Below are positions 1 to 64,000 of a stretch of DNA of 64,000 nucleotides, in pieces. The notes beneath the pieces were generated by a model that worked only from the letters and a program-made list of their open reading frames with translations, was not told where the DNA came from and ran no database searches. Origin of the DNA: Kangiella marina. Its GTDB lineage: Bacteria; Pseudomonadota; Gammaproteobacteria; Enterobacterales; Kangiellaceae. Position 1 is the first letter of the stretch, and each line of letters begins with the position of its first letter. The stretch is from positions 1,550,001 to 1,614,000 of the forward strand of contig NZ_BAABFV010000001.1 of the NCBI RefSeq assembly GCF_039541235.1, written 5' to 3'. Position numbers and translations under genes: made by a program.

Positions 1-1
1 G

Positions 2-628
2 GAATTAGCGACTCAAAATCTAGTTTCCGGCACAGCGCGTTTGCTGGGTTCGGTGGTGATTTTTATTCAGATGATTTTTGGCGTGGCGATTGGTTCGCAA
101 GTGGCGGCAATCTTTTTTGGCCAAGCTTCAATTACCACATCGATTGACCACCAGTTACCGCAGTGGACGGTTTGGATCGCTATTGTTGCCAGTTCATGGG
201 CATTAATGATGCTGTTCCAAACTCGAAGCAAGCATTTACCCTGGATTGTGGTCACGACGGCGTCATCGTTTTTCGTCTCACGCTGGGCAGGCGCAGAGTT
301 AGGCGCGGCGACGGGAGCTTTTTTCGGGGCACTGACGGTGGGTGTGTTTGCGAACTTGGCCTATCGAATTAAGCAGGTGCCGACTGCCGCAGTGATGATG
401 CCTGGCTTCATTATTTTGGTTCCCGGCAGTGTCGGTTTTAGGAGTCTGACTGAGATCTTGGATCACAATATTATTGGGGGGCTTGAGTCAGCCTTTAACA
501 TGATTATTGTCGGTATATCATTAATAACGGGACTTCTGGTGTCGTCGATAGCGACCTTACCCAAACCTAAGATTAAGACGGAAAGAGTGGAAGTAAAGTC
601 AGAACCACCAAGAGACGATAAAGCATGA
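2..628 (+). CDS. Threonine/serine exporter ThrE family, C-terminal part (5' end outside window)
   Basis: The reading frame is open from base 2, so this is the 3' part of a longer gene. The visible ~208 residues hold several hydrophobic segments and a PGFIILVPGS motif typical of the membrane half of ThrE/DUF3815 proteins, which export threonine and serine across the inner membrane. In the family, an N-terminal DUF1212 domain precedes this half; it would lie upstream of the window. A TTG at 41 is not a credible start because the frame continues upstream without a stop. The protein ends in a charged cytoplasmic tail. Its stop overlaps the next start (ATGA), suggesting co-transcription with the nuclease gene. 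The family call is fairly secure; the substrate is inferred. Confidence 0.75.
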   Translation, partial: ELATQNLVSGTARLLGSVVIFIQMIFGVAIGSQVAAIFFGQASITTSIDHQLPQWTVWIAIVASSWALMMLFQTRSKHLPWIVVTTASSFFVSRWAGAELGAATGAFFGALTVGVFANLAYRIKQVPTAAVMMPGFIILVPGSVGFRSLTEILDHNIIGGLESAFNMIIVGISLITGLLVSSIATLPKPKIKTERVEVKSEPPRDDKA

Positions 629-1104
629 AGCGCCTATTAGCTTTTAGTTTGCTGTTATTATTCAGTGTTGCCTGCTCTCCGGCCGATCAGCAAGGCTATC
701 GTTTGGTTTATGTTCAAGATGGGGATAGTGCCGTATTATGTTGTGAGAAGGGCAAAAAGTTTACCGTAAGGTTGCTTGATATTGATGCTCCTGAAAAGAA
801 CCAGCCTTACGCTGAGCAGTCAAAAGCCATGCTCAAACAGTTCTTAGAAGACGAGCAGTTGTATTTAGTCGGCAGTCAATACGATCGTTATGGACGCCGT
901 TTAGCCGTTATTGAAGTTAACGGAGTTAGTATCAATGATAAGATGGTAGAACGTGGTGCGGCTTGGGTCTGGAAGTACAGCAAAAGCCGACGTATGAAAG
1001 CGTTGCAAGAAGAAGCCAAGGAAGCGCGCGAAGGTTTGTGGGCTTTACCGGAGTCGCAGCGACAGAATCCGTGGGAGTGGCGACAGTCACACCCGAGGAA
1101 ATAA
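625..1104 (+). CDS. Thermonuclease-family (SNase-like) lipoprotein
   Basis: This 159-residue protein has a lipoprotein signal peptide with Cys17 in an SVAC lipobox, followed by one staphylococcal-nuclease-like OB-fold domain. The signature RLLDIDAPE (Arg49, Asp54, Glu57) and the later DRYGRRLA stretch (Arg91/92) match the catalytic Arg, Glu and Arg of the family, which hydrolyses phosphodiester bonds with calcium. It should sit in the envelope, lipid-anchored and facing the periplasm or outside. Its ATG overlaps the stop of the upstream exporter gene, so translation may be coupled. Possible roles are extracellular DNA scavenging or turnover, but the sequence does not show which. Length is normal for a minimal TNase domain. 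Confidence 0.85.
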   Translation: MKRLLAFSLLLLFSVACSPADQQGYRLVYVQDGDSAVLCCEKGKKFTVRLLDIDAPEKNQPYAEQSKAMLKQFLEDEQLYLVGSQYDRYGRRLAVIEVNGVSINDKMVERGAAWVWKYSKSRRMKALQEEAKEAREGLWALPESQRQNPWEWRQSHPRK

Positions 1105-1135
1105 GTTATCGGGTTACAAGGGTTTGGAGTCAGTT

Positions 1136-2017
1136 ATGTCGAGTGAAATGATCGAGCGAGTGGCATTAGTCGGCGGAACTCATGGTAATGAGTTGACCGG
1201 AATTTATTTACTCAACAAGTATCGGCAGTACCCGAAACTGATCGAGAATAATAGTTTTAAGCTGGAGCTTTTTGAGGCTAACCACAAAGCATTTTTGGTT
1301 AACCGACGTTATATCGATCGGGATCTTAATCGTAGCTTCAAGCTTGCAGATCTCAATGATGACTCCTTGTTTGGTCATGAAAATGAGTTGGCAAAACGGA
1401 TTAACCAAAAGCTTGGACCGAAAGGCGACAGTCGTACGGATATGATTATTGATTTACATACTTCTACGGCTCCGATGGGGGTTAACCTGGTGTTAACCAA
1501 AACCGATACCTTTCACTTAATGCTGGCAGATTATGTTCAACAGCGCATGGAGGATGTTTCGGTAACTCTTGAGGCGATGCCTGATCATCACTTTTTGATG
1601 TCCGTTGCGCCACAGCATGTTTTGGTAGAAGTCGGAGCGACAGCACAAGGACAGTTACGCCAAGATGTATTCGATAAGACAGAAGAAACCGTCCAGTTAA
1701 TTTTTAAGTTCCTCAATCAATACAATAAGCATCAATTGCCACAGCCGTCTGAATCTATAGATGTTTTTGAATATTTTGACGTCATGTTTTTACCGACGGA
1801 TATCAATGGCGATATTGCAGGCATGATCCATCATGGCATTCAAGATAGAGATTTTTCGCTATTGAGAACCGGTGAACCAATGTTTACTTTGCTGAACGGC
1901 GATGAAGTAATTTATGACGGCGAAGACTGTTATATGAGCTTTATCAACGAAGCCGCTTACTACGACGAAAAGAAAGCCTTCGCCATGTCGAGGAAGAAGG
2001 TTTTTCATATAGGGTAG
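1136..2017 (+). CDS. Aspartoacylase/AstE-family zinc amidohydrolase
   Basis: The protein starts MSSEMIERVALVGGTHGNE. The His and Glu of GGTHGNE, the DLNR substrate-binding motif, the second zinc His in IIDLHTST and the catalytic Glu in VEVGATAQG are all present in family order, so the enzyme should be active. Aspartoacylases deacylate N-acetylaspartate or related N-acyl amino acids in the cytoplasm. I chose ATG 1136 rather than the in-frame TTG at 1124 because GGAG lies at 1126-1129 with good spacing. About 293 residues is close to the mammalian ASPA length. It follows the nuclease gene by ~30 bases on the same strand. Exact substrate is not determined by the sequence; succinylglutamate desuccinylase is less likely without an ast operon nearby. 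Confidence 0.8.
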   Translation: MSSEMIERVALVGGTHGNELTGIYLLNKYRQYPKLIENNSFKLELFEANHKAFLVNRRYIDRDLNRSFKLADLNDDSLFGHENELAKRINQKLGPKGDSRTDMIIDLHTSTAPMGVNLVLTKTDTFHLMLADYVQQRMEDVSVTLEAMPDHHFLMSVAPQHVLVEVGATAQGQLRQDVFDKTEETVQLIFKFLNQYNKHQLPQPSESIDVFEYFDVMFLPTDINGDIAGMIHHGIQDRDFSLLRTGEPMFTLLNGDEVIYDGEDCYMSFINEAAYYDEKKAFAMSRKKVFHIG

Positions 2018-2386
2018 TCATACTTTCAAGTTAATGCTTGAGGTTCAGCACATCTGAAGCTGGATAATTAGCACCAATCACCCCGTTAAAAGTTAGCCTC
2101 AAGGTTAAAAATTATAGTGCAAATTGGGCAGGGATAGCCCAATTTAGCAAAAACGAATATGTGACCCCTAGGAATCCCTCCGGGAGAGGTTTCGTTTTGC
2201 GGCACGTGAAGAAATTTTTAATCATGAGGGAAGTGCGGTAGCGCCTAACTTTTGGGGCGAGTTTTTTGGTTCGTTTTCCCTAAAGGGACTTCCTTTGGTC
2301 GTTTGCTCGTCAAAAAATGAACGTTAAAACACTTTATAACTCTGTCTCACAAGAGACGTACCATGGTGGAGCCATAGAAAAAAGGT
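2018..2386. repeat. Gene-free stretch with a reverse copy of a dispersed intergenic repeat
   Basis: No credible gene lies here. Read on the minus strand, 2160-2330 carries blocks shared with the repeat near 38.76-39.0 kb: a CGAACCAAA block, CTCGCCCC, TTAGGC, ACTTCCCT, a GGGATTCC block and GGTCACA. On the plus strand, CCCTAAAGGGACTTCC at about 2278-2293 followed by GGTCGTTT is the unit also seen near 10.52, 38.76 and 38.93 kb. Similarity is partial and broken, as expected for an old non-coding repeat. Confidence 0.6.
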
Positions 2387-2410
2387 AAAAAAAACCGCCC
2401 AAAGGGCGGT
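2387..2410 (-). terminator. Rho-independent terminator of the candidate sRNA
   Basis: On the minus strand ACCGCCC, a TTT loop and GGGCGGT form a perfect 7-bp GC-rich stem followed by a run of eight T. It faces away from the flanking plus-strand genes and has no minus-strand protein gene upstream, so it implies an RNA gene. Confidence 0.85.
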
Positions 2411-2570
2411 ATAGCGTGAAGAGACCTATGATAGCAGTTTTATTATTGTTGGAATTGGGTTCGCTGGATCATACTCGTAGGAGAGGTGGGGTTTTCCGAT
2501 AAACACCACTATCATGACCTCAGCGAATGTCGTGGTAGGTCATTACCGTGTTCTGTATGACCTGACCTTG
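2387..2570 (-). ncRNA. Candidate Fur-repressed small RNA (RyhB-like)
   Basis: A minus-strand transcript of about 184 nt is predicted from a promoter at 2577-2605 to a strong intrinsic terminator at 2387-2410. No protein gene lies on this strand here. A 19-bp site at 2599-2617 overlaps the -35 element and matches the recalled Vibrio Fur consensus at 14 of 16 fixed positions, so iron-replete repression is expected. The RNA contains CCACGACATTCGCTG (plus 2521-2535), resembling the CACGACATTGCT core of enterobacterial and Vibrio RyhB. That segment lies in the loop between a GACCT and an AGGTC arm. RyhB pairs through such a core to silence iron-protein mRNAs, with Hfq. Promoter, operator, terminator and strand are seen; function is inferred. 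Confidence 0.6.
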
Positions 2571-2576
2571 AAACGA

Positions 2577-2605
2577 ATCATACTCTTTAAATTCTTTAAA
2601 TGCAA
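2577..2605 (-). promoter_or_regulatory. Predicted sigma-70 promoter of the sRNA
   Basis: On the minus strand TTGCAT (2600-2605) and TATGAT (2577-2582) are separated by exactly 17 bases. The -10 matches consensus at five of six bases; the -35 only at three. Start of transcription would be near 2570. Confidence 0.55.
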
Positions 2606-2617
2606 ACGATTCTCATT
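2599..2617 (-). promoter_or_regulatory. Predicted Fur box
   Basis: The minus strand reads AATGAGAATCGTTTGCATT, an imperfect inverted repeat around a central C. It overlaps the -35 element of the sRNA promoter, the classical position for repression by Fe-Fur. It could also affect the pirin gene starting 112 bases away on the other strand. Confidence 0.65.
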
Positions 2618-2728
2618 ACAGTTTAAAAGAAAGTTGAAAAAAGTGAGAACTGCATCAATATCTAGTCATATTAGGTAAGAATAAGTGGCTCTGTTTTTAA
2701 TAAAAGAGTGACTTTAAGGAGTCGTCAG

Positions 2729-3604
2729 ATGACGCATAAAACGATTCAAGGTATTTACAAAGCACCACAAGGTCACTGGGTTGGTGATGGTTTCCCGGTG
2801 CGTTCTTTATTTGCTTACAGCGGTTCTTATAACCAGAAGGGGCAACAGATTAGTCCGTTCTTGCTGCTGGATCATGCGGGGCCCGCGAGCTTTGAAGCAA
2901 GCAACCGTCCGAAAGGTGTGGGTGAGCATCCGCATCGTGGTTTTGAAACGGTGACGATTGTTTATCAAGGCGAAGTGTCGCATCGGGACTCCACTGGTAA
3001 AGGCGGTACTATCTATCCGGGTGATGTGCAGTGGATGACGGCTGGTGGTGGTATCTTGCACGACGAGTTCCACTCGGAAGCTTTTACTGAACGCGGGGGC
3101 GTCATGGAAATGGCGCAGCTTTGGGTGAACTTACCGCAAAAGCACAAAATGGTGACGCCGGGTTATCAGGCGATTCAGTCAGAGGATATTCCGAATCTAT
3201 CCTTAGACGGGGGCAAGCTGAGAATTATTGCGGGTGAGTATCAAGGTAACAAAGGACCAGCACATACCTATTCGCCTCTCAATGTCTGGGACTTCACCAT
3301 GGCAAGTGGTCAGCAGCAGCAACTATCCATTAACAAAGTCTGGAACACGATTGTGGTTGTGTTGAAAGGGGCGATAACAATTAATCATCAGCGAGCTTCA
3401 ACAGACGATACGGTAATATTTAATCAGGGTGGTACCGACATCGATATCACGGCTGAAGAGGATTGTACCCTGTTACTGCTTAGCGGAGAGCCGTTGAATG
3501 AGCCCATTGTCGGAGCGGGCCCATTCGTTATGAATAGTGAAGATGAAATCATCCAAGCTTTTGATGACTTCAAAAATGGTCAGTTTGGTCGAAGCCTAGA
3601 CTAG
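2729..3604 (+). CDS. Pirin family protein
   Basis: A bicupin protein of ~291 residues. The N-terminal cupin carries GEHPHRGFET and, downstream, GGGILHDEFHSE, which provide the three His and one Glu metal ligands known from pirin and YhhW. Bacterial pirins have been linked to quercetin dioxygenase activity and redox or metabolic control; the physiological role here is unknown. I start at ATG 2729, preceded by AAGGAG at 2716-2721, not at the in-frame GTG at 2708, which lacks a ribosome-binding site. It stands alone, convergent with the slipin gene. The nearby predicted Fur box raises the possibility of iron control, unproven. Confidence 0.9.
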   Translation: MTHKTIQGIYKAPQGHWVGDGFPVRSLFAYSGSYNQKGQQISPFLLLDHAGPASFEASNRPKGVGEHPHRGFETVTIVYQGEVSHRDSTGKGGTIYPGDVQWMTAGGGILHDEFHSEAFTERGGVMEMAQLWVNLPQKHKMVTPGYQAIQSEDIPNLSLDGGKLRIIAGEYQGNKGPAHTYSPLNVWDFTMASGQQQQLSINKVWNTIVVVLKGAITINHQRASTDDTVIFNQGGTDIDITAEEDCTLLLLSGEPLNEPIVGAGPFVMNSEDEIIQAFDDFKNGQFGRSLD

Positions 3605-3630
3605 TTTTGTACTACTGAGCATTCTTCCGA

Positions 3631-4374
3631 TTAATCTTTCTTCATAAAGTTCTTCATGAAGTCGATCGGCAGCGGGAAGACTATCGTGTTGCTATTTTCA
3701 CCGGCCAAGCTGGAAAGCGTTTGCAGGTACCTTAGCTGGATAGCTTCCTCTTGCTGCGATAATACCTTCGCCGCTTCTAACAGTTTTTCAGAGGCCTCCA
3801 TTTCACCACGAGCATGAATGACTTTGGCGCGACGGGCGCGTTCGGCTTCTGCTTGCTGCGCGATGGCACGAATCATGCTTTCGTTTAAATCCACATGCTT
3901 AATTTCGACGTTAGCCACTTTGATACCCCAAGCATCAGTTTGACTGTCTAAGATGGCTTGAATATCGGTGTTTAATTGTTCGCGCGAGGCTAACATTTCA
4001 TCCAGCTCGTGTTGGCCGAGGACGGAGCGCAAGGTCGTCTGAGCCAGTTGGCTGGTGGCGTCATAATAATGCTCAACGTTAATGATGGCTTTTTGCGGAT
4101 CAATCACGCGAAAGTAAACAACTGCATTGACTTCGACGGAGACATTATCCAGCGAAATCACATCTTGCGTTGGAACGTCCATCACCACGGTACGTAAATC
4201 AACGCGAACAATTTGTTGGACAAACGGGATCAGGATGATAAGGCCGGGCCCTTTGACTTTCCAAAAACGACCGAGCATAAAAATAACGCCGCGCTCATAT
4301 TCTCGAAGAATCTTAAACATGCTAGCCAGCAGTAAAACCACCACGGCTAGAATAATGGGAAATAAAATGTTCAT
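3631..4374 (-). CDS. Slipin / stomatin-like SPFH membrane protein
   Basis: The 247-residue protein has one N-terminal membrane segment (about residues 3-20), then an SPFH/band-7 domain beginning [13 protein letters not shown] and including the conserved [15 protein letters not shown], and an Ala/Glu-rich coiled coil (about 165-215). Slipins form ring-like oligomers in the inner membrane and organise lipid domains. It lies 48 bases downstream of the NfeD gene on the same strand. This slipin-NfeD pairing is the known stomatin operon, in which the NfeD protease cleaves the slipin C-terminus in archaeal homologues. Hydrophobic residues at the C-terminus ([10 protein letters not shown]) fit that type of substrate. 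Start ATG 4374 is clear. Confidence 0.9.
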
Positions 4375-4422
4375 AATAAATCCTTCTATGATTGGTTAAG
4401 AATGTTTATGGGGCACAGAGTT

Positions 4423-5844
4423 TCAAGAAAAAGTGTCTCCAGAAGAAGACTCTCCTGAAATAGGCACGACGGTTAGCTCCAGATCCGTAACCGCCACGAC
4501 TTTAACCTGTTGCCCCGCGTGTAAAGGCGTATCGCAGTGAGCTTTCCATCTCTCGCCACAAATATGAATCCAGCCTTCTCCAGAAAAGTCATGCTGTACG
4601 ACGCCGACTTCTTGTAGCAATTCTTCTCGCCCACTGACCACCGGTTGCTGCTTGGCTTGAATGGCAAGGGTTAAAACAAAGCTCAGGAGAATGACGCTGA
4701 TAATGGTCACGCCGACCAGAATTGGAATAGCAATAGCGACCCCTGTTTCGGGTTCATTGAACAGCATGAAGGAGCCAAAGAGGAAGGCGATAATACCGCC
4801 AACGCCCAGTATACCGAAGCTTGGTGCAAACGCTTCAACCACCAGTAACGCAATACCAAGCACCAGTAGCCCCGCTGCCACGTAGTTAATAGGTAAAATC
4901 TGCAATGCGTAAAAAGCCAGTAATAGGCAAATTGCTCCAATGACGCCGGGCACCATGGTGCCGGGGTTATAACCTTCAAAGATCAGCCCGTAAATACCAA
5001 CTAACAGCAAAATATAGGCGATGTTAGGATCGCTAATGATACTGAGCAACTTCATCTGCCATGTCGGTTCGACTTCGACAATACTCATGTCGGCTGTATC
5101 CAGAGTGACTTTACCGGAAGGAAGTCGCACGCTGCGGTTATGAATGTCACGCAGTAATTGTTGTGGACTTTCGGCAATCAAATCAATCACGCCAATCTCT
5201 AAAGCCTCTTTCGAGGTTAAACTTTCACCTTCACGAACAGCGTTTTTGACCCAGTCAATGTTGCGCCCATGATAAGCGGCCAACCCTCGCAAATAGGCCT
5301 CTGCATCATTGATGATTTTTTTGTGCATGGCATTCTGATTGCTGTCCGTAGCTGGTGGTGATTTTTTGGCGCCTTGTTTTTCTTTATCACCCTCTTTGTC
5401 TTCTGAGCCCGGATTTGGCATGCCGCCAATCGAGACTGGAGTAGCCGCCCCAAGGTTGGTCGCCGGAGCCATTGAAGAAATATGGCTAGCGTAAAGAATA
5501 TAAGTTCCTGCGCTCGCCGCGCGGGAACCGGGAGGGAAGACATAAGTCGCCACCGGGATTTTAGAGGCAAGAATCTCGCGAATAATATCACGCATGGCTA
5601 AGTCCAGACCGCCGGGGGTATTCATTTGGATAATGATTAAGTCATAACCTTCTTCAGGCGCTGACTGAATATTAGAAACAAGGTAGTGAGCAGTGCCAGG
5701 ATTGACCGAGCCATCAAGCACCAATAGCTTGGCCTGCTTTAGGGAATTTGACTCACTATCTGAGGCACTAAGAACTGGCCACGCGAATGAAAAAAGCGCG
5801 GTGAAAAGGAAAAAGCTGACTATTCTCAGTATTGACTGCTGCAT
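4423..5844 (-). CDS. NfeD family protein with ClpP-type membrane serine protease domain
   Basis: This is the long NfeD1b type (about 473 residues): a signal peptide ending near ASDSE, a ClpP-like protease domain, a cluster of membrane helices (about 275-410) and a C-terminal OB-fold NfeD domain. The nucleophile Ser lies in GSRAASAGTY (about Ser112) and a general-base Lys in HKKIIND (about Lys176), matching the Ser-Lys dyad of Pyrococcus PH1510. A charged low-complexity insert (about 143-175, rich in Gly, Lys, Asp) separates them. I prefer ATG 5844, with GGGA six bases upstream, over GTG 5856. It probably acts with the downstream slipin in inner-membrane quality control. Confidence 0.88.
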   Translation of the reverse strand: MQQSILRIVSFFLFTALFSFAWPVLSASDSESNSLKQAKLLVLDGSVNPGTAHYLVSNIQSAPEEGYDLIIIQMNTPGGLDLAMRDIIREILASKIPVATYVFPPGSRAASAGTYILYASHISSMAPATNLGAATPVSIGGMPNPGSEDKEGDKEKQGAKKSPPATDSNQNAMHKKIINDAEAYLRGLAAYHGRNIDWVKNAVREGESLTSKEALEIGVIDLIAESPQQLLRDIHNRSVRLPSGKVTLDTADMSIVEVEPTWQMKLLSIISDPNIAYILLLVGIYGLIFEGYNPGTMVPGVIGAICLLLAFYALQILPINYVAAGLLVLGIALLVVEAFAPSFGILGVGGIIAFLFGSFMLFNEPETGVAIAIPILVGVTIISVILLSFVLTLAIQAKQQPVVSGREELLQEVGVVQHDFSGEGWIHICGERWKAHCDTPLHAGQQVKVVAVTDLELTVVPISGESSSGDTFS

Positions 5845-5960
5845 AGAAAATCCCACTACTCAGCTAGGCTCTTAATAAGCCAAAGCCATCACCTTTAATG
5901 TAGCGCGAATAGAGAAGGATTACAAAGATGAGGTGTATCAAGCAAGCTGCTCAAAGGTAT

Positions 5961-6016
5961 AAAAAAGCCCGACTATTTCTAGTCAGGCTTTCTTAATAAT
6001 GGTGGCCCGGGGCAGA
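5961..6016. repeat. 56-bp direct repeat, copy 1: tRNA-Phe 3' end plus terminator
   Basis: These 56 bases are identical to 6137-6192. They include the tRNA terminator hairpin and the last bases of tRNA-Phe with the CCA end. No tRNA body follows this copy. It looks like an attachment-site or tandem-gene relic. Confidence 0.9.
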
Positions 6017-6018
6017 CT

Positions 6019-6111
6019 AATTTGTTTTGAACAAATTTGAACATTGCAGTTTGCTGCAATGGCCGTGAGGCAAACTGCAGGGATGTAGTTTGTCATTGAA
6101 CGTAGTTCAAT
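6019..6111. repeat. Three consecutive perfect stem-loops between the direct repeats
   Basis: AATTTGTT/AACAAATT (6019-6026, 6030-6037), GCAGTTTGC/GCAAACTGC (6046-6054, 6070-6078) and ATTGAAC/GTTCAAT (6095-6101, 6105-6111) form three neat hairpins. On the minus strand a CATCCCTG loop recalls loops of the dispersed repeats at 38.9 and 56.6 kb. Confidence 0.7.
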
Positions 6112-6136
6112 TCGATAATCTGTATATGTTGGACAC

Positions 6137-6167
6137 AAAAAAGCCCGACTATTTCTAGTCAGGCTTT
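6137..6167 (-). terminator. Terminator of tRNA-Phe
   Basis: On the minus strand AAGCCTGACTA and TAGTCGGGCTT pair around a short AT-rich loop and are followed by a T run, just downstream of the tRNA. An identical copy lies at 5961-5990. Confidence 0.85.
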
Positions 6168-6192
6168 CTTAATAATGGTGGCCCGGGGCAGA
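6137..6192. repeat. 56-bp direct repeat, copy 2, overlapping tRNA-Phe
   Basis: This is the copy attached to the intact tRNA gene. It covers the terminator and the final 17 bases of the tRNA including CCA. It repeats 5961-6016 exactly at a 176-bp offset. Confidence 0.9.
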
Positions 6193-6251
6193 ATTGAACT
6201 GCCGACACAAGGATTTTCAATCCTCCGCTCTACCAACTGAGCTACCAGGCC
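6176..6251 (-). tRNA. tRNA-Phe (anticodon GAA)
   Basis: The 76-base minus-strand sequence folds as a standard tRNA: acceptor GGCCTGG with CCGGGCC, a D-arm TAGCTCAGTTGGTAGAGC, an anticodon loop TTGAAAA giving GAA, and a TTCAATTC T-loop. The CCA end is encoded. It lies 54 bases downstream of yggX on the same strand. Confidence 0.97.
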
Positions 6252-6305
6252 GAGGACGCGTATTAAACCGATTCTGCCGATTTAAGTCAAGCCTAAATTT
6301 GAAAT

Positions 6306-6581
6306 TTATTGCTTGTTTTCAGGGACGTAGCCATCGGCCTTGTCGTAGTCGCCACCGAAGAGGAACTTTTCCATTTGGTCGGCGAGGTATTTCTGCGTGT
6401 CTTCGTCAACTAAACTTAAGCGTTTTTCGTTGATGAGCATGGTTTGGTGCTCTAACCACATTTGCCATGCTTGTTGCGAAATATTGTCATAAATGCGATC
6501 GCCAAGTTCACCTGGGAAAGGCTTGAAACCAATTCCTTCGGCGTCTTTTTGTAGTTTTTGACAAAAAATAGTACGTGACAT
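6306..6581 (-). CDS. yggX: YggX, probable Fe(II)-trafficking / oxidative damage protection protein
   Basis: The 91-residue product starts MSRTIFCQKLQKDAEG, the family signature with conserved Cys7, and contains GELGDRIYDNISQQAWQMWLEHQTMLINE, diagnostic of YggX. The family protects iron-sulfur proteins and DNA under oxidative stress, probably by handling labile iron in the cytoplasm. It lies 29 bases downstream of mutY, the same pairing as in E. coli, where both genes limit oxidative damage. It ends shortly before tRNA-Phe on the same strand. Length is normal. Confidence 0.97.
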   Translation of the reverse strand: MSRTIFCQKLQKDAEGIGFKPFPGELGDRIYDNISQQAWQMWLEHQTMLINEKRLSLVDEDTQKYLADQMEKFLFGGDYDKADGYVPENKQ

Positions 6582-6610
6582 TCGATTCTCCGCTTGGGGT
6601 TTTGGCTTTG

Positions 6611-7645
6611 CTAGCTCAAGCTATCGAGCACCTTACTAACGGGTGTCGGTAGGCCGATTTCAGCGGTTTTCTGCTGAGTATTCTTTTGCAAGAAGTTGAG
6701 CGCAAAGCTGTCAAATTCGTTGGGCTCCATGATACCTGTGTTAGGAAGCTTTTTCACTAGCAATGGCTGCACTTCGAGGTCGTAATGGCTGAATTTGTGC
6801 ACGAAACTGCTGAGTTTTTGTGCATCCGCAGGAGCTTGCTCGGATTGGTCTATTTCTGGGAAACACCAGAGGCCGCCCCAAATCCCAGAAGGGGGGCGCT
6901 TGTGCAGCACTACTTGCTGGTTTTCGAGGTAAATCAACCAATACACCGAGCGTTTAGGGCGTGCTTTTTTGGGTTTTTTGCCGGGCAGCTGGGTGATTGT
7001 GTCATGCTTGAGGGCGTAACAGTGCTCTGATAACGGGCACTGTTCGCATTTCGGTTTTGAGCGAGTACAAACCACCGCGCCGAGATCCATCATGGCTTGA
7101 TTATATTCGGCAGTATGGTGGTTAGGTGTATTTTCTTCGGCTCGCTGCCACAGAGTCTTCAGCACAGACGATTTTCCTGCCCAGCCTTCGATGCCGTAAC
7201 AGCGCGCTAAAACACGCTTAACATTACCGTCGAGAATGGCGCTTGGCTGATCAAAGGCAAATGCAGCAATCGCGCCCGCAGTGGAACGACCGACACCGGG
7301 GAGTGTTTCGATAGCTTCTTGAGTTTGTGGAAATTTTCCGTCATAGGTTTCCGCAACCATTTTCGCTGCCTTGTGGAGGTTTCTGGCGCGGCTGTAATAG
7401 CCCAGCCCGCTCCACAGGTGCATCACTTCATCGCTGCTGGCCTTGGCTAAGTGGTTAATGGTTGGAAACTTATTGAGAAAAGATTCGTAGTAAGGAATGA
7501 CTGTTGTAACCTGAGTCTGCTGGAGCATGATTTCGGACAGCCAAATCTGATAGGGATCTTTGGTTCCTTGCCATGGCAAATGCTTACGACCGTGTTGGCG
7601 GTAGTAGGCAATGACTTTGTTTTGAAACTCTGTTGCTTGCCACAT
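6611..7645 (-). CDS. mutY: A/G-specific adenine DNA glycosylase MutY
   Basis: MutY removes adenine mispaired with 8-oxoguanine. The 344-residue protein has the helix-hairpin-helix LPGVGRSTAGAIAAFAF with catalytic Asp139, the catalytic Glu38 in WLSEIMLQQTQ, and the [4Fe-4S] cluster loop Cys193-x6-Cys200-x2-Cys203-x5-Cys209. The C-terminal ~120 residues form the NUDIX-like domain that recognises 8-oxoguanine. It follows the SLC13 gene by 21 bases and precedes yggX by 29, so the three probably share a transcript. Start ATG 7645 matches the family. Confidence 0.97.
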   Translation of the reverse strand: MWQATEFQNKVIAYYRQHGRKHLPWQGTKDPYQIWLSEIMLQQTQVTTVIPYYESFLNKFPTINHLAKASSDEVMHLWSGLGYYSRARNLHKAAKMVAETYDGKFPQTQEAIETLPGVGRSTAGAIAAFAFDQPSAILDGNVKRVLARCYGIEGWAGKSSVLKTLWQRAEENTPNHHTAEYNQAMMDLGAVVCTRSKPKCEQCPLSEHCYALKHDTITQLPGKKPKKARPKRSVYWLIYLENQQVVLHKRPPSGIWGGLWCFPEIDQSEQAPADAQKLSSFVHKFSHYDLEVQPLLVKKLPNTGIMEPNEFDSFALNFLQKNTQQKTAEIGLPTPVSKVLDSLS

Positions 7646-7666
7646 GAAGCTTGCTCTTTAGCAGAT

Positions 7667-9496
7667 CTAGAAGCCGTAAAGGAGCGGCAGGATAATCGAT
7701 AGCGATATCCACATCAAGATAACCAGCGGAACACCGACTTTAACAAAGTCTGAGAACTTGTAACCACCGGCATTCATGACCAGTAAGTTGGTTTTATAAG
7801 CCATCGGCGTGGCGAAGCTCATGTTGGCACCAAACAAGACGGCGATGACGAATGGCTCTGGCGGTAGGTTCAACTGGGTCGCTACGCTGACCGCAATCGG
7901 GGTGCCAATAACCGCGGCGGCATTGTTGGAGACGACGTTGGTTAAAATCGCTAACAGTAACATCAGGCCGCTTAATAGAACGGCTGGTGGTGCGCCATGA
8001 AGTACAGAGACAAAGGCTTGCGCTAGATATTCTGCGGCGCCAGTTGCGGTCATGCCAATACCCAGTGCTAAACTTGCGGCAACAATCAGGACCACCGGCG
8101 CACTGAGGGCGTTCATGGCATCGCGCCAAGTAATACAGTGGGTCAAGATCATTAGCAAGGCACCGCCTAAAGCACTGACAGCAATCGGCAATAACCCAAC
8201 GGCTGCAAATAAAATGACCAAGCCCATGATGATTAAGGCTCTTGGCGCGCGGTGTGAGCGGGGAAGATCGGTTGTTGCATCGAGCACTAAAATATCGCCA
8301 CGCTTTTTAAACTCAGCAATTTCACTTTGTCCGCCCTGTACCAATAAAACATCACCGACGTGTAAGGTCACTTTGCCTAAGCCTTTATTATGCATATCAA
8401 CCACGCGATCGGCGCGGTGGAGGGCTATCGCGACCAGCCCGTATTGGTTCATAAAGCTGACGTCTTTTAATGAACGTCCCGCTAGCGGTGAGCCTGGCGT
8501 GACGACCAGCTCTGAAAGTTGTTGGTTTTCTGCCGTGAGAGGGTGATCATCATTGACCTCTTGGCCTGATTTATAAAGCCGAGCCCCCAGAACTTGTTCA
8601 TATTCTTTTAGGCGATCGGGCGAGTCGGTGACCCGCAGTTTATCACCGGCACGAATAATGGCGTCCGGCATTGGCATAATCGAGGCGTCTGAGCCACGGT
8701 GAATTCGTGTGACCTTCATCATGCCATCGGTTTTGCCAATGACTTCGGCCAGAGGTTTGCCATCGGCAAAAGAGTCTTCATTAATATGAAGCTGGGCGGT
8801 GAAAATTCTTGGTGAAGTATTTTTCATCAACGCCTGACGCTCAGGAGTTAATTTCGGCGCAACCAGCCACAAGTAAACCACGGCTATCGCGCCAGCAATG
8901 GCTGCCGGTAACATGAAGTCGAACATGCCAAAGCGCTCCAACCCTAAATCAGCCGCAACGGAAACTACTAACAGGTTGGTTGAAGTACCAATAGTGGTCG
9001 CCATGCCGCCAACAATGGTTGCGAACCCCATTGGCAGTAAAAGCCCTGATGGACTGCGGTTTGAGCGAACGGCAACACTGATAAGGATCGGTAACAATAA
9101 GACAACAATCGGCGTATTGTTAACAAATGCGCTTAAAATGCCAGCAATTAATAGCGTTAACAATAATGAGAATAAGGGGGCAGTTTTCCAGATCCGAGCT
9201 AAGAATCGGCCGATCGGCTCTAAGGCGCCGGTGCGCACCAATCCCTGACCCGCTACCATCAAGGCGCACACAGCAACTAAAGCTTCGTGGCCAAAGCCGC
9301 TGAAGAATTGCATCGGTTCGAGATGACCATTGAAGTTATGGAATGGTGCGAAGGTAAAGCCCATGGTTAAGACCAACAGTACGACTACGCAGGATGTCTC
9401 CAGCGGTATGTCATCGCGTCGGAATAGATATAAGGCAAAAACCGTCAGCAACAGCACGAAAAGTGCGTGTCCATTCGGTAAATCCGGAAATGGCAT
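7667..9496 (-). CDS. SLC13 (DASS) family permease with two RCK_C domains
   Basis: A 609-residue inner-membrane transporter. About five N-terminal helices (to ~215) and a second membrane half (from ~395) flank two cytoplasmic TrkA_C/RCK_C domains (about 220-300 and 310-390). SNT-type signatures typical of the family appear in both halves (VNNTPIVVLLLP and VVSNNAAAVIG). Members move dicarboxylates, sulfate or related anions with sodium; the substrate cannot be read from sequence. The RCK_C pair is the architecture often annotated as SLC13 permease or sodium-sulfate symporter. ATG 9496 is preceded by GGAGAGGA. Confidence 0.85.
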   Translation of the reverse strand: MPFPDLPNGHALFVLLLTVFALYLFRRDDIPLETSCVVVLLVLTMGFTFAPFHNFNGHLEPMQFFSGFGHEALVAVCALMVAGQGLVRTGALEPIGRFLARIWKTAPLFSLLLTLLIAGILSAFVNNTPIVVLLLPILISVAVRSNRSPSGLLLPMGFATIVGGMATTIGTSTNLLVVSVAADLGLERFGMFDFMLPAAIAGAIAVVYLWLVAPKLTPERQALMKNTSPRIFTAQLHINEDSFADGKPLAEVIGKTDGMMKVTRIHRGSDASIMPMPDAIIRAGDKLRVTDSPDRLKEYEQVLGARLYKSGQEVNDDHPLTAENQQLSELVVTPGSPLAGRSLKDVSFMNQYGLVAIALHRADRVVDMHNKGLGKVTLHVGDVLLVQGGQSEIAEFKKRGDILVLDATTDLPRSHRAPRALIIMGLVILFAAVGLLPIAVSALGGALLMILTHCITWRDAMNALSAPVVLIVAASLALGIGMTATGAAEYLAQAFVSVLHGAPPAVLLSGLMLLLAILTNVVSNNAAAVIGTPIAVSVATQLNLPPEPFVIAVLFGANMSFATPMAYKTNLLVMNAGGYKFSDFVKVGVPLVILMWISLSIILPLLYGF

Positions 9497-9679
9497 TCCT
9501 CTCCTAACTCCTGAACTTTCTTATTAATTTTCTTCAAACCCGAATGAACAACCTTACTGATTTGAGGATATTTTAGCAACGTCTTTGTCGATCTAAGCAC
9601 ATTATTTTCCGCAAACTTTTACAATATGGTAAAATCGCGTCCAAGTATTATGCTGTTTATCCAATAGAGAGCTATCCTT

Positions 9680-10375
9680 TTGAATTCTGAAGAAAAAAAT
9701 CAACGCAAAATTCGCAGTTTTGTACTGCGCAAAGGCCGTTTAACCAAAGGCCAGCAGCGCGCAATGGACCTGCATTTCCCGCGTTTAGGGCTTGAATTCA
9801 AGAAAGAGCTGTACGATTTTGAGAATATCTTTGGTCGTCAGGCGCCGGTAGTTTTGGAAATCGGGTTTGGCATGGGGAAATCATTTGCCGAGCAGGCGCG
9901 AGACCAGCGCGATCACGACTTTATCGGTATTGAAGTGCATAACCCCGGTGTTGGCGCGTGTTTGGTGTTGGCTGAAGAGTATGAGCTGGATAATATTCGA
10001 GTGATTAATCATGATGCGGTAGAAGTGATTGAACATTGCATCCCAGACCATAGCCTTGAGCGCATCCAAATCTTTTTCCCTGATCCTTGGCATAAAAAGC
10101 GTCACCACAAGCGCCGTATAGTGCAAACTGAATTTTGCCAAAAGCTTCACAAGAAACTGAAACCGGGCGGTGTTCTACATTTAGCCACCGACTGGGAAAA
10201 CTACGCTGAGCATATGTTAGAAGTACTTCAGCCGATGCCCGAGTTTAAAAACCTATCGGATACTAACGACTTTGTACCGCGTCCAGAATCACGACCTTTA
10301 ACTAAGTTTGAAGTGAGAGGGCAGAATTTGGGGCATGGGGTTTGGGATCTGATGTTTTCAGCGATAAATTCTTAG
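9680..10375 (+). CDS. trmB: tRNA (guanine-N7-)-methyltransferase TrmB
   Basis: TrmB makes m7G46 in tRNA from SAM. The protein shows [15 protein letters not shown], the SAM motif [42 protein letters not shown] and [17 protein letters not shown], closely following the E. coli enzyme over its whole length. The likely start is TTG 9680: no in-frame ATG precedes it before a stop at 9665-9667, and an AGAGAG lies about nine bases upstream. It is divergent from the SLC13 gene and stands alone. Confidence 0.95.
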
Positions 10376-10584
10376 AATTTCTGCGTTATACACGCTCTTG
10401 CGTGTGCTCGTTGGCTAGAGCCAACTCCGCTACTCAAAGCGTGAAAGCCTTGAACTTCAAAGAATCTCTCGGCTGAAAAAGTATGAGTCAAATCTAGTAT
10501 AAATAGAACATCATTCCGCGGCACCAAAGGCACTTCCTTCGGTCGTTTACCGCGGAATCCAGAGGCTTTATTTCAAAGACTTGA
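10376..10584. repeat. Intergenic stem-loop element
   Basis: ATTCCGCGG (10513-10521) pairs with CCGCGGAAT (10550-10558) across a 28-base loop that contains AAGGCACTTCC and TTCGGTCGTTT, shared with other intergenic repeats at ~2.28 and ~38.8-38.95 kb. A second small hairpin, TTGGCT/AGCCAA, lies near 10,410. No gene is seen. It sits between two convergent genes and has no T run, so it is a repeat more than a terminator. Confidence 0.6.
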
Positions 10585-11682
10585 TTATTGCTGTCTGGCA
10601 GTAATAGTCTTTCCGGTTTCTGTAGTAAGAATCAAAGCACCGTAACCGTCGATGTCGTATCGTGTGACTTTGTTTAAAGTGTCTAAGAACTTTTTCTCTT
10701 GATTCATTAACGCTGGTGGGCAAGCTTTCATCGTGCCGACGGGGTTGTTAAAGGTCAAATTTTCCCCTGTTAATGTGTAAGCGGCGCTGTAGCTGTTGCA
10801 TGACGATATGCCGTAGGCGCGACCTTCGGTATCAAAGTTGATGGTGACACGCGATCTATCAATAATGCCTGTTTTGGCAATGTCCTCAACCACCCATTCG
10901 ACATCAGTTAATAAAGTTAAAGGGTCGCCGCCACAGCCTTCATAGGTTTTGCCGTCTAAGGTTAGGGTAACGCGAGCGGGATAGGGGCGGCCGGACATGT
11001 CGTCGTAGCAAAGCTTGCGTCGAACATCAATAATGGCGATATGAGCGTCTGTTTCCGCATGATATTTATAGCCACCTTTATAAGGCTGAGGTATTGGTCG
11101 TGGCGCCTTTACGGTATTTTGACCGTAATTGGTTTGGATTTCGATACGGTTTTGCTCAATCTTAACTAACCAGCCAGGCTCATTACCTTTAGCAGTAAAA
11201 GGAATCGGGTACTTCGAATCGACGTCAGAACCGACTGTGCCGGATTGAACGCGTTCCAATAGAATTTTTCCCATATCATGAGATTGTCCGCTGATATCAA
11301 TCGTATGTCTTGTGGTTGAAATCCACATCAGTTGGCCGTCGGGGCCTTCGACTTTGGCGTGGAGGCTGTAGATGCGACGTTCTTGTAGTTGTTTCTTCGG
11401 CAAATCCAGCGTCACTTCAAGCGGAAGCTGAACGCCGCCACCCAAACCAATAATTTCTTCACTCAGTACTTTTGCGGCCTTGTCGGCAATAGAAACATCC
11501 TGAATGGTGGCAATGACCGTACTGCCTTCAGGCGCGAGCATCTTTTCACGGTACATTAACTCTGCTGTAACCTGGAAGTTTGAAGCGACTGGCTGGTGCG
11601 AGTCACTAGGGATGGTTTCTTTTTTGCAGGCGGTCAGGCCTAATGTTAGAGCGGTAATAAATAAAGTCAGTGTGTATTTCAT
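10585..11682 (-). CDS. Three-domain lipoprotein (YbaY/YscW-like, COG3650-like, META/HslJ-like)
   Basis: The 365-residue product has a lipobox (LGLTAC, Cys19). Residues ~38-135 resemble YbaY/YscW pilotin-type beta domains (ATIQDVSIADKAAKVLSEE). Residues ~155-255 resemble COG3650 (FTAKGNEPGWLVKI, then CYDDMSGRPYPARV and GCGGDP). Residues ~260-365 form a META domain as in HslJ (SSCNSYSAAYTL, ACPPALMNQEKKFL). Such domains occur in envelope-stress or heat-resistance proteins, but the function of the combination is unknown. It should be anchored in the outer membrane facing the periplasm. It stands alone between convergent trmB and a small membrane protein gene. Confidence 0.75.
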   Translation of the reverse strand: MKYTLTLFITALTLGLTACKKETIPSDSHQPVASNFQVTAELMYREKMLAPEGSTVIATIQDVSIADKAAKVLSEEIIGLGGGVQLPLEVTLDLPKKQLQERRIYSLHAKVEGPDGQLMWISTTRHTIDISGQSHDMGKILLERVQSGTVGSDVDSKYPIPFTAKGNEPGWLVKIEQNRIEIQTNYGQNTVKAPRPIPQPYKGGYKYHAETDAHIAIIDVRRKLCYDDMSGRPYPARVTLTLDGKTYEGCGGDPLTLLTDVEWVVEDIAKTGIIDRSRVTINFDTEGRAYGISSCNSYSAAYTLTGENLTFNNPVGTMKACPPALMNQEKKFLDTLNKVTRYDIDGYGALILTTETGKTITARQQ

Positions 11683-11820
11683 AATTGTTTCCTACCGTTT
11701 GAAATATGGACTTTGTATGAGCTTATAGTGCCATATTAACGGCAGTAGAAGCTAATAGAGTTAATGATTTTTGAATTATAACTGGGCGCTCTGTATGGAA
11801 GCTGAATTTATCGATAAGTT

Positions 11821-12120
11821 TTAATCTCGAGCTCTATCTTTCTCAGCTAGATATTGGAGTGCTTTAGGATCGCGATCGATTTGTCGCTTAAGAGCCCCTA
11901 GTAAATCTTTTTGCGAAGAGCCATGTATGGATTTGTTATTTACGATAAGCAGACCGACAGCGCAGGATATAGCAGTCAAGTTGACTAAGTCTGTGGTTGA
12001 GTTGGTTAGATAAAGTATTAGCCAGATGATTTCGACAAGTAATACTAAGAGGAGTGTGATGAATTGAATCTTTTTATTCTTTTTAGCCTTTATATAAATG
12101 TCTATGTCTTGTTCTTCCAT
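11821..12120 (-). CDS. Small two-helix membrane protein, unknown function
   Basis: This 99-residue protein is not recognised. It has a charged N-terminus (KAKKNKK), two hydrophobic segments (about 20-39 and 47-60), and a soluble, charged C-terminal half ending in RDPKALQYLAEKDRARD. Its ATG lies only two bases after the stop of hemW, so it is probably co-transcribed as the last gene of that operon. Codon use looks more AT-rich than hemW. No family is proposed. Confidence 0.65.
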   Translation of the reverse strand: MEEQDIDIYIKAKKNKKIQFITLLLVLLVEIIWLILYLTNSTTDLVNLTAISCAVGLLIVNNKSIHGSSQKDLLGALKRQIDRDPKALQYLAEKDRARD

Positions 12121-12122
12121 GG

Positions 12123-13337
12123 TTAGGATAAATTGATAATATTGATGGATTCAGAACTATTATAGTTGATAAGAAATCTTTCGAGCAACTCGTTAAGGAA
12201 GAGGGCGCCTTTTTCAGTCGGCTTTAATTGTGAGGGATTGTTGTCTATAAGACCGTCGTCTATTGCTTGTTGCAAGGTTGGTTGGATGGTAGAGAGCGAA
12301 AGGCCGGTGTATTGACTGAACACACTCATGGGGACGCCATCAATTAAGCGCAAAGCATTTAGCATAAATTCGAACGGTAGCTCCGATGTCGGGATCGGCA
12401 TATCATTGCTGATCTCATTGACAGAGCCTTGCAAGTAATCTTTTGGGTGGCGTTTTTTTGTGGTGCGGTGGACTTCACCTAAGTCCAGTCGCGTAATTTT
12501 GCCATGAGCGCCTGCACCAATACCTAAATAGTCGCCAAAGCGCCAATAATTGAGATTATGTTTTGCTCGAAGTGTAGCATCTTTAGCATAAGCCGATGTT
12601 TCGTATTGTTGATACCCGTGTTGCGCCAACAGTGCTTGGCCAGCTTCTTGGATATCCCATAAGACTTCATCGTGCGGTAATTGCGGCGGCTGTTGATGGA
12701 ACAGTGTGTTGGGTTCAAGTGTTAGTTGATACCAAGAAATGTGGTGCGGTTTGAGGCTGATGGCTATTTCTAAATCACTCAGAGCTTGTTCAACAGTTTG
12801 ATTGGGAAGGCCATGCATCAGATCGACATTAAACGAATCGTACCCTGCTTCATGTGCAAACTCAGCCGCCGCTATAGCCTGCTCGGGGTTATGAATACGT
12901 CCCAGCTGTTCCAAGTGAGTAGCGTTAAAGCTTTGCACGCCTATCGACAGGCGATTAATGCCTGCCTGGCGGAAGCCACGAAACTTTTCGGCTTCGAAAG
13001 TACCGGGGTTGGCTTCCATGGTTATTTCAATGTCGTTCTCAAACGGTAGGCGTGCTCGAATGGCGCTGAGTAATCGGTCTAATGACGCTGGGCTGAATAA
13101 GCTCGGGGTGCCCCCGCCAATAAAAATACTGTGCAAACGTCTGCCCCAAACCTTCGGCAGTTCCTGCTCAAGATCCTCTATCAGTCGATCGATATAAGCC
13201 TGTTCGGGTAAGTCGAACTCAGTTTGTTGATCGGACTTGAGGTTTTTGATGGCGTGTGAGTTGAAGTCGCAATAAGGACACTTACGCACGCACCAAGGGA
13301 TATGGATATACAGCGATAACGGAGGATTGGTCAGCAT
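12123..13337 (-). CDS. hemW: Heme chaperone HemW (radical SAM, HemN-like)
   Basis: The 404-residue protein opens with YIHIPWCVRKCPYCDF, the Cys16-x3-Cys20-x2-Cys23 motif plus the extra Phe that marks HemW instead of true HemN. GGGTPS and EANPGT follow, with a C-terminal HemN_C domain. HemW binds heme and inserts it into respiratory proteins; it was long misnamed coproporphyrinogen oxidase. Its ATG overlaps the stop of rdgB by one base (TGATG), and it precedes the small membrane protein by two bases. The rdgB-hemW order is common in gammaproteobacteria. Confidence 0.95.
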   Translation of the reverse strand: MLTNPPLSLYIHIPWCVRKCPYCDFNSHAIKNLKSDQQTEFDLPEQAYIDRLIEDLEQELPKVWGRRLHSIFIGGGTPSLFSPASLDRLLSAIRARLPFENDIEITMEANPGTFEAEKFRGFRQAGINRLSIGVQSFNATHLEQLGRIHNPEQAIAAAEFAHEAGYDSFNVDLMHGLPNQTVEQALSDLEIAISLKPHHISWYQLTLEPNTLFHQQPPQLPHDEVLWDIQEAGQALLAQHGYQQYETSAYAKDATLRAKHNLNYWRFGDYLGIGAGAHGKITRLDLGEVHRTTKKRHPKDYLQGSVNEISNDMPIPTSELPFEFMLNALRLIDGVPMSVFSQYTGLSLSTIQPTLQQAIDDGLIDNNPSQLKPTEKGALFLNELLERFLINYNSSESINIINLS

Positions 13338-13936
13338 CAGCTTGAAGACTCGCTAAGCTTTTGCATTAATTCGTTGAGCGCTTTTCCGCGATGGCTGATC
13401 GCTGCTTTTTGTTCCGGCTTAAGCTGAGCCGCTGAGCACTGATGTTGCTCACACCAAAACAGCGGATCATAGCCAAAACCACCATCGCCAACTTCTTGTG
13501 TCATAATCTGACCTTCCCAACTTCCCTGACAAATCAGCGGGGTGGGGTCCTTAGCGTGTTTCATAAAAACCAGTACGCATTGGTAGCGTGCGCTGCGTTC
13601 TTCGCTAGGTACGCCCTGAAGCTTGGCCAGCAAGAGGTCGTTGTTGGCTTGATCATTGCCGTGGCTGCCTGAGAAGCGAGCCGAATAAATCCCCGGTTGA
13701 CCACCAAGGTAATCGACTTCAATACCGGAGTCATCAGCGATTGCGGGCAAGCCTGTTACTTCCGCAGCGTGCCGCGCTTTGATGATGGCGTTTTCGACAA
13801 ACGTTGTGCCCGTTTCAGGAACATCTTCCACGTTGAGATCAGTTTGCGGGATCACTTGCAGTTGAAACTGAGCCAATAGCTGGGTGAGTTCAGCGACTTT
13901 TTTACGGTTGCCTGATGCGAGAACAATTTTTTGCAT
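13337..13936 (-). CDS. rdgB: dITP/XTP pyrophosphatase RdgB
   Basis: RdgB removes deaminated purine nucleoside triphosphates (ITP, dITP, XTP), so they are not built into DNA or RNA. The protein begins MQKIVLASGNRKKVAEL, with the substrate-binding SGNxxK motif, and has ADDSGIEVDYLGGQPGIYSARFSG with the metal-binding Asp residues and GDGGFGYDPLF near the C-terminus. It has 199 residues, the normal length. It is translationally linked to hemW. A terminator hairpin separates it from the upstream DUF4426 gene. Confidence 0.97.
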   Translation of the reverse strand: MQKIVLASGNRKKVAELTQLLAQFQLQVIPQTDLNVEDVPETGTTFVENAIIKARHAAEVTGLPAIADDSGIEVDYLGGQPGIYSARFSGSHGNDQANNDLLLAKLQGVPSEERSARYQCVLVFMKHAKDPTPLICQGSWEGQIMTQEVGDGGFGYDPLFWCEQHQCSAAQLKPEQKAAISHRGKALNELMQKLSESSS

Positions 13937-13977
13937 GATTCACTGCGATCGTTAGGAAATGAGGGTGATTATAACGC

Positions 13978-14010
13978 AAACCACCGCAGAAAAGAGTGCT
14001 GCGGTGGTTT
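13978..14010 (-). terminator. Hairpin between the DUF4426 gene and rdgB
   Basis: CCACCGCAG (13981-13989) pairs perfectly with CTGCGGTGG (13999-14007), flanked by AAA and TTT. On the minus strand it follows the DUF4426 stop; the T run is short (TTTG), so termination may be partial. Confidence 0.6.
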
Positions 14011-14024
14011 AATTGAAGCGGTTT

Positions 14025-14465
14025 TTAGTCAGCGTAGAATTTTTGGGTTAGATCGATACTGACGGGTTTGTCGTAACCTGGGATATTGATGGTAAAATCA
14101 AGATCCATATCTTCTTCATCGCGGAACTGAAAATCGGCTAGGTAGTACACGGCATCACCTTCAACCACCTCTTTAAAGCCCAACTCTTGAAGTTGTGACA
14201 GGTTATTGGTCGCTCGACCGCGCAGTGCAACTTTCATTGCCTTGTCTTCGCCATCTTCAACCACCTTATGCACTGAGACATTCAATAAACCCGTGTATTT
14301 GCTGCGCTGAATTTTATATTGAACGGCTGTTTCCGGCTGGATAAAAGAGCTGTTAAAGGCGTTATAGTGAATGACGTAATTGTCCACACGCTTTTGATTC
14401 GCTTCAATTGGATTGCTAATAAAAGCAATAAGCCCCATGACCCCAGCTATAAATACGTTTTTCAT
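14025..14465 (-). CDS. DUF4426 family periplasmic protein
   Basis: A 146-residue protein with an N-terminal hydrophobic segment (VFIAGVMGLIAFISNPIEA) that acts as a signal peptide. The mature part carries YVIHYNAFNSSFIQPETAVQYKIQRSKYTGLLNVSV, characteristic of DUF4426. The family is of unknown function and is usually found next to yggT, proC and rdgB, exactly as here. It is predicted to be a small all-beta periplasmic protein. It follows yggT after ~90 bases and ends at a hairpin. Confidence 0.85.
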   Translation of the reverse strand: MKNVFIAGVMGLIAFISNPIEANQKRVDNYVIHYNAFNSSFIQPETAVQYKIQRSKYTGLLNVSVHKVVEDGEDKAMKVALRGRATNNLSQLQELGFKEVVEGDAVYYLADFQFRDEEDMDLDFTINIPGYDKPVSIDLTQKFYAD

Positions 14466-14558
14466 GATGAACTCCTATCCCTTACGCCTTATAACAAGGC
14501 TATACTTATAAGATAGCAAAAACTGTTAAATGTTTCAGGAAAACTCTACTGATAGAAG

Positions 14559-15146
14559 TTAACCCGTGATCAACTTAACCCCAAAGCTGTATAAAGCATC
14601 CTGCAGGAACCAAAGTCCGAACAAAATGATCATTGGTGATAAATCAATCGAGCCAGCGATCGGCGGTATGATTTTTTGAACCGGGCGCAAAATAGGGCGC
14701 GTCACCTGGTATAAAAAAGCAACTGCCGGATGGTACCGACCACCGCTCATGAAGCTGGCGATCATGAGACCTAAAAATAGAATCAATAGCATGTTGGTGA
14801 TAATCATAATGAGCCCGCCCATGGCTGGAGCCCCTTTCATCATCAAACCAATAATAATGCCAAGGGTCATGGCTTGCGGCGGTAAAGTGATGAAAACCGT
14901 CGAGATGATAAAAAACTTAATCACAATAATCGCTAACGCCACCATAAAACTGGCCGTACTAAAGCGCCCCATATCAGGAATAATGCTGCGAATAGGGTTG
15001 ATGACCGGCGCAGTAAACTTGTGAATAAACTGCGAAATAGGATTGTGGAAGTCCGCTTGTCCAAGTTGTAACAGCAGTCGTAGCAAGAACACCATGACCA
15101 ATAAATTGGACAAATGCTCTAATAAAGTGAAGGTGATGTTATTCAT
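14559..15146 (-). CDS. YggT family inner-membrane protein
   Basis: The 195-residue protein contains two YGGT repeats, each with a pair of hydrophobic helices and the conserved PxxxxI/V-R-x-I/V-Q-P type loop (TAPVINPIRSIIPD and TRPILRPVQKIIPP). YggT proteins are small integral membrane proteins linked to osmotic tolerance and to division-related functions in other bacteria; the precise role is unsettled. It is 40 bases downstream of proC, the usual proC-yggT pairing, and is probably in one operon with yggS-proC or proC alone. Confidence 0.9.
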   Translation of the reverse strand: MNNITFTLLEHLSNLLVMVFLLRLLLQLGQADFHNPISQFIHKFTAPVINPIRSIIPDMGRFSTASFMVALAIIVIKFFIISTVFITLPPQAMTLGIIIGLMMKGAPAMGGLIMIITNMLLILFLGLMIASFMSGGRYHPAVAFLYQVTRPILRPVQKIIPPIAGSIDLSPMIILFGLWFLQDALYSFGVKLITG

Positions 15147-15186
15147 CGATATCTTGGCCTAAAAGTTATAAGTCAGAGTTCTAACA

Positions 15187-16035
15187 CTATTGATTCGCAA
15201 TTTCAGCTAATTCTTTGCCGCGTTTTACCGAAGCTTCTAAAGCTTTCTTCACTATTTCAGGTAATTTGTGGTCGTTCAGAGTATCCAGCGCGGCTGCAGT
15301 CGTCCCGCCTGGAGAGGTGACATTACGACGCAGTTGGCCGATTTCAGTATCACCATTTTGTTGAACCATTGCCGCAGCGCCGAGCGCAGTTTGCGCAGCA
15401 AGCTCACGAGCGGTTTCTTTCGGTAAGCCGAGATCCATACCGCCTTGAACCACAGACTCCATAAACAGGAAGTAATGGGCAGGGCCGCTACCTGAAACTG
15501 CCGTAACCACGTCCATCAAATCTTCATCTTCAACCCAAATGCTTTTGCCTACAGCTTCGAAAATGGCACTGGTGGCTTCGCGCTGTTGCTCAGTCACTTT
15601 GCTGTTGGCGTATAAGCCCGTTGCACCGTAGCCAATCAAGCTCGGGGTATTTGGCATGCTGCGAACGACCGGAGTGTCAGCGCCGAGAAGGTTATTCAAA
15701 GTGTCACAGGTAACACCTGCGGCAACTGAAATGGCGCACTTATGGTTCAAGTCCATCGCTTTAAAATCATCGCATGCCAACGACATTTTTTGGGGTTTTA
15801 CCGCTAACAGCAGATAATCCACATGGTTGGCGACTTCAGTATTGTCATGAGTGGTATTGAGTGTCGGGTATTTTTCTTTAAGTGCATCTAACTTTCCTGC
15901 GCTAGGGTTGCTAACGTAAATACACTCTGCAGGAAGGCCTGACTGGATCAAGCCACCTAAGATGCTTGCTGCCATGTTGCCAGCGCCAATGAACCCAACT
16001 TTTGCTTTACGTAATACTTCTATCGAATCAGTCAT
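15187..16035 (-). CDS. proC: Pyrroline-5-carboxylate reductase
   Basis: ProC makes L-proline from pyrroline-5-carboxylate with NAD(P)H in the cytoplasm. The N-terminal Rossmann motif GFIGAGNMAASILGGL, the VKPQ motif and the C-terminal signature (residues near TSPGGTTAAAL, with AVSGSGPAHYF upstream) are all present. It has 282 residues, slightly longer than E. coli ProC at the N-terminus. It precedes yggT by 40 bases and follows yggS by 141 bases, which carry no clear terminator. Confidence 0.96.
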   Translation of the reverse strand: MTDSIEVLRKAKVGFIGAGNMAASILGGLIQSGLPAECIYVSNPSAGKLDALKEKYPTLNTTHDNTEVANHVDYLLLAVKPQKMSLACDDFKAMDLNHKCAISVAAGVTCDTLNNLLGADTPVVRSMPNTPSLIGYGATGLYANSKVTEQQREATSAIFEAVGKSIWVEDEDLMDVVTAVSGSGPAHYFLFMESVVQGGMDLGLPKETARELAAQTALGAAAMVQQNGDTEIGQLRRNVTSPGGTTAAALDTLNDHKLPEIVKKALEASVKRGKELAEIANQ

Positions 16036-16176
16036 AACTGCCTGTTTGCTTGTTTGTACTCGCTACATGAGCAAGTAAAGTGAATGTGGATAATCTAGTT
16101 AATCTTATAGTCATGAGGGTTAATGCTTGGAATTCAACGCTTTTAGTAAGGAAAAGCTACTAAGAAAGACAACGGC

Positions 16177-16863
16177 TTATGCATCGCGCTGGCCAAAAAT
16201 GGCTGTACCAATGCGGATCATGGTACTGCCAGCGGCAATCGCAGCCTCAAAATCGCCCGACATGCCCATCGAAAGTGTATCGATATCTGGGTATTGTTCT
16301 GCTAACTGCTGATAAAGTTCAGTAACCTTCTCGAACTGCTGTAATTGCTTGGGATACTCGGTTTGTTTCGGGGGCAGCGCCATAATGCCGCGCAGGGTCA
16401 GGTTGGGACTGTTTTGAATCGCCTCAGCTAACTCGAAGCAAACCTGCTCATTAACCCCTGCTTTTTGTGCTTCACCAAATAAATTGACCTGAATACAGAC
16501 GTTCAGTGGCGCCATGCCCTCTCGGGCTTGATTGAGTTTATTAATGATCTTAATCCGATCGACACTCTGTACCCAATCGAAATGAGCCGCGATGTCTTTG
16601 CATTTACGGCTTTGAATGGCCCCGAGCATGTGCCATTCGATGTCACTTTTCCCCAGTTTTTGGATTTTCTCAACGCCTTCTTGGACAAAGTTTTCACCGA
16701 ATTCCCGGTGACCGTTTTGGTAGGCTTCTTCAACTTTATCAATGGGTTGGCGCTTACTAACAGCGATCAGGCGCACATTATCCTCAAAATTCGCGCGTTT
16801 CTCGCGGCTTTTTGCGATTTCTTGTTGCAGAAGTTCTAGTTGAGAGGCTATGCTAGTTGTCAT
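16177..16863 (-). CDS. yggS: YggS/PLPBP family pyridoxal-phosphate homeostasis protein
   Basis: A single-domain PLP-binding TIM barrel of 228 residues, lacking the catalytic C-terminal domain of alanine racemase. The PLP-binding Lys lies in LIAVSKRQP, followed by FGENFVQE, EWHMLGAIQSRK and the phosphate-binding region LSMGMSGDFEAAIAAGSTMIRIGTAIFG. The family buffers PLP and affects amino acid and keto-acid balance. It is divergent from pilT with ~35 bases between the two starts, the same neighbour relation as in Pseudomonas (pilT-yggS-proC). Confidence 0.95.
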   Translation of the reverse strand: MTTSIASQLELLQQEIAKSREKRANFEDNVRLIAVSKRQPIDKVEEAYQNGHREFGENFVQEGVEKIQKLGKSDIEWHMLGAIQSRKCKDIAAHFDWVQSVDRIKIINKLNQAREGMAPLNVCIQVNLFGEAQKAGVNEQVCFELAEAIQNSPNLTLRGIMALPPKQTEYPKQLQQFEKVTELYQQLAEQYPDIDTLSMGMSGDFEAAIAAGSTMIRIGTAIFGQRDA

Positions 16864-16898
16864 TAGTAAGAATAAATATCAATATTGGGGTCTAACCT

Positions 16899-17933
16899 AT
16901 GGATATTACAGAGCTTTTAGCGTTCAGTGTAAAGAACAACGCATCGGATTTACACATCTCCGCTGGTATGCCACCACTGATTCGTGTCGATGGCGATATT
17001 CGTCGAATTAACGTGCCGCCGCTAGAAGACAAAGAAGTCCATTCGCTGATTTACGACATTATGAATGATAAGCAGCGAAAAGACTACGAAGAGTTTCTTG
17101 AAGCGGATTTCTCATTCGAATTACAAGACTTAGCACGTTTTCGTGTTAACGCCTTTATTCAAAACCGCGGTCGTGCAGCGGTATTTCGTACCATTCCCTC
17201 GCGCGTTTTAACGCTTGATGATTTAAAAGCGCCTAAGATTTTCCAAGACATTTCAATGCAGCCTCGTGGTTTGGTGTTGGTAACGGGACCTACCGGTTCA
17301 GGTAAATCAACAACCTTGGCCGGCATGGTCGATTATATTAATGACAGCAAACATGATCACATTTTAACGATTGAGGATCCGATCGAGTTTGTTCATGAGA
17401 GTAAGAAATGTTTGGTCAACCAACGTGAGGTTCATCGCGATACTCACAGCTTCTCTAACGCACTGCGCTCAGCGCTTCGTGAAGACCCTGATATTATTCT
17501 GGTGGGTGAGATGCGTGACCTTGAAACGATTCGTCTTGCGCTAACGGCGGCAGAAACTGGTCACTTAGTATTCGGTACACTGCATACCACCTCTGCGGCA
17601 AAAACCATTGACCGTGTGATTGACGTTTTCCCGGAAGGCGAAAAAATGATGGTACGTTCGATGCTGTCGGAGTCATTGCAGGCAGTTATCGCGCAGACAC
17701 TGTTGAAAAGAACGGGTGGCGGTCGTGTTGCGGCGCATGAAATCCTCATTGGAACACCGGCGATTCGTAACTTGATCCGTGAAGCGAAAGTTGCACAAAT
17801 GTACTCGGCGATGCAGACCGGTATGTCTCTGGGCATGCAGACGTTAGACCATAGTTTGAAACAGCTGGTAAGTAAGGGTGTTGTTTCGCGTCAAGATGCG
17901 CGTTTGAAAGCGAGCAATAAAGAAGAATTTTAG
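16899..17933 (+). CDS. pilT: Type IV pilus retraction ATPase PilT
   Basis: PilT is the hexameric motor that depolymerises type IV pili, giving twitching motility and DNA uptake. The 344-residue protein has the PAS-like N-domain (MDITELLAFSVKNNASDLHIS), Walker A GPTGSGKST (130-138), the Asp box, Walker B (DPDIILVGEMRD), the His box (GTLHTT) and the PilT-specific AIRNLIREAK motif near the C-terminus. It is followed nine bases later by pilU. The motor should act at the cytoplasmic base of the pilus machine; core pilus genes are not in this window. Confidence 0.98.
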   Translation: MDITELLAFSVKNNASDLHISAGMPPLIRVDGDIRRINVPPLEDKEVHSLIYDIMNDKQRKDYEEFLEADFSFELQDLARFRVNAFIQNRGRAAVFRTIPSRVLTLDDLKAPKIFQDISMQPRGLVLVTGPTGSGKSTTLAGMVDYINDSKHDHILTIEDPIEFVHESKKCLVNQREVHRDTHSFSNALRSALREDPDIILVGEMRDLETIRLALTAAETGHLVFGTLHTTSAAKTIDRVIDVFPEGEKMMVRSMLSESLQAVIAQTLLKRTGGGRVAAHEILIGTPAIRNLIREAKVAQMYSAMQTGMSLGMQTLDHSLKQLVSKGVVSRQDARLKASNKEEF

Positions 17934-17942
17934 AGGTTACAC

Positions 17943-19082
17943 ATGGATATTACTCCATTATTAAAAGCTTTGATGGAAAATAAGGGCTCTGACCTTTTTA
18001 TTACAGTACATCGTCCGCCTTGTATCAAAATGAACGGCAAGATTCGTCCGGCGACAAAATCAATGTTAACGCCGACTCAGGTCGAAGACTTGATTCACTC
18101 GTCAATGGATGACCGCCAAAGAAAAGAGTTTGCGGAACAAAAAGAATGTCAGTACGCGATTAGTGTTGAGAATGTGGGACGTTTCCGTGCCAGTGCATTT
18201 TATCAACGTAACCAGCCGGGTTTAGTTGTTCGTCGTATTGAAACGAAAATTCCGACGACGGAAGAGTTGAAAATTCCAAGCATCTTGAATGATTTAGTGA
18301 TGAAAAAGCGTGGCATCATTATTTTCGTGGGTGCAACCGGTACGGGTAAGTCGACCTCGCTTGCCGCGATGATTGGTTATAGAAACCGCAACTCGCAGGG
18401 CCACATTATTAGTATTGAGGACCCGATCGAGTACGTGCACCGTCACGATAAATGTATTATCACGCAACGTGAAGTTGGGATTGATACCGAGTCGTTTGAG
18501 GTGGCACTGAAAAATACACTGCGTCAGGCTCCCGATGTGATTCTGATTGGTGAGGTTCGTTCGCAGGAAACCATGTCGCAAGCCATTACTTTCGCTGAGA
18601 CGGGTCACTTGTGTTTATGTACTTTGCACGCCAATAACGCGAACCAAGCACTAGATCGTATTCTGCACTTCTTCCCCAAAGAAGAGCACACACGAATCTT
18701 GATGGATTTATCGATGAACCTTCGTGCTATCGTGGCGCAACAATTAGTGCCAACGGTTGATGGTAAAGGTCGCCGTGCAGCGATTGAAATCATGATTAAC
18801 TCACCGTTGATCTCGGATCATATCCGTAAGGGTGAAGTCCACTTGATTAAAGAGTTGATGGCTCGCTCCACAGAGCTTGGCATGCAAACCTTTGACCAAG
18901 CCTTATTTGAGCTCTACGTTAACGGACAAATCACTTATGATGACGCCTTATTGCATGCGGATTCAGCGAACGACTTACGTTTGCGAATCAAGTTGCATGA
19001 AAAAGATGCGGATTCGTTGACTGATGGAACGGAAGGTTTACAGGTCGAGATGGATGATGAACGACCGAACAATATGTTCTAA
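17943..19082 (+). CDS. pilU: Accessory pilus retraction ATPase PilU
   Basis: PilU is a PilT paralogue that supports retraction force together with PilT. The 379-residue protein has Walker A GATGTGKST (130-138), Walker B (APDVILIGEVRS), the TLHANN His box and the extended acidic C-terminus (DGTEGLQVEMDDERPNNMF) that marks PilU compared with PilT. It is nine bases downstream of pilT, in the same operon, and is closed by a terminator at 19110-19135. Length and order match Pseudomonas. Confidence 0.97.
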   Translation: MDITPLLKALMENKGSDLFITVHRPPCIKMNGKIRPATKSMLTPTQVEDLIHSSMDDRQRKEFAEQKECQYAISVENVGRFRASAFYQRNQPGLVVRRIETKIPTTEELKIPSILNDLVMKKRGIIIFVGATGTGKSTSLAAMIGYRNRNSQGHIISIEDPIEYVHRHDKCIITQREVGIDTESFEVALKNTLRQAPDVILIGEVRSQETMSQAITFAETGHLCLCTLHANNANQALDRILHFFPKEEHTRILMDLSMNLRAIVAQQLVPTVDGKGRRAAIEIMINSPLISDHIRKGEVHLIKELMARSTELGMQTFDQALFELYVNGQITYDDALLHADSANDLRLRIKLHEKDADSLTDGTEGLQVEMDDERPNNMF

Positions 19083-19109
19083 AGGCCGCTTCTAAGCTGC
19101 ACACAATGA

Positions 19110-19135
19110 AAGCCTGGCACTTGCTGGGCTTTTTT
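19110..19135 (+). terminator. Terminator after pilU
   Basis: AAAGCCTGGCA and TTGCTGGGCTTT form a stem with two G-T pairs, followed by TTTTT on the plus strand, about 30 bases after the pilU stop. It may also serve ruvX from the other strand. Confidence 0.7.
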
Positions 19136-19154
19136 ATGGATAATACAAATTAGT

Positions 19155-19604
19155 TTATGAGGTAGTTTCTGACTCGAAGTAGCTTTTGAGAATAAGCTCT
19201 GCAGCATAAGCATCAAAGTCTGAGTCTTTAACTTTCTTGTATCCGCCGAGCTCAAACAAGTATTCACGAACCTCTGCTGTGCTGAGTCGCTCGTCATGAG
19301 TAAATGCAGGTAACCCAAAACGTCCATGCAAGCGCTTGGCGAACTTTTTCGCCATGAGCGTCACCGGCTGTTCGGTACCGTCCATATTCAGCGGTAAGCC
19401 AACAACAAAGGCGTCTACTTGCCACTCCTTAATCAAGGCATCAACCTGCTCCCAGTTGGGTTGATTATTTTCCGCCTTGAGCACACAAAGCGCTTGAGTT
19501 GTGCCTAATGTTTTCTGACCGGTAGCAACACCAATACGCTTCTCACCAAAGTCAAAGCCGAGAAAGCGAAGTAGGGGCTTCTTGCCTTCTGAGGTGTCAG
19601 GCAT
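19155..19604 (-). CDS. ruvX: Holliday junction resolvase-like RuvX (YqgF)
   Basis: The 149-residue protein has the RNase-H-like fold signature LGFDFGEKRIGVATG, VVGLPLNMDGTEQP, DERLSTAEV and SDFDAYAAELIL, with acidic catalytic residues at the expected places. YqgF homologues take part in 16S rRNA 5'-end maturation and are proposed resolvases. Its start overlaps the end of yqgE by eight bases, so the two are translationally coupled. The group gshB-tonB-yqgE-ruvX is the order next to pilG in Pseudomonas aeruginosa. Confidence 0.94.
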   Translation of the reverse strand: MPDTSEGKKPLLRFLGFDFGEKRIGVATGQKTLGTTQALCVLKAENNQPNWEQVDALIKEWQVDAFVVGLPLNMDGTEQPVTLMAKKFAKRLHGRFGLPAFTHDERLSTAEVREYLFELGGYKKVKDSDFDAYAAELILKSYFESETTS

Positions 19605-20160
19605 GTCCGCTGTGCTCGGTTAGCTGAGTCCAGTCAATGCCTAACAGTTTGGTCGCTTTTTGCCAACGCTGCTGCGCCGTGGTGTGGAAAATAATGTCTT
19701 TATTGGCTGGAACGATGAGCCAAGAATTTTCCTCGATCTCTTTTTCCAGCTGACCTTTATCCCATCCGGAGTAGCCTAAGGCGATGACACACTCTTCGGG
19801 GCCTTCGCGGTTGGCGATGGCCGCTAAAATGTCTTCGGAAGTGGACAGCGCAATATCATCGCTGATGGTCATGCTCGAGTCCCAGTTACCCAGCGGACTA
19901 TGCAAGATAAAGCCACGCTCTTTATCAACCGGCCCGCCGGCCAAGAGTGCATGATCAAGCACCTCTTGGTTGGTACTGGCAATTTTAAGGTGATCAAACA
20001 GCTCATGGTAGGTCGCTTCGAGCGGTTGACTCAACATAATACCCAAAGCACCTTCTTCTGAATGCTCACAGATATAAGTCACGCTTCGTGAAAAGAATGA
20101 GTCTTCGAGTGTCGGCATCGCGATCAACATGTGATCGGCCAGTGAATGAATTGATTTCAT
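19597..20160 (-). CDS. YqgE/AlgH family protein (DUF179)
   Basis: A 187-residue soluble protein with the family start LADHMLIAMPTLEDSFFSRSVTYICEHSEEGALGIMLSQP, then LLAGGPVDKERGFILH and the C-terminal ALGYSGWDKGQLEKEIEENSWL. The family (AlgH in Pseudomonas) is linked genetically to alginate regulation but its biochemical role is unknown. It overlaps ruvX by eight bases. The upstream tonB-type gene ends 50 bases before its start. Confidence 0.94.
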   Translation of the reverse strand: MKSIHSLADHMLIAMPTLEDSFFSRSVTYICEHSEEGALGIMLSQPLEATYHELFDHLKIASTNQEVLDHALLAGGPVDKERGFILHSPLGNWDSSMTISDDIALSTSEDILAAIANREGPEECVIALGYSGWDKGQLEKEIEENSWLIVPANKDIIFHTTAQQRWQKATKLLGIDWTQLTEHSGHA

Positions 20161-20210
20161 AGAGTAATTATATCAGCTTTGTGAGGGCTCTTTGGATCTT
20201 GTTGTCTATA

Positions 20211-21113
20211 TTAGGGCTTTTTTTCAAAATTCCAGAGGCGAACAATTTCTAGGACATCCGTGGTTTCACGAATCGATTCAGGGAGTGGCGCAAAGGGTGC
20301 GGACAGGCGCACAATCTGCAAAGCGGCTTGATCGAGCACCTCTTGGCCCGATGATTGGAGGATTTCGACACTAACCAGCTCGCCACTTTTACTGATGGCG
20401 ACTTTGAGCTTTAAGTTACCGTAGATACCGAGTCGGTTGGCTTGTTCTGGGTAATGTAGATTACCGACTTGCTCAATTTTTCGACGCCAAGTTTCAAGGT
20501 AGGCGGCGTCGGCGGGTGACTGCTTTACGGCTGCTGAAATTTGTCGGGTTCTCGTGCCGCGGGTTTTCAGTTTGTCCGTCGCGTCTTGCTCAAGATTACG
20601 CTTTTGCAGATCTTCGGGTGGCGGACTGACGATGGTAGGTAAGTCGAGCTCCGCCATGGTTTCATCAGGATCATTGCTGGTGGTGGCGCTCCAATCTGCA
20701 GTAATGCTGGTAACGAAATCCAGTTGCTGTTGCTTTTGTGTTGGCTTCGGCAAGACTTCAAGCGACGGGGTATTGGTCGTTCCTTCGGTATTTTTAAAGT
20801 GCTCAAGCTGTGTGGTTGGGCGACTCGCTTCTTCAGCGTCACCCGCACCTTCCTGATTTTTCTGCCCAATAAAGTCAGCATCTTTAGGCGCTTTAAGGCT
20901 TTCTCGCTGGGCGAGGGTAACGTCCAGAGATAAAGGGATCTGACTGGGTTTTGTATCAGGTAGGGTGAAGCGAATACCGAGCAAAACCAGTAAATGGAAA
21001 CAGACTGCCATAAAAATTGTAAACTTAAGGCGATCGCTCGACTTGATTGGCGATACCTTGAGAGTTACGGCGTCTTTTGTACGCCTCTGAGTTTGATTAG
21101 CAGTTTGAGTCAT
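20211..21113 (-). CDS. TonB family energy transducer (TonB3-like)
   Basis: The 300-residue protein has a cytoplasmic N-terminus, one membrane anchor (about residues 32-50), a long periplasmic linker rich in Pro, Thr and Gln, and a TonB C-terminal domain (about 205-300) with YPEQANRLGIYGNLKLKVAISKSGELVSVEILQSSG. TonB proteins pass proton-motive energy from ExbB/ExbD to outer-membrane machines. In Pseudomonas aeruginosa the gene in this position is tonB3, needed for twitching motility and pilus assembly. No exbB or exbD is adjacent. It follows gshB by 25 bases. Confidence 0.88.
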   Translation of the reverse strand: MTQTANQTQRRTKDAVTLKVSPIKSSDRLKFTIFMAVCFHLLVLLGIRFTLPDTKPSQIPLSLDVTLAQRESLKAPKDADFIGQKNQEGAGDAEEASRPTTQLEHFKNTEGTTNTPSLEVLPKPTQKQQQLDFVTSITADWSATTSNDPDETMAELDLPTIVSPPPEDLQKRNLEQDATDKLKTRGTRTRQISAAVKQSPADAAYLETWRRKIEQVGNLHYPEQANRLGIYGNLKLKVAISKSGELVSVEILQSSGQEVLDQAALQIVRLSAPFAPLPESIRETTDVLEIVRLWNFEKKP

Positions 21114-21138
21114 GAGGATAGTTTTGCTAAATCTTACG

Positions 21139-22095
21139 TTATACCGATAGTTGTTGTTCTAATGCGAGAAACAGTTTCTCGCCGATATTAATATCAAATT
21201 CGTATTCTAATTCTCGCATACAAGTTGGGCTGGTAACGTTAATTTCGGTCACATAACGGCCAATAACATCTAACCCCACAAACAATAAGCCGCGTTTCAC
21301 CAGCTCTGGAGCGATAGCTTCAGCAATGGCTTTTTCTTCTGCGGTAATGGGCATTGGCACACCACTTCCGCCAGCAGCTAAGTTGCCTCGAGTTTCACCT
21401 TTTTTCGGAATTCTGGCTAAGGTGTAAGGGATAACCTCTCCATTCACAATCAAAACACGCTTATCACCATCGGTAATTTCGGGGATAAACTGCTGGGCCA
21501 TGGCGAGATTTTTTCCATGCTCGGTCAGAGTCTCGATAATAACAGAAAGGTTTGGATCATCAGCTTTGACCCGAAATATTGATGCGCCGCCCATGCCATC
21601 TAACGGCTTCAAAATAACGTCCCCTTGCTGCTGCGCAAATGTTTTAATTTTTTGTAGGTTAGCACTCACTAGCGTCTTAGGTGTGTGCTTAGGGAACCAT
21701 GCTGTAAAGAGTTTTTCATTACAATCGCGTAAGCTCGCGGGGTCATTGACCACTAAAGCCCCTTGCTGCTGGGCAAGCTCCAGCAAATAGGTGCTATAGA
21801 TATAGTTCATATTAAACGGCGGATCTTTGCGCATCAAGATCGCCGAAAACAGTCCACAATCCATGGCTTTAGGTGACTCATCAACAAACTGAACCCAGCT
21901 GTTAGGATTGTCTTCAAGTGTAACTCGTTGGCAGTCTGCGAAAACGTGACCTTCCGACAAGTATAAATCTTTAGGTTGGCAGTAAAATACTTGCCATTGA
22001 CGACCTTGTGCCTCTAACATTAAGGCGAAGGTAGTATCTTTTTTGGTATTGATGGAAGTGATTGAATCCATCACCACAAGCACTGAGTGGGTCAT
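21139..22095 (-). CDS. gshB: Glutathione synthetase
   Basis: GshB joins glycine to gamma-glutamylcysteine using ATP. The 318-residue protein has the N-terminal domain with MDSITSINTKKDTTFALMLEAQ, RKDPPFNMNYIYSTYLLE, the ATP-grasp core KPLDGMGGASIFR, and the C-terminal RGNLAAGG and LLFVGLDVIGRYVTEINVTSPT motifs. It is divergent from pilG and heads a probable gshB-tonB-yqgE-ruvX operon. Length is normal. Confidence 0.97.
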   Translation of the reverse strand: MTHSVLVVMDSITSINTKKDTTFALMLEAQGRQWQVFYCQPKDLYLSEGHVFADCQRVTLEDNPNSWVQFVDESPKAMDCGLFSAILMRKDPPFNMNYIYSTYLLELAQQQGALVVNDPASLRDCNEKLFTAWFPKHTPKTLVSANLQKIKTFAQQQGDVILKPLDGMGGASIFRVKADDPNLSVIIETLTEHGKNLAMAQQFIPEITDGDKRVLIVNGEVIPYTLARIPKKGETRGNLAAGGSGVPMPITAEEKAIAEAIAPELVKRGLLFVGLDVIGRYVTEINVTSPTCMRELEYEFDINIGEKLFLALEQQLSV

Positions 22096-22167
22096 AGTAG
22101 AACATCGTCATTATTTTGTATTAAATTACCATGATATTGTCATAAGCTAAATACATAATATTGATAG

Positions 22168-22193
22168 AAAAAGCTTGCATGCCATAGGCAAGC
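22168..22193 (-). terminator. Terminator-like hairpin in the gshB leader
   Basis: On the minus strand GCTTGC and GCAAGC (22188-22193 and 22173-22178) form a 6-bp stem followed by TTTTTC. It lies ~75 bases upstream of the gshB start, so it could attenuate gshB or end a short transcript. The stem is modest. Confidence 0.35.
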
Positions 22194-22271
22194 GTTTTAG
22201 TCTGGAATTGTGATCTACTTTGCGACTTCGTGACTTTTGTGGTAAAAGGTAGCTAGAAAGTTAAAAAACAG

Positions 22272-22300
22272 TTGAAGAAAGGTCGCTAACTTATTATTAA
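22272..22300 (+). promoter_or_regulatory. Possible sigma-70 promoter of pilG
   Basis: TTGAAG (22272-22277) and TATTAA (22295-22300) are 17 bases apart and lie 36 bases upstream of the pilG ATG. Each matches consensus at four of six bases. No alternative promoter was clear. Confidence 0.35.
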
Positions 22301-22335
22301 ATAGTGGATTTTCACTATTCATAGGTAACCAGTAG

Positions 22336-22737
22336 ATGAGTGATTTATTTAACGGATTAAAAGTGATGGTGGTGGACGATAGTAAAACCATCCGACGCAC
22401 CGCGGAGACACTTTTAAAGAAGCAAGGCTGTGATGTTGTAACGGGAGTTGACGGCTATGATGCGCTCTCAAAAATTGCGGATTACAAGCCGGATATCATT
22501 TTTATTGATATAATGATGCCAAGGCTGGATGGGTATCAAACCTGCGCCTTGGTCAAAAGTAATCAAGCTTTCAAGAAAACCCCAATAATAATGCTTTCCA
22601 GTAAAGATGGGGTGTTCGATAAGGCGAAAGGCCGAGTTGTAGGTTCTGATAATTATTTAACCAAACCTTTCAGCCGCGACGAATTATTAAATGCTATTTC
22701 CACGCAACTAGACGGCAATGCAGCAACTGCTGTCTAG
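22336..22737 (+). CDS. pilG: Twitching motility response regulator PilG
   Basis: A single CheY-like receiver of 133 residues with the acidic pair Asp14/Asp15, phosphoacceptor Asp58 (FIDIMMPRLDG) and Lys110. In Pseudomonas PilG is phosphorylated by ChpA and promotes pilus extension and the cAMP response; the sequence MSDLFNGLKVMVVDDSKTIR is typical. It is the first gene of the Pil-Chp operon, 37 bases before pilH. A possible promoter lies 36 bases upstream and AGGT near 22323 may serve as the ribosome-binding site. Confidence 0.95.
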   Translation: MSDLFNGLKVMVVDDSKTIRRTAETLLKKQGCDVVTGVDGYDALSKIADYKPDIIFIDIMMPRLDGYQTCALVKSNQAFKKTPIIMLSSKDGVFDKAKGRVVGSDNYLTKPFSRDELLNAISTQLDGNAATAV

Positions 22738-22773
22738 TTGGTCGTGATTGTTAATTAGAGAGAGGTAAGAAAA

Positions 22774-23139
22774 ATGGCGCGTGTACTGATAGTCGACGAT
22801 TCTCCAGCAGAAGCGCATAGCTTGGCGAAAGTTTTGGAAAAGAATGGTCATCAGGTAATTACGGCTCCAGATGGCGAATCTGGTATCGCATCTGCAAAAG
22901 CGAATACACCAGACGTAATTTTAATGGATGTGGTCATGCCGGGACTCAACGGTTTCCAAGCAACTCGCCAGCTGAAGAAAGATTCAAGTACTTCAGCCAT
23001 TCCAGTCATTATTGTTTCCACTAAATCTCAAGCTACAGACCGAGTCTGGGGTATGCGACAAGGTGCGAATGATTACATCACCAAACCAGTGGATGAAGCG
23101 GCGCTAGTCGAATCAATTAACAACGTACTGGGATCTTAA
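22774..23139 (+). CDS. pilH: Twitching motility response regulator PilH
   Basis: A second stand-alone receiver of 121 residues: Asp8/Asp9, phosphoacceptor Asp52 (LMDVVMPGLNG) and the invariant Lys in YITKP. PilH opposes PilG output in Pseudomonas, probably as a phosphate sink or through the retraction branch. A GAGAGAGG ribosome-binding stretch lies about ten bases before its ATG. PilI follows within seven bases, so the genes are one operon. Confidence 0.95.
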   Translation: MARVLIVDDSPAEAHSLAKVLEKNGHQVITAPDGESGIASAKANTPDVILMDVVMPGLNGFQATRQLKKDSSTSAIPVIIVSTKSQATDRVWGMRQGANDYITKPVDEAALVESINNVLGS

Positions 23140-23145
23140 GAACTT

Positions 23146-23694
23146 ATGCCTGAAACGCACATGAGCAGTGTTGTCCAGTTACTTGACGATATCCGTCAAC
23201 GTGGACAGGACCATAAGGACTCATTGCCTCAACGTGATGTGCGAGGCGAAGCCTTTTGGAGTGGGATCGGATTTAGTTTAAATGACATTAATTACATCGT
23301 TCCAATTGATGAAATCGTTGAGCTAATTCCTGTCCCGCACACAACGAAAGTCCCAGGGACCAAACCTTGGCACAAAGGTGTTACCAACCTACGTGGTGTC
23401 TTACTTTCGTTAGTCGATTTACAAGAATATCTTGGGCGTTCAAGCTCACGAAGCATCCTTAAACAGCGAGTCCTGGTCATTGATCAGGATGGCTCCTATT
23501 TGGGGTTGGTCGTGGATGACATTCGAGGCTTGCATCATTTTGACGAAGATGAGCAAGTGGAAGGGAGTTTGACGGCTGACGCTGTATTAGCACCTTATAT
23601 TATCGGTGCTTTTGAGCGTGAAGGGGAACTTTGGCGTGTTTTTGGAATTAAAGAGCTTTTTGAAAGCCCTGAATTCCACCAAGTCGCCGTTTAA
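23146..23694 (+). CDS. pilI: CheW-like adaptor PilI
   Basis: A 182-residue CheW-fold protein. Motifs include WSGIGFSLNDINYIVPIDEIVELIPVP, the GVTNLRGVLLSLVDLQEYLG core and LGLVVDDIRGLHHFDEDE. PilI couples the receptor PilJ to the kinase ChpA. An in-frame ATG at 23161 (MSSVVQL) is an alternative start four or five codons in. The gene follows pilH by six bases and precedes pilJ by 42. Length is normal for PilI. Confidence 0.95.
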   Translation: MPETHMSSVVQLLDDIRQRGQDHKDSLPQRDVRGEAFWSGIGFSLNDINYIVPIDEIVELIPVPHTTKVPGTKPWHKGVTNLRGVLLSLVDLQEYLGRSSSRSILKQRVLVIDQDGSYLGLVVDDIRGLHHFDEDEQVEGSLTADAVLAPYIIGAFEREGELWRVFGIKELFESPEFHQVAV

Positions 23695-23736
23695 TTTTTA
23701 CAACAATATGAAGTCAAGAAGTCTCGGGAGCAACCT

Positions 23737-26178
23737 ATGAGTGAGACCACTAAAAACAGGAAAAAAGCAGGCCGTTCTGGTATCGGTATCTATGCGTTTC
23801 TTTTGGTCGTAATTTTGATTGCGCTAGCAGCGAATGCTGGTTATGGCTTTTTACAAAGTCAAAACCAGAGTAAGCGTATTGAGCTAGCTTCGGATATGAA
23901 GGTATTGTCGCAGCAGATCGCGACCAACGCTTCTGAGGCCGCACAGGGTACTCAAAGCGCGTTCGGCGATTTGGAAGCTGCGGCAAGACAGTTTGGGGGT
24001 AACTTACGCGATCTTATCGATGGCGAAACTGTGAGTAACTTACCGCCAGCGCCAGCAGATATTCGTCGAGACGAGTTAACTGCTCTTGAGGAAAACTGGA
24101 ATAAAGTTCAACCAAAAACGACCGCTATTCTTGCTAACCGAGAAGTTGTCAATCGAATGTTTACGGCTGCTGACGAGCTATCGCAGCAGATTCCGACGAT
24201 GCAACGTAAATACGATAGTGTGATCGATATTCTGCTAGATAACCGAGCGAATGCAGAAGAGGTTCACCAAGCAACACGTCAAAAATGGTTGGCTGAGCGT
24301 ATTTCATCAGGCATGCAGAAAGTACTGCGTGGTGGTGAAGAAGCTGAAATTGCCGCGGAAGACTTTGGTCAAGACGTGGGCACCTTCGGTGTTTACCTTG
24401 AAGGTCAGTTAAATGGCGATGACTTGCTAGAGATTCGTCGGGTAACAAACCCTGAAGCACGTGCAGCTCTTGAGTCTATTGTTAGTGATTATCAAAGCGT
24501 TAACGAAAAAGTTGATTACATTGTATTCAGTACGCCGAAATTATTCGAAGTACAGGATTCATCGGATAACGTTTTCGCTAATGCTCAGGCACTGTTAGCA
24601 ACAACCAGTGCGGTAGAAGAAGCTTTTGCCGGTCAGTCAACCAGCTTCACTGATTTTGGTAGTGTGTATATTTCAGCAGCATTGTTCGGTGTCATTATTT
24701 TACTACTGATTGCGATGTACGTGTCGCAGCGTAAAGCTGAGAAGAAGCGTCTTGAAGAGTCAGTAATTTCAGCTGAGCGAGAGAAAGAAGAAAACGCTCA
24801 GAACCAGGAAGCGATTATTCGACTGCTGGATGAGATCGATAGCTTGGCAGATGGTGACTTAACGGTAAAAGCGACAGTAACCGAGGACTTCACGGGTGCG
24901 ATTGCTGACTCCTTTAACTTAACCATTGACCAGTTGCGCGGTGTGGTAGGAGCGATTAACGAAGCGGTTGACCAAGTATCGAAGTCTGCTGAAGAAACTC
25001 AGCAAACATCGACAGCACTTGCTGAAGCTTCGCGCCAACAGGCTCAAGAAATTACCGGGGCATCTGCCGCGATTAACGAAATGGCTGTGTCCATTGAGCA
25101 AGTATCTGCTAACGCATCTGAGTCCTCTCAGGTTGCGGAAAAGTCGGTAGAAATTGCAAAGAAAGGTGGTGAAGTTGTACGTAACACCATCCGAGGCATG
25201 GACACGATTCGTGAGCAGATTCAAGAAACCTCTAAGCGTATTAAACGTCTTGGTGAGTCATCGCAAGAGATTGGTAACATCGTATCCTTGATTAACGATA
25301 TTGCTGACCAAACGAACATTCTGGCATTGAACGCGGCGATTCAGGCATCGGCAGCGGGTGAGGCCGGTCGTGGTTTCGCGGTTGTTGCGGATGAGGTACA
25401 GCGACTGGCGGAGCGTTCTGGTAACGCAACGAAACAGATTGAAGCACTGGTTAAAACGATTCAGACGGATACCAACGAAGCGGTAATCTCGATGGAAGAT
25501 ACGACTTCTGAAGTTGTTCGAGGAGCTCGACTGGCGCAAGACGCGGGTGTAGCACTAGAAGAAATTGAGTCGGTATCAACCAACCTCGCTGACTTGATTC
25601 AATCGATTTCGAATGCTGCTCGCCAACAGGCGGCATCAGCCGGTCACGTATCCAATACGATGACGGTTATTCAGGAAATTACGACACAAACCTCCGAAGG
25701 TACACAAGAGACTGCGAAGTCGATTGGTCAGTTAACCTTATTGTCGGATGAATTGCGTCGCTCAGTATCAGGCTTTAAAGTTGACTCAACTAATGATGAT
25801 GTCTTTAGTAGTGACGATACTAGTTTCGACGATTTTGGCGATGACTTTGACGCTGATGAAGAGGTATCTGAAGATGTTCTTGCTGATGAGTCTCTCAATG
25901 ATGAAGACGATACTTCGTTAGAAGATTTCTTAGAGCAAGGCGATGAGTCTGATGATCTTGATGACGATGACTTAAAAGATTTATCGGATGAATTGTCAGA
26001 AGACTTATCAGATGAAAGCGATGACAACACTGATTCTGATGAAGATATCTTTGGCGACGATGAGCTAAAAGATTTTAATGATGACGAAGATGACTTCTTA
26101 AAAGAAATCGATGAGACCTTGGACGGTCTAGATGAGAAAGAGGATGATTCTACTGACGGTGAAAAACCTCGTTCATAA
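23737..26178 (+). CDS. pilJ: Methyl-accepting chemotaxis protein PilJ with acidic C-terminal tail
   Basis: The receptor of the Pil-Chp array. It has an N-terminal membrane helix (about 18-36), a periplasmic type IV pili methyl-accepting domain (about 40-310), a second helix (about 312-330), a HAMP-like segment and a signalling domain with the hairpin tip NDIADQTNILALNAAIQASAAGEAGRGFAVVADEVQRLAERS. It is 813 residues long. The last ~130 residues are almost entirely Asp, Glu and Ser with scattered Leu and Phe and form no known domain; Pseudomonas PilJ is about 680 residues and lacks it. No frameshift is seen. The tail may be a disordered docking segment. Confidence 0.94.
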   Translation: MSETTKNRKKAGRSGIGIYAFLLVVILIALAANAGYGFLQSQNQSKRIELASDMKVLSQQIATNASEAAQGTQSAFGDLEAAARQFGGNLRDLIDGETVSNLPPAPADIRRDELTALEENWNKVQPKTTAILANREVVNRMFTAADELSQQIPTMQRKYDSVIDILLDNRANAEEVHQATRQKWLAERISSGMQKVLRGGEEAEIAAEDFGQDVGTFGVYLEGQLNGDDLLEIRRVTNPEARAALESIVSDYQSVNEKVDYIVFSTPKLFEVQDSSDNVFANAQALLATTSAVEEAFAGQSTSFTDFGSVYISAALFGVIILLLIAMYVSQRKAEKKRLEESVISAEREKEENAQNQEAIIRLLDEIDSLADGDLTVKATVTEDFTGAIADSFNLTIDQLRGVVGAINEAVDQVSKSAEETQQTSTALAEASRQQAQEITGASAAINEMAVSIEQVSANASESSQVAEKSVEIAKKGGEVVRNTIRGMDTIREQIQETSKRIKRLGESSQEIGNIVSLINDIADQTNILALNAAIQASAAGEAGRGFAVVADEVQRLAERSGNATKQIEALVKTIQTDTNEAVISMEDTTSEVVRGARLAQDAGVALEEIESVSTNLADLIQSISNAARQQAASAGHVSNTMTVIQEITTQTSEGTQETAKSIGQLTLLSDELRRSVSGFKVDSTNDDVFSSDDTSFDDFGDDFDADEEVSEDVLADESLNDEDDTSLEDFLEQGDESDDLDDDDLKDLSDELSEDLSDESDDNTDSDEDIFGDDELKDFNDDEDDFLKEIDETLDGLDEKEDDSTDGEKPRS

Positions 26179-26192
26179 GAAGGTAATAATAC

Positions 26193-27068
26193 TTGAGGCA
26201 GAACTCTCTCACTCATGTTCCTGAGATGAAGTCTGGCAGTTTTAAGCGCTGGCAGACTTTAATCAGACAATATTCAGGAATATGGATTCCGACGAACCGA
26301 GCTCTTTTCTTAAAAACAAGTTTGTTAAGAAGGATTAGAGCACTCGATTTGTCCAACTATGAAGAGTATTACCTCAAGCTTCAGGATAAAAACTGGGCTT
26401 CATTAGAGTGGTTTCAGCTGATCGACGCGTTAACCATTAATGAAACCAGCTTTTTTAGGCATAAAGAATCTTTCGACTTAGTTCAACATGTCTGCCAACA
26501 AAAAATAATACAATCAGCAAATGCGAATAGCGATTGTAATATCCAAATTTGGAGCGTTGGTTGTTCGACGGGAGAAGAACCTTATAGCCTAGCGATTGCA
26601 CTGGAAGAGTTAGCCTTAGGTAGCTTGAATGAAAAAGGCTTACGATTTTTTTACGGTGTCACAGGTGTCGATATTAGTTATCCAGCCTTAACCGCCGCAA
26701 GAAATGCAATTTATAGTGAGCGCAAAATTCACATGATTGCCCCAGAAATTCGCGAGCGATATTTTAACCGCCATGATTCGGGCCATTGGCGTATTAAAGA
26801 AAAAATACGCAATCGAGTGCTTTATTTGCAAAGTAACTTAAACAAGTTAACGAAAGCACCCAAACGAAATTATGACGTCATTTACTGTCAGAATGTGTTG
26901 ATTTATTTTAGACCTGAAGATCGCATTGAGATATTAAATGAATTAGTCGAACGGTTAATACCAGGTGGAGTGTTGGTACTTGGACTTGGTGAAATTATTA
27001 ACTGGCAACACCCTGAATTGGTTCGGATTGACGAAAAGAATTGTTTGGCATTTCAGCGGCAATTATAG
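26193..27068 (+). CDS. pilK: CheR-type receptor methyltransferase PilK
   Basis: A SAM-dependent protein-glutamate methyltransferase of ~291 residues: CheR N-domain (about 20-85), then SAM motif IQIWSVGCSTGEEPYSLA, GVTGVDISYPALTAARN and VIYCQNVLIYFRPEDR. PilK methylates PilJ and adapts the array. The start is TTG 26193 (AAGAAGG nine bases upstream); the alternative ATG 26226 would lose eleven residues and has no ribosome-binding site. The stop lies 20 bases before the chpA ATG. Confidence 0.9.
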   Translation: MRQNSLTHVPEMKSGSFKRWQTLIRQYSGIWIPTNRALFLKTSLLRRIRALDLSNYEEYYLKLQDKNWASLEWFQLIDALTINETSFFRHKESFDLVQHVCQQKIIQSANANSDCNIQIWSVGCSTGEEPYSLAIALEELALGSLNEKGLRFFYGVTGVDISYPALTAARNAIYSERKIHMIAPEIRERYFNRHDSGHWRIKEKIRNRVLYLQSNLNKLTKAPKRNYDVIYCQNVLIYFRPEDRIEILNELVERLIPGGVLVLGLGEIINWQHPELVRIDEKNCLAFQRQL

Positions 27069-27088
27069 CTACAAAAAACGGTGTAGGC

Positions 27089-30000
27089 ATGAAAGATAAT
27101 CAAACAAAAGTAGCTTTTAACTGGGTTAAAGAAGAAGTCGAAACGACTTTGGAACAGGCGCAACAGGCGATTAGTTCGTTTGCTGATGACGAGTCTGATA
27201 AAACCCAGCTTCATTTTTGTGCAAACTGTATGCACCAGATCAGCGGTACCATGCAGATCTTGGAGTTTGCAGGAGCTTCGTTGTTAGCACAAGAAATGGA
27301 GGCTTTAGCAGAAGCTATCGGCGAAGAAAATGTTGAGTCGAATGAAGCTGCTTATGAAGAGTTTTTGTCGGCTGTTATGCGACTTCGTAGTTACCTTGCT
27401 CGATATAGCGAAGGCAAGGCAGATCTCCCCGTTTTATTATTGTCCACCATCAATGCTATTAGAACTTGCCGTAAGGCTGAACCGTTAGGCGCTGGCGATC
27501 TAATCAATATTGAAGTCGACGGTGTAGAAGCCCCTGCGGCTCCTGAGAAAACGGAGCTAGAAGGAGACATCGTAGCAGAAGTCAAAAGCCTCCGTATGAA
27601 GTTTCAGCAGTCATTGCTAGGTGTTATGCGTGATGTTGATACTTCAGAAAAATTATCAGACATGCAAAATATCACTCGTAAGCTATGGGGATTAGGTGAG
27701 CGTGTTCCTTATCCAGCTTTATGGTGGATTGCTACCGTATTTTTAGAGCATGTTGAACCACTTCTTAGTGAAGAAAAAAATTCGATTAAAGGTTTATTTG
27801 GCCAGCTCGATCGCCGTATGCGCGAACTTATTGATCAAAATGTCAACACTGAGGGTGAACAGAAACTACTCGCCAACATGCTATTTTATGTAGCTCAGTT
27901 AGATACCAATGATGAGGCGGTTAAAGACGTTCAAAACAAATTCAAGCTGAATCAATTGCTAGAGTCTCTCGGAGACTTCGAAGCAGAAACTGAACAGTTG
28001 GAAGGTCCTGGCGCTGAAAGTTTTAAGGCTGCATTGAGTGTCATCAGCCAAGACTTATCAGAAATCAAAGAGTCTTTAGATTTATACATTCGCACGAAAT
28101 CCCAAGATGACGAGCCACTGGAAGAAATGCTGCCAATCATGCAGAAAATTTCTGACACGCTAGCGATGCTGGGTTTAACGGAATCGCGTGATCTTGTCGA
28201 AAAGAAAATGAAGGCTGTGTTAAACCTCGTTGATGGCACAGAAAGCGATCGTCACCAAGGGCTTGTATCCATCGCTGAAACAGTATTGAAGCTAGAAGAC
28301 TATATTCAGCGTGCGATGTCTATGGACAGTCACCAGCTTGCAAGAGAAACCAGTGGCTCGGATATCGCCGATTCGTTACAGCTCGTTAATGCCCGTTACC
28401 AACTGGTTCAAGAAAGCCGGGGAAATTTATACAAAGTCAAAGACGCCATCACGGATTATTTAGATGAGAGTCATAATATCCGTCGATTAGAACGTGTTCC
28501 TGACTTGTTAACGGACGTTGAAGGCGCATTAAGTTTTGCTCAACTCGATAATCTACTTGGTGTTGTACGTAAGACCAACAGTTTCATCAGTAAATACCTT
28601 ATAAGTGAAAAAGTAGTATTAAGTGAAAGTGAAGTCGAAACCCTAGCGGATGCTTTAAGTTCTGTTGATTATTACTTAGAAGGCTTGATGTCGTCAGGAC
28701 TACACGGTTTACCGATTGTATTGCAGCGCGCTATTCACAGTATTGAAGAATTAGAAGAACATTACGGTAGTCTTGAAGCTGATAGCTTACCTGTGCTTGA
28801 AGAATCATTTGAAATGCCAGACATTGAAATGGTTGGGACTCAAGAGCCTGAAGATGATCTGATCGATGACAATTATGCTTCAGAAGATGAGCCAGAACAA
28901 GAGACAGTAGAAGCGAGTCAAGAAGTTGATGACGATGATGACTTGATTGATGATGAAGTCAGAGAGATCTTTATTGAAGAAGCAGAGGAAGTTCTTGAAG
29001 AAATGCATAGCCTGCTACCTCTGTGGAAAAATGACCAGGGTAATACGGATGCACTAACAACCATACGCCGTAACTTCCATACCCTAAAAGGCAGTGGCCG
29101 AATGGTTGGGGCAATCGATGTGGGTGAATTAAGCTGGTCAGTGGAAAGCATGCTTAATCGTCTGATTGATAATAGTATTGACTTTAGTCAAGAACTTCTC
29201 GAAACGGTGGACGCGGTAGCTCACAAGTTACCGGGTATGGTCAAAGACTTCGCTGAAGGAAAGCAAACGGAATTCCCAAGTGACTTAGTTGAGCGCGCTG
29301 ACAAAATAAGCAAAGGCGAGTTAGTCACTTCTGTTCCGGTTGAAGTCGATGAAGAAGAGTTAATGGAGACTGAAGAGCCGGCAGGACAAGAAGTTAACCA
29401 AGAGCAAGATACTAGCCCAGAGCAAGGTATTGATGAACAAACTCCAGAGCAAGAGTTGTTCGAAGTATTTAGACAAGAAGCGGACGATCACATCGCTAAT
29501 TTGGGTGCTTTTGCGCAGCAATTAGATCAAGGTATTACTCAGAGCAACATCAAAGATAACCTTTTACGTTCGTTGCATACTTTAAAAGGTGTGGCGCATA
29601 TTGCAGACTTGAAGTCTTTAGCAAATGTTATAGGACCTGTTGAAAGATACTTCCAAGAGTTAAATGCTCGTGGCGTGTTGGCTGAAAGCGATGACATGGC
29701 TTTAATTGCCCACATGAAGGATTTGCTGCAGCATATCATTGACGCACCAAATGATGAGAGCGTGATTGAAGCACACGAGACTGCGTTGTTAGAACAGTTA
29801 GAAAAGGCAAAATCTCGATTTGATGGTACTGAAGGCGGTCAAGATGAAGGGCGCGATCCTGAGCTGTTAAAAGATGTGTTTAACATTGCAGCCGATGTTT
29901 TAGCCGATATTGATACGACTAACCTGCATGAAACGCCTAAAGACGAACGTAAAGAAGCTATTCGAGACTTATTGGCTTCTGTTGATCGTTTATCCGGCAT

Positions 30001-33000
30001 TTTGCTTGAATTAGACATTGATGAAATTCAATCATTAGTAAATAGCCTGACAGGAGCTTTACAGCGGAACTTGTCAGCAAATGAAGTAGATACCTCACTT
30101 GGTGTTCTATTATCAGAAAGCTATGCGCAATTAGAAAACCAATTTGACTGCTTGGCGGCGAACTTATCGAGACCGCCTGCAAAAGATCTAATTCAGGCGC
30201 TGGATACTTGGACGCCGGAAGAAGCTGAAAGTACTTCAGATTTGAGTTTTGAGGGACTTGAGCTTGACGATTTAAGTACGGATAGCGATGACGGGGAGCA
30301 GTCATCAGAAGAGTCAGCCGTTGAGGATGTTGCAGCGGACAAAGCAGACGACTCGGAAAAAGAAACGTCTGTCGATGTGGGCGGCCTTGAGCTTGTAGAC
30401 TTCGACAGTGATGATGAGTCTACCGAGACGGAAGATACAGACGCTGAAGAAGCAACACAAGAAGACTCGCATACGACTGAAGCTAATGAAACATCGGAAA
30501 GCGAAGAAGAGCTTGAGTGGGATCTTGACCTTGAAGGTATCGAAGGTGCTCATGATTCAGAAGCCGGTGATGTTGAATCAGGGGCGGAACCTGTAGAAGA
30601 AGCTTCAGCAGAAACATCAGACGAAGCGGATGACAGCTTAAATGATGACCTCGATGAAGAGTCATTAGATGAGTTGTTAACGGAAGACTTCGAGCTGGGT
30701 GAAGAAGAGAAAGCCTCTGGAGAACCAGTTGCTTCTGAGCCTGAAGACGAGAAAGATACGGTGGATTCTGAGGACTCTGTGCCAGAAGAAACTGCTGTTA
30801 CTGACGATGAATTATCAGAGTCAGAAACCGAAGACACTGATTCTGAAGAGCCACTTGTCGCGGAAGAAGCGCCAGCTGTTGAAGAAGACGCTCCGGTTGA
30901 ACAGAGTGACGACGATGCTGAAGTGGAAGAGAAGCCAGCGGTTAAACAAGAAAGTGAAACTGTCAGCTTAGACATCGAAATGGATGATGAGCTCCTTGAA
31001 ATCTTTACTGAAGAAGCTGAAGAGTTATTCGATAGCGATACCCAGTTGCTTGAGCAATGGAAAAATGCGCCATCCGATATTACGCCGATTGGCGAGTTAC
31101 AGCGTAACCTGCACACCTTGAAAGGTAGTGCTCGCATGGCTGGGTTCGCTCCAATTGGAGATCTTGCCCATGGCTTAGAAGATTTGTATACCGCGATTAT
31201 GGAGAAGCGCATTAATGCTTCACCACAAGCGATACAGCTAGCGACCAAAGCCGAAGACAAACTGATAGAAATTTTTACTGCGAGAAATACTCCAGAAAGT
31301 ATTCCGTCACCTCAAGCCATGCTCAGAGAAATTGAGCAGTTTATTGAGGTTGAAAAATCTGGCGGAACAGCGAAAGTTGAAGAAGAGCAGCCGGCAGAAG
31401 AAATTGAAGAGACAACGACCGAGCCAGAGGTAAGCGAAGAGCAAACTGTTGAGCCAGAAGAGGTGGTTGAACAAGAAAAGCCAGCAGCTCCGCAAGATGA
31501 CATGTGGGAGCAAGAGCTGGTTGATTTATTCCTTGGTGAAGCCGAAGAGTTGTTGGGCGGTTACCTTGATGCACTCAACGAGTGGTCAAATGATTTCGCG
31601 AAGCCAGAGCCTCTTAAAACGGCTCACAGAAATCTGCACACGTTGAAGGGTGGCGCTAAGTTAGCACTCATTAGACCTATTGCAAATGTTGCTGCGGCTA
31701 TTGAAGATGCTGTCAAATTATTGCAAAGAGATACTCGCGCAGGCCAGGCGCGTTGGGTTGAGCTATTAAAAGCGGGTCATGACCAACTGATCGAAATGGT
31801 TGGCACGGTTAAAGAAGGAAAAATGCCTGCGGCGTCACACGACTTCGAGCGTCGTGTCGAGAATGATAAAGACGCTATCAAAGCACAGCTTTATCAGCTC
31901 GATAAGCGTGACCTTGCTGAGTCAGATGAGCAAGCAGAAGTTAAGGTTGTATCACTTGTTGATCGTCAAAAAGCGAAAGAAGAAGCCGCTAAAGACGCTG
32001 CAAGTCGCGATGTTATCCGTGTCCGTTCAGAAATTCTGGATAACTTAGTGAACTTATCGGGCGAGAGTTCGATTTTCCGCTCAAGGCTAGAACAGCAGGT
32101 TGCGGATCTTAACTTCAACCTTGGTGAGATGTCGTCAACGGTCGATCGTCTGCGTGACCAGCTGCGTAACTTGGAAATTGAGACGGAAGCACAAGTTCTT
32201 TATCGTCGTGAGATTTCAGGTGACTTTGATGAGTTCGACCCATTAGAAATGGACCGATATACTCGTCAGCAAGAGTTAACGCGAAGCTTGCTTGAGGCGG
32301 CGAGTGACTTGATGTCGATTCAAGAAACATTAGAGACTAAAGTGGGTGATGCTGAAGCAACCCTACTAGCTCAGGGCCGTGTTAACACCGAATTGCAAGA
32401 CCGATTGATTCGTACTCGAATGGTACCATTCAACAGTATCGAGAGTCGTTTGCGTCGAATGGTTCGCCAAATTTGTAGTGAGCTAAACAAAGACGTTGAT
32501 TTAATTCTGACTTCAGAAGGTGAGATGGACCGTACGGTTATTGAGCGCATGGTGGCGCCACTGGATCACATGCTACGTAATGCGATTGACCATGGTATTG
32601 AAAGTAAGGAAGACCGTAAGCGTGCCGATAAGCCAGAAAAAGGTCAGGTTAAGTTGAATCTGAGCCGTCGTGGTAATGAAGTGTATATTGAAATTGCAGA
32701 TGACGGTGCAGGTATTCGTAAAGACCGAGTAAAAGCACGTGCTGTTGCACAGGGTATGATTGATGAGTCGTACCAGCCTTCAGACCGTGAGTTATACCGC
32801 TTAATTCTCCAACCAGGTTTCTCGACGGCGGATAAAGTGACACAGATTTCAGGCCGTGGTGTTGGTATGGACGTTGTGCATAGTGAAATTCTGCAGCTTG
32901 GTGGTTCATTAAACGTCAACTCAGAAGATGGCAAAGGCACGACCATGACGGTACGTTTACCGTTCACGTTATCTTCAAACCAAGCGCTGATGGTCAAAGT

Positions 33001-33817
33001 GAAAGGCGAGCCTTATGCCATTCCATTGTCTAACATTACAACGGTTGCGCGAGTTAAGTCGTCTGATTTGCTGGATATCTATCAAAGCAAAAAAGATACC
33101 TTTGAACACCTGGGTGAAGAGTTTGAATTACGTTACTTGGGTCAAATTCTAGAGCGTAACTCAGAAATTGTGCCGCCAGTGGATAGTTATGTCCCGGTAT
33201 TGATTATTCATGGTGAAGGTAAGCCAATCGCGGTCCATGTCGATGAATTATTGGGCTCACGTGAGATTATCGTTAAAAACGTTGGTCGTCAGATTTCGAC
33301 TGTACCGGGTATTGCTGGTGCATCGATTACTGGTGACGGTACGGTGGTATTGATTCTGGATATGCAAACTCTGGTTGACCGTTTCCATGAGTGGGATTTT
33401 GCCCACGAAGCTGGTCTGGTCGAAGATATTATCCACGAAGATCGTATTCCAACAGTTATGGTTGTGGATGACTCCATTACGGTTCGTAAGGTAACGGCTA
33501 GGCTATTACAGCGTCATCAGTATCAAGTGATGACTGCAAAAGACGGTGTAGATGCCATTACGCAACTGCACGATGATGTGCCCGATGTGATGTTGCTGGA
33601 TATTGAGATGCCGCGAATGGATGGTTTTGAGTTGGCAACCATTATCCGACATGATGAGCGATTGAAGCATATTCCAATTATCATGATTACCTCGCGTACT
33701 GGTGAAAAGCACCGTGAACGAGCAGAAGAAATTGGGGTCAATGAGTACCTAGGTAAGCCGTATAATGAAGATAAGTTGCTCTCAACGATTGAGGAGATGT
33801 TGGAGCTGGACTTTTAG
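27089..33817 (+). CDS. chpA: Hybrid chemosensory histidine kinase ChpA
   Basis: A giant CheA-type kinase of 2242 residues. Four Hpt domains carry canonical HTLKG motifs (His664, His830, His1342, His1517). Upstream regions (His49 in MHQISGTMQIL, and ~200-560) look like degenerate Hpt-like bundles without that motif. A dimerisation segment (about 1660-1770) precedes the ATPase domain, with an N-box near MLRNAIDHG and G-boxes DDGAGI and GRGVGMD. A CheW domain (about 1965-2105) and a receiver (about 2118-2242, Asp2171) follow. Residues ~1055-1300 are a very acidic, low-complexity linker. Pseudomonas ChpA has the same plan but more phosphotransfer domains. I chose ATG 27089 over the TTG at 27041, which would overlap pilK. 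Confidence 0.95.
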   Translation: MKDNQTKVAFNWVKEEVETTLEQAQQAISSFADDESDKTQLHFCANCMHQISGTMQILEFAGASLLAQEMEALAEAIGEENVESNEAAYEEFLSAVMRLRSYLARYSEGKADLPVLLLSTINAIRTCRKAEPLGAGDLINIEVDGVEAPAAPEKTELEGDIVAEVKSLRMKFQQSLLGVMRDVDTSEKLSDMQNITRKLWGLGERVPYPALWWIATVFLEHVEPLLSEEKNSIKGLFGQLDRRMRELIDQNVNTEGEQKLLANMLFYVAQLDTNDEAVKDVQNKFKLNQLLESLGDFEAETEQLEGPGAESFKAALSVISQDLSEIKESLDLYIRTKSQDDEPLEEMLPIMQKISDTLAMLGLTESRDLVEKKMKAVLNLVDGTESDRHQGLVSIAETVLKLEDYIQRAMSMDSHQLARETSGSDIADSLQLVNARYQLVQESRGNLYKVKDAITDYLDESHNIRRLERVPDLLTDVEGALSFAQLDNLLGVVRKTNSFISKYLISEKVVLSESEVETLADALSSVDYYLEGLMSSGLHGLPIVLQRAIHSIEELEEHYGSLEADSLPVLEESFEMPDIEMVGTQEPEDDLIDDNYASEDEPEQETVEASQEVDDDDDLIDDEVREIFIEEAEEVLEEMHSLLPLWKNDQGNTDALTTIRRNFHTLKGSGRMVGAIDVGELSWSVESMLNRLIDNSIDFSQELLETVDAVAHKLPGMVKDFAEGKQTEFPSDLVERADKISKGELVTSVPVEVDEEELMETEEPAGQEVNQEQDTSPEQGIDEQTPEQELFEVFRQEADDHIANLGAFAQQLDQGITQSNIKDNLLRSLHTLKGVAHIADLKSLANVIGPVERYFQELNARGVLAESDDMALIAHMKDLLQHIIDAPNDESVIEAHETALLEQLEKAKSRFDGTEGGQDEGRDPELLKDVFNIAADVLADIDTTNLHETPKDERKEAIRDLLASVDRLSGILLELDIDEIQSLVNSLTGALQRNLSANEVDTSLGVLLSESYAQLENQFDCLAANLSRPPAKDLIQALDTWTPEEAESTSDLSFEGLELDDLSTDSDDGEQSSEESAVEDVAADKADDSEKETSVDVGGLELVDFDSDDESTETEDTDAEEATQEDSHTTEANETSESEEELEWDLDLEGIEGAHDSEAGDVESGAEPVEEASAETSDEADDSLNDDLDEESLDELLTEDFELGEEEKASGEPVASEPEDEKDTVDSEDSVPEETAVTDDELSESETEDTDSEEPLVAEEAPAVEEDAPVEQSDDDAEVEEKPAVKQESETVSLDIEMDDELLEIFTEEAEELFDSDTQLLEQWKNAPSDITPIGELQRNLHTLKGSARMAGFAPIGDLAHGLEDLYTAIMEKRINASPQAIQLATKAEDKLIEIFTARNTPESIPSPQAMLREIEQFIEVEKSGGTAKVEEEQPAEEIEETTTEPEVSEEQTVEPEEVVEQEKPAAPQDDMWEQELVDLFLGEAEELLGGYLDALNEWSNDFAKPEPLKTAHRNLHTLKGGAKLALIRPIANVAAAIEDAVKLLQRDTRAGQARWVELLKAGHDQLIEMVGTVKEGKMPAASHDFERRVENDKDAIKAQLYQLDKRDLAESDEQAEVKVVSLVDRQKAKEEAAKDAASRDVIRVRSEILDNLVNLSGESSIFRSRLEQQVADLNFNLGEMSSTVDRLRDQLRNLEIETEAQVLYRREISGDFDEFDPLEMDRYTRQQELTRSLLEAASDLMSIQETLETKVGDAEATLLAQGRVNTELQDRLIRTRMVPFNSIESRLRRMVRQICSELNKDVDLILTSEGEMDRTVIERMVAPLDHMLRNAIDHGIESKEDRKRADKPEKGQVKLNLSRRGNEVYIEIADDGAGIRKDRVKARAVAQGMIDESYQPSDRELYRLILQPGFSTADKVTQISGRGVGMDVVHSEILQLGGSLNVNSEDGKGTTMTVRLPFTLSSNQALMVKVKGEPYAIPLSNITTVARVKSSDLLDIYQSKKDTFEHLGEEFELRYLGQILERNSEIVPPVDSYVPVLIIHGEGKPIAVHVDELLGSREIIVKNVGRQISTVPGIAGASITGDGTVVLILDMQTLVDRFHEWDFAHEAGLVEDIIHEDRIPTVMVVDDSITVRKVTARLLQRHQYQVMTAKDGVDAITQLHDDVPDVMLLDIEMPRMDGFELATIIRHDERLKHIPIIMITSRTGEKHRERAEEIGVNEYLGKPYNEDKLLSTIEEMLELDF

Positions 33818-33830
33818 GTAAAGGAAGCCG

Positions 33831-34424
33831 ATGAATACAGTATTAGTATTGTTAGCAGGATCGACAGGTGGTCCTGCGGCGGTAAAGGCATTTATAGACG
33901 CACTGCCCGATAAACCGCTACCGGTTTGCTTTGTACTGGGTAACCACATCACTCAAGAATTTTTACCCAGCTTAGAGTTGATGCTCAACGACCACCCGCA
34001 ATATAGCGCTGAGATCGTTGATGGAAATAAAGCAATACTTCCAGGCAAGTTATACATAGCGCCCATCGACCAAAAAATTAGTTTTAACCCCGAGGGGCGG
34101 ATTTATTTAACGGGACAACCTTGGGATGCGCCATACGCACCAAACATTAATCAAATGTTTGAGTCGTCGCTGGATTTGGTTAATACCGAAAAGTTGGCGA
34201 TTGTATTTAGTGGTATGGATGAAGATGGTGCCGCTAGTGCTGACATACTTGACGAGAATGATGTTGAAATTTGGTGCCAGACATTAGAGTCCTGCGTTCA
34301 AGCATCGATGCCATTAAGCATGATGCGAACTGGAAAAGTTATCTATAAAGATAGCCCGGAAGGTTTAGCGAGACAATTGTGTGACTATTTAGAGAGTCAC
34401 GATTCACTTGATCAATATGCGTGA
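33831..34424 (+). CDS. chpB: CheB-like methylesterase ChpB (no receiver domain)
   Basis: The 197-residue protein is only the CheB esterase domain: nucleophile Ser in LLAGSTGGPAAV, the His in GNHITQEF, DGNKAILPGKLYIAP and the catalytic Asp in FSGMDEDGA, followed by CVQASMPLSMM. It should demethylate or deamidate PilJ. There is no N-terminal receiver, so control by phosphorylation must occur another way. It starts 14 bases after chpA and its stop overlaps the chpC region. Function as a PilJ esterase is inferred from context. Confidence 0.88.
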   Translation: MNTVLVLLAGSTGGPAAVKAFIDALPDKPLPVCFVLGNHITQEFLPSLELMLNDHPQYSAEIVDGNKAILPGKLYIAPIDQKISFNPEGRIYLTGQPWDAPYAPNINQMFESSLDLVNTEKLAIVFSGMDEDGAASADILDENDVEIWCQTLESCVQASMPLSMMRTGKVIYKDSPEGLARQLCDYLESHDSLDQYA

Positions 34425-34432
34425 GAGATTGC

Positions 34433-34900
34433 ATGACTGAGAAAGCAAAAGATGTATACAGTTTTTTAGTACCAATGCTAGAAGATAGCTTGCTACTACC
34501 AAACACCGTGATTGCGGAAATTGTTCCGTTCATGAACGTATCGCTTGATGATGACATCGAAACAAGCAAAAACTGGAGAGTGGGAAGCGTAGTGTGGAGA
34601 AATCAAACGATTCCCGTTATTGCGCTGGAAAGACTTCAGGGCACGCAAGATCTCGGTGACGTTAAGCGTTCACGTATTGCTATTTGCTACACTTTAAATG
34701 GCAATGAAGAGATTCCTTTTGTGGCATTGATGGTACGCGGTATTCCTCGCTTGATTCCAATCGATGACGATAATGCTGAGTTTATCAGTGATGAGATTCA
34801 AGGCGCAGAAGATGGCGTTAAAGCTTGGGTCAACGTCAATGGAAAAAAAGCACTGATACCAGATTTGGATTTTATTGAGTCGAGACTCGAGTCCGCTTAA
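34433..34900 (+). CDS. chpC: CheW-like protein ChpC
   Basis: A CheW-fold protein of about 155 residues with WRVGSVVWRNQTIPVIALERLQG and PFVALMVRGIPRLIPIDDD, resembling ChpC of Pseudomonas, an alternative adaptor of the Pil-Chp array. I start at ATG 34433, with GAGAG at 34423-34427, instead of GTG 34421. It is the last gene of the operon and is closed by the terminator at 34916-34942. The symbol rests on position more than on sequence. Confidence 0.82.
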   Translation: MTEKAKDVYSFLVPMLEDSLLLPNTVIAEIVPFMNVSLDDDIETSKNWRVGSVVWRNQTIPVIALERLQGTQDLGDVKRSRIAICYTLNGNEEIPFVALMVRGIPRLIPIDDDNAEFISDEIQGAEDGVKAWVNVNGKKALIPDLDFIESRLESA

Positions 34901-34915
34901 TTAATGTTATGTCGT

Positions 34916-34942
34916 AAAAAAGCAGCTTCTAGCTGCTTTTTT
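34916..34942. terminator. Bidirectional terminator between chpC and rsmE
   Basis: AAAAAGCAGC, loop TTCTA and GCTGCTTTTT form a stem with A and T runs on both sides. It can end the Pil-Chp operon on the plus strand and rsmE on the minus strand. Confidence 0.85.
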
Positions 34943-34992
34943 ATTGGGAACGATAAAGTATTTATAGAATCAGCGAATAGGGGATTGCAAGG

Positions 34993-35739
34993 TTAAGCAA
35001 AGTCGCCCCATAAAGCATTAATCGCTGACACTGCGGCCAGTGATGCGGTCTCTGTTCGTAAGACTCTAGGCCCAAGGTGGATGGGCACTATCCCACGACT
35101 TTCAACCTGCTCAATTTCGAGGTCGCTAAATCCCCCTTCGGGGCCAATCCACAGCGATAAAGGCTGCCCTGTGTCGAGTTCAGACTTAAGCTGATAATCC
35201 TTAAAGGTTTGTTTAGCATCTGGGTGCAAAAAGAAAGTTTGTTGCCCAGCATGCTCCAATGCTTCTGCCAGCGTCAATACAGGGTTGAGTGTTGGAATAG
35301 AAGCTCGTCCACACTGTTCACAAGCGCTTTGAATGACCCTTTGCCAATGCTGCATCTTCTTTTGCCAGCGCTTTTCATCGAGCTTTACGCCGCAGCGCTC
35401 GGTAAGGATTGGGGTAAACTCTTTAATCCCAAGCTCTACTCCTTTTTGCAGGGTTAAATCCATTTTGTCTCCGCGAGAGACGCCTTGCAAAAGGTGAATA
35501 TGAAGCGGGGATTCTAAATTTTTAGCTGTTTGATCCTTAAGATGAACCGTAACTTGATTGCGCTCCACCTCAATAATGTCGGCAAGGTAGTCAAAGCCAT
35601 CGCCATTAAAGACAATGACTTGGTGCCCCATGTTAAGTCTTAGGACGCGACTGAGGTGATTGCTCGCCTCTTTGTCTAGCTTGAGGGCTTGGCCAACGGA
35701 TAAAGTTGGCTGCTCAGTGTAAATCCGTGAAATACGCAC
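34993..35739 (-). CDS. rsmE: 16S rRNA m3U1498 methyltransferase RsmE
   Basis: RsmE methylates U1498 of 16S rRNA. The 248-residue SPOUT protein has an N-terminal PUA-like domain (MRISRIYTEQ, HLSRVLRLNMGHQVIVFNGDG) and the C-terminal knot LWIGPEGGFSDLEIEQV with LGPRVLRTETASLAAVSAI. It is the second gene behind bioA with a four-base gap. Length and motifs are typical. Confidence 0.96.
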   Translation of the reverse strand: MRISRIYTEQPTLSVGQALKLDKEASNHLSRVLRLNMGHQVIVFNGDGFDYLADIIEVERNQVTVHLKDQTAKNLESPLHIHLLQGVSRGDKMDLTLQKGVELGIKEFTPILTERCGVKLDEKRWQKKMQHWQRVIQSACEQCGRASIPTLNPVLTLAEALEHAGQQTFFLHPDAKQTFKDYQLKSELDTGQPLSLWIGPEGGFSDLEIEQVESRGIVPIHLGPRVLRTETASLAAVSAINALWGDFA

Positions 35740-35743
35740 CGTG

Positions 35744-37093
35744 TTAGTCCTTCACAGCAATTTGAATGCCTTTCCAGGCAATATCAGCCAACTTATCAAT
35801 CTCCTCAGGCGTAATTACATAAGGTGGCATGAAATACACCACATTGCCCAGCGGACGCAGCAAGGCACCGCGCGACAGCGCATACTCATAGACCCGCATG
35901 CCGCGACGTTCTTTCCAATCGTAACCTTGGCGTGTCTTTTTATCCTGAACCATTTCGGCGGCTAAAATCATGCCAGTCTGACGCACTTCGGCAACGTTGG
36001 GGTGATCAGCGAAGTGAGCGGTTGCTTGCGCCATATGTTTAGCCAATTCTCGATTGTTCTCGATGATTGGTTGCTCGCGGAAGATTTTCAGCGTCGCATT
36101 AGCGACAGCGCAACCCGTGGCATAACCGGTATAGCTATGTGAGTGAAGGAAAGCTTTTAGAGTTTCATAGTCATCATAAAAAGCCTCGAAAATCTCTTCA
36201 CGCGTCATCATTACTGAGAGTGGTAGAAAGCCCGCTGTTAACCCTTTCGACATGCACATAAAGTCGGGGGTAATATTGGCCTGTTCGCAAGCGAACAGAG
36301 TCCCTGTACGACCAAATCCCACCGCGATTTCATCAGCGATTAAATGTACGCCGTATTCATCGCACAGCTTTCGCAGCTCGGTTAAATACACTGGATGGTA
36401 CATACGCATGCCGGTAGCACACTGCACTAACGGCTCAAGAATAACCGCAGCAACGGTTTCGTGCTTTTCTTCGATCAATTTGCGCATATGAACAAATTGA
36501 CGCAATGAATACTCTTCCCAGCTTTCGCCTTCTTCGCGGTAATAGCAGTCAGGTGATGGTACTGTCATGACGTCAAACATCATGGTTTTATAGGGCTCTT
36601 TATAAAGTCCCACGTCGGAAACTGCCAGCGCACCGGTAGTTTCGCCGTGATAGCCGTTTTCCAGCGTGACGAACTGAGTCTTTTCGGGTTTATCTTTTAG
36701 CTGCCAATAATGGATACTCATCTTGAGCGCGATTTCGACCGCTGATGAGCCATTTTCACCATAAAATACGCGGTCTAAGCCTTCTGGTGTAATCTTCACC
36801 AAGTTTTCCGCTAGCTCAATTGCTGGTTCATGCGTAAAGCCAGAGAAAATCACGTGTTCCAGCTGATCGACCTGATCCTTCATCGCCTGGGCGATGGTTG
36901 GATTAGCATGACCGAACAGGTTCACCCACCAAGAACTCACCGCATCGATATAGCGATTACCATCAAAATCCTCGAGGTAAACACCGTCGCCTTTCTTAAT
37001 CGGCGTCATCGGGTATTTCTCGTAGTCCTTCATCTGACTACAGGGATGCCATAAAACGGCCAGATCGCGCTCTTTCAGACTTGCGTTATTCAT
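35744..37093 (-). CDS. bioA: Adenosylmethionine-8-amino-7-oxononanoate aminotransferase
   Basis: BioA forms 7,8-diaminopelargonate in biotin synthesis, with SAM as amino donor and PLP. The 449-residue protein has the family N-terminus LWHPCSQMKDYEKYPMTPIKKGDG, DAVSSWWVNLFGH, the GENGSSAVEIALKM segment and the PLP Lys in CMSKGLTAGFLPLS. It is not next to bioBFCD in this window but is co-transcribed with rsmE. Biotin made here would serve AccB further along. Confidence 0.97.
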   Translation of the reverse strand: MNNASLKERDLAVLWHPCSQMKDYEKYPMTPIKKGDGVYLEDFDGNRYIDAVSSWWVNLFGHANPTIAQAMKDQVDQLEHVIFSGFTHEPAIELAENLVKITPEGLDRVFYGENGSSAVEIALKMSIHYWQLKDKPEKTQFVTLENGYHGETTGALAVSDVGLYKEPYKTMMFDVMTVPSPDCYYREEGESWEEYSLRQFVHMRKLIEEKHETVAAVILEPLVQCATGMRMYHPVYLTELRKLCDEYGVHLIADEIAVGFGRTGTLFACEQANITPDFMCMSKGLTAGFLPLSVMMTREEIFEAFYDDYETLKAFLHSHSYTGYATGCAVANATLKIFREQPIIENNRELAKHMAQATAHFADHPNVAEVRQTGMILAAEMVQDKKTRQGYDWKERRGMRVYEYALSRGALLRPLGNVVYFMPPYVITPEEIDKLADIAWKGIQIAVKD

Positions 37094-37333
37094 AATAAGA
37101 AATCTTGTGATTGAATCAATCGTGGCGCTATTATCGCGTATTTAAACGGAAGTCTCAAAGGGCTATCACAGGGAGAGAGTGAGGAGTGCCCATTCCGATA
37201 TCCCAACAGCCTTTCGACTGGAGGCATTAAGAAAGTGCTGGTAAGATGCGTGCTTGATTTTATTAGTAGGTCTATGCAGGCTGTACTCGGCATAGATCAT
37301 TTTATTCGGCTCTATACTTTATAAGAAAACCTT

Positions 37334-38578
37334 GTGACTATAATAAAAACATCCCGCTCCTTGGTTGATGCTCTATTCATGCCATTTCTTTTACTGACAA
37401 CCGTTATGATGTCGGGCTGTTCAAGTCGGCAGGTTTTGGACCCCGAGGACTCTGTAGTGCGATTATCCAATGGTGCCAGCCTAAAAAGTGAAGTGGATCG
37501 TTTGGTAATCCCGCTTATTGATAGTGAAGAAAACATTGGGGCTGTAGTTGCAGTATTAGATCAGAATCAACAAAGTAGCGTGTTTGCGTATGGCCATAAA
37601 GATAAAGATAAGAAAACGAAGCTATCAGGCGATACGTTATTTGGTATTGGCTCGACGACAAAGTCACTGGTAGTCTCCCTGTTACTGGCAATGGACGACC
37701 AAGGCGTCGTTTCACTGGACGATACGATTGCTGATTTGCTACCGGCAGAACTGACATTTGCTGATCCGCGCATCAGAGACATCACGTTCGGGCAATTAGC
37801 CAGCCATACCTCAGGCTTGCCCCGCGAACCGGTCAAGTTTGAGAGCCTAGCCGCTCTTTGGCATTACTTCTTCACTGGTGACAACTTATACTCACACCTG
37901 ACTGATGAGGCTGTCTACACTTATCTGCAAGAGTTTGAACTGCCATCAGATCTCGATGATGCTCCGACTTATTCAAACATTGGTGTGGGCTTATTGGCGC
38001 ATTTTCTAACGCTTAAAACAGGGCAGGATCTGGAAACCTTGTTAAACACTTATATATTGCAGGAACTGGATATGCAGAACACTGTGATAAAACTGACTCC
38101 CGAAGCTACCATGCGCCTAGCCACCGGGTATAGCGGCGACCAACCCTGGTTTATTGAACGAAACACACCGCTTGATAACTGGATCTTCAGTTCCGTCATG
38201 TTGGGAACAGGGGGCGTGTATTCCACGGCAGAAGATTTAATCAAGTACCTAAAAGCACACTTGCGACAATCGGGAACCAAGCTGGATACGATATTGCAGC
38301 AGTCTCGAACAATCATGGGGGAAGATGGGCGACACTTCCTCACCATGGGTTGGTATGTTGATTATCTTCCCGACTATGACCGCCATTTCTATTACTACCA
38401 TGGGATGATTTCGGGCTTTAATTGCTACATAGGATTTGAGCCGGAAACTGAGATAGCGGTAGTGGTTTTGAGAAATAATTTTAACTGGCAGGATAAGGTT
38501 GGACATAACCTGTTACTGAGAATGTCCGAATTCTTACGCCTTGAGCAATCTCAAGACGTTAACATTAGTAGCCCGTAA
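37334..38578 (+). CDS. Beta-lactamase-fold serine hydrolase lipoprotein
   Basis: A 414-residue lipoprotein (lipobox MMSGC, Cys29) with a PF00144-type beta-lactamase domain: Ser107-Thr-Thr-Lys110 (SxxK), Tyr213-Ser-Asn215 (YxN) and YYHGMISGF as the HxG-type third motif. Such proteins include class C beta-lactamases, DD-peptidases and esterases; the HGM motif and weak match make resistance uncertain. The start is GTG 37334, because a later ATG (37379) would remove the charged residues needed before the hydrophobic segment. Ribosome-binding sequence is weak. It stands alone; a repeat-rich gap follows. Confidence 0.8.
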   Translation: MTIIKTSRSLVDALFMPFLLLTTVMMSGCSSRQVLDPEDSVVRLSNGASLKSEVDRLVIPLIDSEENIGAVVAVLDQNQQSSVFAYGHKDKDKKTKLSGDTLFGIGSTTKSLVVSLLLAMDDQGVVSLDDTIADLLPAELTFADPRIRDITFGQLASHTSGLPREPVKFESLAALWHYFFTGDNLYSHLTDEAVYTYLQEFELPSDLDDAPTYSNIGVGLLAHFLTLKTGQDLETLLNTYILQELDMQNTVIKLTPEATMRLATGYSGDQPWFIERNTPLDNWIFSSVMLGTGGVYSTAEDLIKYLKAHLRQSGTKLDTILQQSRTIMGEDGRHFLTMGWYVDYLPDYDRHFYYYHGMISGFNCYIGFEPETEIAVVVLRNNFNWQDKVGHNLLLRMSEFLRLEQSQDVNISSP

Positions 38579-39119
38579 ATTCTTACGGTAGGTGGCGTTG
38601 AGCCTTTGCATGTTAACCTCGAAGTCACGCTGTTCTTTCGAGGATACGCTGGCTCTGACCCTATTAACTCCCCATTAATTCCGAAAAAGGGGTAAACACT
38701 CCAGAAATTTGTTATTTATTATATTTTTGTGAGGAACTATAAAAATTTTTATGTTCATTTCCCTCTAAAGAGATTCCCAAGGTCATTCGTCCGAACAAAG
38801 AAACGAACCAAAGAAAGTCGCCCCCAATATTTAGGCCAAGCTAGCTTGGCTTCCCTTTCAATTCCTAAGCCATTATACGCACCGTGAAATACAGTCCATC
38901 CTTGGCCTGAATATCACTATTCAAATCTTCTCCCTAAAGGGATTCCCGCAGGTCACAGATTTGAATTGCTATGCCTTAGTCACTAAAAGGCTAAATATTA
39001 CGGGGTAATTGGTGCAAGTCTGCTTGTTCTTTCGAGAACTACGCTGGCTTTATCATATATTTGAAGGTAAACATGAAAGAAGTTATAGTAAATAAATAGC
39101 TAAGCGAGACTCTAAAGAA
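38579..39119. repeat. 540-base gap of dispersed intergenic repeats with stem-loops
   Basis: No gene is seen except an eight-codon ORF at 39073. Features: two copies of the CTAAAG(A/G)GATTCCC unit (about 38763 and 38933), a 16-bp palindrome GCCAAGCTAGCTTGGC near 38,835-38,850, a block with ACCGTGAAATACAGTCCATCC and CACTATTCAAAT matched at 56.6 kb, and a long ATTCAAATCT/AGATTTGAAT stem. A GTTCTTTCGAG...TACGCTGGCT phrase occurs twice, near 38,630 and 39,025. It may mark the boundary of the inserted cassette that follows. Confidence 0.65.
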
Positions 39120-39713
39120 ATGGACATATGGGAACTTGATAAATTAATACTATTTTTATTATTTGTTATCCCTGGATTTATAAGTATAAAAACATATCAA
39201 ATTGTTTTTCCGGGTACAGTCAGAGCTGCTTCAGATCAAATCGTTGATGCGATTGCTTATAGCTCAATAAATTATGCAATACTTTTCTATCCAATTACAC
39301 TTGTTGAGGGGAAAGAGCTCAGAGACTATAGTTCATTTTGCTATTATTTATTTTATGTATTTGTCTTCCTTCTGGCGCCAATTTTATGGGTAATACTACT
39401 AAAATACATTAGAACAAGAAACGTATTTCAAAAGAATGCTCCGCATCCTACTGAAAAACCATGGGATTTTGTTTTTGCTCAAAGAAGAGAGTATTGGGTA
39501 AAAGTTACCTTAAAGAATGGAACTGTTTTGGGTGGAAAGTATGCGAGTAAGTCTTTTACCTCGAGCTCTCCATCTGAACAAGAGATATATCTTGAGGAAT
39601 CATGGGTTTTGAGTGAGAAAGGTGGGTTCTTAAAAAAGAAGGATAGGAGTGAGGGTGTTTTAATAACATCAGGTGAGATTTCATTTTTGGAATTTAGGAA
39701 TATAAGAGGTTAG
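39120..39713 (+). CDS. DUF6338 family membrane protein, unknown function
   Basis: A 197-residue protein with hydrophobic stretches at about 8-25 (ILFLLFVIPGFISI), 46-62 and 75-93, then a soluble domain with HPTEKPWDFVFAQRREYWVKVTLKNGTVLGGKYA, EEIYLEESW-like residues and VLITSGEISFLEF. This fits DUF6338 as I recall it; no biochemical function is known. The gene is markedly AT-rich compared with neighbours, suggesting horizontal gain. A 59-residue repeat protein begins four bases after its stop. Start ATG 39120 has only a weak ribosome-binding site; a tiny ORF with a good one lies just upstream. Confidence 0.75.
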   Translation: MDIWELDKLILFLLFVIPGFISIKTYQIVFPGTVRAASDQIVDAIAYSSINYAILFYPITLVEGKELRDYSSFCYYLFYVFVFLLAPILWVILLKYIRTRNVFQKNAPHPTEKPWDFVFAQRREYWVKVTLKNGTVLGGKYASKSFTSSSPSEQEIYLEESWVLSEKGGFLKKKDRSEGVLITSGEISFLEFRNIRG

Positions 39714-39716
39714 TAT

Positions 39717-39896
39717 ATGTCAGGTGGTAGAAAAGATATTAATGAAGGGTATAGCCCTTTAGAAAGAAAGGATAATGGTTATCAGCCATTTGAAGATAAT
39801 GATAAAGGGAGTGGCTCTCCAGACGGGGGCTACCAACCACTTGAGGACACTGGTAGCAACCCAACCCAAGGCGATAACCCTCCCGGGGACGAATAG
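39717..39896 (+). CDS. 59-residue GYxP-repeat protein, partner of DUF6338
   Basis: A short gene below usual ORF cut-offs. It has AAGAGG seven bases before its ATG. The protein contains three spaced repeats, GYSPLERKDN, GYQPFEDNDK and GYQPLEDTGS, at about ten- and sixteen-residue intervals, and ends in a Gly/Pro/Asp/Asn-rich tail. It has no membrane segment and is probably disordered. It starts four bases after the DUF6338 stop and is closed by a terminator, so both form one operon. I recall similar GYQP-repeat microproteins beside DUF6338 genes elsewhere; the function is unknown. Confidence 0.7.
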   Translation: MSGGRKDINEGYSPLERKDNGYQPFEDNDKGSGSPDGGYQPLEDTGSNPTQGDNPPGDE

Positions 39897-39922
39897 AAAA
39901 GCCGGCAGAAGCCGGCTTTTTA
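39897..39922. terminator. Bidirectional terminator between the DUF6338 cassette and ahcY
   Basis: AAAAGCCGGC, loop AGAA and GCCGGCTTTTT form a GC-rich stem with A and T runs. It ends the two-gene cassette on the plus strand and ahcY on the minus strand. Confidence 0.88.
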
Positions 39923-39938
39923 CATCACGAAATAGTGA

Positions 39939-41336
39939 TTAATAACGGTAGTGTTCAGGCTTGTAAGGGCCTTCGACTTCAACGTTGATGTAAGCTGCTT
40001 GCTTGTCAGAAAGCGTGGTTAGACGCGCGCCGATGCGTTCTAGGTGTAGCTTGGCAACTTTTTCATCCAGGTGTTTCGGTAGGATGTAAACGTCGTTGTC
40101 GTACTTATCGCCGTTTTTCCACAGTTCGATTTGCGCTAGAACTTGGTTAGTAAACGAGTTCGACATGACGAAGCTTGGGTGGCCTGTGGCACAACCAAGG
40201 TTTACCAGACGACCTTTTGCTAACAAGGTAATACGCTTACCGTCAGGGAATACCACTTGGTCAACTTGGTCTTTAATGTTGATCCATTCGTAGTTTTCTA
40301 AACTAGCGATGTTGATTTCGTTATCGAAGTGACCAATGTTACATACGATTGCTTGGTCTTTCATGCGCTCCATGTGTTCATGGCGAATGATGTCGTAGTT
40401 ACCCGTCGCTGTGACGAAGATGTCAGCTTGCTCAACAACGTTTGGATCTTCTAGGTCTACCACGCGGTAACCTTCCATCGCTGCTTGTAGTGCACAGATC
40501 GGATCGATTTCTGTGATCCAGACAGTTGCGCCAAGGCCACGAAGCGATTGCGCAGAACCTTTACCCACGTCACCATAACCGCAAACGATAGCGACTTTAC
40601 CGGCGATCATGACGTCAGTTGCACGCTTGATACCGTCAACTAATGACTCACGGCACCCGTACAAGTTATCGAACTTAGATTTAGTCACTGAGTCGTTAAC
40701 GTTAATCGCTGGGAAGGGTAGTTCACCGTTTTTCTTCATTTGGTAAAGACGTGCAACACCTGTTGTCGTTTCTTCGGTCACGCCTTGGATTTCAGCCAAT
40801 GTGCGCGAGTAGAAAGTGTCGTCTTCAGCCAGTTTCGCTTTGATTGACTTGAATAAAGCAACTTCTTCTTCGCTACCTGGTTTGTCCAATACGCTGATGT
40901 CTTTTTCAGCGCGGCTACCTAAGATAAGAAGCATGGTCGCATCGCCACCGTCGTCTAGGATCATGTTTGGAGAACCGCCGTCGCCCCATTTCATGATGCG
41001 GTGCGTGTAGTCCCAGTATTCGTCTAGTGTTTCGCCTTTGTATGCGAACACTGGAATACCTTGATCCGCCATTGCTGCTGCGGCGTGATCTTGCGTCGAG
41101 TAGATATTACAAGAAACCCAACGGACTTCAGCGCCAAGTGCGATTAGCGTTTCCATTAACATGGCGGTCTGAATCGTCATGTGCAATGAACCTGCAATGC
41201 GCGCGCCTTTTAGCGGTTGTTCGCCTTCGTACTCTTCGCGAATCTGCATCAAGCCAGGCATTTCGCTTTTCGCCATTTCAATTTCTTTGTGGCCCCAAGA
41301 AGCGAGGCTAATATCTTTAATGATGTAATCTGTCAT
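39939..41336 (-). CDS. ahcY: S-adenosylhomocysteinase
   Basis: AhcY hydrolyses S-adenosylhomocysteine to adenosine and homocysteine with bound NAD. The 465-residue protein has [58 protein letters not shown], the NAD motif [18 protein letters not shown] and the C-terminal PEHYRY ending typical of the family. It is 41 bases downstream of metK, so one transcript recycles the SAM product. Length matches the longer proteobacterial form. Confidence 0.97.
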
Positions 41337-41377
41337 GTTGTTCCCAATAATTGGTTACGTGTATTTAAAATAAAAAT

Positions 41378-42538
41378 TTATAGGCCAGCAGCCGCTTTAA
41401 GAGCTTCTGCTTTATCAGTGCGCTCCCAAGTGAAAGTGCTTTCGGTGCGACCGAAGTGACCGTAAGCGGCTGTAGCTTTGTAAATAGGGTGCAATAAATC
41501 GAGCATTTGGATTAAGCCGCGTGGACGTAAATCAAAGTGTTCACGAACCAGCTGTACCAATTTATCTTCGCTGACTTTGCCTGTGCCGAAAGTATTGACG
41601 CTGATCGACGTTGGTTCTGATACGCCAATAGCGTAAGACACTTGAATCTCACAACGCTCCGCTAAACCTGCTGCGACAATGTTTTTCGCGACGTAACGGC
41701 CTGCGTAGGCTGCACTACGGTCTACTTTTGAAGGATCTTTACCTGAGAAAGCCCCGCCGCCGTGACGTGCCATACCGCCGTAAGTATCGACGATAATTTT
41801 ACGGCCCGTTAAGCCGCAGTCGCCCATCGGTCCACCGATTTCGAACTTACCGGTTGGGTTAACGAAGTATTTAGTATCGCCAGTAACCCATTCGGCAGGT
41901 AATACTGGTTTGATGATTTCTTCGATTACCGCTTCTTGTAAATCTTTTTGCGAGATGTCTGGTGTGTGTTGTGTTGATAACACGACCGCATCAATGCCTA
42001 CTGGCTTGTCATTCTCGTAGCGGAACGTGAGCTGACTTTTCGCATCAGGACGTAGCCACTTTAAGCTGCCGTTTTTGCGCAATTGGGCTTGGCGCTCGAC
42101 TAAGCGGTGTGAATAGGTAATTGGGGCTGGCATCAGTACGTCAGTTTCATTACTGGCGTAACCGAACATTAAGCCTTGGTCGCCCGCGCCTTGTGCGTCA
42201 GGATCGTCACGATCAACGCCTTGTGCGATGTCTGGGCTTTGTTTACCAATGGCGTTTAGTACCGCGCACGAACTAAAGTCGAAGCCCATATCGGAACCGG
42301 TGTAACCGATATCTTCGATGGTTTTACGGGCAATACCTTCGATATCAACCCAAGCTGTGGTCGCGACTTCTCCGGCGACAATCACCATGCCGGTTTTAAC
42401 CATGGTTTCGACAGCAACACGAGCATTGGTATCTTGCTCTAGGATGGCATCAAGCACGGCATCGGAAATTTGGTCAGCGATTTTATCTGGATGGCCTTCT
42501 GAAACAGACTCAGAAGTAAAGACGGAATAATTGCTCAT
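41378..42538 (-). CDS. metK: Methionine adenosyltransferase (SAM synthetase)
   Basis: MetK makes SAM from methionine and ATP. The 386-residue protein shows [37 protein letters not shown], the P-loop-like [19 protein letters not shown] and [10 protein letters not shown]. It leads a metK-ahcY operon. A terminator-like hairpin sits ~40 bases upstream in its leader (42578-42612), which could attenuate transcription. Start ATG 42538 matches the family. Confidence 0.98.
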
Positions 42539-42577
42539 TGTGTAACTAATACCTTAATTTGTGTGGGATACACTTAC

Positions 42578-42612
42578 AAAAAGGCCGTCAAGTAACGCAT
42601 GACGGTCAAAAA
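42578..42612 (-). promoter_or_regulatory. Terminator/attenuator-like hairpin in the metK leader
   Basis: On the minus strand GACCGTCA and TGACGGCC (perfect 6-bp core CCGTCA/TGACGG with one outer pair) are followed by TTTTT, about 40 bases upstream of the metK ATG. An A run on the other side makes it roughly symmetric, so it might instead end a transcript from the right. No known SAM riboswitch fold was recognised. Confidence 0.45.
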
Positions 42613-42780
42613 GTAATCGAATTTTACATGCTTTGGACGTCTAAAACATCTATTTTTACATCTTTTGCTGTGAAAAACACATGAATATAAATAATTAGGG
42701 CAAAGTTTGAATATTGCAAGTATCCGTTTATGATTGCAGTAACTTATTTATTCCTACTAATGAACAGGCGAAAGTCACTT

Positions 42781-43647
42781 ATGGGCCAACCGACCATACA
42801 CAAAAAGCACAACTTTGACGAAGGCGAACCGCTGGCGCCGTGGCGCGAAAAAATCCATGAGGTGATTTTTGAGGCTGATACGGGTTGGGGCAAAGCGTTT
42901 GATGTGTTTTTGATCATCAGTATTTTCGCCAGCGTGATTGCCGTGATGCTGGATAGCGTCGCCAGTATCTCAGCGGAGTATCGATTGCCGCTGTGGATAG
43001 CCGAGTGGACCTTTACCGTGCTCTTTACCATTGAATATATCCTACGCCTAATTTGTGTGCGTAAGCCGATGCTCTATGCCCGAAGCTTTTATGGTATCGT
43101 CGATCTGTTGTCCGTGTTGCCGACTTACTTAGCGCTGTTCTTAGTTGATGCTAAATACTTCTTGGTCATTCGTATTTTGCGTGTGCTGCGCGTATTCCGG
43201 ATTTTCAAACTCGCCAGCTATATCGGTGAAGCCAGTATGATGATGAAAGCGCTACGCAACAGCCACGCCAAAATTAGCGTCTTTTTATATACCGTCGTGC
43301 TTCTTGTAGTGATATTCGGGTCACTGATTTATGTCATTGAGGGAGCCGAAAATGGTTTCACCAGTATCCCGACGTCTATCTACTGGGCAATCGTCACCTT
43401 AACTACTGTGGGTTATGGTGATATTTCCCCCCAGTCACCGCTCGGACAGTTCCTAGCATCCTGCATCATGATTATGGGTTATGGCTTAATTGCTGTGCCG
43501 ACGGGCATCTACAGCGCAGAAATCACCCGCCAAGCGATAAAAGAACATAAAGAAAAAGAAATCACCAACAACGCCTGCCCTTCCTGCTCCTACGAAGGCC
43601 ATGATGCCGACGCGGTACACTGCAAGAAGTGTGGCGCAGAGTTGTAG
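42781..43647 (+). CDS. Voltage-gated K+ channel-like ion transporter with C-terminal zinc ribbon
   Basis: A six-helix channel subunit of about 288 residues. The S4 helix carries regularly spaced Arg (RILRVLRVFRIFKL) and the pore has TTVGYGD, the K+ selectivity filter. A C-terminal zinc ribbon has CPSC and CKKC pairs. Start choice is uncertain: ATG 42730 and 42760 are also in frame, but the family usually begins shortly before the conserved IHEVIFEADT segment. It is divergent from metK and convergent with coq7. Physiological role is unknown; potassium flux is inferred. Confidence 0.85.
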   Translation: MGQPTIHKKHNFDEGEPLAPWREKIHEVIFEADTGWGKAFDVFLIISIFASVIAVMLDSVASISAEYRLPLWIAEWTFTVLFTIEYILRLICVRKPMLYARSFYGIVDLLSVLPTYLALFLVDAKYFLVIRILRVLRVFRIFKLASYIGEASMMMKALRNSHAKISVFLYTVVLLVVIFGSLIYVIEGAENGFTSIPTSIYWAIVTLTTVGYGDISPQSPLGQFLASCIMIMGYGLIAVPTGIYSAEITRQAIKEHKEKEITNNACPSCSYEGHDADAVHCKKCGAEL

Positions 43648-43710
43648 AGCTTTTCACGTCCGCTTAGCAAACTTCAAAGGTTTAAGCGGTTACATGGAAA
43701 GGTCACGTTA

Positions 43711-44361
43711 TTAAATATAATACACCGTGCTGGTCATGACTTTGGACATGGTTTTCATGCCAAACTTGACGGGTTTAGGTAGTTCAGCCGCGCCATTCTC
43801 AATCGCGGTAGTGGCATGTTTGAGTTCTTCAGTGTGCATCTGGGATAGAATGGCTTTACTTTTGTAGTCTTTCTTGGGGAGTTTGTCGAGGTGGCTTTCG
43901 AGGTGTTTGCAGACTTGGTTTTCGGTCTCAGCGACGAAGCCTAAGCTCCACTTATCACCCACCAGTCCTGCGACAGCGCCGATAGAAAAAGAGCCGACAT
44001 ACCACAATGGGTTAAGGTAACTTTCGTGGCTGTTGAGTTGGGTTAGGCGTTCGCTACACCAAGCGAGATGATCCACTTCTTCTTGCGCGGCAAGCTCCAT
44101 TTCTTGGCGAATTTCAGGCAGTTTCGCTGTTAGCGCTTGGCCCTGATAGAGTGCTTGGGCGCACACTTCCCCAGTATGATTGATCCGCATCAGATTGGCC
44201 GCATGCTTTTGCTCATCAGCCGTCATTTCTTGTTCAGCAATATCGTTAGCAGGGCTTTGACGCGGAGCCGCATCGTAAATCCCCTGAGTTGTTTTTAACG
44301 CTGAATCGGCTACCATACATAGGCGATCGAAAAAGCTGTACTGACGCATAAGAAATGTCAT
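43711..44361 (-). CDS. coq7: 3-demethoxyubiquinol 3-hydroxylase Coq7
   Basis: Coq7 is the di-iron monooxygenase for the last hydroxylation in ubiquinone synthesis. The 216-residue protein has the di-iron ligands in [43 protein letters not shown] and MHTEELKHA, and matches Pseudomonas Coq7 along its length. E. coli uses UbiF instead, so this supports a non-enteric lineage. ATG 44349 (MRQYS) is an alternative start. It is divergent from the AAA ATPase gene. Confidence 0.96.
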
Positions 44362-44433
44362 TGATAATGAGTAATAAGGATATTTTAGCGTTAATCGATA
44401 ATAAAGAGAAATTTTGGAGCTAGATTAAGATTC

Positions 44434-45948
44434 ATGGCGAGCATTACTGAACAAAACGACCTGCATATTCTGATTCGGTCTAAGAATCCGATATTGGTGA
44501 TTGAGACCCACGAAGAGAATCGTGCAATGCAGCTGATCAACCAAGTGGCCCTCAATATCAATAAACCTGTTTTTGGGTGGCACCTGACGGAGGGCTTGCG
44601 TCGTTTAGAAGTTGAGGGGCAGCACTTTGCGGCGTTAAAAGACACTAGCACTGCTGAAGGCTGTTTATCACATATTAAGCGCATGGAGCGGGAAGGGCTG
44701 TATGTCTTGTTCGATATGCATCCTTTCGTCAATGCCGAGCACCCACAAAACACACGACTGTTACGAGATATTGCCTTGTCTTATGCTGAACATAAGCAGA
44801 CGATCATTCTGGTCAGTCATAAGGTTACGCTTCCCGACGAATTAAAAAGAGTATCGCGTTCATTCAATTTAAAGCTCCCTGATGAAGCGGAGTTGGAAGT
44901 CATCATCCGCAAGGAAGCCACTCGCTGGGGGGTGAAAAATCCAGACAAGCGTGTGCGCACGGATAAGAAGTTATTAGCAAGGTTGGTCAAAAACTTACGC
45001 GGACTGACTTGGGCCGACGCTGAGCAGATGGTAAGAAACCTCATTTATGATGACGGCGTTATCTCGCAAGGCGAAGTCGAGGAAGTGAATCAGGCGCGTT
45101 ATAAGTTGCTCGATCTCGATGGAGCGGTTCATTACGAGTATGAGACGGCGCACTTTGCAGAAGTTGGCGGTATGACCAACCTTAAAAAGTGGCTCCAGCT
45201 GCGACAGAAAGTCTTTTTAAGTGACAAAGATCCAGCTCTACAAAATATGGGACTGGATATTCCTAAAGGCATTCTGCTGATGGGGGTTCAAGGCAGCGGT
45301 AAGTCATTGGCTGCAAAAGCAGTTGCTGGGATGTGGGAAGTGCCGCTGTTGCGGCTTGATTTTGGTGCTCTGTATAACAAGTGGCACGGTGAAAGTGAGA
45401 AGAACTTGCGTGAGGCGTTGAAACTATCGCAGACCATGTCACCCTGCGTTTTATGGCTCGATGAGATTGAAAAAGGGTTAAGCACCTCGGACAGCGATGG
45501 CGGAACATCTAAGCGGATGCTGGGGACCTTGCTCACCTTTATGCAAGAGAATGATGCGCCGGTATTTTTTGTGGCGACGGCGAACGATATTAGTGCGTTA
45601 CCGCCGGAGTTGATTCGCAAAGGCCGCTTTGATGAATTGTTTTTTGTGGATTTGCCCGATGCCGTGGCGCGACAAGAGATTTTTAGAATTCATTTAGAAA
45701 AGCGTGAGCAATCAGGAGTGAACTTTGACTTGGTTACGCTTTCCGAGATAACGGAAGGTTTCAGTGGCGCAGAGATTGAGCAGGCTATAGTCGCTGGCTT
45801 GTATGCCGCGCATTATCAGGACAGTTCGTTAACCACAGACATGATTGTCGATGAAGTTCGTCAAACCAAGCCGTTGTCTGTGGTTATGGCTGAAAAAATT
45901 ACAGCGCTGCGCGCCTGGGCTAACGAGCGTGCAGTAAAAGCAAACTAA
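44434..45948 (+). CDS. Ycf46-like AAA+ ATPase
   Basis: A 504-residue protein with an N-terminal region (about 1-235: IRSKNPILVIETHEENRAM, GLYVLFDMHPF) typical of Ycf46 relatives and a classical AAA module. Walker A is GVQGSGKSL, Walker B is CVLWLDEIEK, and an Arg finger may lie in KGRFDELFF. Ycf46 of cyanobacteria has been linked to CO2 uptake and photosynthesis; the role in heterotrophs is unknown. It is 11 bases ahead of a glutathione S-transferase gene, so the two are probably co-transcribed. Confidence 0.82.
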   Translation: MASITEQNDLHILIRSKNPILVIETHEENRAMQLINQVALNINKPVFGWHLTEGLRRLEVEGQHFAALKDTSTAEGCLSHIKRMEREGLYVLFDMHPFVNAEHPQNTRLLRDIALSYAEHKQTIILVSHKVTLPDELKRVSRSFNLKLPDEAELEVIIRKEATRWGVKNPDKRVRTDKKLLARLVKNLRGLTWADAEQMVRNLIYDDGVISQGEVEEVNQARYKLLDLDGAVHYEYETAHFAEVGGMTNLKKWLQLRQKVFLSDKDPALQNMGLDIPKGILLMGVQGSGKSLAAKAVAGMWEVPLLRLDFGALYNKWHGESEKNLREALKLSQTMSPCVLWLDEIEKGLSTSDSDGGTSKRMLGTLLTFMQENDAPVFFVATANDISALPPELIRKGRFDELFFVDLPDAVARQEIFRIHLEKREQSGVNFDLVTLSEITEGFSGAEIEQAIVAGLYAAHYQDSSLTTDMIVDEVRQTKPLSVVMAEKITALRAWANERAVKAN

Positions 45949-45959
45949 TAGGATTTATC

Positions 45960-46556
45960 ATGAAATTGATCTACTCAGAGGCATCGCCGTATGCCAGAAC
46001 GGCAAGAATGGTGGTTAGAGAATTAGGACTGACTGGGCAGGTTGAAGAGGTTGCGCACCATCCTTTTGATAACCCGCAGGAGCTGTTGGACGCAAACCCT
46101 TTGTGTAAGGTGCCTTGCTTGATTGATGATAAGGGCATGGCTATTTTTGATAGTCAGGTTATTGCTGAGTATTTGGATGCAAAGGCTGATGGTGACAAGG
46201 AGTTATTTGCAGCAGTAAACAAAGATTGGCAGCTTAAAACGCTCTATTCGCTGACTCGTGGGTTAATGGATACGGCGGTCGCTTTACAGCAAGATAAAAT
46301 GCGCGGTGAGGGACAGTCGGAGTTTTGGCAAGAGCGGTTTTATGGGGCGCTTGATCGCGGCTTGGGCTATTTGCAAAAACACTTAGCGAGTTTCCCCAAG
46401 CAGTTTGAGGTTCTGTCAATTAACACCGTTGCGCTGGTTGATTATATTCGGTTTAGACACCCGGACTATCAGAGGCTTGATAGCTTTACTAAGCTAACCA
46501 TGTGGTGTGATGAACAAGAAAGCCGCCTGAGTGTGACCCAAACGGCTCCAAAATAG
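45960..46556 (+). CDS. Glutathione S-transferase family protein
   Basis: A 198-residue protein with an N-terminal thioredoxin-fold GST domain: MKLIYSEASPYARTARMVVRELGL, NPLCKVPCLIDDKG and FDSQVIAEYLD, including the cis-Pro and Asp/Ser glutathione-binding loop. The C-terminal helical domain is shorter and diverged. The resemblance is to YibF-type GSTs, whose substrates are unknown. It follows the AAA ATPase by 11 bases. gshB in this window supplies the glutathione. Confidence 0.88.
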   Translation: MKLIYSEASPYARTARMVVRELGLTGQVEEVAHHPFDNPQELLDANPLCKVPCLIDDKGMAIFDSQVIAEYLDAKADGDKELFAAVNKDWQLKTLYSLTRGLMDTAVALQQDKMRGEGQSEFWQERFYGALDRGLGYLQKHLASFPKQFEVLSINTVALVDYIRFRHPDYQRLDSFTKLTMWCDEQESRLSVTQTAPK

Positions 46557-46606
46557 ACGCTTAAAAACGTTGGTTTTAATCATCCTGAACTTTCAGGAGT
46601 GACGGA

Positions 46607-46942
46607 CTACTTTTTCTGCCAAGCGCCGTTTAACTTGACGTAGTGACCTGACTGAGTGCGGTCAATGTTGCGGCGCGCAGCAATCGCTTCAATTTCTGCT
46701 AACGTCTTGTTGTTTTGCTTCGCTTGGTCGGCATAGATTTGACGACGCTTATCGTTAACGTCTTCGACTAAAGCTTTAGCCGCTGGCGTTGCTTTGCTTG
46801 GTGTAACGATGCCAACATAACCGTTAGATAGCTCGCCGACGACGCCTTCATCCTTGAGTTGCCCCAAGTTAGCAGCGAAAGCTTGAGCTGTTAATAGCAA
46901 AGCACTTGCAATGGTTACTGTGATTTTTGTTAGAGTCTTCAT
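46607..46942 (-). CDS. ydbL: YdbL family periplasmic protein (DUF1318)
   Basis: A 111-residue protein with a cleavable signal peptide (ending TAQAFA) and a mature region LGQLKDEGVVGELSNGYVGIV, VNDKRRQIYADQAKQNNKTLAEIEAIAARR, characteristic of DUF1318. In E. coli YdbL assists YnbE and YdbH, which form a protein bridge between the two membranes for phospholipid transport. It is the last gene of ydbH-ynbE-ydbL, the same order as in E. coli. Confidence 0.92.
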   Translation of the reverse strand: MKTLTKITVTIASALLLTAQAFAANLGQLKDEGVVGELSNGYVGIVTPSKATPAAKALVEDVNDKRRQIYADQAKQNNKTLAEIEAIAARRNIDRTQSGHYVKLNGAWQKK

Positions 46943-47031
46943 TTTACTCTCCTAATTCTTCACCTGATTCGTTACCTAATGTTAGGCAGTTGATAATCAA
47001 ATGTCCTTGGTTATTCGGTTCGTTGAAGTGT

Positions 47032-47226
47032 CTAGAACAAGCCAGACTCTTCGGTTAACGCTTTATCAAGGGCTTTTTCTACCTTGACCACGATTTCATG
47101 TTTAATGGTGAAATCACCAATAATATGAATCGGCTTGTCCGGTGCTTCCAGCTTAACGGTGCATCCACTCAATGCGAGTAGGGCTGCACAAGATACGCTC
47201 AAAGCGAGATTTGTTATCTTGGTCAT
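47032..47226 (-). CDS. ynbE: YnbE family outer-membrane lipoprotein
   Basis: A 64-residue lipoprotein: signal peptide with lipobox LSGC (Cys22) followed by a short mature part with APDKPIHIIGDFTIKHEIVVKVEKALD. The family multimerises at the outer membrane end of the YdbH bridge. It lies between ydbH and ydbL on the same strand. Size and motif agree with the family. Confidence 0.9.
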   Translation of the reverse strand: MTKITNLALSVSCAALLALSGCTVKLEAPDKPIHIIGDFTIKHEIVVKVEKALDKALTEESGLF

Positions 47227-47305
47227 AACCAGTTCCTTTTTAGTTAAAGGCTACTTAATAATCTTTCGATTGACGATAGCGTTTATTTTAGAACAATAAC
47301 ATGAA

Positions 47306-49966
47306 TTATTGCTGAATGTTGAGAATTTGTTTTTGCTGCAAGTCATCCAAAATGGGCTTAGTCATATCGCCGCTGATGATCATGGCGTAGAGCATTTCCG
47401 GTAGTTTTCCGCGCAAGGTCAGATCAAGCTTGATCGGAAAGCCATTGTACAAATTAGGATTTGAACCAAGGATATTGAGCTCGATAACATAGTCACCGTC
47501 GAGGGTGTAATTGATCGTGCCGGAGAACTCTTTGTAGCGGAAGTTCTCTAGTGCTTGGAAAGCAATATTGGCATCCTTACCTTTCTCGGATTTTAACTGG
47601 AGAACACCTTCCGTAAGTGCTTTAAACTTGCCGTTGGTGATTTGTTGGCCCCTATCCGAAATGTTGAGCGGTAAGGTGAAATCAAACCGTCCTGTTAGGG
47701 TTAACTTTTCACTTTTTAGCCTGCTTAGTAAAGCTCCAATATCAATCGACTTTAGGTAGGCGGTGAACGGTGAGACACCTTGTTCGTTAATTGACAGCTG
47801 GGGGATCTCAAGCTGCCCTTTGAGTAGGTTACCTTTAAAATTGGTGACGACTAAGCTGTTAATCGTATGCGGCATTAAAAAGGAGATGTCGGTGATGGCT
47901 ATATCCGTCGCTAACTCAATGCTATCAATGTGACTCTTTAGAGTACCGCCAAGCTTGGAGCTTGAGGTCAAAGAATCTTCAATGGTCCAATTCTTGACGT
48001 AAAACTCGTCATAGTTCAGGTTGAAATTATCCAGTTTAATTTTTCCGTCAAACAAGAGGCCGATTGGGTCACCGTCTAATGAGTCTATTTCTAGTTGTCC
48101 GGAACTAAAGCTAAGTTGCGGGTAATTTTTTAGTGTATTGACCCAGCTGGTCACGGTAGAGACGGGCAGCGATGACTGCTTCACTTTGAGATTGTGTCGC
48201 GAGTTTTTCAAGTCAAATTGGTAAGTGAAAGGAACCTTGGAGTTTTGGTGTTTCAGCAGGCCTTGTGCAGCAAAGCTTTGCGTTTTTTTGCGCCAATCTA
48301 ACTCCCCAGCAATACTGTTAACGCCAATCTGTTGGCTGTTGTACTTGGCGTTAGCGAAAGATAGGTGACCATGAGGATCTTTGCTTGGAACAAATTCAAT
48401 ATTTCCTTTAAGGCTATTTAAGTTAAGGGGTTGCTGTTTGAGCGATAGGTCTGCTACCTGGTAGTTTCCGGTAAGTTTTCCGGTTGGATTTTTTGTGTTC
48501 TGGATGAAGTGTAGTTTTGGCCAAATACCAGTAGCGACAAATTGCTCATTGTCTAAGTTGAGCGCGCTGTTAAAGGCTTTTGTGCTTAAGAGAGTCCATT
48601 CATGCTGAGTGATTTTGTCAGGGCTAAAGCTTAAGTGTGCAAGTCCTTTGATATCCCATGTATTTTGGGCAATGCTCGCGGTGGAGTTCTTGCCACGATA
48701 ATCAACCGTGCCAAGGCTAACGTGAGCGGTAGTGTTATCGAGCTTTAATAGAGAGTTTGCTAATGAGGCATCAGACTGGGCTGACATCCGAATATTATTA
48801 CTACTGGATTTGTGCTCGGGTGCATTGAGTTCGGCATTCAAGCCTTTCACATCAATTTCAATCGCTGATTCAAACTGCTGCATCTTAGCGGTTAATGGCT
48901 GATCTAAGTCAAGCTCGAGACTTGCTACGGTGAGCTTGGTGGTGACTGCGGGATTAGTCGCATGAACCTCCAGCAAGCCTTGTGGCATTTCGAGCTTATT
49001 GCCTGAGGGGTAATAGTTAATCGAGGTAATTTCTGATGACGACATCATGACGCTATAACGTGGCTCAAAGGTATCCACGTTGGTCTTTATGTTATATCCC
49101 TTGAGGAGAGCTTGCAGCTGAGGCGTCAGTTCTAGAGTGTTTGCATTAATGCCAGTAGAAATGCGGCTATTAGGGTTTAAGGTTAGGTTTATGACGCGAT
49201 CCTGCTTTAAACCACCGGCTAGCTCAAACGTCATCGGCTCGAGTCCGGGGGAGTAAAAAAACTGATTAAGATCGATGCGTCCGTCCGTGGTAAAGGTCCA
49301 GTCTTTGAGGGTTTTTGGCGTGGCATTTAGTGTTAATTGATTACTTCCTTGTGAAAGCTTTAGCTCAAGCTGGTTAACACTTTGATGACGCCTTTTAGCG
49401 GTTAACGCCACCGAGAAAATTTTATCCAGAAAATGCACTTGAGTATTGATACTCATGGCTTGTTCACTATCACGCAAGCGGATCTCTTTGGCTATCAGAT
49501 CCTGTACGGTTAAACCGCTCAGCGTGAGTTGTTTCACATGAATGTCAGTGACCGGTAGTTGCGGCAGAGGAATAGCGGATAACGCCTCACGAGTGGATGA
49601 GTCGGAGGATGATTTTGGCCACTGAACTTCAGCGCTTTGAGCGCTAATAGAGGTTAACTTACGCTGCCATAATGAATAACCGAGATTCACTTGCTCTAAA
49701 GCAACTCGATACTCCGTACCTTCACCGCGATCACCGAGAGTTAAGACCAATTGATCAATGTCGGTAGAGCTTAATCCCGGGCGCTTAAACTCAAGGTTTT
49801 GTAGTTTAATTGAAGGCGGCAGGAATTTTTGTACTTGGCCCGGAACCCATGAAGGGGCTGTCCAATAGGCAATTCCCAAGGCGATAATTAATAGGGGTAA
49901 GAAGCCTAGTAGATATTTGGCGATGGTTTTGAGTAGTGATTTTTTTGGCGCTGCCGTATTCTGCAC
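47306..49966 (-). CDS. ydbH: YdbH AsmA-like intermembrane phospholipid transport protein
   Basis: An 886-residue protein with one N-terminal membrane helix (about 15-33) and a long, beta-rich periplasmic domain. It belongs to the AsmA-like clan with TamB and YhdP. The C-terminal ALENFRYKEFSGTINYTLDGDYVIELNILGSNPNLYNGFPIKLDL is the YdbH signature. In E. coli YdbH, TamB and YhdP together carry phospholipids to the outer membrane. It heads the operon with ynbE and ydbL. Similarity in the middle is low, as normal for the family. Confidence 0.93.
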   Translation of the reverse strand: MQNTAAPKKSLLKTIAKYLLGFLPLLIIALGIAYWTAPSWVPGQVQKFLPPSIKLQNLEFKRPGLSSTDIDQLVLTLGDRGEGTEYRVALEQVNLGYSLWQRKLTSISAQSAEVQWPKSSSDSSTREALSAIPLPQLPVTDIHVKQLTLSGLTVQDLIAKEIRLRDSEQAMSINTQVHFLDKIFSVALTAKRRHQSVNQLELKLSQGSNQLTLNATPKTLKDWTFTTDGRIDLNQFFYSPGLEPMTFELAGGLKQDRVINLTLNPNSRISTGINANTLELTPQLQALLKGYNIKTNVDTFEPRYSVMMSSSEITSINYYPSGNKLEMPQGLLEVHATNPAVTTKLTVASLELDLDQPLTAKMQQFESAIEIDVKGLNAELNAPEHKSSSNNIRMSAQSDASLANSLLKLDNTTAHVSLGTVDYRGKNSTASIAQNTWDIKGLAHLSFSPDKITQHEWTLLSTKAFNSALNLDNEQFVATGIWPKLHFIQNTKNPTGKLTGNYQVADLSLKQQPLNLNSLKGNIEFVPSKDPHGHLSFANAKYNSQQIGVNSIAGELDWRKKTQSFAAQGLLKHQNSKVPFTYQFDLKNSRHNLKVKQSSLPVSTVTSWVNTLKNYPQLSFSSGQLEIDSLDGDPIGLLFDGKIKLDNFNLNYDEFYVKNWTIEDSLTSSSKLGGTLKSHIDSIELATDIAITDISFLMPHTINSLVVTNFKGNLLKGQLEIPQLSINEQGVSPFTAYLKSIDIGALLSRLKSEKLTLTGRFDFTLPLNISDRGQQITNGKFKALTEGVLQLKSEKGKDANIAFQALENFRYKEFSGTINYTLDGDYVIELNILGSNPNLYNGFPIKLDLTLRGKLPEMLYAMIISGDMTKPILDDLQQKQILNIQQ

Positions 49967-50123
49967 GATGAAACCCGTAAGTCCTTGTTATTCCAATAAT
50001 AGTGTAGCATGACCAATGTATTGAATAGTGTATCGAATTAAACTGAATCTGTAATGAATCGTTTCAAGAAAATCGATCAAGAGAAAGCAGAAGCTTGTGG
50101 AAAGAAAAGAAGAAAAGAGAAAA

Positions 50124-50217
50124 GTCATTCCGGCCTTTGAGCCGGAATCTAGAGAGCTCTCTTAGGAGTGTTTCAAAGATACGGGATACCGCGGTCAAGC
50201 CGCGGTATGACAGTGGC
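50124..50217. repeat. Two palindromic extragenic elements after purD
   Basis: ATTCCGGC/GCCGGAAT (50127-50134, 50141-50148) and ATACCGCGG/CCGCGGTAT (50186-50194, 50200-50208) are strong stems, separated by AGAGAGCTCTCT. They resemble short extragenic repeats of many bacteria. There is no T run. They end a few bases after the purD stop. Confidence 0.65.
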
Positions 50218-50221
50218 AGAG

Positions 50222-51511
50222 TTACTGCTCACGAGCAATCGCTCTGTGGCCAATATCCGTTCGATAATAAACTTTATCCCAGCTAATTTTATCGACTGCT
50301 TGGTAGGCTTTTTGTTGAGCCTCGGTAACGTTGTCACCAAGGGCTACGACACAAACCACACGACCACCGTTGGTCACGATATTGCCGTCTTTTTCAGCAG
50401 TCCCAGCGTGAAAGACTTTACCGATTGTGTTGATATCATTCACTGCATCGAGACCTGAAATAATATCGCCCTTCGGGTAGCTGTCGGGGTAACCACCAGC
50501 TGCCATGACAACACCAATCGCTGCACGCGGGTCCCAGTCCGCAGTGGCTGTGTCCAGCTTGCCATCAATCGCTGTTAAGCAAAGCTCAACCAAGTCAGAG
50601 TTCAAGCGACTCATGATGGGTTGCGTTTCTGGATCGCCAAAGCGGCAGTTGTATTCAAGCACTTTAGGTACACCAGCAGCATCGATCATGACGCCTGCGT
50701 AAAGGAAACCTGTGTAAGGGTGACCTTCAGCAGCCATGCCTTCAACCGTTGGCACTATGACTTGTTGCATGATGCGGTCGTGCATTTCAGCAGTAACCAC
50801 GGGTGCTGGAGAATAAGCGCCCATGCCACCAGTATTCGGGCCTTTGTCGTCATTGTCACGAGCCTTGTGATCCTGAGACGAAGCCAATGGAAGAATGTTT
50901 TTGCCATCGACCATGACGATGAAGCTCGCTTCTTCGCCTTGTAAAAACTCTTCAATCACTACGCGGTGACCGGCATCGCCAAATTTGTTGCCAGCCAGCA
51001 TGTCGTCGATCGCTGCATCGGCTTCTGCTTCGGTTTGCGCAATAATCACGCCTTTACCCGCCGCTAGGCCATCAGCTTTGATCACAATAGGGGTACCCAT
51101 TTGGCGAACATAAGCTTTTGCTGGCTCGATATCGGTGAAGTTTTGGTAAGCCGCTGTTGGGATCTGGTGACGCGCCAAGAAATCTTTCGTGAAGGCTTTA
51201 GAACCTTCAAGCTGTGCCGCACCTTTGGTTGGGCCAAAGCACTTCAAACCGGCGTTAGTGAATGAGTCGACCACGCCGATAACGAGCGGCGCTTCCGGGC
51301 CAACAATGGTCAGTTCGACCTGGTTGTCTTTAGCAAAGGCTACCAGCTCATCAATGGCTTCAACGCCTATCGCAACGTTCTCAACCTTATCTTCAAGCGC
51401 TGATCCCGCGTTTCCGGGGGCGACAAAGACTTTCTCGACCTTCTCTGACTGTGCCGCTTTCCACGCCAACGCGTGTTCACGACCACCGCTACCGATAATT
51501 AATACATTCAT
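50222..51511 (-). CDS. purD: Phosphoribosylamine-glycine ligase
   Basis: PurD makes glycinamide ribonucleotide in purine synthesis. The 429-residue ATP-grasp protein has LIIGSGGREHALAWKAA, VVGPEAPL-type residues, KADGLAAGKGVIIA, and the GGMGAYSPAPVV and CRFGDPETQPIM signatures. It follows purH by 23 bases, so purHD are one unit, as in E. coli. Length is normal. Confidence 0.97.
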   Translation of the reverse strand: MNVLIIGSGGREHALAWKAAQSEKVEKVFVAPGNAGSALEDKVENVAIGVEAIDELVAFAKDNQVELTIVGPEAPLVIGVVDSFTNAGLKCFGPTKGAAQLEGSKAFTKDFLARHQIPTAAYQNFTDIEPAKAYVRQMGTPIVIKADGLAAGKGVIIAQTEAEADAAIDDMLAGNKFGDAGHRVVIEEFLQGEEASFIVMVDGKNILPLASSQDHKARDNDDKGPNTGGMGAYSPAPVVTAEMHDRIMQQVIVPTVEGMAAEGHPYTGFLYAGVMIDAAGVPKVLEYNCRFGDPETQPIMSRLNSDLVELCLTAIDGKLDTATADWDPRAAIGVVMAAGGYPDSYPKGDIISGLDAVNDINTIGKVFHAGTAEKDGNIVTNGGRVVCVVALGDNVTEAQQKAYQAVDKISWDKVYYRTDIGHRAIAREQ

Positions 51512-51534
51512 TATCTCGCTCCTAATCGTCAGTC

Positions 51535-53100
51535 TTAATGGCGGAAATGACGCATGCCAGTGAACACCATGGCCATGTCATTTTCGTTAGCCGCTTCAAT
51601 GATTTCATCATCGCGAATCGAGCCACCCGGCTGAATGACAGCGGTGATACCAGCTTCTGCAGCGGCGTCAATACCATCGCGGAATGGGAAGAACGCGTCG
51701 GATGCCATGACTGAGCCACGAACTTCTAAGTTTTCATCTGCCGCTTTAATGCCGGCGATTTTAGCACTATAAACACGGCTCATTTGGCCTGCACCAACAC
51801 CAATTGTCTGACCGTTTTTGCAGTAAACAATGGCGTTTGATTTAACAAACTTCGCAACTTTCCAGCTGAATAATAGATCGCGCATCTCTTCTTCACTAGG
51901 CTGGCGCTTAGTCACGATGCGTAAATCATCTTCGAAGACCATGCCCAAGTCACGGTCTTGAATTAATAAGCCGCCGTTAACACGCTTGTAGTCGTAGGCT
52001 GGAACCGCTTGTTCCCATTGACCACACTCCAGTAAACGAATGTTCTTCTTTTCCGCAACAATGCTTTTCGCTGCATTGTTGATGCTTGGTGCAATAATCA
52101 CTTCGACGAATTGACGATCAACAATCGCTTTTGCCGTTTCAGCGTCCAACTCGCGGTTGAAAGCGATAATGCCACCGAATGCTGAGGTTGGGTCCGTTGC
52201 GAAGGCCAAATCGTAGGCTTGACCGATGGTGTCAGCGATAGCGACGCCACACGGATTAGCATGCTTAACGATGACGCAGGCAGGCTCTTCAAAGCTTTTG
52301 ACGCACTCAAGCGCCGAATCGGTATCAGCAATATTGTTGTAAGACAATTCTTTGCCTTGTAACTGTTTTGCTGTTGAAACGCTGGCTTCATTAGGGTTGT
52401 GCTCCACATAAAACGCTGAGTTTTGATGTGGGTTCTCACCGTAACGCATGTCTTGTGCTTTTTTGTATTGCACAGAATAGGTTGGCGGGAAGTCGCTGTT
52501 ATCTTCAGCAGCTTGCACGCCAAGGTAGTTTGAAATCGCAGCATCGTATCGCGCAGTGTGCGCAAACGCTTTAGCGGCAAGACGGAAGCGAGTTTCTTTA
52601 TCCACGGCGCCTTTGTCTTCGATTTGCTGTGCCACTAAGTCAAAATCTTCATTTTCAACAACGATAGTGACGTCTTGATGATTTTTAGCGGCAGAACGAA
52701 CCATGGTTGGTCCGCCGATATCGATGTTTTCAATCGCATCTTCAAGCGTCGAGTCGCTTTTAGAAATAGTGCTTTCGAACGGGTAGAGGTTAACCACGAC
52801 CATATCAATACCGATAATGCCGTGCTCAGTCATAACCTCGTCATCCATGCCACGACGACCAAGAATCGCACCGTGCACTTTAGGATGTAGGGTCTTCACT
52901 CGGCCATCCATCATCTCAGGAAAGCCCGTGTAATCAGCAACGTCCGTTACTGTAATATCATTGTCGCGTAAAAGTTTTGCAGTACCGCCAGTTGAAAGAA
53001 TTTCAACACCTTTGTTGGTAAGTGCTTTGGCGAATTCAACTACTCCAGTTTTATCAGAAACGCTGATCAGGGCACGTTTCACCGGACGATAGTTTGACAT
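51535..53100 (-). CDS. purH: Bifunctional AICAR transformylase / IMP cyclohydrolase
   Basis: PurH catalyses the last two steps to IMP. The N-terminal MGS-like domain ([44 protein letters not shown]) and the C-terminal transformylase domain ([44 protein letters not shown]) are complete in 521 residues. It precedes purD and follows fis. A hairpin in the gap to fis may reduce read-through. Confidence 0.98.
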
Positions 53101-53120
53101 GTTGTAGCTCCTTAAAAATT

Positions 53121-53158
53121 AAGGGTTCCGACTGTGGTAAACAGTGTTCAGAACCCTT
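53121..53158 (-). terminator. Hairpin between fis and purH
   Basis: AAGGGTTC (53121-53128) pairs with GAACCCTT (53151-53158), with an inner ACTGT/ACAGT stem. On the minus strand it follows fis and is followed by AATTTTTAA just before the purH ribosome-binding site. It may be a leaky terminator of dusB-fis or an attenuator of purHD. Confidence 0.5.
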
Positions 53159-53175
53159 ATTTTAATTGGTCGATT

Positions 53176-53487
53176 TTACAGTAAGTTGTAACGTTTTAAC
53201 TTTTTGCGCAAAGTACCACGGTTAAGACCTAGAACTTTTGCGGCTTTCGTCTGATTGTTACGAGTGTGCTCCATGATGGCACGCAGAAGAGGTTCTTCAA
53301 CTTGAGATAACACCAAGTCATAAACGTCGTTTAAAGGCTGACCTTGCATTTGCTTAAGGTATTGTTGCATTGAAATGGCAACGTGCTCACGCAATGTCGG
53401 GTTAGATTGGAAACTCGCAGTATCGCTTTGCGAACTCGCTTGATTAAGCGCTGCTTGGTTGTTGGTTGTCGTGTCAAAAATTGTCAT
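53176..53487 (-). CDS. fis: Nucleoid-associated DNA-binding protein Fis
   Basis: A 103-residue protein whose C-terminal half contains the Fis helix-turn-helix (HTRNNQTKAAKVLGLNRGTLRKKLKRYNLL) and DVYDLVLSQVEEPLLRAIM. Fis bends DNA and regulates growth-phase genes. The N-terminus (about 1-30) is enriched in Gln, Asn and Ser. The start ATG overlaps the dusB stop by four bases, reproducing the classical dusB-fis operon. Confidence 0.97.
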   Translation of the reverse strand: MTIFDTTTNNQAALNQASSQSDTASFQSNPTLREHVAISMQQYLKQMQGQPLNDVYDLVLSQVEEPLLRAIMEHTRNNQTKAAKVLGLNRGTLRKKLKRYNLL

Positions 53488-54464
53488 GCTGCTTTAGCCT
53501 GTTGCTTTTGTTCAAAATAAAGGTTTAAAACGTCTATCTGCTCAGCACCCTCATCAATACGATTAAAGGTACTGCGGAATTCTTTACTATCAGCCTGTTC
53601 TTGCAAATACCAAGAAACATGCTTTCGAGCAATTTTGGGTCCCATGTGATCACCGTAAAACTGGTGGAGACCTTTAACGTGACGAATCATCACGTTGCGA
53701 ACTTCCTCAATGCTTGGTGACTCTAGGAACTCGCCCGTTTGCAAATAGTGCCAAATCTCACGGAATATCCAAGGGTTCCCCTGTGCCCCTCGACCAACCA
53801 TCAAAGCGTCAGCACCGGTATACTCCAGTACAAACTTAGCTTTTTCCGGGCTGGTGATATCACCATTCGCAATCACAGGAATTTCAATCGCCTGCTTGAT
53901 CGCTGCAATTGTGTCGTACTCAGCGAAGCCTTGATACTTACAAGCGCGGGTTCTGCCATGGACAGCCAGCGCCTGAATACCGTTGTCTTGCGCAATTTTC
54001 GCAATATCGACACCATTGCGATTATCAGGATTCCAACCTGTTCTTATTTTTAGCGTCACCGGCACCTCGACCGCATTGACCACTGCCTTAATGATGTCTT
54101 CAACTAAGTCAGGATATTGCAGTAGCGCGGAGCCAGCGGCTTTTTTACACACTTTTTTAGCTGGGCAACCCATGTTGATATCGATAATCTCAGCACCATT
54201 CTCAACATTGTGTTGAGCCGCTTGAGCCATCATCTCAGGTTCTGCGCCAGCAATTTGAACCGAACGAATACCCGGTTCGCCTGCATGATCGCTTCGCATC
54301 AGGCTTTTCTTGGTATTCCACAGTTTAGGGTTTGAAGCAATCATCTCAGAGACTGTCATGCCAGCTCCGAGCTCTTTGCACAACAATCGAAACGGACGAT
54401 CAGTAACGCCTGCCATCGGGGCAAGAATTAACGGATTATCGAGTTTGTATTGAGCAATTTGCAT
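53484..54464 (-). CDS. dusB: tRNA-dihydrouridine synthase DusB
   Basis: DusB reduces uridines in the tRNA D-loop with FMN and NADPH. The 326-residue protein has LAPMAGVTDRPFR, IDINMGCPAKKVCKKAAGSALL (catalytic Cys in the KVC segment), VHGRTRACKYQGFAEYD and VIANGDI with GADALMVGRGAQGNPWIF. It is co-transcribed with fis. A possible promoter lies at 54593-54621, and an upstream DUF3426 gene is separated by ~230 bases. Confidence 0.97.
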   Translation of the reverse strand: MQIAQYKLDNPLILAPMAGVTDRPFRLLCKELGAGMTVSEMIASNPKLWNTKKSLMRSDHAGEPGIRSVQIAGAEPEMMAQAAQHNVENGAEIIDINMGCPAKKVCKKAAGSALLQYPDLVEDIIKAVVNAVEVPVTLKIRTGWNPDNRNGVDIAKIAQDNGIQALAVHGRTRACKYQGFAEYDTIAAIKQAIEIPVIANGDITSPEKAKFVLEYTGADALMVGRGAQGNPWIFREIWHYLQTGEFLESPSIEEVRNVMIRHVKGLHQFYGDHMGPKIARKHVSWYLQEQADSKEFRSTFNRIDEGAEQIDVLNLYFEQKQQAKAA

Positions 54465-54592
54465 GGTTCCGACCGCTTCCTAATATCGTCGACAAAACCT
54501 CTCTCATTGATCGCTCAATTTTACGAGCAATCTCGACACAGATCAGTCAGACGCTTAGGATTTACACTGTAGGTTCAAATTTAAGGTCGCCG

Positions 54593-54621
54593 ATCATACA
54601 CTTTTTTGATCAGCTTTTGAA
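54593..54621 (-). promoter_or_regulatory. Possible promoter of dusB-fis
   Basis: On the minus strand TTCAAA (54616-54621) and TATGAT (54593-54598) are 17 bases apart. The -35 matches four, the -10 five of six consensus bases. The region is AT-rich, and the predicted transcript leader would be ~120 bases. Confidence 0.45.
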
Positions 54622-54698
54622 CGAAAATTGTTTAAAAAATCATCAATATTTTGCTTGACAATCTACCGCCAATATCTAAGCCCATGAAACCACAAGGC

Positions 54699-55466
54699 TT
54701 ATTTTACAAGCTCTACCTGATAGCCGCTGTAGTCGGTAATTTCGTTGGTAAAGGTAAAAGCGATATGAACCGATTGTTCCGGTTTGATTAGATCGTTGTG
54801 ATTCAGTTCAGGTAAGTAATGTTGAGGTTTGTAGATTGGGCTTGGAAACTGATTGCCCTTAATGTCACTTAAGATAACGCGCACTTTAGGGTAAGGTTGA
54901 GCGAAGTTAGCGACATTTTTAAGCACCATACTCACTTCTTTCTGACCATTACGTGTCATGTTTACTTCGATGGCATTGACGCGGTACTGTGCAATATCTT
55001 GGCGTGGCGCTAGCTGACAGCCAAAGACTGAGCAGGATGCTTGGTAAACCGAGCGCCAGCTAGGATCTTGAGCTAAGGTATTTTTATTTGGCCATAGGTA
55101 CAGGAACCAAAGAGCAAGGTATATTAGGATTAAGCTGGCTAGGCCATAGAAAAGCCACTTCAAGGTATGGGAATGATGTATCGCTTCTCCTTCCTCGTCG
55201 ACCTTAAGCTGATAGTGCTCTGACTTATCGATTTCTGTCAGCTCAGGAATCGATTTCGAGACGATTTGATCTTCAGCCTCTTCAACCGTCTCCGACATTT
55301 GGGCTTTTTGGCTTTCCTTATCAAGCGACACTAGCGAGTCCGTGGCTAAAAATAACGAATGACAATTACCACAGCGTACGTGTCCCGAAGCAACTTCGAG
55401 GTGCTCCCGACGTAGTTTAAACACTGATTTGCAGTGCGGGCAATTGGTTAAAAAGGTTTCACTCAT
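54699..55466 (-). CDS. DUF3426 family zinc-ribbon membrane protein
   Basis: The 255-residue protein opens with an MJ0042-type zinc ribbon (Cys9, Cys12, Cys32, Cys35), then an acidic cytoplasmic linker, one membrane helix (about 108-129: FYGLASLILIYLALWFLYL) and a periplasmic DUF3426 domain with CSVFGCQLAPRQDI. The function is unknown. It is usually encoded between prmA and dusB-fis in gammaproteobacteria, exactly as here. It follows prmA by 48 bases. Confidence 0.9.
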   Translation of the reverse strand: MSETFLTNCPHCKSVFKLRREHLEVASGHVRCGNCHSLFLATDSLVSLDKESQKAQMSETVEEAEDQIVSKSIPELTEIDKSEHYQLKVDEEGEAIHHSHTLKWLFYGLASLILIYLALWFLYLWPNKNTLAQDPSWRSVYQASCSVFGCQLAPRQDIAQYRVNAIEVNMTRNGQKEVSMVLKNVANFAQPYPKVRVILSDIKGNQFPSPIYKPQHYLPELNHNDLIKPEQSVHIAFTFTNEITDYSGYQVELVK

Positions 55467-55514
55467 AATGCGTTATTCAATCATCAAGCCAAATCAAGAA
55501 TCGTTTTATTATTT

Positions 55515-56408
55515 CTATGATGCGGAAAGCTTCTGCCCTGACAGTCGAGCCCAGTCTTCTTCAAGTGCCACAGGATCCATGGCAAACCATTGACTGTAAA
55601 GCTGTTTTAATTCTTCAGCCTGACTTTCGAGCAGCCCCGATAATACCAGATTTCCGCCGCTTTGCACTGAGTTTGCAATAGATTCTGCCAACTGGCGCAA
55701 GGGTTCCGCTAAAATATTAGCGACGAGAATGTCTGCCTGCGGTAGCTCCACCTGATCCGGTAGTCCTAAAACCAACCGCTCGCTGTGAATATTGTTTCGC
55801 TCCAGGTTTTGTTTAGTCGCTTCGATAGCCTGCGGATCGATGTCCACAGCGTAGACCTTTTCGGCGCCTAGCAATAATGCCGCGATGGCGAGAATGCCCG
55901 AACCACAGCCATAATCGATCACCGTTTTACCATCTAAGTCCGCGCCATCGAGCCATTGCAGACAGAGGGAGGTTGTCGGGTGAGTTCCCGTACCAAAAGC
56001 CAAGCCAGGATCGAGTTTAATATTCACTGCATCAGGCTCAGGCGTGTCGCACCAACTCGGCACAATCCAAACCCGCTTCCCAAACTGCATGGGCTTAAAA
56101 TTATCCATCCAGCTTCGCTCCCAATCCTGATCGCGAATAATTTCCCACTCGTAACTGTCGCCAAAGTGCTGATAAAAGTCGCTATGCTTCAATAAATTAT
56201 CCATCATCGCGGTGTCGGTTTCAGCATCAAATAACGCTAACACGATTAAATGTTCCCACAACGGCGTTTCACCCGGCAAAGGCTCAAGAATGGGCTTATC
56301 TTCGGCATCAAGGAAAGTCACCGCAAGTGCGCCAAGCTCCATCAGATGATCACTTAAAGTGTCTGCATCAGAGTGTTTGTAGTCGAATTTAAGCTGGATC
56401 CAAGCCAT
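55515..56408 (-). CDS. prmA: Ribosomal protein L11 methyltransferase
   Basis: PrmA methylates ribosomal protein L11 at several amino groups. From ATG 56408 the protein reads MAWIQLKFDYKHSDAD like the E. coli enzyme; the TTG at 56429 would add seven unconserved residues. It has DWERSWMDNFKPMQFGKRVWIVPSW, LDPGLAFGTGTHPTTSLCL, the SAM motif VIDYGCGSGILAIAA and DILVANILAEPLRQLA. Length is ~297 residues, as in the family. Confidence 0.96.
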   Translation of the reverse strand: MAWIQLKFDYKHSDADTLSDHLMELGALAVTFLDAEDKPILEPLPGETPLWEHLIVLALFDAETDTAMMDNLLKHSDFYQHFGDSYEWEIIRDQDWERSWMDNFKPMQFGKRVWIVPSWCDTPEPDAVNIKLDPGLAFGTGTHPTTSLCLQWLDGADLDGKTVIDYGCGSGILAIAALLLGAEKVYAVDIDPQAIEATKQNLERNNIHSERLVLGLPDQVELPQADILVANILAEPLRQLAESIANSVQSGGNLVLSGLLESQAEELKQLYSQWFAMDPVALEEDWARLSGQKLSAS

Positions 56409-56740
56409 GGGGATATTAAGGTTTTGCAATTTGGGGGGTATTATAAGGGGAAAGGTGGGGAACTACTAATCGGGATTTTTCTTTGGCTACTTGTTTCGCT
56501 TTTCTGCGAGTTACTTTTCTTACGTGCCTAAGAAAAGTAACCAAAAGAAGGGCATCCCAATATTGAGACCTCGCTTTGCTCGGTTTCCTTCATAGTAACC
56601 AAGTCACTTAACGTACCGTGACATACATTCCATCCATGGCCTGTATGTCACTATTCAAAACGTCCTGTTTTGAATTACTATGACTTGCTCACTCTTCAGC
56701 TCAATCTTATGGAGCTTGAATTGTCTATGGGGTTCTGAAG
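56409..56740. repeat. Dispersed intergenic repeat with several stem-loops
   Basis: No gene is seen. GTTACTTTTCTTA pairs with TAAGAAAAGTAAC (56510-56522, 56529-56541), a 13-bp perfect stem. TGACATACA/TGTATGTCA and ATTCAAAAC/GTTTTGAAT follow. The block from CCCAATATT through ACCGTGA, TCCATCC, TGGCCTG and CACTATTCAAA is shared, in order, with the repeat near 38.8-38.93 kb. Confidence 0.7.
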
Positions 56741-57139
56741 TTACAGTTGAGAATTGAGCCGCTTGATGATCTTGTTTATCCTTAACCGGTCATTTTGAAT
56801 GATAAATTTAGAGTGCTCATGCATATGCTGTAGGAACTGTATAACTAAACCTTGTTTTTCCGGCTCCATATTACGAAAAGTACTCAGGTGTTGAACATCA
56901 GTGTTTTTGCACTTGCTTAGTTCATTTAAGTAAAACATGAGCTGGCTAAAAATAAATGGCTCATCCTCAGACTTCGTGCAGTCCAAGCAATAAATCATTA
57001 TCTGAGCGATGTAAGTTTCAACGTCCGCATCACTACATTCCTCAAGAATGTAGGGCTGATCTTCGAGCTTGTGTAGGTCTATAAGCCCTTTTAGCTGGAA
57101 GGTATCATGAATTTTCTGAACTATTTCTAGTCTATTCAA
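56741..57139 (-). CDS. Hypothetical protein, unknown
   Basis: A 132-residue protein I do not recognise. It looks soluble and helical, with six Cys in total, four of them between residues ~34 and 54 (EECSD, YCLDCTK) and one in SKCKN. The start is TTG 57139; an in-frame stop lies just three codons upstream, and no ribosome-binding site or ATG is available, so expression is uncertain. It begins ~16 bases after the accC terminator and ends at a repeat element. It could be a real orphan gene or a decaying one. Confidence 0.5.
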   Translation of the reverse strand: MNRLEIVQKIHDTFQLKGLIDLHKLEDQPYILEECSDADVETYIAQIMIYCLDCTKSEDEPFIFSQLMFYLNELSKCKNTDVQHLSTFRNMEPEKQGLVIQFLQHMHEHSKFIIQNDRLRINKIIKRLNSQL

Positions 57140-57154
57140 TATGTTTTAGCCTCA

Positions 57155-57182
57155 AAAAAGCCGGCATTTGCCGGCTTTTTAC
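57155..57182 (-). terminator. Terminator of accC
   Basis: On the minus strand AAAAAGCCGGCA, loop AAT and TGCCGGCTTTTTT form a GC-rich stem followed by a T run, 17 bases after the accC stop. A similar GCCGGC stem ends the ahcY cassette. Confidence 0.88.
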
Positions 57183-57198
57183 TGATTGTTTAAGACAC

Positions 57199-58548
57199 TT
57201 ACTCTTTATCACCGAACATATGCTGTTCCAAGTAGTGGATGTTGGTTCCACCTTTTTGGAAGTTGGCGTCGGCTAGAATTCGCTTTTGCAGCGGTATGTT
57301 GGTTTTAATACCGTCAATCACGATTTCTTCTAAAGCCATCTGCATACGTTGGATCGCGACTTCACGGGTTTCGCCATAAGTAATCAGCTTACCGATCATT
57401 GAATCGTAGTAAGGTGGTACTTTATACGACGCATAAATGTGTGAGTCGATACGGATACCTGGGCCACCGGGAGCGTGGAAACGCTTGATGACGCCTGGAG
57501 ACGGAATGAAGGTATCAGGATCTTCAGCGTTGATACGGCACTCGATCGCGTGACCTTTGAGCTGGATGTCTTCCTGCTTAAAGGAAAGCGGTTGATTGCT
57601 GGCAATACGCAGTTGCTCTTTGATGATATCGACACCAGAGATAAGCTCTGAAACCGGGTGCTCTACCTGAACACGAGTGTTCATTTCGATAAAGTAAAAC
57701 TCACCTTTTTCGTACAAGAACTCGAAAGTACCGGCGCCGCGGTAGCCAAGTTGCTTACAGGCTTGGACGCATCGCTCACCAATGTGCTTACGCATTTGGT
57801 CAGTAATGCCTGGAGCTGGTGCTTCTTCGACGACTTTTTGGTGACGACGTTGCATTGAGCAGTCGCGTTCACCCAAGTGGATCGCGTTGCCGTGACCATC
57901 CGCAAGTACTTGAATTTCAACGTGACGAGGCGTTTCTAAGAATTTCTCCATGTACACCATGTCGTTACCGAATACTGAGCCGGCTTCTGACTTAGTGAGC
58001 GAGATAGCTTTAAGCAACTCTTCTTCTTTGCGAACGACACGCATACCACGACCGCCACCGCCGCCAGCGGCTTTGATGATGACTGGGTAGCCGATACGTT
58101 TACCCATGGCGAGGTTTTCTTTCTCATCATCGCCAAGTGGGCCGTCCGATCCTGGCACACAAGGTACGCCAGCTTTTTTCATCGCTGCGATGGCAGAAAC
58201 CTTGTCACCCATTAAGTTGATAACTTCCGCGCTTGGGCCGATGAAAGTGAATCCACTTTTTTCAACCTGCTCTGCGAAGTCAGCATTTTCGGCTAAGAAA
58301 CCGTAACCGGGGTGGATACCGACGGCATCGGTGATTTCGGCAGCTGAAATGATCGCTGGAATATTGAGATAGCTGTTGGTCGCTGAAGCGGGACCGATAC
58401 ACACTGATTCATCAGCGAGACGAACGTGCATCAAGTCAGCATCAGCCGTCGAGTGAACCGCGACAGTTTTAATTCCCAGCTCACGACAGGCTCTCAATAT
58501 GCGCAAGGCGATCTCGCCACGGTTGGCTATGACCACTTTTTCTAACAT
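57199..58548 (-). CDS. accC: Acetyl-CoA carboxylase biotin carboxylase subunit
   Basis: AccC carboxylates the biotin of AccB with ATP and bicarbonate, the first step of fatty-acid synthesis. The 449-residue protein shows [30 protein letters not shown], the ATP-grasp loop [34 protein letters not shown] and [14 protein letters not shown]. It is 25 bases downstream of accB and ends at a strong terminator. Length is standard. Confidence 0.98.
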
Positions 58549-58573
58549 AACTATTTCCTACTCGTTAGGGAAT

Positions 58574-59035
58574 TTACTCGATGATGAACATTGGCTCGTC
58601 GTATTCGACAGGTTCGCCATTAGAAATCAAAATGGCTTTCACAGTACCTGAAACGTCAGCTTCAATTTGGTTCATCATTTTCATGGCTTCTACGATACAC
58701 AAAACGTCGCCAGCTTTAACTTGTTGACCAACTTCTACAAACTCTTTAGCGCCTGGTGACGGTGCTGAATAGTAAGTACCCACCATCGGTGAACGAACCT
58801 GGTGACCGCTAACTTCTTCTTTAGCAGGTGCTGCATCAGCCGCTGGAGCCGGAGCCGCTGCTGGGGCTGGAGCCTGTTGTGGCTGAGGCGCTGCTGCATA
58901 TTGAATGGGTGCTGGCGCTGGAGTGCTTGAAGAACGTGAGATGCGTACTGATTCTTCACCTTCTTGGATTTCAAGCTCAGCGACACCTGATTCTTCAACC
59001 AACTCGATGAGTTTTTTAATTTTGCGTAAATCCAT
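58574..59035 (-). CDS. accB: Biotin carboxyl carrier protein
   Basis: A 153-residue protein with an N-terminal domain ([23 protein letters not shown]), a Pro/Ala/Gln-rich flexible linker (about 38-70) and the biotinyl domain with EAMKMM; Lys119 is the biotinylated residue. It carries CO2 between AccC and the AccAD transferase. It lies between aroQ (five bases upstream) and accC, the common aroQ-accB-accC order. Confidence 0.98.
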
Positions 59036-59040
59036 AATCT

Positions 59041-59493
59041 CTACCTACTTTCTTTATTGGTGATGGTATTAATAGCAGCATCGAGTGCATAGCGGTAACT
59101 GTCAGCGCCAAAGCCTGCAACCACCGCTTCAGCAATGTCGCTAAAGTAAGAGTGGTGACGAAAGGGCTCACGACGGTGAGGGTTAGACAAGTGCACTTCG
59201 ATGAAAGGTATTTCCACAGCTAACAGCGCATCGCGTATCGCAACGCTGGTATGTGTGTAAGCTGCTGGATTGATAACAATTAACGACACTTTAGCGGCTT
59301 TTGCTTGCTGTACGCAGTCCACGATCGCTGATTCTGAGTTACTTTGAAAGGTTTGTAACTCGATATCAGCCGCTTCAACCTGTTTTTTGGCCGCCATGTT
59401 GATGGCTTCTAGGCTGAGATCACCGTAAATATCGGTTTCTCGCTGACCGAGCAGGTTGAGGTTTGGACCATGTATGAGCAGTATTTTAGCCAT
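59041..59493 (-). CDS. aroQ: Type II 3-dehydroquinate dehydratase
   Basis: AroQ dehydrates 3-dehydroquinate in the shikimate pathway. The 150-residue protein has [21 protein letters not shown] with the catalytic Arg and Tyr, [34 protein letters not shown] and [23 protein letters not shown], containing the catalytic His. It heads the aroQ-accB-accC operon. Confidence 0.97.
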
Positions 59494-59830
59494 AGTGTCA
59501 TTAAAAGCTTTTAAGATACGATAAAATTCACCAAACCGACCATAAAGCCTGTTTTGGCGAGTGATCTGTTAAAAATTAAGCTGCAACAAGCAACTTTTTA
59601 ACGTTGGCGCATTTTACAGTAAGTTACCAACAAATAACTACTTTTTGCAAGCCTGGTCAGATGTCTTTGTGAAATGATTGCAAAAATAGTGAAAAATGCG
59701 ATAGGCATTTTACATTTGTTTAAAATCTGATAGCTTTAAAGGATATAGTATATATGGGCTAATTATAGATTGGAGCTAACGGCTCACCATAGTCTTAATA
59801 ATAAAAAGGTTTTTCGTGGAAGGAGACACC
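59494..59830. promoter_or_regulatory. Divergent control region between aroQ and the response regulator
   Basis: AT-rich, no gene seen. GTTAAAAA (59568-59575) and TTTTTAAC (59595-59602) form an inverted repeat ~75 bases upstream of aroQ that could be an operator or hairpin in the acc leader. Several promoter-like TATA stretches lie near 59,745-59,756 for the plus-strand gene, but no -35/-10 pair is convincing. Confidence 0.35.
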
Positions 59831-60547
59831 ATGTCCCAAGATTTAAAACTACTCTATCTTGAAGATGATCAGACTCAAGCAGATGCGCTGTTGGCGATTT
59901 TGCAAGATTCTGGATATCAATGTACGCATTGTCAAAATGCGGAATCATTTTTAGAGATATTGAAAGTAGAAGATTTTGATTTACTGATTTTGGATTGGGA
60001 ACTGCCCGATATGTCGGGTATTGAGGCGTTAGAGCGCGTTCGTTCCTTTATGGATTGGCGCGGGCCGGTACTCTTTGTGACCAACCGAGATGCTGAGCAA
60101 GATATTGTAGCAGCCTTAGAAAAAGGGGCTGATGATTACATGGTTAAGCCTTTTAGACGGTCTGAGTTACTAGCCCGTCTTAATGCGCTGGTTCGCCGCG
60201 CAGGTCTGCTCGACGATGTTGATCAGGTTGAGGTCGGGCCTTTTACCGTTGATCAGCAACACCGTAGGATTTTGGTGAATGATGAAGCGGTGACCTTAAC
60301 CACTAAGGAATACGAGTTAGCGTTGATTCTATTTAAAAATGTCGGTCGACTCTTTTCGAGAAAATACCTTCTTAAGCACATCTGGGGCATTGAGACTGAG
60401 ATCAGTACTCGTACGGTCGATGCGCATGTCAGTTCTTTGCGGCGCAAGCTCAATATTCGAGCTGAAAGCGGCTATCGTATCAAGACGGTCTATCAGCATG
60501 GTTATCGACTTGAAGAATTAATGGATGCGGGTGCTGCCGCGGTATAA
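59831..60547 (+). CDS. OmpR/PhoB-type response regulator
   Basis: A 238-residue protein with a receiver domain (acidic pair in EDDQT, phosphoacceptor Asp55 in LILDWELPD, Lys in VKPF) and a winged-helix DNA-binding domain (VGPFTVDQQHRRILVND, TTKEYELALILFKN, RTVDAHVSSLRRKL). ATG 59831 is preceded by AAGGAG; a GTG at 59816 is less likely. It sits 47 bases upstream of the LysM/FecR gene and a CHASE2 sensor, so these three probably form one signalling operon. Target genes are unknown. Confidence 0.93.
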   Translation: MSQDLKLLYLEDDQTQADALLAILQDSGYQCTHCQNAESFLEILKVEDFDLLILDWELPDMSGIEALERVRSFMDWRGPVLFVTNRDAEQDIVAALEKGADDYMVKPFRRSELLARLNALVRRAGLLDDVDQVEVGPFTVDQQHRRILVNDEAVTLTTKEYELALILFKNVGRLFSRKYLLKHIWGIETEISTRTVDAHVSSLRRKLNIRAESGYRIKTVYQHGYRLEELMDAGAAAV

Positions 60548-60594
60548 CTGAATAACATTAATGCTCACAGAGAGCATCTATTGAGGATAGTGCA

Positions 60595-62238
60595 ATGGGC
60601 TCTTTGCGCTCGATGAATTGGCTTTTATCTATATTTGTAATGTTGGTGTTGGCTTTGCCACAGTCTGTGGCAGAAGACTGGCTGTATACCGTTCGTAAAG
60701 GTGACACGATCTGGGGCTTGTCACATAAATACCTTAAAGAACCCTTAAAATTTCAAGAAATCCAAAAATACAACAATATTCAACTCGATCGTCAGTTGCC
60801 ACCCGGTGTGACCTTAAAATTCCCGATGGAGTACCTCAAGTTTGCCCCTGCGGAAGTGGATGTTACTGCCATTAATGGTTCGGTTTATTTTGTTCGACGA
60901 GGAATTAAAAAGCCCTTAACGCTTCAACACACCTTGGTATTGGACGATATCTTAGTCACGGAGAAAGACTCGAGCGTCGCCTTGCTATTCGCTGATGGCT
61001 CTAAGCTGCTGTTAGGCGAAAACTCTGAGCTGGTGTTCGATATTCAAACTAAATGGGGCGAGACCGGCATGGTCGATAGCCGTATGCGTTTGATGAAAGG
61101 CTCGGCGGAAGGGCGCGTTAAGCCGTTGATTGGTCCGGGCGCTAATTTTGAAGTACAGACACCGTCAGCCGTAGCGACCGTTCGTGGTACTGAGTTTAGG
61201 GTTCGTGTTGATGACAAGGATCCAGGAGTGGTGTTCAATGAAGTGGACGAAGGAACCGTCGCAGTGCAGTTGCATGAAAATCGGGCCTCAGTAAAACAGG
61301 GTTTTGGCATTAAAACGGCCACTAATTTGCCGTTATCGAAACCTAAAGCGTTGCTACCAAAACCGATATTTGTGAATGCTCAGGATAAATATCCAGGACA
61401 CCCAGTAACGCTTACCTGGCAGTCGATTGATGGTGCCAAAGACTATTATTTTGAGCTCTTTGAAGATGCTGCAATGACCAAGTTAGCGCATAAGGCGGTA
61501 TTAAGCAGCAATCAAGTCGAGTTACCTGAGGTTGAGCTGGGAGCTTATAGTGTTCGAGTAAGAGCGATTGATAGCGATGGCTTGCAGGGCTTAAATGGCA
61601 CTCATAGATTCGTCATATCGCCAGTCCCTTCCAGTCCTAGCTTAGAGCAAGGGGCGTCAAGTTATCTAACGGGCCAACCGATTGAGTTTCAATGGAGTGA
61701 AAAATCGGATGCGACCAGTTATCGCTGGCGACTGGCTGAAGATCGTCAGTTTCAGAGTCTGGTGACTGAAGAAATCCTAACAACTACACGCAAAACTTTG
61801 GCCGCTGGCTTACCAGCTGGGACTTATTACTGGGATGTTGCGGCAGGAAATAATCAGGGCTTTGGCAAGAGCTCAGTCGCCGCAAGTTTTGATGTTAAGC
61901 TGCCACAACAGCCAGTAGTGACGCCGATTGCTGAAAGCATGCCGTCCGATGAAGCCTTAAGTGTTTATTGGAGTCAAGTGGCCATGGCAACGGAATATCA
62001 GTGGCAAATAAGTTCTGATCGAGACTTCAAACGTATTATCGAAGAAGGAACCACTCGGGATACTCGGGTCGATGTTAGCGACTTGCCAGAGCAGCAGCTT
62101 TATATCCGAGTGGCAGCTAAAGGACCTTATAATCAATTTCGTTATTCTGAGATTCAAGAAATTGACATCGTAGAGCCAAGCAATGGTAAAACGGCATTTA
62201 GCATTGGCTCGGTACTTCTATTCATCCTAATGCTTTAA
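60595..62238 (+). CDS. LysM and FecR domain-containing periplasmic protein
   Basis: A 547-residue exported protein. A signal peptide (about 1-26) is followed by a LysM peptidoglycan-binding domain (YTVRKGDTIWGLSHKYL, about 30-77), a FecR domain (about 115-215; VATVRGTEFRVRVDD), and tandem fibronectin-like repeats (about 245-520) with recurring VTLTWQSIDGAKDYYFEL, IEFQWSEKSDATSYRWRL and LSVYWSQVAMATEYQWQI motifs. A short hydrophobic C-terminus (about 532-547) may be a membrane anchor. It may sense cell-wall state for the adjacent CHASE2 sensor; this is inferred. Confidence 0.88.
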   Translation: MGSLRSMNWLLSIFVMLVLALPQSVAEDWLYTVRKGDTIWGLSHKYLKEPLKFQEIQKYNNIQLDRQLPPGVTLKFPMEYLKFAPAEVDVTAINGSVYFVRRGIKKPLTLQHTLVLDDILVTEKDSSVALLFADGSKLLLGENSELVFDIQTKWGETGMVDSRMRLMKGSAEGRVKPLIGPGANFEVQTPSAVATVRGTEFRVRVDDKDPGVVFNEVDEGTVAVQLHENRASVKQGFGIKTATNLPLSKPKALLPKPIFVNAQDKYPGHPVTLTWQSIDGAKDYYFELFEDAAMTKLAHKAVLSSNQVELPEVELGAYSVRVRAIDSDGLQGLNGTHRFVISPVPSSPSLEQGASSYLTGQPIEFQWSEKSDATSYRWRLAEDRQFQSLVTEEILTTTRKTLAAGLPAGTYYWDVAAGNNQGFGKSSVAASFDVKLPQQPVVTPIAESMPSDEALSVYWSQVAMATEYQWQISSDRDFKRIIEEGTTRDTRVDVSDLPEQQLYIRVAAKGPYNQFRYSEIQEIDIVEPSNGKTAFSIGSVLLFILML

Positions 62239-62246
62239 GGTTTTTT

Positions 62247-64000
62247 GTGTTTGAGAAGCGTCGGTTCTTTACCAAAGGTGGCATTGCATTTGCCACCGCT
62301 CTCGCCGTAACGGCATTCTTCCTATCCTATTTTAAGGTTTTTCAGCCTGTTGAGCTGCTGGCCTATGATCGGATGTTGCGTTTACAAACCACCCAATATT
62401 CAGACAATGTGGTTATTGTTTCGATGGATGAAAAAAGCTTACGTCAGTATGGACCTTTGCCGTGGCCACGTGAGCTACATGCTAAGGCAATAGAGCGACT
62501 GACCCAAGCGAGAGTGAAGGCCATTGGTTATGACGTTTTGTTTAACAAAGAAAAAGATGACGGAGATAAAGCCCTAACCAAGGCCGTGAGCGACAGTGGT
62601 AAGATTGTTTTTCCCGTGCTTATCGACGAGTTAAAGCAAGATGGCCAGTTAATAGAGCTGCAACCTTTCCCCGAACTGTATCAGGCGAGCGCTGAGCTGG
62701 GTATGGTTCATTTCGAGCTTGATAGTGACAACATTGCGCGTGGGGTATATTTAAAATCTGGGCTGGGTGAACCTTATTGGCGAGCATTCGCAGCTGAAGT
62801 CCTTGATGTGGCCAATGGTGATGAAACCTTTCAGTTGCCTTTCGAGGATGGTAAGTCGGAAGAAGCCTCTTATAATCTGACCAAGATCGAAAAAACACAC
62901 TTCGCATTAATCCCTTACAAAAAAAATCGAGATTACTTTCCTCGGGTGAGTTTTGTTGATTTGGTTGAAGGTGAAATTGATCCCAATGTGCTTAATGGGC
63001 GCACCGTGTTTGTTGGAGTCACTGCAACGGCGGCACGAAATGCTGATTTTTTGCCGGTGCCAGTCAATCGTGATGGGCAGATCATGTCGGGTGTTGAAAT
63101 CAATGCGACTTTGTTCAACGGTCTCAGCAACGATGAATTGATTTTGCCGGTGAACCTGCTGCTGTCGAGCATTATTTCAGGCTTTTTGGTGTTGGTTTTA
63201 TTCATGCTCATTCCGCGTTCAATGCCAAGACATAACGTGTATCTGGTATTTGTGTTGGCATTTACCATGATGTTTGTCAGCTGGGTGATGCTGCATGGCG
63301 CCAACCGATGGCTGCCGATGGTCACGCCAGCCATTGTGATGATTCTCGGTTACTTCCTCTGGGTGTGGCGAGCGGTGGTAACCAATATGGCCTTTTTCCG
63401 CCGCACGGTTAAGCGATTACAGCTCGAAGTTAGCAACAGTTTTGAGCCAGACGTCCGAGCCACTTACGAGCAACATTTTACTTTCTGGAAACGGCTAAAA
63501 TTAATCCGTGGATGGTCGAATGACGAGCGAGACATTGTAGACTTTGACCGAAGTATTCCTATTGAGGTAGGTAATCGACCTTGGTTGATTGAGCTTGAGA
63601 AGCAAAGCGAACAAGAACGGCGATTATTCAACAAACTGTATGAACAGTCGACCTTAACGGAGGAAGTCGAGGCAACGCAAGGAAGTGTGATTGAGGATAA
63701 AGTCGCTCAAGTACAAACAGCCATCACGAAAATTAACTTCCTTAGACGATTTGTCGAGAAAACCATGGATAAGATGTCCGACGGTATCATGCTGCTCGAC
63801 ATGTCAGGCATCGTCTTTTACGCCAATCTCGAAGCCAAAAAATACATGAAAATCAATGATGGTGATGATATTTTCTCTGTGCTGTCACAGCTGAATATAC
63901 AGTCTAATAACGACTGGGCGGAAGAGTTAAAAAGCGTGATGCTAACCGGTGTGGGGCGTGAAGTTCAGGCGACCAATCATAACAAAAGCTACTTTAAAGT
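62247..64000 (+). CDS. CHASE2-PAS sensor protein, 3' end outside window
   Basis: The frame opens at GTG 62247 (TAAGG six bases before) and stays open to the window end, giving at least 584 residues. A signal-anchor helix (about 12-30) precedes a periplasmic CHASE2 domain (about 35-290), with VVIVSMDEKSLRQYGPLPWPRELHA, NGRTVFVGVTATAARNADFLPVPV and MSGVEINATLFNGL. Three membrane helices (about 300-375) and a coiled-coil region follow. A PAS-like domain begins near residue 505 (MDKMSDGIMLLDMSGIVFYAN). The output domain, histidine kinase or cyclase, lies beyond the window. The adjacent OmpR-type regulator favours a kinase. Confidence 0.85.
   Translation, partial: MFEKRRFFTKGGIAFATALAVTAFFLSYFKVFQPVELLAYDRMLRLQTTQYSDNVVIVSMDEKSLRQYGPLPWPRELHAKAIERLTQARVKAIGYDVLFNKEKDDGDKALTKAVSDSGKIVFPVLIDELKQDGQLIELQPFPELYQASAELGMVHFELDSDNIARGVYLKSGLGEPYWRAFAAEVLDVANGDETFQLPFEDGKSEEASYNLTKIEKTHFALIPYKKNRDYFPRVSFVDLVEGEIDPNVLNGRTVFVGVTATAARNADFLPVPVNRDGQIMSGVEINATLFNGLSNDELILPVNLLLSSIISGFLVLVLFMLIPRSMPRHNVYLVFVLAFTMMFVSWVMLHGANRWLPMVTPAIVMILGYFLWVWRAVVTNMAFFRRTVKRLQLEVSNSFEPDVRATYEQHFTFWKRLKLIRGWSNDERDIVDFDRSIPIEVGNRPWLIELEKQSEQERRLFNKLYEQSTLTEEVEATQGSVIEDKVAQVQTAITKINFLRRFVEKTMDKMSDGIMLLDMSGIVFYANLEAKKYMKINDGDDIFSVLSQLNIQSNNDWAEELKSVMLTGVGREVQATNHNKSYFK

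Follow-up and report, generated by a model that had tools for sequence, protein, structure and literature searches.

A candidate Fur-repressed, iron-sparing small RNA in Kangiella with a conserved pairing module at its 3' end

The locus lies in a 64-kb stretch of the genome of Kangiella marina, referred to as the window, between an aspartoacylase-like open reading frame (ORF; 1124-2017, plus strand) and a pirin ORF (2708-3604, plus strand); we take both gene names from our own reading of these ORFs, and the nearest named loci to the pirin ORF are those of K. taiwanensis and K. shandongensis. The intergenic stretch between them carries signals of a small RNA (sRNA) on the minus strand, on which we detected no ORF of at least 50 aa in this region. 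In the direction of transcription, these signals start with a predicted Fur box, AATGAGAATCGTTTGCATT (2599-2617, minus strand), recognized by its match to the consensus. The -35 element of a sigma-70-like promoter, TTTGCA-18-TATGAT (2577-2606, minus strand; -10 at 2577-2582), overlaps the Fur box. The position of the -10 element predicts an sRNA of 184 nt (2387-2570, minus strand), which would end at a perfect intrinsic terminator with a 7-bp stem, ACCGCCC-TTT-GGGCGGT, followed by eight T (2387-2410, minus strand). An earlier note made from the same sequence had reported each of these elements and the lack of a protein gene on this strand, and our analysis confirms them; the proposed 17-base spacer is obtained if the -35 element is read as TTGCAT, the spacer being 18 bases if it is read as TTTGCA.

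The individual signals are not equally distinctive. The Fur box matches 14 of the 16 fixed positions of AATGANAATNATTNTCATT and is the top site of the window under this consensus, the runner-up matching 12. Across the four consensus strings used for scoring, it ranks sole first under one, ties for first place with a single other site under a second and with many sites under a third, and ranks third under the fourth. The third rank was obtained with the 19-mer GATAATGATAATCATTATC, for which the box scores 13 of 19, a score shared by 19 places, while two sites reach 14. The scan for sigma-70-like promoters over 2 kb returned two sites, including the candidate, and shuffled sequences yield 3.2, so that the promoter taken on its own is within chance expectation. 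The predicted 184-nt RNA folds with low energy (z = -3.3; 1 of 200 shuffles folds as well). We nevertheless treat these signals as one feature because the Fur box, the -10 element, the terminator and a 3' module described below recur together in relatives. The RNA further presents an AAC-AAT-AAT-AAA run (2439-2450, minus strand), which we take to be a possible Hfq distal-face site given its resemblance to the (ARN)n motif; this run and the U-tail are its only Hfq-type features. A motif scan of loci covering part of the genomes located neither hfq nor the Fur gene.

The 5' part of the sRNA is variable among relatives, and two stem-loops are common to five genomes. Stem-loop 1 (2537-2563, minus strand) is variable in sequence, with two-sided changes in two of its seven pairs. 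Stem-loop 2 (2460-2527, minus strand) is closed by TTCGCTG/CAGCGAA, an arm that is missing in three relatives (genomes G009, G008 and G016). Two-sided changes were counted in 9 of 36 pairs, a number equalled by none of 500 shuffles and compared to one to three for slid structures, with the consensus structure being favored by its derivation from the alignment on which its covariation was scored. Stem-loop 2 includes in its upper part, around 2488-2501 (minus strand), a TATCGGAAAGCCCC-like stretch that is well kept in the five genomes despite variable flanks. An ORF of 29 aa, MIVVFIGKPHLSYEYDPANPIPTIIKLLS, is also contained in the RNA (2426-2515, minus strand); a similar ORF is found in G001 and is absent from the six other RNAs.

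The earlier note had placed the pairing region at 2521-2535 (minus strand) and read CCACGACATTCGCTG as a RyhB-like core. Across five genomes, the 15 columns of this element read CCACGACATTCGCTG, CAACACAATTCGCTG, CTAAAAAATTCGCTG, CAACGTAATTCGCTG and TACGAGTATTCGCTG. None of the seven columns of its first half, CCACGAC, is invariant, and TTCGCTG forms the 5' side of stem-loop 2; the constant part of the element is mostly a stem arm. We also found no match to the Rfam RyhB model at the gathering score in the window, and none up to an E-value of 5 when the region and 10 related loci were scanned; searches with the models of PrrF and other Rfam iron sRNAs gave no match either. Because the proposed core varies and the Rfam iron sRNAs are unmatched, we conclude that the RNA is not a homologue of RyhB and that, as far as its sequence can tell, the element is not a RyhB core. 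The Fur box and the terminator are kept in relatives but the proposed core is not. The three heptamers that had been suggested to mediate alternative folding (AGGTCAT twice, ATGACCT once) are indeed present, but the switch is not conserved: all three occur only in the RNA of the window among the five aligned. Elsewhere in the window, at 56606-56680 (minus strand), a TwoAYGGAY RNA match scored above the Rfam gathering score.

The highest conservation of the RNA, visible at the RNA level, is found at the other end of the molecule, just before the terminator. This 3' module, GCTATCATAGGTCTCTTCACGCTATA (2410-2435, minus strand), is supported by exact 24-mer matches and by matches to our covariance model R1. 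In five genomes, 28 of 28 columns are invariant, against none of seven for CCACGAC. The first 24 bases of the module are found exactly in 7 of the 20 genomes of the genus, and the reversed control in none of the 20. Its core 16-mer, AGGTCTCTTCACGCTA (2412-2427, minus strand), is identical in all nine aligned genomes, i.e., in nine of the ten genomes that hold the module, and these belong to two separate clades; the tenth, G012, presents 13 of the 16 nucleotides and reads TCTCTTCACGCTA.

A blastn search with the region yielded matches in 11 of 61 genomes (E ≤ 0.01), eight of them Kangiella. Stand-alone copies with a Fur box, a -10 element and a terminator were identified in G000, G001, G014, G006, G018, G009 and G008; the aspartoacylase-like gene adjoins all seven copies and pirin is near six of them, the exception being G008. 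The pirin match of that genome (G008:C4:387803-388653) is split and contains three stop codons, and is likely a decayed copy. An eighth stand-alone copy, in G016, occupies a different genomic place. The Fur box thus precedes eight of eight stand-alone copies spread over two genomic neighbourhoods, and the -10 element reads TATGAT in seven of them and TATACT in G016. The lengths of the predicted RNAs range from 100 to 197 nt among these copies. Beyond the terminator (2340-2386), G000 and G001 share an inverted repeat, GTCTC..GAGAC, with a CCATGG-like flank. Across 40 genomes of the family, model R1 matched 26 at E ≤ 1, and the seed was present in only one of the 15 weak matches that we inspected, that of G012. 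In G000, there is a single strong match and the next one has an E-value of 0.85. A search of 394 genomes of the order, scored with stricter filters under which weak matches are lost, returned 11 matching genomes at E ≤ 0.005: ten Kangiella and G143. The match in G143, located where a csrA-like ORF ends, does not contain the full seed and seems to be fortuitous. The phylogeny of YqcC (112 aa, with good support for 4 of 17 inner branches and stop letters dropped from the rows) groups G004, G012, G016, G010, G015 and G017 as clade B, and the copies of the window's type as clade A.

We then searched for sites complementary to the module in the mRNAs of iron enzymes. The genes sodB and the cytochrome subunit of succinate dehydrogenase, which are standard targets of iron sRNAs, were chosen before any complementarity was known (12 genomes each), and aconitase-family genes were fetched afterwards from nine genomes (35 rows, 30 as loci). 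The module was found to be complementary to sodB, sdhC and aconitase mRNAs, in line with the targets that the earlier note had proposed to check. The segment UUCACGCUAUA (2410-2420, minus strand) is complementary to TATAGCGTGAA in the 5' UTR of sodB: the leaders of G000, G001, G006, G008, G009 and G018 contain this site, which is perfectly complementary over 11 nt to the module's 3' end; in G000, it lies 18-28 nt before the ATG and just upstream of the Shine-Dalgarno sequence. The longest exact complement is therefore 11 nt in six of the seven clade-A genomes, and 8 nt in G014. The RNAs of clade B (G016, G004 and G012) read ACGCTAATC and not ACGCTATA, and their sodB genes carry GATTAGCGT. All three sodB leaders of the sRNA-holding clade-B genomes match their own module over 9 nt and the clade-A module over 6 nt; conversely, clade-A leaders match their own module over 11 nt and the other over 9 nt in six of seven cases, with 8 nt to each in G014. 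This clade-specific match is a single clade-level event. Only 5 nt are complementary at sodB in G013, where the sRNA was not detected, whereas G010 keeps the 9-nt clade-B site GATTAGCGT although no sRNA was found in that genome. The sodB leader of G013 contains GAGCGTAAC. It may be that G010 and G013 possess diverged copies of the sRNA.

Overlapping segments of the module match other iron-enzyme mRNAs. The segment GGUCUCUUCAC (2416-2426, minus strand) is complementary to the leuC leader GTGAAGAGACC, and (C)GTGAAGAGACC is found near the start codon in G000, G001, G009 and G018 (11-12 nt; four of six clade-A genomes). In G006 and G008, leuC presents GTGAAAAGACC, with one mismatch and exact runs of only 5 and 6 nt, and clade B has no such site, with 7-8 nt elsewhere. 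The segment UAGGUCUCUU (2419-2428, minus strand) is complementary to the first codons of sdhC, which has a GTG start: the 10-nt site AAGAGACCTA is found in four of the seven clade-A genomes, 8 nt in the three others and 7 nt in all three clade-B genomes. Because this site falls in the codons K-R-P and eight of its bases also occur in G013, where the sRNA was not detected, it may be explained in part by coding. The segment AUCAUAGGUC (2423-2432, minus strand) is complementary to GACCTATGAT, which spans the ATG of nqrA over 10 nt and is the same in all five genomes examined. Among the aconitases, the 864-aa enzyme has 8-10 nt near position -20 in six of six clade-A genomes and 5-6 nt in clade B; the 917-aa AcnA type has 8-10 nt in six of six, but far upstream (-44 to -81); and acnB has 7-9 nt over its GTG start in six of six, with only 7 nt in G000. 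The exact 11-mer GCGTGAAGAGA occurs at 19 places in ten genomes, ten of which are the RNA locus itself, and we found no start region shared among them; the nine remaining places include three copies of one internal coding site.

Several of these sites are short, and their significance was evaluated against 292 gene starts sampled from the same genome, with start codons assigned by a simple rule. No background start reaches 11 nt and two reach 10 nt, one of them being nqrA. Match lengths are equalled or exceeded by 2 of the 292 starts for sdhC, 5 for the AcnA type and 11 for the 864-aa aconitase. Duplex energies as low were observed for one background start in the case of sodB and none for leuC, and only these two stand out: the corresponding numbers are 78 for sdhC, 47 for the AcnA type and 105 for the 864-aa aconitase. 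When complementarity was summed over six targets, the totals of 47-61 (null mean 33-34) were equalled by none of 1000 shuffled modules in each of six clade-A genomes, counts that are not independent from one genome to another since the genomes are related. Over five targets, shuffled modules were as high in 0 of 300 (G016), 2 of 300 (G004) and 3 of 300 (G012). Taken singly, the weak sites prove little, and our argument depends on sodB, leuC and the summed complementarity.

These results make it likely that the locus encodes a Fur-repressed iron-sparing sRNA that acts like RyhB but belongs to a different family, with its seed at the 3' end and sodB and leuC as its strongest candidate targets. 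A predicted Fur box over the promoter and complementarity to iron enzymes, strong for sodB and leuC and weaker for the others, would place it in this functional class, and the earlier note was probably right about the function. We infer transcription, Fur binding, Hfq involvement and repression from sequence signals. When iron is present, Fur would cover the -35 region and keep the gene off; under iron shortage, the RNA of about 184 nt would be made. Its 5' part would form the two stem-loops, and an A-rich single strand and the 26-nt module would precede the terminator. Through overlapping stretches of 8-12 nt, the module would pair with the leader, ribosome-binding region, start or first codons of the mRNAs of Fe-superoxide dismutase (sodB), isopropylmalate isomerase (leuC), succinate dehydrogenase (sdhC), the aconitases and perhaps the Na+-NADH:quinone reductase (nqrA). 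Such pairing would lower translation, stability or both, and scarce iron would be spared.

Alternatively, the RNA could be an sRNA under Fur control with a main function other than iron sparing, its matches to iron enzymes being mostly incidental. This explanation would fit the short length or ordinary duplex energy of several sites or their loss from some species, the overlap of the sdhC site with a coding constraint, and the presence of the sodB site in G010, where no sRNA was detected; we nonetheless consider it improbable given the shuffled modules (0 of 1000 in each of six genomes), the background (0 of 292 at 11 nt) and the clade-specific match at sodB. Still less credible is a true RyhB homologue of the Rfam family acting through a CACGACATT-type core: although CCACGACATTCGCTG resembles the RyhB core and both the Fur box and the set of targets recall those of RyhB, the lack of an Rfam match, the variability of CCACGAC and the location of TTCGCTG in a stem, with its absence from G008, G009 and G016, speak strongly against it. 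It is very unlikely that the transcript is the mRNA of a small protein, since the 29-aa ORF (RNA positions 56-145) is open in G000 and G001 but absent from six of the eight RNAs, and conservation peaks in the module at the RNA level. Equally implausible is a conserved terminator or DNA element without a trans-acting RNA: the most conserved part does adjoin the terminator, but conservation reaches upstream into the A-rich run while G016, G004 and G012 have a different stem, complementary sites exist elsewhere, and the Fur box and the -10 element are kept.

The module is also found in a second genomic format. In G004 and G012, the module and the terminator follow the ORF of a TonB-dependent receptor (733 and 738 aa, ending in VTLKYEF and VTLKYEL, respectively), which we take to be a heme receptor, with divergent genes that are presumably a heme transporter and HugZ. 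The receptor gene has its own Fur-like box (AATGATAATGATTTGCATT in G004 and AATGAGAATGATTTGCATT in G012). The module is thus positioned in the 3' UTR of the receptor mRNA, with a shared terminator, in these two genomes and not in the species of the window. G016 has the same flanks (MGMT-like, DsbE-like / YqcC-like): the heme genes are absent and a Fur box, a -10 element and a 100-nt RNA with the module are found. Between the DsbE-like and YqcC-like genes of G010, G015, G017 and G007, we detected neither the heme locus nor the RNA, and the loci examined for receptor homologues (31-32% identity) in six other Kangiella contained no TCTCTTCACGC. We see about even chances that the genus has one iron-sparing RNA in two formats, in G004 and G012 as the 3' UTR of a heme-receptor mRNA under Fur control and otherwise as a stand-alone Fur-driven gene, and that G016 gives a momentary view of how an sRNA gene arose when the coding part was lost, or of the opposite change, capture by a receptor gene; the YqcC phylogeny leaves the direction of the change unfixed. 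If this is true, the receptor-mRNA format would couple heme uptake with iron sparing in a single transcript.

The candidate resembles several known systems without matching any of them. Like RyhB of enterobacteria, Vibrio and Shewanella, it has a directly upstream Fur box, an intrinsic terminator and predicted targets among sodB, sdhC and aconitase; it differs by the lack of an Rfam match and by a pairing region that adjoins the terminator at the 3' end, that of RyhB being central. The likeness to PrrF1/PrrF2 of Pseudomonas lies in an intergenic Fur box and terminator and in a RyhB-like role without homology to RyhB, as described in PMC4211561; the Kangiella RNA, by contrast, is single copy (G000) and gave no PrrF match in Rfam scans. 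BrrF of Burkholderia has predicted targets that include sdhC, sodB and acnA, is processed from hemP, a heme-uptake mRNA, at the 3' end of which it lies, has no directly upstream Fur box and shows its highest conservation in the 5' end (nt 4-45), according to PMC7377471. It shares with the Kangiella RNA these types of targets and, for G004 and G012, the position in a 3' UTR, that of a probable heme receptor; in contrast, eight of the ten Kangiella copies are stand-alone genes preceded by a Fur box, and conservation is found in the 3' part. The module in G004 and G012 likewise sits at an mRNA 3' end and uses its terminator, as do 3' UTR-derived sRNAs such as CpxQ, SdhX and NarS (PMC9438474), but the element is an independent gene in eight of ten genomes. 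RyhB, PrrF, BrrF, FsrA and IsrR perform the same job with no shared sequence (PMC11257911, PMC4211561, PMC7377471).

A search of the open-access literature found no paper on sRNAs of Kangiella. To our knowledge, little has been established about the origin of iron-sparing sRNA genes. We regard the RNA described here as a new family within a known functional class, with a 3'-end seed and an instructive evolutionary setting: among relatives, one RNA can be traced both as the tail of an mRNA and as a gene of its own, with its target site differing alongside. Kangiella thereby gains a directly testable iron regulon.
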